Virus record (IMG/VR): IMGVR_UViG_3300032820_000108
Coordinates: 1 to 24,846 of that record
Length of the DNA stretch: 24,846 nucleotides
Direction: 5' to 3' (one strand)
DNA from: a virus
Shown here: positions 1-24,846 of the stretch, piece by piece
How the letters are laid out: each line of letters opens with the position of its first letter
How positions within the stretch are numbered: position 1 is the first letter of the stretch
The notes under the pieces: model-generated
The model's database searches: none
The model's input: the letters and a program-made list of their open reading frames with translations, nothing else
What the model was told of the DNA's origin: nothing
Translations under genes and position numbers: made by a program

Positions 1-1
1 T

Positions 2-1390
2 CAAGTTCCTGGTAAAGGATATAAATTTGATGGTGGTAGTATAGTTACTTTCACAGAAGCACCGAAGAAAGATGATACTTCCAAGGTCATCTTCTATAAA
101 GGAAGTGGTGCTGCTGATGTTATTGATAGAGAAATTATTGAAACAGTTAAGAAAGGTGATACCTTAAAGATTGGACGTTTACCAGATCAACAACAGCATT
201 TAGTAGAAGCTCCACGAACTGTTATGCGTGTAGATTCTACTGATCTAGTTACTACCAATCCATATTATGGTCCTGGTAATAGCGCAGATGAATCACTTGA
301 AAGACCTGTTGAATGGTGTAGACAAACTGAGGATAAAATTATTAACGAATTACCTATTGGTAAGGATAGAGAACATTATGAACCTCAAATTCATCCATTT
401 GCATATATTACTAAGACAGTGGGTATCGGATCTACTACCGTTTATGTGGATTCTTTAAGACCATTATTTGATACTTATAATGAAAAAGAAGATAAAACTC
501 AATTATCTTTCCAAGATAAAGTGAAATTTATTAAACAAGAAACTCTAACAGGAGCTGCTGCAACTGCTATTGTTTCTGCTGCTGGAACTATTTCTTCTAT
601 TGATATTACAGATGGTGGTGTTGGATATACTACTGCGGTTGTAAGTATTGCTTCTACCGTAGGTGTGGGTACAACTACCCAAGCAATGGGAACTGTAACC
701 ATAAGCGGTGTAGGAACTGTAACTGGGGTTGCTATTACTAATCCTGGTGTTGGATATACTTGGACTGATGTTCCTTCTGTGCTTATCAGTCATCCTGTAT
801 TAACTGATGAGGATAACCCCGTAGGCACATATGCCGGTGATCAGGGAAATATTGTTGGTTTCGGAACTACAACTATTGCTTCGGGAACTCAATTAATATT
901 TGATCTCTTTATTCCATTCGATTCATTCATGAGGGATGGTAATCTGACAGGAACCGCAGTTACTGTAAGTGGAATAGGAACTGATGATTACTTTGTTGTA
1001 AGTAACTCCAATATGGGTACAGGATCTACTTCTATTACTTCACTGGATGTTGCAGGATCTACTGTCGGAATAGGAACATCATTTGTAGATAATGTGTATC
1101 AAGTAAATAGTACTGAGGAAATTGAAAAAGTAATTGGTGGTGGAACAACTACTATTCGACGAGTCTTTGTAAAAGTTGATGGTAATGGTCCGCACGGATT
1201 AAGTACTACATCTGGAATATCAACTTCTGATTATATGGGAACATATAGTTGGGGTAGAATTGACCTTACTTCCAGAGCAGGGTTAAATTCTTATACTGCA
1301 TATACACAAAGTGGAATTACTGGTATTACTACATCTCTCATTGTAGAAAGGTTTAATCCTCTTAAATATAAGGGATATCAGGAACATTAG
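2..1390 (+). CDS. Large virion structural protein in T4 gene 7 position, 5' truncated by window edge
   Basis: The reading frame is open from base 2, so the first internal ATG (224) is not the true start and 462 residues of a longer protein are visible. The sequence is rich in Gly, Thr, Ser and Val with short beta-prone units: repeated V-G-I-G-S/T-T-T strings and two GxGY units (DGGVGYTT and NPGVGYTW, visible residues about 204-260). A line with YEPQIHPFAYIT precedes one VGIGSTTVYVD unit. There are no membrane segments and no catalytic motif. It lies directly upstream of baseplate gene 8. In T4 that place is taken by gene 7, a large baseplate wedge protein, so a wedge or wedge-associated role is inferred from position and composition only; I see no clear sequence match to T4 gp7. 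A tail fibre-associated protein is the alternative. It is separated from gene 8 by 42 bases that contain a late promoter. Confidence 0.75.
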   Translation, partial: QVPGKGYKFDGGSIVTFTEAPKKDDTSKVIFYKGSGAADVIDREIIETVKKGDTLKIGRLPDQQQHLVEAPRTVMRVDSTDLVTTNPYYGPGNSADESLERPVEWCRQTEDKIINELPIGKDREHYEPQIHPFAYITKTVGIGSTTVYVDSLRPLFDTYNEKEDKTQLSFQDKVKFIKQETLTGAAATAIVSAAGTISSIDITDGGVGYTTAVVSIASTVGVGTTTQAMGTVTISGVGTVTGVAITNPGVGYTWTDVPSVLISHPVLTDEDNPVGTYAGDQGNIVGFGTTTIASGTQLIFDLFIPFDSFMRDGNLTGTAVTVSGIGTDDYFVVSNSNMGTGSTSITSLDVAGSTVGIGTSFVDNVYQVNSTEEIEKVIGGGTTTIRRVFVKVDGNGPHGLSTTSGISTSDYMGTYSWGRIDLTSRAGLNSYTAYTQSGITGITTSLIVERFNPLKYKGYQEH

Positions 1391-1402
1391 TATCTTTTTC
1401 TT

Positions 1403-1410
1403 AATAAATA
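1403..1410 (+). promoter_or_regulatory. T4-type late promoter upstream of gene 8
   Basis: AATAAATA lies 22 bases before the gene 8 ATG in the short gap after the upstream gene. T4-like phages drive late genes from a -10-like TATAAATA element read with the phage sigma factor gp55; marine relatives use NATAAATA or CTAAATA. Similar boxes sit 18-33 bases before several other genes in the window, which supports this one. Confidence 0.6.
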
Positions 1411-1432
1411 ACTAAAAAATAATGCTATCAAG

Positions 1433-2986
1433 ATGGCTGCCATTATAACCGATCAGATTAGAATATTAAATGCGAAGAATTTTGTTGCTGGTGTAACAAC
1501 TACTGATAATGCATATTATTCTTTCATCGGATTACCTAATCCAACTGATTATGAATCTGATTGGGATACTGATCCCCCTTCACCTAAGGATAATTTTGAA
1601 CAGGAAGATTCTTATTGGGATAATATGATTGCTATGAAGAAGATTACTTCTTCTGACGTAAGGCAGGTTGTTCCTAGAAGGGTATGGACATCTGGTACTA
1701 CTTACGATATGTATCGTAGTGATTATAGCAGAACAAATACGGCAAAAGTATCTGGTGCAACTAATTTATATTCGGCCAACTATTTTGTTATAAACAGTGA
1801 TTATAGAATTTATGAATGTCTTAATAATGGAATAGACCCTGAAAATCCTAATGGTAGACCTTCATTGGATGAACCAACATTCACTGATTTAGAGCCTCGT
1901 AGTGCAGGTAGTAGTGGAGATGGGTATATATGGAAATATCTTTATACTATTAAACCTAGCGATATTGTAAAATTTGAATCTACTGATTATATTCCTGTTC
2001 CTGCTGATTGGGATACTAGCAGTGATAATGCTCCTGTAAGAGATAATGCAGTAGATGGATCTATTAAGATTATTACTGTAACTGATGCTGGTGTAGGTTT
2101 AGGGACAGCAAATGCTACTTATACAAAGGTTCCTATTAAAGGGAATGGTTCAGGTGCAGAATGTACTGTTGTTATGGATGCTGCATCACAAGTAAAGAAT
2201 GTTACTGTTTCCAGTCAAGGATCGGGATATACTTTCGGTAGTTTAGATTTAATTGCTGGTGGGGTACCCACGGGAACTACACGCCCTGAATTTAATGTTA
2301 TTATTTCACCACCTGGTGGACATGGAGCAAATATCTATCGGGAATTAGGTGCATATAATGTGCTTCTTTATTCCAGAATTGAGAATGATAATGAAAATCC
2401 TGATTTTATTACAGATAATCAAATTGCTAGGGTTGGTGTAGTATGCAATCCTCAATCATTTGATAGTACATCTTTACTAAGTTTAGATAAAGCTACAGCA
2501 ACAGGAGCATTAAGATTAGCAGGTGCTGGTTATAGTAGTGCTACTTTTGTTGCTGATTCTTATTTTACACAAACTGTTGCCACTGGTAGTACCGCTGTTG
2601 CAAGAGTTGTCAATTATAATCAAACTACTGGTGTTCTTAAATACTGGCAAGATAGAGATCTTGCTGGATTTACAACCGCTGGAATTGGTGTTACTCAACC
2701 TCAGTATGGGTTTAAACTTAATGCCTTTACTGGGGATCCTGGGAGTGGAGGAAGTTTGACTATTACACCTTCAACTGGGTCTGATCTAGGTATTGATACT
2801 GCATTTAGTGGTGTATCTACCGTAATAAATAATAAAACATACTACTTGGGTCAAGAATTTACTGATGGTATTGGTAATCCTGAAGTTAAAAAATATTCAG
2901 GAAATATAATTTATGTTGATAATAGACCTTCTATTACTCGATCATCTACCCAAAAAGAAGATATCAAAGTTATCTTGCAATTCTAA
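1433..2986 (+). CDS. gp8: Baseplate wedge protein gp8
   Basis: Homologue of T4 gp8, a wedge subunit of the tail baseplate. Landmarks shared with T4 gp8 in order are VVPRRVW (T4 VIPRRDW), GDGYIWKYLYTI (T4 GDGYVWEYLFEI), a segment with VGVVCNPQS (T4 ISIITNPLE), and the C-terminal YVDNRPSI followed by an acidic strand (T4 YMENRPPI). At 517 residues it is far longer than the T4 protein (334). The extra length sits mainly in two inserts. The first, about residues 205-285, carries DAGVGLG and SQGSGYTF units. The second, about residues 360-480, is a Thr/Gly-rich segment with AGAGYSS and a TGSTAVARVV unit. Both look like module insertions that leave the conserved ends intact. ATG 1433 is the only sensible start after the preceding stop and gives the usual short N-terminus. 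It is followed after 6 bases by the giant structural gene. Confidence 0.93.
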   Translation: MAAIITDQIRILNAKNFVAGVTTTDNAYYSFIGLPNPTDYESDWDTDPPSPKDNFEQEDSYWDNMIAMKKITSSDVRQVVPRRVWTSGTTYDMYRSDYSRTNTAKVSGATNLYSANYFVINSDYRIYECLNNGIDPENPNGRPSLDEPTFTDLEPRSAGSSGDGYIWKYLYTIKPSDIVKFESTDYIPVPADWDTSSDNAPVRDNAVDGSIKIITVTDAGVGLGTANATYTKVPIKGNGSGAECTVVMDAASQVKNVTVSSQGSGYTFGSLDLIAGGVPTGTTRPEFNVIISPPGGHGANIYRELGAYNVLLYSRIENDNENPDFITDNQIARVGVVCNPQSFDSTSLLSLDKATATGALRLAGAGYSSATFVADSYFTQTVATGSTAVARVVNYNQTTGVLKYWQDRDLAGFTTAGIGVTQPQYGFKLNAFTGDPGSGGSLTITPSTGSDLGIDTAFSGVSTVINNKTYYLGQEFTDGIGNPEVKKYSGNIIYVDNRPSITRSSTQKEDIKVILQF

Positions 2987-2992
2987 AAAATT

Positions 2993-5900
2993 ATGTCGCA
3001 GCTAACAAATTTAAACGTATCGCCATATTTTGACGACTTTGATGCGGATAACGATTACTATCGGGTATTATTTAAACCTGGATATCCAGTACAGGCAAGA
3101 GAATTAAGTGGTTTGCAGTCAATGCTGCAAAACCAGATTGAAAAGTTTGGACAGCATTTTTTTAAAGAAGGAACTAAGGTAATACCTGGAAATACATCAT
3201 ATAGTCAGGAATATAAGTGTATTCAATTAAATAATAATTTTCAAGGGGTTCCTGTATCTGCTTATGCTGATCAATTAATTGGTGCTACTATTACAGGACA
3301 AACATCCGGAGTTACAGCAACAGTTAATAAAATATTACTTCCTGAAGATTCTGAAAATGGAAATCTCACTCTTTATATTAATTACTTAGGATCAAGTACT
3401 ACAAATAATACTACTGAAATTTTTGCTGATGCTGAATCTTTAACTTCTAGTGTTACTATTACATCTGGATTATTGGGTAATACCTCAATATCAATTGGTA
3501 CTCCATTTGCTGCTACTTTATCTCAAAATGCTGCTGCCACAGGATCTGCGTTTCATGTAGAAAATGGTGTATATTTTGTAAGGGGAAATTTTTGTGCGGT
3601 GGAGTCCGAAACTCTTATATTAGATCAGTATAGTAATGAATCTTCTTATAGGGTTGGTTTTAATATTTTAGAAGAAATTATTACACCAGATTTAGATGAA
3701 ACTCTAAATGATAATTCACAAGGATTTAATAATTACTCAGCACCCGGAGCGGATAGATTAAAGATTACTCTTTCATTATTTAAGAAAGAATTAGATGATT
3801 TTAATGATGAAAGTTTTGTTGAATTGGCCACGGTTAATACTGGTGAATTAAGAAGTAAAAATAATACAACTGAATATAATATAATTGCTGATGAATTAGC
3901 GCGTCGTACTTATGCAGAATCTGGTGATTATTATGTAAAACCTTTTGATGTAAGATATGTTAATTCTTTGAATAATAATGTTGGAAATCAAGGAATTTTC
4001 CAAGAAGGTCAATTTACATATGGAGGATCAACTCCATCTGAGGATTTAGGTCTTTATCTTGTTTCCCCAGGAAAGGCATTCGTTAAAGGATATGAGATTG
4101 AAACTATTGCTCCTGAATATCTTGATGCAGATAAAACAAGAACAACTAAAACGTTAAAGAACCAAGGACTGGAATATAATACTGGTCCTACTTTAAGATT
4201 AAATTCTGTATATGGACATCCTACTATCGGAATCGGAAATACTTATGTATTAAGTCTCAGAGATCAAAGACTTGGAGTTACTTCTACTACTATTGCAGGA
4301 AAAGAAATAGGTCAAGCAAGAGTTTATGATATTACTCTTGAATCTGGTACTTATGAAAAAAATAATAATGATGCGGTAAATCAATGGGATATATCTCTTT
4401 ATGATGTTCAAACCATAACTAATCTTGCTATTAATGAAGCTCCTAGTGCAACAGATACTTGGAGTGCAGGAACGTTTGTTAAAGGAAAGAATAGTGGTGC
4501 AACTGGTTTTTTAAGATATGCAGTTTCTGCTGGAACCGCCTTAACAGTTACTGAAACAACAGGTAATTTTATTAAAAATGAATCTCTTAGTTTTAATGGA
4601 ATTCAAAATGGAAGAGTAGCAATAGCAGTTACTGAGTATGGTATTTCTAATGTTAAGTCCGTTTATGCTACTAATAATGGTATAAGTGGTATTAATACAT
4701 TTACTGCTAATACAACCCAAGAGACATCTTTCAATGTTGGAATAGCTACCATTAGTCCTGGTAAAGGTGCCAATTATATTAGTACTGTTAGAAGTCCTAA
4801 TAATCTATTTCCGGGCACTGGTGATGTTATTAGAATAAATGATCTTGTTGAATATGGGGATATGAATGTAAACCTCATAGGGGATCCTGTGATGGGACGG
4901 GTTGTTAGTGTGGGAACTAGTGAGATTACTATAACTGGTGTTGCGACTGTTACTAATATTGTGGATGGTAAATTACCCACTACACCATTTACGGCAACGG
5001 ATTTCAGAGTTGTAAGAACTAATTTAGAAAATTCTCTGGATAATACTCTTTATACCGTCCTTCCTAGAGAAAATGTATCTGATGTTGATCTTACCGATGC
5101 TTCTCTTTCTATAAGAAGTGTTTATTCTGATCAAACAATTGCCGCTAATAGAGTAGCAAACCAATTAACATCAGGCGAAAATAAAACTTTCTTACCTTTT
5201 GATGAGGAAAGATATGCAGTTATTAGATCTGATGGAATTACAGAAGAAGTAAATTCTACTAATTTTGTATTTGGTAATGGAATGAGTACTTTGGATATTA
5301 TTGGTCTTCCTACTATAACAGATAATGGTAATGTTCAAATAGTTACTACTTTAAAGAAATTAAAGCCAACCTCAAAAACTAAAATTAAAAATCGTGTAAA
5401 TTCTATTATTGTTGATAAGTCGATTGTTGTAGGATCAGGTATTGGAACTACTACTACACAGAATGGTTTAGAGTACGGTAATTTCCCATATGGAACGAGA
5501 GTTGAAGATGAAACTATATCACTTCGGACTCCAGATGTTATTCGTGTTCATGGAATCTTTGAAACTACGGAAACACAAGGAACCCCTTCTGCACCAACAA
5601 TGGATTTATCTTCCATTAATAGTGCTACCACTACTACTAGTGAATATATTATAGGAGAGAAAATCGTTGGGCAAACTAGTAATGCTATTGCTATTGTTGC
5701 AGCAAAATCAGATTCCGATACTATATCATTCATTTATAAGAATGATGATGAATTTAAAGAAGGAGAAACTATTATATCACAGGAATCCAATATCCAAGCA
5801 GTAATTACTACTGTGAATAATAGTAGTTTTGATATAACTCAAAATTATTCATTTGATAATGGTCAAGAGGGTACCATTTATAATTATGGATCTATTTTTA

Positions 5901-8900
5901 GAAATAACAATGCAGAAGCACCTGTTAAGAAAGTAAAGGTTTATTTTGAAAGTGCTCATTATGATTCTACGGATACAGGTGATATTACTACCGTAGATTC
6001 TTATAATACTTTTAATTATGGAACAGATATTCAAAGTGTTAATGGAGTTAGAAATACTGATATGATTGATATCAGACCTAGAGTGTCTGATTATACAGTG
6101 ACTGTTGGTGGAAATTCACCTCTTACTTTTGCTGGAAGATCTTTTAATGGATCTGGTAATTCTGCGGCTAATATGCTTGCTTCTGATGAGTCTATTCTTA
6201 TTGACTTTACTTTCTACTTAGGAAGAATTGATAGAATTTTCTTAACTAAGGAAGGCAATTTCCAAGTAATTTATGGAACACCAGCAGAAAAACCTGAAAG
6301 ACCTCTTCCCGTTGATGATGCCATAGAAGTGGCTACTGCTCAACTTCCTCCATACTTATATAATGTTACTGATGCTGTAATTAATTTCTTTGAATATAAG
6401 AGATATCAAATGAAAGATATCCAAAGATTGGAGAATAGAATTCAAAATTTAGAATATTATACAGCTTTATCTTTACTTGAAGTTAATACTTCTAGTTTCT
6501 TTGTTCCTGATTCTGATGGGTTGGATAGGTTTAAATCTGGATTCTTTGTTGATAATTTTGAATCTTTCCAAGCACAGGATACTGATATTACTGTTAAAAA
6601 TAGTATTGATAGAGAAGGTAAAGAATTAAGACCAGAACATTACACTAGTTCAGTTGACTTACAATTTGGACCAGTAGTTAATGTAGATAGTACAGAGGAT
6701 GAACAATTTAGTACTATTGAAGGTATTAATATTCGTAAGCATCCTTCTCAAATGATTACGTTAGATTATTCTGAAACTGAGTATTTAAAACAAGTATTTG
6801 GATCTAGAACAGAATCTATAACACCTTTTATTGTTGCTTATTGGAATGGTTTGGTTCAATTAACTCCTGAATCGGATACTTGGATTAATACAAGAAGGAT
6901 AGAAGCTCGTGTTCTTATTGAAGAAGGAAATTTTGCATCTACATTTGCTAATCTTGTAGCAAATCAAGGGTTTGATCAAAATGGATTTGGTCCTAATGTA
7001 TGGGGTTCATGGAATACATTCTGGTCTGGAAACCAAACTAGATGGGTTGGCGGGACAAGAACTAGCAGTGGATCGGTTACAAGACAAGAAGGAAACTTTA
7101 GGGTAACAAGAAGGACAACAACAAGATCTCGTCAATTAGAGACTTTCCAATCTGGTAATATGACCAGAACAGGTACCAGACGACAAATTGTTGAAGATTT
7201 CTCACAAAGAAGATCTGAGGGAGATAGATTAGTTAGTAGGGAAGTAATACCCTTTATGAGAAGTCGTAATGTTCAAGTTCTTGCTCAACAGAATAAACCA
7301 TTAACAAGATTATATGCATTCTTTGAAGGGGTTGATGTATCCAAATATTGTGTACCTAAACTCTTGGAAATTGAAATGACAACAGGCACTTTTCAAGTAG
7401 GAGAAACTGTTGAAGGTGTAATGCAGAATGCAGCATTAATTTCCAATAGGAATTCACAGTCTCCAAATATAACTTTCCGAGTTGCACAATCTAATCATAA
7501 AGAAGGGGCATATAATATACCAACTAAAACTTATGGATCTAATCCATATAACCCATTAGGAAGTGGTCAAATAGTTCAATCTGAGTACTCTTCTACTTCT
7601 ACTATATTAAATGTAGATATATTCTCTCTTGCGGCACAAGCACAAGGACAGTTTTATGGGTGGGTGTCCAATGGTATGGTTCTTACAGGAAGATCTAGTG
7701 GTGCTCAGGCAAAAATAACTAATTTAAGATTAGTTTCTGATATAACTGGTTTTGTAGGAGCATCTTTCTTTATTCCAGATCCTAATAATGCCAATCATCC
7801 ATCATTTACAGCAGGTGAAAAAGTATTCCGATTAACTAGTGATGTAGACAATGAGGGTAATCCTACTTCAAGTGCTGAAGATGATTTTGCATCAATAGGA
7901 TACTTAGAAACCATTCAAGAAACTATTGTTGCTACTAGAAATGCAAGAATTATCACTAATAATATTAGTGATCAAAGATCCACATCAAGAACATTGGGTT
8001 CGGAGTGGAGAACGACAGGATCTTCAGTGGGTGCCGCTACTAATAGACGACGAAATCGCTGGCCAAATCCAGATCCATTAGCTCAATCCTTTATGGTTAA
8101 TGATGAAACTGGGGTATTCATTACTAAGTGTGATATTTTCTTCTCCAGTAAATCAGTTGATAACCTTCCTGTTATATTCTCTATAAGGACTATGCTTGGT
8201 GGAGTACCAACGATGAATATCGTTCCTCTTAGTGAAGTTGCATTAGATCCTGATCAAGTTAATGTTTCTGCTGATGGTTCAGTAGCAACCACTTTTGAAT
8301 TTGATGCACCTGTATACCTTGAAGGTGGACAAGAATATGCAATGGTAATGTTATCTAATTCATCTCAATATGCTGCTTATATATCAAGAGTAGGGGAGAA
8401 TGATATATTAACAGGTAATTATATTGCTAATCAACCCACATTGGGTTCTATGTTTAAGTCACAGAATGCTTCTACTTGGGAACCAAGTCAGTGGGAAGAT
8501 TTAAAGTATACTTTGTATAGAGCAGAATTTATTGATTCTGGAACTTTTGAAGTGTATAGTCCACAATTAACCCAAGGAAATGATCAAATTCCTCAACTTA
8601 TACCTCAACCTTTAGAATTATATTCTCGACAAGTAAGAGTAGGTTTAGGAACTACTGTGGCAGATAATGGATATGTGATGGGTAATACTTTCTATCAAGA
8701 AGGAACTAATGCAACAGGTAATCTTGCTGCTGTTGCAGGTGCAGCATACACTAGTTTGAATGTTATTAATGCTGGTATTGGATATACTCCATTAGATGGA
8801 CAATTCCAGTTTAATGGGGTAGTTCTTGATACTGTTACTGGTAATGGTAGAGGAGCAACTGCTGATCTTTATATTTCCAATGGAGTTGCAATTGCTGCAA

Positions 8901-10549
8901 CCGTTTCAATTGGAGGAACAGGGTATCAAGTTGGTGATGTGTTGGGTATTACAACTGTTGGACTTGCTTCTGTTGGCAGAAATGCTCGATTCTCTATTAC
9001 TTCTATTGGTAGTACAAATGAACTTCTTTTAGAAAATGTTCAGGGTAATTTTATAGTTGGTACTGCTAATACCCTCTTCTACTATAAGAATAGTGCATCT
9101 GTGGGTGTGGCAACGGAATTAAATTATGCTGCTGGTGGAGATGTCCAGATTGTACAGACTAATACAGTTAGTGATGGTTTACATATTAAGGTAAATCATA
9201 AGAATCATGGAATGTATTTCACTAAGAATGATGTAGAAATTTCTGGTGTGGAATCGGATATTCTTCCAACTAAATTATCAACTGCATATAATGTAGGAGA
9301 TACAGGAAGTATATCTGTGGGAGATGCTTCTAAATTCTCTACTTTTGAAAATGTAAGTGTAGGTACTACTAACTACGGATATATGAAGATTGGGCAAGAG
9401 ATTATCTCTTATAGTTCTGTTAATGGTAATACGATTGGTGTAAGTACCAGAGGTATTGCAAATTCTGTTAAAAAAACATATCCAGTTGGAACACCTGTTT
9501 ACAAATATGAAATAGGTGGAGTTAACTTATTAAGAGTTAATACTACTCATGGATTATCTACTACAACATCCGCTTATCCTAATGCTACTAATATAACTAC
9601 TTCTGGTGCTATTACATTTGATTCTTATAATATTAAGTTAGATATGTCTAAGAATGGTACTGCTAGAAATACTGATGTAGGTTGGCCTGCTCTTTATATT
9701 AATAATTCTAAATCAAGTGGTGGTTATAAAGTGAGAGCAACTCAGAATATGCCATATGAAATTATTACTCCTATGGTTCAAAATATAACGGTTCCCTCTA
9801 CATCACTAAGTGCTACTGCACGAATGATTGATGCTAAAAGTATCAGTGGAGATGAGATTCCTTATATACAAACAGATTCTGAACCTTTAACCCTAAATCA
9901 AACTAATTATCTCGATAGTCCTCGTATAATTGCTTCCAAACTTAATGAAGATACATTCTTATCGGAGGTGAAGGGAAGTAAGTCATTACAGATGACTATT
10001 ACACTTAATACTGCTGATAATCATGTTAGTCCTGTAGTAGATGGTCAAAGAATGAGTACCATTCTGACTTCTAATAGGGTTAATGATGTGATTGTAAATT
10101 ATGCTACTGATGATCGGATAAGTACGGTGGAAACTGATCCTACTTCTTGCCAATATGTTTCTAAGGAAATGTTATTGGAAAATCATGCAACATCTCTAAA
10201 AGTAATTTTAGCTGCTCATATTCATGAGGATGCTGATATTAGACTATTCTATTCTGTTCATAATAAAGAAGCAGTAGATCCTATTTTTATTCCATTCCCT
10301 GGATATCAGAATCTTAATAATAGAGGTCAGGTGATTGCACAAGAAGATAATAATGGTCTTTCTGATAAGTTTGTTCCCAAATCAAATTCTTCTGGATTTG
10401 ATGGTAATTCCTTAGAATTCAGGGACTATACATTTAGTGTTGATCAATTACCTTCGTTCAGAGCTTATAGGATTAAGATTTTGATGACTTCTAAGAGTCA
10501 AGTTTATGTACCAAGAGTGAAAGATCTTCGCGTAATTGCATTAGCTTAA
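2993..10549 (+). CDS. Giant DUF4815-type virion structural protein (baseplate/tail-fibre region)
   Basis: A 2518-residue protein. Its N-terminus (YFDDFDADNDYYRVLF, then PVQARELSGLQSMLQNQI) is typical of DUF4815 proteins of marine T4-like phages. Conserved blocks follow: LPPYLYNVTDAVINFFEYKR (about residue 1115), YWNGLVQLTPESDTWI (about 1283), an Arg/Ser/Thr-rich segment (about 1350-1415), PFMRSRNVQ with LYAFFEGVDV (about 1420-1450), and DPLAQSF with ITKCDIFFSSKSVDNLPV (about 1694-1730), which reads as a beta-sandwich domain. GxGY modules lie at about 1919-1995 and a TRG-type module at about 2110-2165. The C-terminal 250 residues are conserved-looking and end in VPRVKDLRVIALA. It occupies the place of T4 genes 9-12 and wac. 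A role as peripheral baseplate scaffold or fibre connector is inferred; no receptor-binding fold can be proven here. The start has only a weak ribosome site (A-rich). Confidence 0.85.
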   Translation: MSQLTNLNVSPYFDDFDADNDYYRVLFKPGYPVQARELSGLQSMLQNQIEKFGQHFFKEGTKVIPGNTSYSQEYKCIQLNNNFQGVPVSAYADQLIGATITGQTSGVTATVNKILLPEDSENGNLTLYINYLGSSTTNNTTEIFADAESLTSSVTITSGLLGNTSISIGTPFAATLSQNAAATGSAFHVENGVYFVRGNFCAVESETLILDQYSNESSYRVGFNILEEIITPDLDETLNDNSQGFNNYSAPGADRLKITLSLFKKELDDFNDESFVELATVNTGELRSKNNTTEYNIIADELARRTYAESGDYYVKPFDVRYVNSLNNNVGNQGIFQEGQFTYGGSTPSEDLGLYLVSPGKAFVKGYEIETIAPEYLDADKTRTTKTLKNQGLEYNTGPTLRLNSVYGHPTIGIGNTYVLSLRDQRLGVTSTTIAGKEIGQARVYDITLESGTYEKNNNDAVNQWDISLYDVQTITNLAINEAPSATDTWSAGTFVKGKNSGATGFLRYAVSAGTALTVTETTGNFIKNESLSFNGIQNGRVAIAVTEYGISNVKSVYATNNGISGINTFTANTTQETSFNVGIATISPGKGANYISTVRSPNNLFPGTGDVIRINDLVEYGDMNVNLIGDPVMGRVVSVGTSEITITGVATVTNIVDGKLPTTPFTATDFRVVRTNLENSLDNTLYTVLPRENVSDVDLTDASLSIRSVYSDQTIAANRVANQLTSGENKTFLPFDEERYAVIRSDGITEEVNSTNFVFGNGMSTLDIIGLPTITDNGNVQIVTTLKKLKPTSKTKIKNRVNSIIVDKSIVVGSGIGTTTTQNGLEYGNFPYGTRVEDETISLRTPDVIRVHGIFETTETQGTPSAPTMDLSSINSATTTTSEYIIGEKIVGQTSNAIAIVAAKSDSDTISFIYKNDDEFKEGETIISQESNIQAVITTVNNSSFDITQNYSFDNGQEGTIYNYGSIFRNNNAEAPVKKVKVYFESAHYDSTDTGDITTVDSYNTFNYGTDIQSVNGVRNTDMIDIRPRVSDYTVTVGGNSPLTFAGRSFNGSGNSAANMLASDESILIDFTFYLGRIDRIFLTKEGNFQVIYGTPAEKPERPLPVDDAIEVATAQLPPYLYNVTDAVINFFEYKRYQMKDIQRLENRIQNLEYYTALSLLEVNTSSFFVPDSDGLDRFKSGFFVDNFESFQAQDTDITVKNSIDREGKELRPEHYTSSVDLQFGPVVNVDSTEDEQFSTIEGINIRKHPSQMITLDYSETEYLKQVFGSRTESITPFIVAYWNGLVQLTPESDTWINTRRIEARVLIEEGNFASTFANLVANQGFDQNGFGPNVWGSWNTFWSGNQTRWVGGTRTSSGSVTRQEGNFRVTRRTTTRSRQLETFQSGNMTRTGTRRQIVEDFSQRRSEGDRLVSREVIPFMRSRNVQVLAQQNKPLTRLYAFFEGVDVSKYCVPKLLEIEMTTGTFQVGETVEGVMQNAALISNRNSQSPNITFRVAQSNHKEGAYNIPTKTYGSNPYNPLGSGQIVQSEYSSTSTILNVDIFSLAAQAQGQFYGWVSNGMVLTGRSSGAQAKITNLRLVSDITGFVGASFFIPDPNNANHPSFTAGEKVFRLTSDVDNEGNPTSSAEDDFASIGYLETIQETIVATRNARIITNNISDQRSTSRTLGSEWRTTGSSVGAATNRRRNRWPNPDPLAQSFMVNDETGVFITKCDIFFSSKSVDNLPVIFSIRTMLGGVPTMNIVPLSEVALDPDQVNVSADGSVATTFEFDAPVYLEGGQEYAMVMLSNSSQYAAYISRVGENDILTGNYIANQPTLGSMFKSQNASTWEPSQWEDLKYTLYRAEFIDSGTFEVYSPQLTQGNDQIPQLIPQPLELYSRQVRVGLGTTVADNGYVMGNTFYQEGTNATGNLAAVAGAAYTSLNVINAGIGYTPLDGQFQFNGVVLDTVTGNGRGATADLYISNGVAIAATVSIGGTGYQVGDVLGITTVGLASVGRNARFSITSIGSTNELLLENVQGNFIVGTANTLFYYKNSASVGVATELNYAAGGDVQIVQTNTVSDGLHIKVNHKNHGMYFTKNDVEISGVESDILPTKLSTAYNVGDTGSISVGDASKFSTFENVSVGTTNYGYMKIGQEIISYSSVNGNTIGVSTRGIANSVKKTYPVGTPVYKYEIGGVNLLRVNTTHGLSTTTSAYPNATNITTSGAITFDSYNIKLDMSKNGTARNTDVGWPALYINNSKSSGGYKVRATQNMPYEIITPMVQNITVPSTSLSATARMIDAKSISGDEIPYIQTDSEPLTLNQTNYLDSPRIIASKLNEDTFLSEVKGSKSLQMTITLNTADNHVSPVVDGQRMSTILTSNRVNDVIVNYATDDRISTVETDPTSCQYVSKEMLLENHATSLKVILAAHIHEDADIRLFYSVHNKEAVDPIFIPFPGYQNLNNRGQVIAQEDNNGLSDKFVPKSNSSGFDGNSLEFRDYTFSVDQLPSFRAYRIKILMTSKSQVYVPRVKDLRVIALA
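7040..7240 (+). repeat. Arg/Ser/Thr-rich low-complexity segment within the giant protein
   Basis: About 65 codons rich in Arg, Thr, Ser, Gly and Gln (for example VTRRTTTRSRQLETF and MTRTGTRRQIVEDF) interrupt the otherwise acidic, beta-rich giant protein just before its conserved PFMRSRNVQ block. It is in frame and clearly translated. It may be an extended basic linker. Confidence 0.6.
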
Positions 10550-10550
10550 C

Positions 10551-10778
10551 ATGGAATATTACGGAGTAAAAGGACATGTGGATTTGCTCAGAAACTCTGA
10601 GACTGGTGCAATTGTGAATACTAATGATTTAGATTATGAAAAGTACATGTCGAGACGTGATGCTAAAAAAGCAGAGGTTCAACACTCTGAGAATATTGAG
10701 CAAGATCTTGCCAATTTAAAGAATGAAATTAATGAGATCAAATCTTTACTTAAGGAGTTAGTTTCAAATGTCAACTAA
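10551..10778 (+). CDS. Small conserved-looking protein with C-terminal coiled coil
   Basis: A 75-residue protein of unknown function. The N-terminal half contains YYGVKGHVDLLRNSETGAIV, which looks like a small beta unit. The C-terminal 35 residues are a strong amphipathic helix with leucines and isoleucines in heptad spacing (IEQDLANLKNEINEIKSLLK), so it probably oligomerises or docks on a partner helix. Its start lies 1 base after the giant gene stop and its last 11 bases overlap the next gene, so the three are translationally coupled. It is probably a minor virion or assembly protein by context only. Confidence 0.75.
   Translation: MEYYGVKGHVDLLRNSETGAIVNTNDLDYEKYMSRRDAKKAEVQHSENIEQDLANLKNEINEIKSLLKELVSNVN
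10752..10757 (+). promoter_or_regulatory. Ribosome binding site inside the upstream gene
   Basis: AAGGAG lies 10 bases before ATG 10768, within the coding sequence of the small coiled-coil gene, and fixes the overlapping start of the next gene. Confidence 0.6.
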
Positions 10779-11415
10779 AAGCTTTACATTTGATCCCGAA
10801 GCAGGAGTTCCATCCGCAGCGGATTTAGCCCTTTATGGTGGTGCTAATTTTAGAAATATTTTTAATGTAACTACTACTTCAAATACAAAGTATGATTTGA
10901 CAGGGTGGACGGGTTCTGCTCAGATGAGAAAAAGTACCAGTGTAGGTTCAACAACAGTTGCTTCTGCTACTTTCACCGTAGGATTTACAAGTGCTTATGA
11001 TGGACAATTTACTATTTCATTAGGTACAACAGCCACACGAAGTCTTGCTGAAGGAAGATATGAATATAATATATTAATGACTCCTGAGGTTGAAACCAAA
11101 TCAGTTCTTGATACTGCTATTGCGGTAGGATCAACAGTAGGAGTAGGAAGTACTGCATTTACTGTCAATTCCATTACAAATGTTGCAGTAGGTGATTCGA
11201 TAACTGTAGGTTCTGCTCTAACCAGTGTTTATATTAATGCTACGGAATCTTCGGGTGGTTTGTCTACTGCTTATATTGGAAGTGCCTCTACTTCACCGTT
11301 AGAGGTATTACCAGGCACAGCAGTTACTTTTAATAGAGTAGGAAGTGCTACTACTGTTTATAATATGGTAAATGGTAATATACTCGTTTATGCGGGTATT
11401 GCCTCGGCACCCTAA
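10768..11415 (+). CDS. BppU-like small virion structural protein with an inserted module
   Basis: A 215-residue protein. Residues about 30-110 follow a pattern I know from phage baseplate-upper-protein-like domains: a strand with SAQMRKS, ATFTVGFTSAYDGQFTISL, then LAEGRYEYNILM, and finally at the C-terminus a strand of the type MVNGNILVYAGIAS, which normally follows directly. Here about 75 residues of Gly/Ser/Thr/Val-rich sequence (GSTVGVGSTAFTV, then VAVGDSITVGS) are placed between the last two strands, so the domain looks interrupted by an insert. A role as a small tail or baseplate decoration protein is inferred from fold pattern and position next to gp13. The start is supported by AAGGAG 10 bases upstream. 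Confidence 0.7.
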   Translation: MSTKSFTFDPEAGVPSAADLALYGGANFRNIFNVTTTSNTKYDLTGWTGSAQMRKSTSVGSTTVASATFTVGFTSAYDGQFTISLGTTATRSLAEGRYEYNILMTPEVETKSVLDTAIAVGSTVGVGSTAFTVNSITNVAVGDSITVGSALTSVYINATESSGGLSTAYIGSASTSPLEVLPGTAVTFNRVGSATTVYNMVNGNILVYAGIASAP

Positions 11416-11418
11416 ATA
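11411..11418 (+). promoter_or_regulatory. Late promoter upstream of gene 13, overlapping a stop codon
   Basis: CCTAAATA contains the TAA stop of the upstream gene (11413-11415) and lies 19 bases before ATG 11438. CTAAATA is the variant late box of marine T4-like phages. A purine-rich site (AGAGG, 11423-11427) follows for ribosome binding. Confidence 0.55.
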
Positions 11419-11437
11419 TTGTAGAGGTATTGTATAG

Positions 11438-12283
11438 ATGTCTAAACCAGCTTCCAGATCCCAATTTATAGATTACTGTAAAAGACAGTTAGGTGCTCCT
11501 GTACTGGAAATTAATGTTGCCGATGAGCAAATAGAGGATATTGTTGATGATGCTCTTCAATATTTTCAGGAAAGACATTTTGATGGGGTAGCACAGACAT
11601 ATTTAAAGTATAAAGTAACTGATGATGATATTGATAGAGGAAAAGGTCCTGGACAAACGGGAGTAACAGGAATAACTACCACCAGTGCTAGTGCTACGAT
11701 TAATGGAACAGAGATACAATTTGATTATGAGGAGAATAGTAATTATCTAGAAATTCCTCCTGCTATTATTGGTTGTACAAAAGTTTTCCATTTTGATGGA
11801 GCAAATACTATTACCAATAATATGTTTAGTGTTAAATATCAATTATTCTTAAATGATATTTACTTTTTTGGTGCTTTGGAGATGTTGACTTATGCGATGA
11901 CTAAAACGTATTTGTCTGATATTGAGTTCCTATTAACCACTCAGAAACAAATAAGATTTAATCAAAGACAAGATCGTTTATATCTCGATATTGATTGGAG
12001 TAGTCTTAGAGCAGGTGATTATTTGATTATTGATTGTTGGAGAGCAATGGATCCAACCGATTATACAAGAGTATGGAATGATTCTTTCTTGAAACCTTAT
12101 ACTGTTGCTTTAATTAAAAAGCAGTGGGGACAAAATTTATTAAAATTTAATGGAGTTAAATTGCCAGGTGGAATAGAGATGAATGGAAGACAAATATATG
12201 ATGATGCGGAAAAAGAGTTAGACAGAATTAGAGAGATTATGTCTAATACTTATGAACTTCCACCATTAGACATGATAGGATGA
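11438..12283 (+). CDS. gp13: Neck protein gp13
   Basis: Homologue of T4 gp13, which with gp14 forms the neck that closes the filled head and joins it to the tail. The N-terminus (SRSQFIDYCKRQLGAPVLEI, then DEQIEDIVDDALQYFQERHFDG) and the C-terminal block (QWGQNLLKFNGVKLPGG, ending in YELPPLDMIG) are the family hallmarks of marine T4-like gp13. At 281 residues it is slightly shorter than T4 gp13 (309). A short Thr/Gly-rich stretch (GVTGITTTSASATINGTEI) lies at about residues 74-92 between the helical N-terminus and the core. It is encoded one base before gp14 in an obvious operon. ATG 11438 has AGAGG 10 bases upstream. Confidence 0.95.
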   Translation: MSKPASRSQFIDYCKRQLGAPVLEINVADEQIEDIVDDALQYFQERHFDGVAQTYLKYKVTDDDIDRGKGPGQTGVTGITTTSASATINGTEIQFDYEENSNYLEIPPAIIGCTKVFHFDGANTITNNMFSVKYQLFLNDIYFFGALEMLTYAMTKTYLSDIEFLLTTQKQIRFNQRQDRLYLDIDWSSLRAGDYLIIDCWRAMDPTDYTRVWNDSFLKPYTVALIKKQWGQNLLKFNGVKLPGGIEMNGRQIYDDAEKELDRIREIMSNTYELPPLDMIG

Positions 12284-12284
12284 T

Positions 12285-13736
12285 ATGGCACTTAACCCGT
12301 ATTTTCAACAAGGTTCTCGATCTGAACAAAATTTAGTACAAGATTTAATCAACGAACAGTTGAGGATGTATGGTGTTGAGGTGCATTATTTACCTCGTAA
12401 ATATATTTCAGAAACAACTGTAATAAGAGAAGTAGTTAGATCAAAATTTGATGATGCTTATCCCTTAGAAGCATATTTGGATACTTATGATGGTTATGGG
12501 GAAAATCCTGTAATATTATCAAAGTTTGGTATTGAGCAAAAGAATGAAGTAACATTAACTATTTCAAAAGATAGGTGGGAGACTTATATTGAACCTCTAA
12601 TGGAAAATGAGGCTAATGTAAAACTTACCACTAGACCTAAGGAAGGAGATCTAATTTATTTTCCGCTAGGTGATCGTTTATTTGAGATTAAGTTTGTAGA
12701 ACATGAAAAGCCTTTTTATCAACTTAAAAAGACTTATGTTTATACTCTTCGATGTGAACTCTTCGTTTACGAGGATGAGGTTATTGATACTGGGGTTGAG
12801 GAAATTGATGATTCTCTAATTGGAGATGATTATGATGGTGTAGCAGGAGATGGTCTTTCAACAATTATTGGACCCACTCAAACTCTTACTTTGGTGGGAA
12901 CAGGAGTTACAGCAACTGCTGTGACGGGTATTGTTACAGGTGGTATTAGATACATTGAACTTTCTAATAGAGGGGGAGGATATCTAGGTGGTCCGACTGT
13001 GGCTATTTCTTCTGCACCATCAGGTGGAATAACTGGTATCGCCACAGTACGCTTTATTGCAGGTATGGTAGTATGTAATAAGGCAGTTAATCCAGCCACA
13101 AGATCGATTCAGAATGTAGATTTACAAAATGCGGGGGCGGGTTATGCTATAACTAATCCTCCTGTAATTAGTATATTTGGTAATGGAGGAAGTGGTGCAG
13201 CAGGAACTGCGGTGGTAAGTAATGATGGTATAGGTATTGTAACCGTTACCGCAGGTGGTAGTGGATATACTACAAGTCCAACTATTTCCTTTACAAGTGA
13301 AATATTTAAGACTGGTGTTAGTACTGCTGGTGCTGCTGCTACTGCCGTCTTGGATTCTAGTGGCAGTATTACTGCTATCAATATAACTAATGCTGGTATG
13401 GGATATAGTACCGCACCCATATTAAATATCACTGGCGCAGGGGTAACCTATAGTGGTAACTTCGACTTTAATGAGGAAGTCGTTGGGTCTATCAGTAGCA
13501 CTACTGCTAGGGTAAGGACTTGGAATGCAGAAACCAATGTAATAGAATTGGCTTCGGTAAGTGGATCATGGACATTAGGAGAGAAATTAGTAGGTCAGCA
13601 ATCAGGTGCAGTACATGCAATAAGACAGATTGATTTGGATCCATTGGAAGATGGGTTTGCGGATAATTTGAAGATAGAAGAAGCAGCAGATGATATTTTA
13701 GACTTTACAGAACAGAATCCATTCGGGACACCATAA
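12285..13736 (+). CDS. gp14: Neck protein gp14, enlarged by inserted repeats
   Basis: Homologue of T4 gp14, the second neck protein. Residues 1-195 match T4 closely: MYGVEVHYLPRKYI (T4 RGVECYYVPREYV), AYLDTYDGYG, NEVTLTI, and EGDLIYFPLGDRLFEI (T4 EGDLIYFPMDNSLFEI). T4 gp14 has 256 residues; this one has 483. The surplus is a run of four GxGY units between about residues 200 and 385 (NRGGGYLG, NAGAGYAI, AGGSGYTT, NAGMGYST) followed by a unit of the type FNEEVVGSISSTTARV and LGEKLVGQQSGAV (about 390-445). The C-terminus (DPLEDGFADN to DFTEQNPFG) resumes the family-like tail. The insert probably projects from the neck surface; its function is unknown. AGGA at 12277-12280 precedes the start, inside the end of gp13. 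Confidence 0.93.
   Translation: MALNPYFQQGSRSEQNLVQDLINEQLRMYGVEVHYLPRKYISETTVIREVVRSKFDDAYPLEAYLDTYDGYGENPVILSKFGIEQKNEVTLTISKDRWETYIEPLMENEANVKLTTRPKEGDLIYFPLGDRLFEIKFVEHEKPFYQLKKTYVYTLRCELFVYEDEVIDTGVEEIDDSLIGDDYDGVAGDGLSTIIGPTQTLTLVGTGVTATAVTGIVTGGIRYIELSNRGGGYLGGPTVAISSAPSGGITGIATVRFIAGMVVCNKAVNPATRSIQNVDLQNAGAGYAITNPPVISIFGNGGSGAAGTAVVSNDGIGIVTVTAGGSGYTTSPTISFTSEIFKTGVSTAGAAATAVLDSSGSITAINITNAGMGYSTAPILNITGAGVTYSGNFDFNEEVVGSISSTTARVRTWNAETNVIELASVSGSWTLGEKLVGQQSGAVHAIRQIDLDPLEDGFADNLKIEEAADDILDFTEQNPFGTP
12885..13440 (+). repeat. Four GxGY protein modules inserted in gp14
   Basis: The translated segment holds four imperfect units of about 40-60 residues. Each has a strand, an N/G-x-G-x-GY turn, a P- or T-containing strand and a Gly/Ala-rich connector. 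The same unit recurs in three other genes of the window. The antisense strand stays open here only because of codon composition. Confidence 0.7.
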
Positions 13737-13739
13737 ATA
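13732..13739 (+). promoter_or_regulatory. Late promoter upstream of the His-repeat cassette, overlapping the gp14 stop
   Basis: CATAAATA includes the TAA stop of gp14 (13734-13736). It lies 37 bases before ATG 13777 and 9 bases before a sigma-70-like extended -10 box, so the cassette may have both an early and a late promoter. Confidence 0.55.
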
Positions 13740-13742
13740 TTT

Positions 13743-13753
13743 TGTGCTATAAT
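13743..13753 (+). promoter_or_regulatory. Extended -10 (sigma-70-like) promoter of the accessory cassette
   Basis: TGTGCTATAAT contains a perfect TATAAT with TG one base upstream, the extended -10 form that can work without a good -35 box; I see no TTGACA-like -35. The same 11 bases occur again at 24537-24547 before gp20. The predicted transcript start falls near 13760, in a short palindrome. Confidence 0.5.
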
Positions 13754-13755
13754 AT

Positions 13756-13766
13756 AGGATAATCCT
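13756..13766. promoter_or_regulatory. Palindrome at the predicted transcription start
   Basis: AGGATAATCCT is a perfect 5-bp dyad around a central A, placed just after the -10 box. It could be an operator or merely a chance palindrome. Confidence 0.3.
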
Positions 13767-13776
13767 CCCTTCTCCT

Positions 13777-13950
13777 ATGAATAAAGATCTGGCACGTATC
13801 GCTGACAGTCTTGAAAGAATCGCTAAGATTCTTGAAGATGGTCCATTGCATATAAATATTGATCATGGTCATATTGAACATATCGACCATCTTGATCATG
13901 TCGATAATATTGATCATGGTGATGTAGATGTCCACAATCACGCATTTTAA
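13777..13950 (+). CDS. His/Asp-repeat miniprotein
   Basis: A 57-residue protein. Residues 1-20 form an amphipathic helix (MNKDLARIADSLERIAKILE), a type seen in many small phage proteins. Residues 24-57 are a near-perfect period-three tract: hydrophobic residue, Asp or Glu, then His (units such as IDH, IEH, IDH, LDH, VDN, IDH), with 9 His and 8 acidic residues in the last 34. Such a tract could bind divalent metal or stack as strands. The codon pattern and the helix argue that it is really translated. No Shine-Dalgarno site precedes the ATG; instead there is a pyrimidine run. It ends 2 bases before the DUF2997 gene, so it heads a three-gene cassette between gp14 and gp15. No function is known to me. 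Confidence 0.7.
   Translation: MNKDLARIADSLERIAKILEDGPLHINIDHGHIEHIDHLDHVDNIDHGDVDVHNHAF
13851..13858 (+). promoter_or_regulatory. Possible internal late promoter box in the miniprotein gene
   Basis: An exact TATAAATA lies inside the coding sequence, 94 bases before the DUF2997 start. It may fire for the downstream pair or may be a by-product of the codons for His-Ile-Asn-Ile. Confidence 0.25.
13855..13920 (+). repeat. 15-base direct repeat within the His-repeat tract
   Basis: AATATTGATCATGGT occurs at 13855-13869 and again at 13906-13920, 51 bases (17 codons) apart, in the same frame. The copies flank further related GAxCAT units, so the tract probably grew by local duplication. Confidence 0.8.
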
Positions 13951-13952
13951 TC

Positions 13953-14171
13953 ATGACAACACAACAAACTCTTAAGTTTAATATTCGACAAGATGGAACT
14001 GTAACCGAAGAGGTTATAGGTGCGGTTGGTAATGAATGTGAACAACTTACTTCTCTAATAGAAGAAAATCTAGGTGTTGTATCTCAAAAAGAACATAAAC
14101 CAGAATATTTTCAACAATTGGCGGGTGAGGTAGAAGTAGAAGAATGGTCCCACGATTCGGAGTGCGCGTAA
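13953..14171 (+). CDS. DUF2997 family small protein
   Basis: A 72-residue protein that I recognise as DUF2997 from the N-terminal strand pair (LKFNIRQDGTVTEEVIGAVG), the single Cys (C29 in NECEQLTSLIEENLG) and the acidic tail. DUF2997 genes commonly sit beside DUF1257/Ycf35 genes in cyanobacteria and other bacteria, exactly as here; the biochemical function is not established. Its stop overlaps the next ATG (TAATG), so the two are translationally coupled. Its presence inside a virion gene block suggests a host-derived auxiliary gene expressed late. Confidence 0.8.
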   Translation: MTTQQTLKFNIRQDGTVTEEVIGAVGNECEQLTSLIEENLGVVSQKEHKPEYFQQLAGEVEVEEWSHDSECA

Positions 14172-14551
14172 TGTCACATTTCAGTACTATAAAAACAAAA
14201 ATCAAAGAAAAACCTATTTTACTTGAAGCACTTCAATTATTAGGACATGATATAAATGAGGATGTTAAACTCGAAAATCCTCTTGATCATGAGCATAAAC
14301 AGTGGCAAGTGGATGTTGCTGTTGGTGATGACATTGGATTTCGTTTGAATAAAGACGGGGTTTATGAACTGGTTACAGATCTTCAAACTTGGAGTCAACC
14401 AATACCACCAGAAAGATTCATTGAAAAAGTAACCCAACAGTATGCAAGAATGAGTATTCATAATACTGTAAAAGAACTTGGGTTTGAAGTTGCAGAAGAA
14501 TGGGAGATGGATGACAACTCCATAGAATTGACTGTAACTCGTTGGGTATAA
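14171..14551 (+). CDS. ycf35: Ycf35-like protein (DUF1257)
   Basis: A 126-residue homologue of Ycf35, a conserved cyanobacterial and red-plastid protein of unknown function. The start MSHFSTIKTKIK is the family signature. LLEALQLLG, the HKQWQVDVAVGDDIGFRLNKDG-type core and the ending ELTVTRWV also fit, and the length equals the family's. An upstream in-frame ATG at 14144 would add 9 residues lying in the DUF2997 gene; ATG 14171, coupled to the DUF2997 stop, is preferred because the family starts there. It was likely acquired from a cyanobacterial host together with DUF2997. A role in host physiology during infection is inference. Confidence 0.85.
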   Translation: MSHFSTIKTKIKEKPILLEALQLLGHDINEDVKLENPLDHEHKQWQVDVAVGDDIGFRLNKDGVYELVTDLQTWSQPIPPERFIEKVTQQYARMSIHNTVKELGFEVAEEWEMDDNSIELTVTRWV

Positions 14552-14554
14552 ATA
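14547..14554 (+). promoter_or_regulatory. Consensus late promoter upstream of gene 15
   Basis: An exact T4 consensus TATAAATA overlaps the Ycf35 stop codon (14549-14551), 21 bases before ATG 14576. Confidence 0.7.
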
Positions 14555-14575
14555 TATTATACTAGGACTATAACA

Positions 14576-15586
14576 ATGTTTGAATATTTTTATAACGAAA
14601 TTTTGAGGAGAACCATCATTGCGTTTGGTACTCTTTTTAATGGTATTACTATTAAGCAAGAGGGTTCTGATATAAGAGTTCCTTTGGCATATGGTCCTAC
14701 TCAGAAGTTTTTAGCACGTTTAACTCAAACACCAGATTTAAATAAGGCAACGGCAATTACTTTGCCACGAATGTCTTTTGAATTTACTGGTTTAACTTAT
14801 GATCCCTCACGTAAAGTTACTACCACTCAGCAATTTGTAGTAAAAGATCCTACTGATGGGACAGAATCGAAAAAGGCATATATGCCTGTTCCATATAATA
14901 TGCAATTTGAACTTGCTGTTATGTGTAAATTAAATGATGATGCACTGCAAATTACAGAGCAGATATTACCTTATTTTCAACCAGCATATAGTGTTAGTGT
15001 AAATTTAGTTGGAAGTATTAATGAGAAGAGAGATATTCCTATTGTCTTAGAAAATATTACAATGCAGGATGATTATGAAGGAGATTTTGAGCAGAGAAGA
15101 GTTCTTCTTTATACTTTAAGATTTACGGCGAAAACTTACATGTTTGGTCCTGTTTCTTCTGCTACCGACGATATTGTTAAGAAGGTTCGTGTTAGTTACC
15201 TTACTGGTACAGATACTACGAATACTTCCAGAGATCTTACATACACTGTTACACCAAGAGCAGTTAAGAGTTACGATGGTCCTGTTGTAACTACTCTTAA
15301 TGAAGATCTTAATCTCACCGAAGTAGAGATTGCATTAACAGATGCAACTAATATTGCCGTTGATCAATACATCTATATTGATCAAGAAGAAATGCTTGTT
15401 ACAACTGTTAATAATAATTCAATAGTTGTGATGAGAGCACAGGATGGAACGGCTGCTGCTTCTCATGTTAAGGGAACTTCAGTAAGAGTTGTTAATCCTA
15501 CGGTAGCTGATAATGCTGTTGTTCAGGATGATAATGCTCTTATTGAAGAGGGTGATGACTTTGGATTTGATGGTATTATCTCATGA
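14576..15586 (+). CDS. gp15: Tail sheath stabiliser and completion protein gp15
   Basis: Homologue of T4 gp15, the hexameric cap that terminates the tail and docks to the neck. The start MFEYFYNEILRRTIIAFGTL parallels T4 MFGYFYNSSFRRYATLMGDL. QILPYFQPAYSVSV (T4 QILPYFQPHFNTTM) and the KRDIPIVLENI strand complete the match. The protein has 336 residues against 272 in T4. The extra C-terminal segment, about residues 235-312, carries a unit of the form DQYIYIDQEEMLVTTV, then NNSIVVMRAQDGT, then HVKGTSVRVV, which also occurs in the giant protein. The C-terminus is acidic. Its TGA stop overlaps the gp16 start in ATGA. Confidence 0.93.
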   Translation: MFEYFYNEILRRTIIAFGTLFNGITIKQEGSDIRVPLAYGPTQKFLARLTQTPDLNKATAITLPRMSFEFTGLTYDPSRKVTTTQQFVVKDPTDGTESKKAYMPVPYNMQFELAVMCKLNDDALQITEQILPYFQPAYSVSVNLVGSINEKRDIPIVLENITMQDDYEGDFEQRRVLLYTLRFTAKTYMFGPVSSATDDIVKKVRVSYLTGTDTTNTSRDLTYTVTPRAVKSYDGPVVTTLNEDLNLTEVEIALTDATNIAVDQYIYIDQEEMLVTTVNNNSIVVMRAQDGTAAASHVKGTSVRVVNPTVADNAVVQDDNALIEEGDDFGFDGIIS

Positions 15587-15996
15587 GTAATCAATTAGAT
15601 AAAGCTTTTAATATAACTCCTGAGGTGGTAGAGGAGGAAAAATCTACCGTGGGCATCCAAAAACCTGACAGGTTAACCAAGGATGATATAACCAAAGATT
15701 ATGAATATACCAGAGGTAATCTTTATTCTATAATAGAAAAAGGTCAAGAAGCAATTAATGGTATTCTTGAAATTGCCCAAGAAAGTGAGATGCCAAGAGC
15801 ATATGAAGTAGCAGGACAATTAATTAAAAGTGTTTCTGATGCCACTGATAAATTATTAGACCTTCAGAAAAAAATTAAGGAAGTTAATGAGGAAGATAAG
15901 AAAGGTCCTACCAGTGTAACTAATAATGCTTTATTTGTTGGATCTACTGCTGATTTGGCAAAGTTGATCAAAGGAGAAACCTCCAAAAAGCAGTAA
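15583..15996 (+). CDS. gp16: Small terminase subunit gp16
   Basis: A 137-residue homologue of T4 gp16, the small terminase that regulates the gp17 motor and recognises DNA during packaging. The core DYEYTRGNLYSIIEKGQEAI, then PRAYEVAGQLIKSV and KLLDLQKKIKEV, is the two-helix coiled-coil centre typical of the family. T4 gp16 has 164 residues; the marine forms are shorter. The N- and C-terminal tails are charged and low in conservation. The start overlaps the gp15 stop (ATGA), giving tight co-expression with tail completion. Three genes separate it from gp17, unlike T4 where 16 and 17 are adjacent. Confidence 0.9.
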   Translation: MSNQLDKAFNITPEVVEEEKSTVGIQKPDRLTKDDITKDYEYTRGNLYSIIEKGQEAINGILEIAQESEMPRAYEVAGQLIKSVSDATDKLLDLQKKIKEVNEEDKKGPTSVTNNALFVGSTADLAKLIKGETSKKQ

Positions 15997-16004
15997 AATA
16001 AATA
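15997..16004 (+). promoter_or_regulatory. Late promoter upstream of the coiled-coil fibre-like gene
   Basis: AATAAATA starts one base after the gp16 stop, 24 bases before the GTG start at 16029. GGAG at 16016-16019 supplies the ribosome site. Confidence 0.6.
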
Positions 16005-16028
16005 TAATTGTAGATGGAGTATTTTTAG

Positions 16029-18320
16029 GTGCCACTCAAGAAACCGTCAGAATTTTATATAAAGAATCCTAATACTTCACTAGATGAAGTTAAGGAGAAT
16101 GCTACTCCTGAAAAAGTAGAGAGAATTTCAGAAGCTTTCAATTCTTTTAAATCCAATTTTGATCATATTCAAGCATTAACTGATTTTACTAATACATTTG
16201 ATACATTTAAATCTAATGTTGAAAAAGTAGATACTTTATCAGAAAGTGTAGAAGAAATAAGAGAAGGAATTAAAGATCTTATTAATAAAGAAGATCTGGA
16301 TGGTGCAATGACTGCACAACTTCTTTTCGTAGAAGAGTCTATAAGAAATGTTCAAGATAAAGTCAAGACTTTAAATTCAAAAAGTATCTTAGATATAAAA
16401 ACGGATTTTGATGGATTAACTAAAACCGTAAAAGGTTTTATAGGAGAAGAAGTACCTGCTTATAAGAGATTAATTGTTGATTCTGAAACTAGAGTTGATA
16501 GTAGGTTTGTTACTTTCAAAGAGGATGTAAAGGATTCGATTGGAAGTTTAGTAACTACCCTTAATGATGATCTTGCTCAGATTGGTTCTGAGATTGAAGC
16601 AATCAATGAAGAGAGTCTTTCTTCGGTAAAGACCGAAGTTAAAGGAATTAAAGGACAGGTTGAATCTCTTTTAGAAAAGGTATTGCCAAAATATAAGAAG
16701 TTTTTTGCTGAGACTGAGGTAAGAACGGAAGAAAAGATTTCTGCTAATGAAAAATTAGTTAAAGAGACTGCAAAGGAGATAGAAGAAAAATATGAATCTC
16801 AGATCAAAGGAATCACAGAAGATTTTGATTCATTTATTAATGATGAAATTCCCCAATATAAAAAACTTTTAGTAGATTCTAAATTAAAGACCGAAGAAGA
16901 GGTTAAAGAAATATCTAAAAATCTAGATGAGCAAGTTTCTAAGATTAATAAGAATGTTGTTAATTTACAGCAAAGAGTTAATAATAAAGACATTGAAATT
17001 GATGAGGTTCTTTTAGAGAAAACTGCAACTATTGAAAAGTTAATTAATAAATCAAAAGATTTATCTAGAACCTATGATGATCTTTCTAGGGATTTTAAAG
17101 CAAAAGAAGTTCAATATGAAAATTCTCTGACCAATTTTGAAACTAAGATTAATACAATCGAAGAAAGTCTTACAGATAATATTTGTGAGTTACAAGAAAA
17201 TTTAGATACTAGTACTTCTAAGTATTATAATGAAATGAAAAATGCGGTAGTTCCTGCCGTTGTTAATTTTGAAAAGAATTTATCTTCTCAATTAAAAGAG
17301 ATGAAGATAGATTTTACTGTAAACGAAAAACATATTGGTTCTTTACAAGAAGAATTTAAAAATCTACTGACAAAATTAAAAGTAGATAATTTAGTAAAAG
17401 AAGTTACAGATACTAATAATGAAAATTTATTTAAGGTAAAGAAAGAATTAGTTGAGAAAGTTAATCGGTTAGAGCAACTCATAGAAAGATATGAGGAAAA
17501 AGTTTCTCCTACTGTGAGGGTAGGAAATACTGTTATTAATGAAGGTCTTTTAAATATTCCTCCTGATGTAAAGAATTCTGATCCCTTAACACCATTAGAT
17601 CAGAAATATGCTACTCTGGAAGATTTAGCATCTCATTATCGTTTATTTGTTAATAGAGTTCAGCAGCAGTTATCTGTTTTAGGTGGTGGTGGTGCTGTTT
17701 GGTTAGATGATCTTGATGATGTTGGTATTAAAACTCAATATAATGCTGGCGAACTTGAGAATGATATGGTGCTTACTTATGATAGCACCAAAAAGATTTG
17801 GTATGGAGCAGAAGGTGGCGGAGTTGCTGGTGCAGGTGGAACCTGGGGTTCTAATTCAGTAGGTGTCAGTACAACAAGGTATGTTGGTATTAATACATCT
17901 TCGGCACAAGAAGAATATCCCTTATATGTTGGAGCAACAGGATTAGCTAATACCACAGTTGTTGCCTATTTTGATGGAGATATTTCTGTTGCAGGAACTA
18001 TCTTTAAAGAGAATGTAAAAAATGTAGACTCTATTGGTTTTGTTACTGCTAGAAGTGGACTTAATGTTGGATATGATTATGATGGTGGTACTGGTGTAGG
18101 GGCTACTATATTGCCTAGCGGTAATGCAGTATTTGCTGGTGTAGTTACTGCTTCTACAATGTTCTATCCACCAGTAATTACTACTGTAGTAAGGGATGCT
18201 ACTACGGTTAATACAGGTGCTCTTATCTTTAATACTACTACGGGACAGTTAGAAATTTATAATGGAAGTTCATGGGTCGGTGTTGGTGCTGTTAATAACC
18301 TCACTATTTCTAACCTATAA
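16029..18320 (+). CDS. Long coiled-coil, fibre-like virion protein
   Basis: A 763-residue protein. It starts with GTG, supported by GGAG 9 bases upstream and by the N-terminus MPLKKPSEFYIKN. Residues about 25-500 are almost wholly charged amphipathic helix with heptad-like hydrophobics and no Cys apart from one (C388 area), the signature of a long rod. Three related units with P-x-Y-K (P143, P220, P275) interrupt it. Residues about 550-763 change to Gly/Thr/Val-rich beta sequence ending in GALIFNTTTGQLEIYNGSSW, a phrase common in phage fibre and adhesin tips. A trimeric fibre or whisker (fibritin-like) is the likely form. T4 has its whisker gene wac just before 13, and none is seen there in this window. 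Assignment is by architecture, not by homology. Confidence 0.8.
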   Translation: MPLKKPSEFYIKNPNTSLDEVKENATPEKVERISEAFNSFKSNFDHIQALTDFTNTFDTFKSNVEKVDTLSESVEEIREGIKDLINKEDLDGAMTAQLLFVEESIRNVQDKVKTLNSKSILDIKTDFDGLTKTVKGFIGEEVPAYKRLIVDSETRVDSRFVTFKEDVKDSIGSLVTTLNDDLAQIGSEIEAINEESLSSVKTEVKGIKGQVESLLEKVLPKYKKFFAETEVRTEEKISANEKLVKETAKEIEEKYESQIKGITEDFDSFINDEIPQYKKLLVDSKLKTEEEVKEISKNLDEQVSKINKNVVNLQQRVNNKDIEIDEVLLEKTATIEKLINKSKDLSRTYDDLSRDFKAKEVQYENSLTNFETKINTIEESLTDNICELQENLDTSTSKYYNEMKNAVVPAVVNFEKNLSSQLKEMKIDFTVNEKHIGSLQEEFKNLLTKLKVDNLVKEVTDTNNENLFKVKKELVEKVNRLEQLIERYEEKVSPTVRVGNTVINEGLLNIPPDVKNSDPLTPLDQKYATLEDLASHYRLFVNRVQQQLSVLGGGGAVWLDDLDDVGIKTQYNAGELENDMVLTYDSTKKIWYGAEGGGVAGAGGTWGSNSVGVSTTRYVGINTSSAQEEYPLYVGATGLANTTVVAYFDGDISVAGTIFKENVKNVDSIGFVTARSGLNVGYDYDGGTGVGATILPSGNAVFAGVVTASTMFYPPVITTVVRDATTVNTGALIFNTTTGQLEIYNGSSWVGVGAVNNLTISNL

Positions 18321-18321
18321 T

Positions 18322-18717
18322 ATGAAATCTTTTAAAGAGTTTCTTCAAGAACAACCTACTAACTGGACTCGTTCCAATGTTAATGTTCCAGGTTTCAGTG
18401 CAGATGCCGAAGATCCTGTTGCTGGATTCGATGTGAAACTTTTTCCTGATTCATTAAAATTGCATAATAGGAGTATTGGGGATATGGATTTATTATCTCA
18501 GGATTTTCAGACTCCCGAAGAAATAAACAAACCGATTTATGCAAATTGGGGTGGTGTATATCCCGTTTTACACCTAACCTTAGATAGTTCCGCAGGAGAT
18601 GGTGAATCTATCGATACTATGGTAAAAGCATCAAACGAGTATCTGGATTTTATATCTAGAAATACTCAGAACGCAGTAAGAAAACAAAATCTTAAGGGAT
18701 TCCTAAATAAAAGATAG
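18322..18717 (+). CDS. Unknown small protein with capsid-targeting-like N-terminus
   Basis: A 131-residue protein. An in-frame ATG at 18262 lies inside the upstream gene; ATG 18322 is preferred because it follows that gene's stop by one base and gives MKSFKEFLQE, an N-terminus common in T4-like marine phage proteins. It resembles the T4 internal-protein targeting peptide MKTYQEFIAE, which directs proteins into the prohead and is cut by protease gp21 after the Glu. The remainder contains GFDVKLFPDSLKLHNRSIGD, IYANWGGVYPVLHLTLD and a basic C-terminal helix (QNAVRKQNLKGFLNKR). It lies between a fibre-like gene and the DUF192 gene near the packaging genes. A role as an internal head or assembly protein is inferred. 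Confidence 0.75.
   Translation: MKSFKEFLQEQPTNWTRSNVNVPGFSADAEDPVAGFDVKLFPDSLKLHNRSIGDMDLLSQDFQTPEEINKPIYANWGGVYPVLHLTLDSSAGDGESIDTMVKASNEYLDFISRNTQNAVRKQNLKGFLNKR
18703..18709 (+). promoter_or_regulatory. Possible late promoter before the DUF192 gene
   Basis: CTAAATA falls in the last codons of the upstream gene, 24 bases before ATG 18734, the same spacing as other late boxes in the window. Confidence 0.4.
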
Positions 18718-18733
18718 GGTATAGGTTTTTCCC

Positions 18734-19876
18734 ATGAAGGATTGTAAGCAAGGTTATTATTTCTGCACGAAAGAAAAGAAGTGTATGCCAATTCCTAGTG
18801 GAATGAGAATTGGATATGGTGGATGGTTAGAGCCTAAGAAAAAGAAAAATGGTAATGGAAAAAATGGTAATGGGAACGGTAACGGACATTCTAACGGACA
18901 TGGGAATGGTGCGAATGGTAATGGAAATGGTTCTAATGGCTCTGGTAATGGGGGGAATGGTGGTAGCAATGGTGGCGGCGTTTCTGAAGCAGTAACTGAT
19001 GCTCAATTAAAAGCTCAGGAAAAGGCAGTATTTGAGTTAGAAAAGAAAGAAGCAAATGCAGATAGAGCAAAAGCAATGAAAAAACGTCAGAAGGAATTAG
19101 GTGAAGAGAAGAAAAAAGGTCTTTGGGATAATATTCATGCTAAAAGAAAGCGTGGTGAGAAACCAGCAAAACCTGGTGATAAAGATTATCCAAAGACTCT
19201 TAATGTAGAAGAAAGAATAAGACTTCCTCTTAAATTAGAAGTTCCTCAGACTAATACAGAGTTTAGATTAGGTCTTATGTTCAGAGAAAGTCTAGACTAT
19301 GACAGGGGGATGCTTTTTATTTTTGAGGAAGTGGGACAAAAATCTTTTCATATGAAAGATACTCGTATTCCACTTGATATTGCATTTATTAAGGAAGATG
19401 GAACTATTGAAAGTATTAAACCTTTGAATCCCTTTACTCTTTTACCAGTATCTTCTGATGGTGATGTTGTATCAGCAGTGGAAGTAAATAGAGGATGGTT
19501 TGCTGAAAATAACGTCCAAGAAGGAGATGCATTACAAATTGGAAATGCAACAGGCGGTCTTGCTTTTGAAGTTATAGATCTTATTAAACCAGAACCTCTT
19601 GTACCTACTCAACAAACTGTTGAATGGGAAGATCCAGCAGAACTCACAGAAATACGTAGAGTTCCCAACTATAATAAACCAGGAAATATATTGCAAATAT
19701 ATTTGGCATGGAGAGGAAGAACAATGAGTATTCAAATGTTCTTCCCATCTGCGAAGAAACCATCTCGTAAAGAGGTATTAGATCAATTGCAAAAGGTATA
19801 TCCTACTGCTAAACTTCATAGTTTTGAAGTAACAGATTATGATCCTCAAGCACCTCTTCTTCAAACAGGAAATTAA
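18734..19876 (+). CDS. DUF192-containing virion/assembly protein with Gly/Asn-rich linker
   Basis: A 380-residue multidomain protein. Residues 1-35 hold three Cys (C4, C11, C17) in a segment with YYFCTKEKKCMPIPSGM, a leader seen in several marine phage proteins. Residues about 37-82 are nearly pure Gly/Asn with some Ser and His. VSEAV (83-87) resembles a prohead protease site. Next comes a charged helix and a basic segment (GLWDNIHAKRKRGEKPAKPG). Residues about 170-285 are a DUF192 domain (RLGLMFRES, GMLFIFE, FHMKDTRIPLDIAFI, VEVNRGWF, the family's usual WMKNT replaced by HMKDT). The C-terminal 75 residues (LQIYLAWRGRTMSIQMFFPS, then RKEVLDQLQKVYPTAK) form a separate alpha/beta unit. DUF192 function is unknown. 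It is encoded just before gp17, and I infer a head-assembly or virion role. Confidence 0.8.
   Translation: MKDCKQGYYFCTKEKKCMPIPSGMRIGYGGWLEPKKKKNGNGKNGNGNGNGHSNGHGNGANGNGNGSNGSGNGGNGGSNGGGVSEAVTDAQLKAQEKAVFELEKKEANADRAKAMKKRQKELGEEKKKGLWDNIHAKRKRGEKPAKPGDKDYPKTLNVEERIRLPLKLEVPQTNTEFRLGLMFRESLDYDRGMLFIFEEVGQKSFHMKDTRIPLDIAFIKEDGTIESIKPLNPFTLLPVSSDGDVVSAVEVNRGWFAENNVQEGDALQIGNATGGLAFEVIDLIKPEPLVPTQQTVEWEDPAELTEIRRVPNYNKPGNILQIYLAWRGRTMSIQMFFPSAKKPSRKEVLDQLQKVYPTAKLHSFEVTDYDPQAPLLQTGN
18848..18981 (+). repeat. Gly/Asn-coding low-complexity repeat
   Basis: The DNA consists of degenerate GGTAATGG / GGGAATGG units coding alternating Gly and Asn with occasional His, Ser and Ala. It links the Cys-containing leader to the VSEAV site of the DUF192 protein and is likely variable in length between relatives. 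Confidence 0.85.
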
Positions 19877-19883
19877 ATAGGAG
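19872..19883 (+). promoter_or_regulatory. Weak late box and strong ribosome site before gene 17
   Basis: ATTAAATA (19872-19879), a weak late-promoter variant, overlaps AGGAG (19879-19883), a good Shine-Dalgarno site 7 bases before ATG 19891. The ribosome site is secure; the promoter is doubtful. Confidence 0.45.
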
Positions 19884-19890
19884 ATTAATT

Positions 19891-21540
19891 ATGGCACTTG
19901 ATGAAGTTTATCTAGGTAATCCTCTTTTAAAAAAAGCAAACGTCAAACAAGAATTTACAAAAGATCAAATTCTTGAATTTATGGCATGTAAATCAGATCC
20001 TGTTTATTTCGCAAAACAACATGTAAAGATTGTTTCCTTGGATGAGGGTCTTGTTCCTTTTGAACCTTATGACTTTCAAGAAGGTTTAATTAGAAAATTT
20101 CACGATAATAGATTTAATATATGTAAGATGCCTCGTCAGACGGGTAAATCTACTACGTCTGTTGCATATTTGTTGCATTATGCAGTGTTTAATGATAACG
20201 TAAACATTGGTATTCTTGCTAACAAAGCAGCAACTGCCAGAGATTTATTAGGGAGATTACAAACTGCTTATGAGAATTTACCTAAGTGGATGCAGCAAGG
20301 AATTATATCATGGAATAAAGGGAGTTTAGAACTTGAAAACGGATCAAAGATACTGGCTGCTTCTACGTCTGCAAGTGCTGTCCGAGGTATGTCATTTAAC
20401 ATCCTCTTTCTCGACGAGTTCGCTTTCGTCCCGAATCACATTGCTGAGTCGTTCTTTGCCTCTGTTTATCCTACTATTACTTCTGGTAAATCAACGAAAG
20501 TAATAATGGTATCTACCCCTCACGGGATGAATCATTTTTATAGGTATTGGCACGATGCTGAAAGAGGAAAGAATGAATATGTACCAACTGATGTTCATTG
20601 GTCGGAAGTACCAGGAAGAGATGAAGTTTGGAAAGAGCAAACTATTGCCAACACTTCGGAACAGCAGTTCAAGATTGAGTTTGAGTGTGAATTCCTAGGA
20701 TCGGTTGATACCCTTATTGCTCCTAGTAAATTAAGGACGATGGTTTATCAAACCCCAGAAACTACAAGTGCTGGTTTAGATGTTTATGTAGCTCCTCAAC
20801 CAGTTCATGATTATGCTATTGCAGTGGATGTGGCCAGAGGAGTATCAAAGGATTACTCTGCATTTGTAGTGGTTGATATAACTGAATTCCCTCATTCTGT
20901 GGTGGCAAAGTATAGAAACAATGAAATTAAACCTATGCTTTTTCCCAGTATTATTAATGATGTGGGAAGGAAATACAATGATGCCTTTGTTTTATGTGAA
21001 GTAAATGATGTAGGAGATCAAGTAGCATCTATTTTAAATTATGATTTAGAGTATCCTAATTTATTAATGTCTTCTATGAGAGGAAGAGCAGGGCAAGTAG
21101 TGGGTCAAGGATTTTCTGGAAAGAAAACTCAATTAGGTCTTAAAATGTCTAAGACGGTGAAGAAAGTCGGTGCTCTTAATTTAAAGACTTTAATTGAAGA
21201 AGATAAACTTCTTACTTGTGATTATGAAATTATGAGTGAATTAACTACTTTTATTCAAAAAAGTAATTCATTTGAAGCAGAAGAAGGGTGTAATGATGAC
21301 CTTGCAATGTGTCTGGTTATCTATGCATGGTTAGTTGCACAAGATTATTTTAAAGAACTTACGGATCAGGATGTAAGAAAGAGACTATATGAAGAACAAA
21401 AGAATGCAATTGAACAAGATATGGCACCTTTTGGTTTTATGACAGATGGAAACTCAGAAGAAACTTTTGTAGATAAAGAGGGGGATCTGTGGCATGTAGA
21501 TGAGTATGGAGATAGCTCATATATGTGGGAGTATATGTAA
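19891..21540 (+). CDS. gp17: Large terminase subunit gp17 (ATPase and nuclease)
   Basis: The DNA packaging motor and headful nuclease. The ATPase domain shows Walker A PRQTGKST (residues 81-89 region), Walker B ILFLDEF (D175, E176) and the coupling motif STP (208-210). The C-terminal RNase H-like nuclease has its three acidic positions in AVDVARG (D313), LCEVND (E370) and NDDLAM (D469/D470). The spacing of the first two, 57 residues, equals that of T4 D401 and E458. The length of 549 is shorter than T4 (610), mostly at the N-terminus. There is no sign of an intron, intein or frameshift, which do interrupt some phage terminase genes. It would work with gp16 and dock on the gp20 portal. Confidence 0.97.
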   Translation: MALDEVYLGNPLLKKANVKQEFTKDQILEFMACKSDPVYFAKQHVKIVSLDEGLVPFEPYDFQEGLIRKFHDNRFNICKMPRQTGKSTTSVAYLLHYAVFNDNVNIGILANKAATARDLLGRLQTAYENLPKWMQQGIISWNKGSLELENGSKILAASTSASAVRGMSFNILFLDEFAFVPNHIAESFFASVYPTITSGKSTKVIMVSTPHGMNHFYRYWHDAERGKNEYVPTDVHWSEVPGRDEVWKEQTIANTSEQQFKIEFECEFLGSVDTLIAPSKLRTMVYQTPETTSAGLDVYVAPQPVHDYAIAVDVARGVSKDYSAFVVVDITEFPHSVVAKYRNNEIKPMLFPSIINDVGRKYNDAFVLCEVNDVGDQVASILNYDLEYPNLLMSSMRGRAGQVVGQGFSGKKTQLGLKMSKTVKKVGALNLKTLIEEDKLLTCDYEIMSELTTFIQKSNSFEAEEGCNDDLAMCLVIYAWLVAQDYFKELTDQDVRKRLYEEQKNAIEQDMAPFGFMTDGNSEETFVDKEGDLWHVDEYGDSSYMWEYM

Positions 21541-21551
21541 AGTGTCCGATC

Positions 21552-21559
21552 AATAAATA
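21552..21559 (+). promoter_or_regulatory. Late promoter upstream of gene 18
   Basis: AATAAATA lies in the 49-base gap after gp17, 30 bases before ATG 21590, suiting a very abundant tail protein. Confidence 0.65.
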
Positions 21560-21560
21560 A

Positions 21561-21584
21561 TTCCTAGATAACTGAAATTAGGAA
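21561..21584 (+). promoter_or_regulatory. Small hairpin that covers the gp18 ribosome binding site
   Basis: TTCCTA (21561-21566) can pair with TAGGAA (21579-21584) across a 12-base loop. The 3' arm holds AGGA, the only Shine-Dalgarno-like sequence before the gp18 ATG at 21590. It could tune translation; the stem is short and AT-rich. Confidence 0.4.
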
Positions 21585-21589
21585 AAAAC

Positions 21590-23878
21590 ATGGCAACTCC
21601 ACAATTATCTCCTGGAGTACTGGTAAGGGAGGTTGACCTAACAGTAGGAAGAGCTGAAAACGTATTAGATAATATTGGTGCGATTGCAGGCCCTTTCGTT
21701 AAAGGTCCTGTTGATGAACCAACAGAAGTTAATACAGAACAAGAGCTTATAGATGTATTTGGTAAGCCACAGTCACAAGATGCTCAATATGAGTATTGGA
21801 TGACCGCTTCTTCTTTCCTAACATATGGAGGTGTTATTAAGATAGTAAGGACAGGAGGTCCTTTCCTTTCTAATGCTAACGCAGGTATTGCTGCTTCTAC
21901 GGTATCCATGACGGGTAGTGGTAGAATTGATAATTATGATGATTACATGCTTAATCATTCTGATGCATCTAATTTCCAATATGCTGCTAAGAACCCTGGT
22001 TCTTGGTCTAATGGATTAAAGGTTTGCTTTATTGATGATTATGCCGATCAACAACTTGGTATTAATACTACCAACTTAGCAGGTGCAGGTGCTACTATTG
22101 GTGTTGCTGTTACTTCAAATATAGCAGGATATACAATAGCAGGTGTTGGTACTGCTAATGCATTTACAGGTTATCTAAAAGGAATTATTACTGGTATGAC
22201 GACTGATACGTCTAATGCTGGTAACAGTATAATTGATGTTAAGATCAATTGTCGTGTAGAAACAGTTGGTGGTGGTACTACTACAACTCTTATTGATTAT
22301 GCAGAAGGAAATGTAGGTGCTGCATTTACAACAGGATCTTACATATGGTTTACTGATGCTGATGGTAAGACAAGAGCATTAGGAAATGCCTCTGGTTCAG
22401 TTGATGGATATCAACTTAGCGATTCTTCTATCAATAATGGAACAGGTATTCAGGATTGGTATAATCAACAAACATTAGGACTTACTAATTCTACAGTTTA
22501 TTGGAAGTCTATTGCACCAAAACCTGTTACAAGTCAGTGGTGCCGTGATAGAAATTCTTATAATGATACATTACACGTTGCTGTTGTTGATGACGACGGT
22601 AGAATAAGTGGTATCCAAGGACAACTTCTTGAAAAGCATATAGATCTTTCCAAGGCACTGGATGCAGTTTCTGCTGTTAATTCTCCTCAGAAGATTTGGT
22701 ACGAACAGTATTTGGCTGATAATTCATCATATATTTACGCAGGTGGTAATCCTGGTGAAACTGCTTCTAGTTACTGGAATACTGCTCCACAAGCAACAGG
22801 ATTTAATACTGCTGTAACTGCAACTACTCCTGTTACAACAGCAGGGGGTTCATGGGGATTAGATGCACAAGGTGTTACATTTAACGCAATTGGTAGAGTA
22901 GCATATACTCTTAATGGTGGTGATGATTATTCTACTGCTAATATTGGTGGTGGAACAACATTCGGTGGATACACTGCATCTCTTGGAGATTTGATGACAT
23001 CTTATAATAAGATATCCAATAAGGATAAAGAAGATGTTGATTATATCATTATGGGTCCAGGAATGTCTACGAAGGCAGAATCACAAGCAAAAGCAAATAA
23101 AGTCATTTCTCTTGCACAAGAAAGAAAGGATTGTGTTGCTTTCGTTGGACCACACAGAGCAGACGTAGTTGGTGTTACTAACTCTGATACTCAAACCAAT
23201 AATCTTATTGATTACTTCAGTGCATTAAGTTCTTCTTCTTATGCTGTATTTGATAGTGGTTATAAGTACACTTATGATCGCTTTAATAACAAGTTCCGCT
23301 ATATTCCCGCTAACGGTGATATTGCTGGACTAACATGTAGAACTGGGATTAATGCATATCCTTGGTTCTCACCTGCGGGTCAACAGCGTGGTATACTTAA
23401 CAACGCCGTTAAACTTGCATATAACCCAGACAAAGCACAAAGAGATCTTCTCTATCCACAAAGAGTTAATTCAGTTGTAACTCAACCTGGAACAGGAACA
23501 CTTCTCTTTGGTGATAAGACTGGACTTGGTTATGCATCTGCATTCGATAGAATTAACGTTCGTCGCTTGTTCCTCACAGTTGAGCAAGCATTGGAGAAAG
23601 CAGCAGAAGCACAACTCTTTGAACTCAATGATGAGATTACAAGAGCAAACTTCCGTAACATTGTTGAACCTTACCTTCGTGATATTCAGGCAAAGAGAGG
23701 AATCTATGGATTCTTAGTTGTTTGTGATACTACAAATAACACTCCTGATGTTATTGATAATAATGAATTCCGCGCAGACATCTTCCTGAAGCCTGCGAAG
23801 TCTATCAACTACGTCACCTTAACCTTTGTTGCTACACGTACAGGTGTTAGCTTCGAGGAAGTGGCTGGAAGAGTTTAA
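21590..23878 (+). CDS. gp18: Tail sheath protein gp18
   Basis: The contractile sheath subunit. The N-terminus SPGVLVREVDLT, then GAIAGPFVKGPVDEPT and ELIDVFGKP, is the sheath family signature. The C-terminal third (NVRRLFLTVEQALEKAAEAQ, AKRGIYGFLVVCD, then NYVTLTFVATRTGVSFEE) forms the conserved inner domain that links neighbouring subunits. The length of 762 exceeds T4 gp18 (659). The extra residues fall in the Gly/Thr/Ala-rich middle (about 165-275, with GAGATIGVAV and GGGTTTTLIDYA), expected to be outward-facing protruding domains. Codon use towards the 3' end is noticeably richer in C-ending codons (such as TTC, AAC) than neighbouring genes, as expected for a highly expressed protein. Confidence 0.96.
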   Translation: MATPQLSPGVLVREVDLTVGRAENVLDNIGAIAGPFVKGPVDEPTEVNTEQELIDVFGKPQSQDAQYEYWMTASSFLTYGGVIKIVRTGGPFLSNANAGIAASTVSMTGSGRIDNYDDYMLNHSDASNFQYAAKNPGSWSNGLKVCFIDDYADQQLGINTTNLAGAGATIGVAVTSNIAGYTIAGVGTANAFTGYLKGIITGMTTDTSNAGNSIIDVKINCRVETVGGGTTTTLIDYAEGNVGAAFTTGSYIWFTDADGKTRALGNASGSVDGYQLSDSSINNGTGIQDWYNQQTLGLTNSTVYWKSIAPKPVTSQWCRDRNSYNDTLHVAVVDDDGRISGIQGQLLEKHIDLSKALDAVSAVNSPQKIWYEQYLADNSSYIYAGGNPGETASSYWNTAPQATGFNTAVTATTPVTTAGGSWGLDAQGVTFNAIGRVAYTLNGGDDYSTANIGGGTTFGGYTASLGDLMTSYNKISNKDKEDVDYIIMGPGMSTKAESQAKANKVISLAQERKDCVAFVGPHRADVVGVTNSDTQTNNLIDYFSALSSSSYAVFDSGYKYTYDRFNNKFRYIPANGDIAGLTCRTGINAYPWFSPAGQQRGILNNAVKLAYNPDKAQRDLLYPQRVNSVVTQPGTGTLLFGDKTGLGYASAFDRINVRRLFLTVEQALEKAAEAQLFELNDEITRANFRNIVEPYLRDIQAKRGIYGFLVVCDTTNNTPDVIDNNEFRADIFLKPAKSINYVTLTFVATRTGVSFEEVAGRV

Positions 23879-23886
23879 CCATTAAA

Positions 23887-23894
23887 TCTAAATA
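23887..23894 (+). promoter_or_regulatory. Late promoter upstream of gene 19
   Basis: TCTAAATA lies 22 bases before ATG 23917, directly after the gp18 stop. Confidence 0.6.
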
Positions 23895-23899
23895 ACAAC

Positions 23900-23905
23900 A
23901 GGAGG
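23900..23905 (+). promoter_or_regulatory. Strong ribosome binding site of gene 19
   Basis: AGGAGG, the fullest Shine-Dalgarno site in the window, precedes the tail tube start by 11 bases and fits the high copy number of that protein. Confidence 0.75.
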
Positions 23906-23916
23906 ATCAAAAGACA

Positions 23917-24528
23917 ATGGCCGTAAAAACGATTTCAGAATTTAAATCTCGCCTCGCAGGAGGCGGTGCAAGACCCAATTTATTCGAGGTTGATATACCC
24001 GATGTTCCATTTGCTTTAAATTGGAATGGGGATACCAATGCTCAGGGTAATTTAAATTTCTTATGTAAAGCAACGGGACTACCTGCTCAGAATATAGCAG
24101 CAATTGATGTTCCATTTAGAGGTCGTAATTTTAAAGTTTCAGGAGACAGAACGATTGATAACTGGTCAATCACTGTTATTAATGATGCTGCCTTTGATAT
24201 TAGAAGAGCAATGGAAAAATGGAGTGAAGGTATTTTACAGCTCGATACTAATACTGGTGTTACTGATCCCGATTCTTATATGAGACAAGGATATGTCAAG
24301 CAATTAGGTAGAGGAAAGGATACAGTTTCCAAAACTACTACTCTTGCTACCGAGGACCGTAAGGTATTGGCAGCATATCAATTTGTAGATATTTGGCCTG
24401 TAACTGTTGGTGATATTGCACTTTCATATGATACAGGTGATACTCTTGAAGAATTTGATGTAGAATTTGCAGTACAATCTATTAATATTAGATATGAAGC
24501 AAATACTGGTTCAACTCTTCCCACATAA
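23917..24528 (+). CDS. gp19: Tail tube protein gp19
   Basis: The inner tail tube subunit, stacked in hexameric rings inside the gp18 sheath. It starts MAVKTISEFKSRLAGGGARP. NLFEVDIPDVPF, FLCKATGLPAQNIAAIDVPF and FKVSGDRTIDNWSITVIND are the tube-protein hallmarks, and the C-terminal FDVEFAVQSINIRYE strand closes the beta barrel. It has 203 residues against 163 in T4, with extra sequence in the loop around SYMRQGYVKQLGRGKDTVSK and near the C-terminus. Strong Shine-Dalgarno and own late promoter. It is followed by a long hairpin before gp20. Confidence 0.95.
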   Translation: MAVKTISEFKSRLAGGGARPNLFEVDIPDVPFALNWNGDTNAQGNLNFLCKATGLPAQNIAAIDVPFRGRNFKVSGDRTIDNWSITVINDAAFDIRRAMEKWSEGILQLDTNTGVTDPDSYMRQGYVKQLGRGKDTVSKTTTLATEDRKVLAAYQFVDIWPVTVGDIALSYDTGDTLEEFDVEFAVQSINIRYEANTGSTLPT

Positions 24529-24536
24529 CTAGATAA

Positions 24537-24547
24537 TGTGCTATAAT
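24537..24547 (+). promoter_or_regulatory. Extended -10 promoter upstream of gp20
   Basis: TGTGCTATAAT, identical in all 11 bases to 13743-13753, lies 46 bases before the gp20 ATG. No clear -35 box is present. Confidence 0.45.
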
Positions 24548-24576
24548 TAGACTAACTAAATATTAGTATAGTCTAA
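24547..24576 (+). terminator. Long AT-rich hairpin between gp19 and gp20
   Basis: TTAGACTAACTAA (24547-24559) pairs with TTAGT, a one-base bulge, and TAGTCTAA (24563-24576), leaving a 3-base loop: 13 base pairs in 30 bases. No T-run follows, so it is not a classical terminator. It may protect the 3' end of the abundant gp19 message or regulate gp20. Confidence 0.5.
24555..24562 (+). promoter_or_regulatory. Late promoter upstream of gene 20, inside the hairpin
   Basis: ACTAAATA lies 31 bases before ATG 24594 and forms the inner arm and loop of the 24547-24576 dyad. Confidence 0.5.
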
Positions 24577-24593
24577 AATCCTTGGAATAAATT

Positions 24594-24846
24594 ATGGCTA
24601 AGTTATTTGGGTTCTCGATAGAGGATACCGATCAACTACCAAAAGACGCTATTTCCCCCGTTCCGCCAACTGATGCGGACGGGGTAGAGCATTATTTGAG
24701 TAGTGGTTTTTTTGGTTCTTATGTTGACATTGAAGGTGTTTATAGAACTGAATTTGAACTTATTAAACGCTATCGAGAAATGGCACTTCATCCAGAGTGT
24801 GATAGTGCAATTGAAGATATTGTAAATGAAGCAATTGTAGCAGATA
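24594..24846 (+). CDS. gp20: Portal protein gp20, N-terminal part (truncated by window end)
   Basis: The first 84 residues of the portal vertex protein, the dodecamer through which DNA enters the head and on which gp17 and the neck dock. FGSYVDIEGVYRTEFELIKR followed by MALHPECDSAIEDIVNEAI is the family's conserved N-terminal helix region. MAKLFGFSIEDTD is the usual start in marine T4-like phages. The gene runs off the window; in T4-like genomes it is followed by the prohead protease gene 21. A weak GGA precedes the start, so translation may lean on the upstream leader. Confidence 0.95.
   Translation, partial: MAKLFGFSIEDTDQLPKDAISPVPPTDADGVEHYLSSGFFGSYVDIEGVYRTEFELIKRYREMALHPECDSAIEDIVNEAIVAD

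Follow-up and report, generated by a model that had tools for sequence, protein, structure and literature searches.

A recurrent cassette of His-rich miniprotein, DUF2997 and Ycf35 genes inserted between gp14 and gp15 of a T4-like cyanophage

The stretch of DNA analysed here, referred to as the window, comprises 24,846 nucleotides of the IMG/VR virus record IMGVR_UViG_3300032820_000108. Reading of its open reading frames and profile matches identified an insert of three small genes, encoding a His-rich miniprotein, a DUF2997 protein and a Ycf35 (DUF1257) protein, that separates gp14 (PF11649) from gp15 (PF16724) (Table 1). A 2-base gap lies between the miniprotein and DUF2997 genes, while the DUF2997 and ycf35 genes overlap by 1 base; the open reading frames, this spacing and the Pfam families are all as proposed in the original prediction, which had been made from the sequence alone. 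In the window, gp14 and gp15 are 839 bases apart, versus 40 in S-SM2 and 38 in P-TIM68, two phages in which the site is free of the cassette. Both members of the pair score above the curated Pfam cut-offs, with 75.3 bits for Ycf35 on PF06868 (cut-off 22.2) and 65.2 bits for DUF2997 on PF11211 (cut-off 24.1). NCBIfam gave no match for the pair and, for the miniprotein, a match only far under cut-off, and no match to anti-phage defence families was obtained at E values up to 1.

Table 1. Features of the cassette and of its borders (positions in the window)
Feature	Position	Strand	Remarks
Late-box-like CATAAATA	13732..13739	+	Weak; gp14 stop at 13734-13736
Cassette extended -10 box TGCTATAAT	13745..13753	+	
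Miniprotein	13777..13950	+	57 aa; phrog_35332, E 4e-6
18-base tandem repeat	13870..13918	+	2.7 copies; inside the His/Asp repeat of the miniprotein
DUF2997 protein	13953..14171	+	72 aa; PF11211, E 4.9e-18; phrog_23133
Ycf35 / DUF1257 protein	14171..14551	+	126 aa counted from the MSHF start; PF06868, E 5e-21; phrog_20456
Phage-specific His loop H40-E41-H42 of Ycf35 (codons)	14288..14296	+	
Gene 15 late promoter box TATAAATA	14547..14554	+	Overlaps the ycf35 stop

Of the two promoter boxes originally attributed to the cassette, a late box and an extended -10 box, only the second has held up. A box like TGCTATAAT is present in 10 of 10 distinct upstream regions of cassettes located at gp14/gp15, versus 0 of 57 upstream regions of gp13-gp18, these controls beginning at the starts of tblastn matches, from which the true gene starts may differ. 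The box of the gp14/gp15 cassettes is of the sigma-70 type and is absent from the surrounding late genes. As such, it is not rare in the window (7 occurrences versus 2.85 expected in shuffles), and over all sites it is found in 24 of 84 cassette upstream regions, meaning that most sites other than gp14/gp15 do not have it. The putative late box CATAAATA is not conserved, several relatives carrying CATAGATA, CATAGGTA or CGTAATAT in its place, and this variation, together with its overlap with the gp14 stop, suggests that it may be incidental. The cassette does end at the late promoter of gene 15, as predicted, and TATAAATA lies ahead of gp15 in 7 of the 7 upstream regions listed. A general promoter scan of the window is uninformative alone (42 found versus 40.7 expected), and TAAATA is rarer there than in shuffles (31 versus 48.4). 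No weight was put on a genome-level Fisher value, which relies on a rough background of 430 from 445 records and ignores relatedness, or on the further box tests.

The miniprotein is a real gene under selection: its family numbers 108 matches, which reduce to 66 distinct translations, a few being incomplete, and four gp14/gp15 sequences, compared in five combinations, gave dN/dS values of 0.09-0.40, which together indicate more than a chance open reading frame. Residues 3-20 form a helix (RIAxxLERIAxxLE), followed by a His/Asp-rich tail of 35 residues with 9 His and 7 Asp, a content that is suggestive only as a sign of metal binding. The AF2 model contains the same helix and is poor beyond it, the tail being unstructured (pLDDT 51-58), and a search of viral folds with this model gave a sole match at E 7.6. 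A strict 3-residue spacing in the tail was considered and rejected across the family (distances modulo 3 of 26, 25 and 13). So was a kinship with designed Cake proteins or DARPins: a PDB sequence search returned 57 matches, the best to Cake proteins (E 1.6e-5) and the following ones mostly to DARPins, and these are read as compositional chance, since no single stretch passed alone in the top rows. The miniprotein matches PHROG 35332 (50 positions, function unknown) over residues 1-56, a library entry that describes neither role nor partner.

The tips of some phage fibres bind metal through HxH motifs. A helix followed by His/Asp repeats could belong to a minor component of the virion, such as an oligomeric spike lined with metal, and neck, packaging or baseplate genes do surround the miniprotein gene at three sites. 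This is nonetheless very improbable, as the extended -10 box is not common to the surrounding late genes, the miniprotein gene is also found beside hsp20, psbA and gp43, no match to it was found in S-SM2, P-TIM68 or S-SRM01 despite the same neck genes, and its PHROG is one of unknown function, not a structural one.

The cassette is not restricted to the window. Two scans of IMG/VR, each limited to the 80 best relatives of proteins from the window (out of 356 and 88), which tilts the phage sample toward the window's kin, recovered the three-gene unit. The 58 loci found, minus 3 common to both scans, correspond to 55 distinct contigs, of which some are nearly identical. At least five sites were identified, namely gp14/gp15, hsp20/gp43, psbA/talC, gp16/gp17, where the miniprotein gene lies either upstream or downstream of the pair, and h250/GDP-mannose dehydratase; a sixth lies ahead of a gp25-type gene in the contig L158. 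Within these best-80 scans, the miniprotein gene is upstream in 54 loci, at 45 bases or less from DUF2997 in 40 of them, and downstream in 4. DUF2997 adjoins Ycf35 in 79 of the best 80 viral Ycf35 loci, the remaining one ending at a contig edge. Four-gene versions of the cassette exist, a 98-aa protein sometimes adjoins the phage pair besides the miniprotein, and in one locus (L023) a 2OG-Fe(II) oxygenase gene overlaps the start of the pair. A glutaredoxin gene was also seen after talC.

The same genes thus occupy variable sites between core genes, as in a mobile cassette, with S-SM2 and P-TIM68 as the gp14/gp15 sites devoid of it. The proposal that these genes form an accessory cassette is supported, as is that of an extended -10 box of their own. 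Mobile cyanophage cassettes have been reported to carry zwf, gnd, petE and PTOX, or the hypothetical T4-GCs 218, 219, 234, 235 and 237 (PMC3037559). They are likewise small, accessory and variable in their genome places, but consist of other genes, the P-SSM2 relatives of the present ones being T4-GC 174, 175 and 251. A further difference is that no endonuclease able to mobilise the cassette was found among the cassette of the window and its two flanking genes.

Could the miniprotein gene and the pair simply be drawn from one pool of small mobile phage genes and hitch-hike to the same hot spots, with no common function? Many loci indeed hold one without the other nearby. An adjacent miniprotein was found in 27 of the 73 Ycf35 loci with room in the best-80 scan (26 plus L042, whose miniprotein lies just past the stored stretch), where room means 450 bases upstream; a four-gene version does not fit into this length, so that L012, L034 and L058 may have been misassigned in the way that L042 was. 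The other 46 loci, most of them short fragments, show no adjacent miniprotein, and only 2 of the Ycf35 records of this kind have it elsewhere. Among the best 80 miniprotein loci, 45 have no Ycf35, and 44 of these 45 records are without a PF06868 match; at least L102, L132, L145 and L155 are truncated shortly past the miniprotein, with DUF2997 still visible in L145. The pair stands alone at gp14/gp15 in L059, L068, L070, L077, L079 and L081. In the named sources, which were searched for Ycf35 and the miniprotein (and for DUF2997 in P-SSM2, P-SSM7 and AG-341-P01 only), P-SSM2, which is devoid of the gp14/gp15 version, has the miniprotein about 45 kb from the pair, P-SSM7 has the pair with no miniprotein found, and P-TIM40 has the miniprotein with no Ycf35 found. 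Against mere hitch-hiking, the miniprotein is present as well in 10 of the 12 named sources that carry Ycf35, in four of these at a non-adjacent position, and the adjacency recurs at several sites, in both gene orders and mostly at short distance (see above). The occurrence of the unit at no fewer than five sites, in 55 contigs and in two orders argues that the three-gene linkage is not due to chance, and we consider hitch-hiking unlikely. The miniprotein is optional, however, and not an obligatory third part: the three-part system originally envisaged stands as a recurrent linkage only, and the survey suggested to check it gave a divided answer, most fragments with the pair being devoid of a nearby miniprotein whereas most named sources possess one.

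A phage-specific trait is found in Ycf35 itself. All 94 distinct Ycf35 sequences tested from phages have a His-x(1-4)-His loop, the 15 named Ycf35 records being represented among them by P-SSM2, P-SSM7 and AG-341-P01 only. The loop occurs in 0 of 80 distinct picocyanobacterial sequences and in 0 of 30 from wider cyanobacteria, the latter being the best-scoring matches, exclusive of DUF1257 paralogues that scored lower in these genomes. In all 94 phage sequences, the His pair stands in place of the [RK]G[YF]xG loop that lies between strands 2 and 3 of cyanobacterial-type Ycf35. This is a sub-type difference, and phage Ycf35 stays within the Pfam family. Host and phage sequences are split in a tree with a support of 98, the Ycf35 of the cassette lying on the phage side. 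The best tree has 22 label changes, in favour of the reading given below, but supported branches alone force far fewer, 1 to 4 per site group, in a tree built from few columns, with long branches and 44 of 99 inner branches open. The AF2 model of the window Ycf35 (pLDDT 88) had no clear relative among solved structures in Foldseek (best E 0.078), and a second-look alignment (Z 6.7, rmsd 2.9, 76 aligned) falls within the noise described for the tool. Against viral models, a single match was obtained, to A0A7S5REL3 (E 1.5e-8, 24% identity), and PDB sequence searches with Ycf35 and DUF2997 gave no match at E values up to 10.

In cyanobacteria, DUF2997, ycf35 and fed7 form a cluster named g (PMC4284462). 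Expression of fed7 is induced by iron starvation, fed7 is required to tolerate iron limitation as well as oxidative and metal stress, and Fed7 binds a DnaJ-like protein (PMC4284462). The genes ssl1263, fed7 and ycf35 depend on SigD (PMC8875361), and the Ycf35 protein level rises under copper/iron deduction (PMC8141849). The phage sets resemble this cluster in that DUF2997 adjoins Ycf35, both above Pfam cut-offs, and differ by the His-rich miniprotein, sometimes the 98-aa protein, the phage-only His loop and the lack of a Fer4_13 match. This Fed7-type 4Fe-4S ferredoxin profile matched none of 12 virus records, among which are 9 fragments of 23-90 kb, versus 2 of 2 host genomes, and no fed7 adjoins the window pair, whose neighbours are gp14 and gp15. 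In P-SSM7, psbA and an annotated ferredoxin lie within 1.7 kb of the pair; ferredoxin is thus not simply absent from phages, although this one has no Fer4_13 match.

Plasmids of Nostoc, Pseudanabaena and Geminocystis are mobile DNA on which both small families also co-occur, here with an AAA ATPase nearby instead of a ferredoxin and, by eye in the loops listed, with no His pair. A PF00004 AAA ATPase gene lies about 1.2 kb or less downstream of DUF2997 in 3 of 6 such regions (Nostoc C052, Pseudanabaena and Geminocystis), with GrpE and Hsp70 also upstream in the Pseudanabaena one. Together with the DnaJ-like partner of Fed7 mentioned above, this would be consistent with DUF2997-Ycf35 being an adaptor that loads substrates on a host AAA+ or Hsp70/DnaJ machine, the miniprotein serving as an oligomerising scaffold. 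Such a role appears improbable, as it leaves the His loop and His tail unexplained and no AAA ATPase gene was found directly beside the pair in P-SSM2, P-SSM7 or the window.

Taken together, linkage, mobility and phage-specific remodelling are very likely. Our tentative reading goes further and interprets the cassette as an accessory (auxiliary-metabolic) unit that roams in the genomes of T4-like cyanophages, a phage-remodelled branch of a host module in which His-rich parts would replace Fed7. A role of the DUF2997-Ycf35 pair in stress or iron-redox metabolism has about an even chance of being correct; the metal or redox link of the original prediction finds some backing in the phage-only His loop, the host Fed7 neighbour and the host literature. 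We infer that the cassette products bind metal, interact physically and are expressed early. Under this scenario, early or middle expression would start from the extended -10 box and bring in, as infection proceeds, the phage's own version of the host DUF2997-Ycf35 stress module. The N-terminal helix of the miniprotein could assemble into a small helical oligomer, whose flexible His/Asp tails might bind a divalent metal, most likely iron, and pass it on to DUF2997-Ycf35, or act as its buffer for the pair, via the Ycf35 His loop. Processes that depend on iron or redox, such as the upkeep of photosystems or the activity of 2OG-Fe(II) oxygenases, would thereby be sustained, and the cassette would possibly help the infected cell under scarce iron or oxidative stress. 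A specific hand-over of metal by the miniprotein is a rather speculative part of this scheme, and still more doubtful is the full sequence of events, in which marine cyanophages kept DUF2997-Ycf35, equipped Ycf35 with a His-x-His metal site, lost Fed7 and acquired a miniprotein that loads iron or another metal into the pair, resulting in a Fed7-independent iron/oxidative-stress pathway.

In line with the view that this is an undescribed system, no description of the three-gene phage set was found in the literature searched, which was mostly outside subscription journals and supplements. The phage Ycf35 sequences tested share one consistent change and many phages link Ycf35 to the miniprotein, so that comparison of phage and host offers a direct handle on the old question of Ycf35 function. 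Should metal handling prove true, iron or redox-metal supply would be a further function that photosynthetic hosts receive from marine phages. Of 146 genomes sampled across the cyanobacterial phylum, 74 gave a match to Ycf35, which is also encoded by algal plastids.

The genes lying between gp14 and gp15 are best read as an accessory cassette that roams among genomic sites and represents a branch, remodelled in phages, of an iron/redox-stress module. This virus record of 24,846 bases carries T4-like cyanophage neck and tail genes, and the short gap and the overlap originally noted between the three cassette genes are borne out by the ORF coordinates (see the table). Since gp14 and gp15 are only 40 bases apart in S-SM2 and 38 in P-TIM68, the cassette is either an insertion relative to these related phages or was lost in them. 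This gap is a possible hot spot for insertions, since S-SRM01 has an annotated homing endonuclease in it (stored locus L248:3275-3802). TATAAATA, the late box of gp15, overlaps the 3' end of ycf35 in the 7 relatives compared. Of note, short tandem repeats at 18845-18961 of the window lie in a Gly/Asn-rich part of a 380-aa ORF (18734-19876).

Cassette and flanking genes in the window, and sites at which the cassette is found with the miniprotein
Feature	Position or site	Remark
gp14	ends 13736	gene 5' of cassette
Miniprotein, 57 aa, His/Asp-rich	13777-13950	
DUF2997 protein	13953-14171	
Ycf35/DUF1257 protein	14171-14551	
gp15	starts 14576	gene 3' of cassette
Cassette with miniprotein	between gp14 and gp15	
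Cassette with miniprotein	between hsp20 and gp43	
Cassette with miniprotein	between psbA and talC	
Cassette with miniprotein	between gp16 and gp17	both gene orders
Cassette with miniprotein	between h250 and GDP-mannose dehydratase	
Cassette with miniprotein	ahead of gp25-type baseplate gene	locus L158

The miniprotein is a genuine gene. Its 108 matches give 66 distinct translations, a few of them partial, with a common pattern in which a RIAxxLERIAxxLE helix is followed by IDHxHIE-type repeats and by GD[VI] plus His near the C-terminus. Five comparisons among four gp14/gp15 sequences gave dN/dS values of 0.09-0.40, and in the AlphaFold model residues 3-20 form a helix predicted with confidence and the tail is unstructured. 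The His-rich sequence might serve in metal transfer. A part in the virion, among whose neck and tail genes the cassette stands here, is very improbable for the miniprotein. At gp14/gp15, the extended -10 box originally noted for the cassette was indeed recovered, TGNTATAAT being present in 10/10 cassette upstreams versus 0/57 for the late genes gp13-gp18, which suggests that cassette expression is non-late in this context. Over all sites, 24 of 84 distinct upstreams have TGNTATAAT no more than 80 bases ahead of the cassette, versus 11 of 205 control upstreams; the box is missing at several other sites, where the cassette closely follows the preceding gene.

Linkage was assessed by two IMG/VR scans, covering 80 loci of 356 Ycf35 relatives and 80 loci of 88 miniprotein relatives. 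DUF2997 adjoins Ycf35 in 79 of the 80 viral Ycf35 loci (the best 80 of 356), the remaining one ending at a contig edge. Among the 73 Ycf35 loci with room, the miniprotein lies less than 900 bases away in 26; a search of the whole records of the other 47 found it in three, just past the stored stretch and hence adjacent in L042, and far from Ycf35 in the L067 record and the 202-kb L023 record. Around the miniprotein, the pair is adjacent in 32 loci and farther within the locus in 3, while 45 have no Ycf35 (one has it elsewhere in its record), the records behind the miniprotein-without-pair and pair-without-miniprotein counts being mostly short fragments; several of these 45 loci end soon after the miniprotein, and one of them, L145, still has DUF2997. 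In all, 58 linked loci represent 55 distinct contigs (L082, L084 and L136 repeat L002, L075 and L008), with the miniprotein downstream of the pair in 4 and upstream in 54, at a gap of at most 45 bases in 40 cases and of 200-340 bases in 14. The proposed three-part system holds in that this linkage recurs, but the miniprotein is optional, being adjacent in 27 of the 73 loci with room once L042 is included, and this is the chief weakness of the cassette reading. Hitch-hiking of the miniprotein gene and the pair is a possible, if unlikely, explanation.

The longer gaps hold a 98-aa protein that matches no Pfam or PHROG family and was found in 21 loci: between the miniprotein and DUF2997 in 15 and in the query locus L158 itself (2812-3108), upstream of DUF2997 with no upstream miniprotein in view in 3 (L042, L054, L063), and in another arrangement in 2. 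Miniprotein, 98-aa protein, DUF2997 and Ycf35 constitute a four-gene version of the cassette.

Twelve named sources, represented by 15 records, carry Ycf35 (P-SSM2, P-SSM5, P-SSM7 and 9 single-cell viral assemblies), and 11, represented by 14 records, carry the miniprotein (P-SSM2, P-SSM5, P-TIM40 and 8 single-cell assemblies), each of these assemblies possibly containing more than one virus. Ten sources have both, about 1 kb or less apart in 6, about 45 kb apart in P-SSM2 and P-SSM5, and on separate contigs in AG-345-E02 and AG-345-P14; AG-345-D19 and P-SSM7 have Ycf35 only, and P-TIM40 the miniprotein only.

Mobile cassettes as such are already known in cyanophages, but those named in the section consulted consist of other genes (PMC3037559, section 27); the cassette is therefore classed as a variant of this kind, and, relative to that section, its gene content is what is new. 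The pair without miniprotein is most often found beside talC (19 loci). In P-SSM7 (L164:6001-8334), the pair belongs to a photosynthesis region that also includes hli genes, psbA and a gene annotated as ferredoxin. In L023 (5092-8410), the pair stands between a gene for a 2OG-Fe(II) oxygenase, which overlaps the DUF2997 start, and a stretch in which talC is followed by a glutaredoxin; a 151-aa ORF in between is, judging by eye, a putative GIY-YIG endonuclease.

A tree built from 107 Ycf35 rows, 8 of them hosts, separates hosts from phages with a support of 98. The best tree has 22 site-label changes (rows of unknown site omitted, hosts taken as one label) and 11 miniprotein-status changes, with many forks open; taken by themselves, the branches with support require just 1 to 4 changes in each site group. 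Ycf35 of the window groups apart from that of L075, L083 and L085, which occupy the same site and whose gp15 is 97% identical where measured, and this suggests gene-level exchange. Compared with L083, whose adjacent gp15 is 97% identical, the Ycf35 of the window (14171-14551) looks mosaic, its last ~34 residues being identical and the rest different.

In hosts, we take ssl1263 to be the DUF2997 gene. According to the host literature, the order DUF2997-ycf35-fed7 is conserved and cells require fed7 to tolerate iron limitation as well as oxidative and metal stress (PMC4284462), ssl1263, fed7 and ycf35 depend on SigD (PMC8875361), and Ycf35 protein increases upon copper and iron deduction (PMC8141849). 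Plastid ycf35 is retained in most marine red algae, according to a source that is imprecise where it touches on iron (PMC5940233), and Prochlorococcus light ecotypes are separated partly by Ycf35 and DUF2997 (PMC13131479).

When 20 phage and 30 host Ycf35 proteins were aligned, two loop histidines, H40 and H42, proved invariant in the phages and were found in no host, the host loop having the pattern [RK]G[YF]xG. Among distinct sequences, an H-x(1-4)-H loop is present in 94/94 from phages, 0/80 from picocyanobacteria and 0/30 from wider cyanobacteria, the latter being the best-scoring matches of a wider search. The miniprotein had no match in 80 loci from picocyanobacteria, none longer than 10 kb, in 30 wider cyanobacterial loci of ~3 kb, or, a weak result of a search without positive control, in 5 whole picocyanobacterial genomes. 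DUF2997 accompanies Ycf35 in phages as in hosts (78 of 80 picocyanobacterial Ycf35 loci), whereas the Fed7 profile Fer4_13 was met on the host side only: it matched 2/2 host genomes and 0/12 virus records (P-SSM2, P-SSM7, the 202-kb contig and nine 23-90 kb fragments), the annotated ferredoxin 1.7 kb from the pair in P-SSM7 giving no match. A Fed7-type 4Fe-4S ferredoxin is the next ORF in three picocyanobacterial loci inspected (confirmed by Pfam for one), and DUF2997 plus an ORF with the Cys pattern occurs in 30/30 wider cyanobacterial loci.

The pair might instead act as an AAA+/chaperone adaptor, which we consider doubtful; a PF00004 AAA ATPase lies near DUF1257/DUF2997 families in 3 of the 6 plasmid regions examined. 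Far from cyanobacteria, a Treponema succinifaciens plasmid (L251:4001-4408) has a DUF1257 gene among phage tail genes.

Follow-up and report, generated by a model that had tools for sequence, protein, structure and literature searches.

What does a protein of 57 residues, whose C-terminal tail consists of about 20% His and about 20% Asp plus Glu, do between two virion genes of a marine cyanophage and directly upstream of genes for DUF2997 and DUF1257 (Ycf35)? The gene, here called T57, lies on a 24.8-kb piece of DNA from a viral record, which derives from a T4-like marine cyanophage, and this whole stretch of analysed DNA is hereafter referred to as the window. Ycf35 (DUF1257) and DUF2997 are ancient orphan families of cyanobacteria and plastids that have been linked to iron and redox stress, and a tiny conserved protein found beside both of them in some twenty genomic settings offers a compact, testable route to their role.

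Results

Proteins of the window matched the baseplate wedge, gp13 (Ad2), gp14 (Hc2), gp15 (tail sheath stabiliser), gp16, gp17, sheath and tube families, and its DNA resembles that of myophages of Synechococcus and Prochlorococcus. T57 is located between gp14 and gp15 and is followed directly by the DUF2997 and DUF1257/Ycf35 genes, where the DUF1257 start overlaps the DUF2997 stop by 1 nt; the next gene in the window is gp15, and no ferredoxin gene stands at this place (Table 1).

Table 1. Positions in the window of T57, its parts and the genes and sites next to it
Feature	Position	Strand	Evidence or remark
Sigma-70-type promoter-like site GGGACA-N17-TATAAT	13725..13753	+	Overlaps the end of gp14; 23 nt before the ATG
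T57 (57-aa gene)	13777..13950, including stop codon	+	ORF list, PHROG 35332, relatives, pN/pS
N-terminal amphipathic helix, residues 3-20, heptad a=Leu, d=Ile, e=Ala	13783..13836	+	Predicted; AlphaFold2 pLDDT about 86-89
15-base direct repeat AATATTGATCATGGT, copy 1	13855..13869	+	Exact match, not beyond codon usage
HxH motif IDHGHIE, residues 28-34	13858..13878	+	[IV][DE]HxH[IV][DE] in 85/85 non-redundant members
Uninterrupted triplet run IEH-IDH-LDH-VDN-IDH, residues 33-47	13873..13917	+	Translation; unit number varies among relatives
15-base direct repeat, copy 2	13906..13920	+	Exact in the window, not exact in L003-L005
C-terminal element GDVDVHNHAF, residues 48-57	13918..13947	+	His53 at -5; aromatic last residue
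DUF2997 gene (cassette gene 2)	13953..14171	+	Pfam PF11211, E=4.9e-18
DUF1257/Ycf35 gene (cassette gene 3)	14171..14551	+	Pfam PF06868, E=5e-21

Regarding the other virion genes of the window, the gp14 neck protein (12285-13736) bears a long C-terminal Gly-rich repeat extension with additional matches to baseplate, fibre and other structural families of the virion. This part of the gp14 family is also hit by the baseplate wedge protein encoded upstream (224-1390), and as judged by these matches the extension is probably a repeat module common to neck and baseplate proteins. Three ORFs lie between gp16 and gp17 (16029-19876): one of 763 aa, which is fibre-like and starts with GTG, one of 151 aa that matched nothing in PHROG, and one of 380 aa.

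Residues 1-56 of T57 matched positions 2-49 of the 50-position profile of PHROG 35332 (E=4e-6), a cyanophage family without described function; for this PHROG entry neither a structure nor a cassette was found, and scans of T57 against Pfam and NCBIfam gave nothing above cut-off. Viral contigs were then scanned with four queries, namely the window protein, an alignment, the P-SSM2 member (PSSM2_256) and the P-TIM40 member (PTIM40_8). The resulting family comprised 253 complete members (137 distinct, 85 non-redundant), most of which are 43-68 aa long. Matches in Pseudomonas KIL and Vibrio phages look like chance, the KIL1 match being in an unrelated protein of 195 aa. Among cellular sequences, query A1 gave no homologue and the P-SSM2-type query only a short helix peptide; neither gave a counterpart of the tail. 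This peptide, ISRELGRIASALERIANSLEK, is encoded by a short reading frame in two Peptostreptococcus genomes (L336 and L337) and is almost identical to the T57 helix, without a tail; the similarity suggests that the Leu/Ile/Ala helix may recur independently. One copy of T57 was present in 20 of the 21 matching phage records, and two copies occurred in one 51.7-kb contig, on which a long HGH type and a P-SSM2 type (L011 and L157) each have their own downstream DUF2997-DUF1257 pair.

The sequence-only reading had described residues 24-57 (13846-13947; LHINIDHGHIEHIDHLDHVDNIDHGDVDVHNHAF) as a hydrophobic-Asp-His repeat of period three kept almost without error. Its coordinates are right and [ILV][DE][HN] triplets are indeed enriched (six in the 34 tract residues, a number that 20,000 random rearrangements of these residues never reached), but an uninterrupted three-residue repeat is confined to residues 33-47, and residues 25-32 (HINIDHGH) and 48-55 (GDVDVHNH) mostly alternate with period two. 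The spacings of hydrophobic residues counted from I28 were 5, 3, 3, 3, 3, 5 and 2, the longest period-3 hydrophobic chain had a p of about 0.02 in shuffles, and in the family as a whole 2, 3 and 5 make up most of the spacings, each of them being frequent. A uniform period-three beta solenoid is ruled out by this hydrophobic spacing. The period-three claim is overstated; the tract itself is real and conserved. The 15-base direct repeat that had been cited in its support is present exactly, with its copies 51 bases apart, but it does not support the triplet register because 51 bases correspond to 17 codons and are no multiple of 9 bases. Moreover, when synonymous codons are shuffled without changing the protein, 13% of the shuffles contain a repeat of this length, and the exact repeat is absent from the three relatives L003, L004 and L005. 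A duplication scar was also considered as the origin of the repeat and rejected, since codon usage alone suffices.

More than 80 IMG/VR relatives keep the tract, and its repeat number varies among them, mostly by three-residue steps. Within one C-terminal type, tract lengths of 26/29/32, 24/30, 31/34/40 or 25/28/31 residues were observed, which are not phylogenetically independent counts; other jumps in length correspond to one 8-residue block (e.g. IDHGHIEA) or to such a block plus further triplets. The number of IDH triplets varies widely, down to none or one, and the shortest members have almost no IDH triplets and no more than one or two HxH motifs. Apart from the HxH motif listed in Table 1, His at position -5 and a final F, W or Y were found in all 85 non-redundant members, and Cys in none of them. 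The value of pN/pS was 0.095 over the T57 family (103 nearest-neighbour pairs), with 0.151 for the helix and 0.065 for the tract: the protein is under strong purifying selection, and the tract most of all. Such selection on the reading frame indicates that the tract is translated as well as conserved; neither of the two findings named as fatal to the sequence-only reading, loss of the tract in homologues or a lack of translation, applies.

In two AlphaFold2 monomer models (84 and 70 relatives), a confident helix was predicted at residues 3-20 and 3-22, respectively, and the tail was extended without strands (pLDDT 50-60). On the basis of these models, the tail may be disordered, or its folding may require an oligomer, a metal or a partner. 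The heptad pattern of the helix, with Leu at a, Ile at d and Ala at e, is kept in at least 84 of the 85 members (84-85 of 85 at the positions I/A/L/I/A/L). A PDB sequence search with single T57 members (phmmer) gave no match, neither to a solved fibre nor to a spike. The T57 profile matched only coiled coils in the PDB, through the helix; nearly all were designed Leu/Ile/Ala peptides, by name mostly tetramers to heptamers or antiparallel bundles, and these matches argue for self-association, though not specifically for a trimer. Likewise, Ala at e and often at g is a pattern of designed assemblies of four to seven chains and does not clearly indicate a trimer.

T57 precedes DUF2997 and DUF1257 in 103 contigs with 49 distinct T57 proteins, and the gap between T57 and DUF2997 is less than 60 nt in 86 of these contigs. 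The cassette is bordered by 22 upstream and 21 downstream neighbour families, indicating that the trio moves as a unit; as the contigs are partly redundant, it is safer to rely on the numbers of distinct proteins and families. Neighbours that could be named include Hsp20, photosystem II D1, a 2OG-Fe(II) oxygenase and baseplate and tube genes. DUF2997 adjoins DUF1257 at 63 of 63 DUF1257 loci with enough upstream sequence; T57 is present at 20 of these loci and missing at 43, and more than half of the T57 genes are not beside DUF2997, which together make T57 an optional partner. Outside the cassette, T57 was found among replication-like or other accessory genes (neighbours named by eye from sequence). 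At one locus (L018) the gene order is reversed, with T57 downstream of DUF2997-DUF1257, and at two others (L087 and L088) the cassette stands directly 3' of psbA (photosystem II D1), behind a promoter-like TTGACA-16-TATAAT.

Taken alone, the GGGACA-17-TATAAT site upstream of T57 in the window is within chance. When 44 non-redundant cassette copies of T57 were inspected, however, a TTGACA/TATAAT-type site within 110 nt upstream was found for 22 of them; the corresponding figure was 64 of 593 for other ORFs (Fisher p about 1e-9) and 47 of 880 for shuffles, and the TATAAT box usually ended 21-23 nt before the T57 ATG. In cyanomyoviruses, transcription of early genes is believed to depend on the host RNA polymerase, unmodified, acting at sigma-70-type promoters (PMC2984593), and from its promoters early expression of T57 is likely. 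The arrangement has the appearance of an accessory cassette that is portable and driven by a host promoter, and that in the window was inserted between gp14 and gp15. Family, cassette and promoter had all escaped the sequence-only reading.

Discussion

The reading that we tentatively prefer, at a probability of about 0.35, is that T57 forms an oligomeric helix with a metal-binding HxH tail and works together with DUF2997 and Ycf35 in an iron or redox role. The universal occurrence of [IV][DE]HxH[IV][DE] and of His at -5 makes a metal site plausible, and many three-His metal sites consist of an HxH pair and a remote third His. In this mechanism, the Leu/Ile/Ala heptad helix would oligomerise and the extended C-terminal tail would carry the metal site, for which the invariant HxH pair His30 and His32, and probably also His53, are the candidate ligands. 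Either three chains would pool their HxH pairs into a six-His site of the iron type, or each chain would build its own three-His site by adding the C-terminal His, and both arrangements agree with the invariant residues. The IDH triplets between the ligands would serve as a spacer of adjustable length. T57 would most likely supply or hold a transition metal, with iron as the first choice, for DUF2997/Ycf35, or dock onto them, during infection. We infer the metal binding, the oligomer and the partnership, the link to iron being one of association. It comes from the cyanobacterial cluster duf2997-ycf35-fed7, which is conserved and whose Fed7 is induced by iron starvation and needed to tolerate iron limitation, oxidative stress and metal stress (PMC4284462); the iron/redox reading of T57 is drawn from the presence of Fed7 in this host operon of the cassette partners. 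Ycf35 has also been reported as up-regulated in copper/iron deduction proteomes (PMC8141849). The lack of any known biochemical function for DUF2997 and DUF1257 counts against this reading, and no PDB relatives of either were found. The optional nature of the partnership, a heptad pattern that does not point clearly to a trimer and a tail that may be disordered also speak against it.

A possible alternative, though one we consider on the unlikely side, is that T57 is an early host-takeover adaptor, in which the helix and the conserved [T]HxK-aromatic C-terminus would bind a host or phage protein and the His/Asp tract would be a flexible polar linker without metal. The small size, the early-type promoter, the unstructured tail in the AlphaFold2 models, the conserved C-terminal aromatic residue and the variable length of the linker are all in line with this idea. 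However, a mere linker would not be expected to keep the HxH motif in every member, nor to have a pN/pS below that of the helix.

It is doubtful that T57 is a minor virion protein, i.e. a miniature trimeric spike or fibre tip in which a helix bundle would be followed by a beta needle with HxH-bound iron, like the T4 gp37 needle or the P2 gpV tip. The HxH motif and the three-residue steps in tract length would suit a trimeric needle, T57 sits among neck and tail genes in the window, and beta-layers next to coiled coils occur mainly in phage trimers (PMC4786415). Against this, most relatives lie among accessory or replication genes outside the structural block, often behind sigma-70-like promoters, and most cultured cyanophages that share the structural genes have no T57 (27 phage records match T57 versus 445 for the neck region). 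A bolder combination, which we regard as improbable and speculative, would make T57 a tiny self-assembling HxH protein, whose helix bundle stacks three-residue beta layers of several chains into a needle with an iron site, its length tuned by triplet insertion, acting early as an iron-delivery or iron-sensing partner of Ycf35/DUF2997.

The polyvalent metal buffer offered by the sequence-only reading, that is, a sink whose capacity would be set by the number of IDH units, agrees with the His and Asp+Glu content of the tail and with the varying unit number. It fits poorly with a single copy in nearly all matching records and with IDH numbers that can fall to none or one: the family retains one HxH and one C-terminal His, hence a site and not a capacity, and we consider a buffer very unlikely. 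That the tract is a chance or low-complexity translation without function, for which the explanation of the DNA repeat by codon usage would speak, has a negligible probability, as it is refuted by pN/pS, unless the substitution pattern is an artefact, and is opposed by the invariant motifs and the conserved synteny.

The literature searched contained no paper that joins cyanophages with ycf35, DUF1257 or DUF2997, and none on the locus tag PSSM2_256. Within this literature, the cassette and the universal T57 motifs appear to be new; cyanophage accessory cassettes with host-derived partners are already known as a kind. For marine cyanophages living in iron-poor water, the cassette is a candidate set of genes for handling iron. 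If the tail folds as proposed, with its three-residue length steps and invariant HxH, it would be an instructive minimal design of a metal protein, and if the self-assembling needle were true, T57 would provide a molecular handle on the plastid and cyanobacterial families Ycf35 and DUF2997.

Three known systems can be compared with T57. The first is the cyanobacterial duf2997-ycf35-fed7 cluster, in which DUF2997 and DUF1257 are adjacent in the same order as in the phage; the phage cassette differs in having T57 first and no ferredoxin seen. T57 as a substitute for the ferredoxin was ruled out, because it has no Cys.

The second is the trimeric phage fibres and spikes in which HxH pairs form octahedral six-His Fe(II) sites, namely T4 gp37, the R-pyocin fibre shaft, P2 gpV and phi92 (PMC6116203); HxH iron sites have also been proposed in marine phage fibres (PMC11705849). 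T57 shares with them an HxH on a possibly extended strand, of which three pairs would give six His in a possible trimer, whereas it differs in its small size (43-68 aa in most members), in being mostly an accessory gene with a host-type promoter and in showing no detected sequence similarity.

The third is the alpha/beta coiled coils, in which a one-turn beta-layer of three residues adjoins a coiled coil, an arrangement described chiefly for phage trimers (Hartmann et al. 2016, PMC4786415). The long consecutive triplets and the His/Asp content of T57 are not among the beta-layers listed there, and its AlphaFold2 monomer is without a strand; the resemblance lies in a heptad helix that is followed by three-residue hydrophobic steps, a beta-layer likewise taking three residues per chain.
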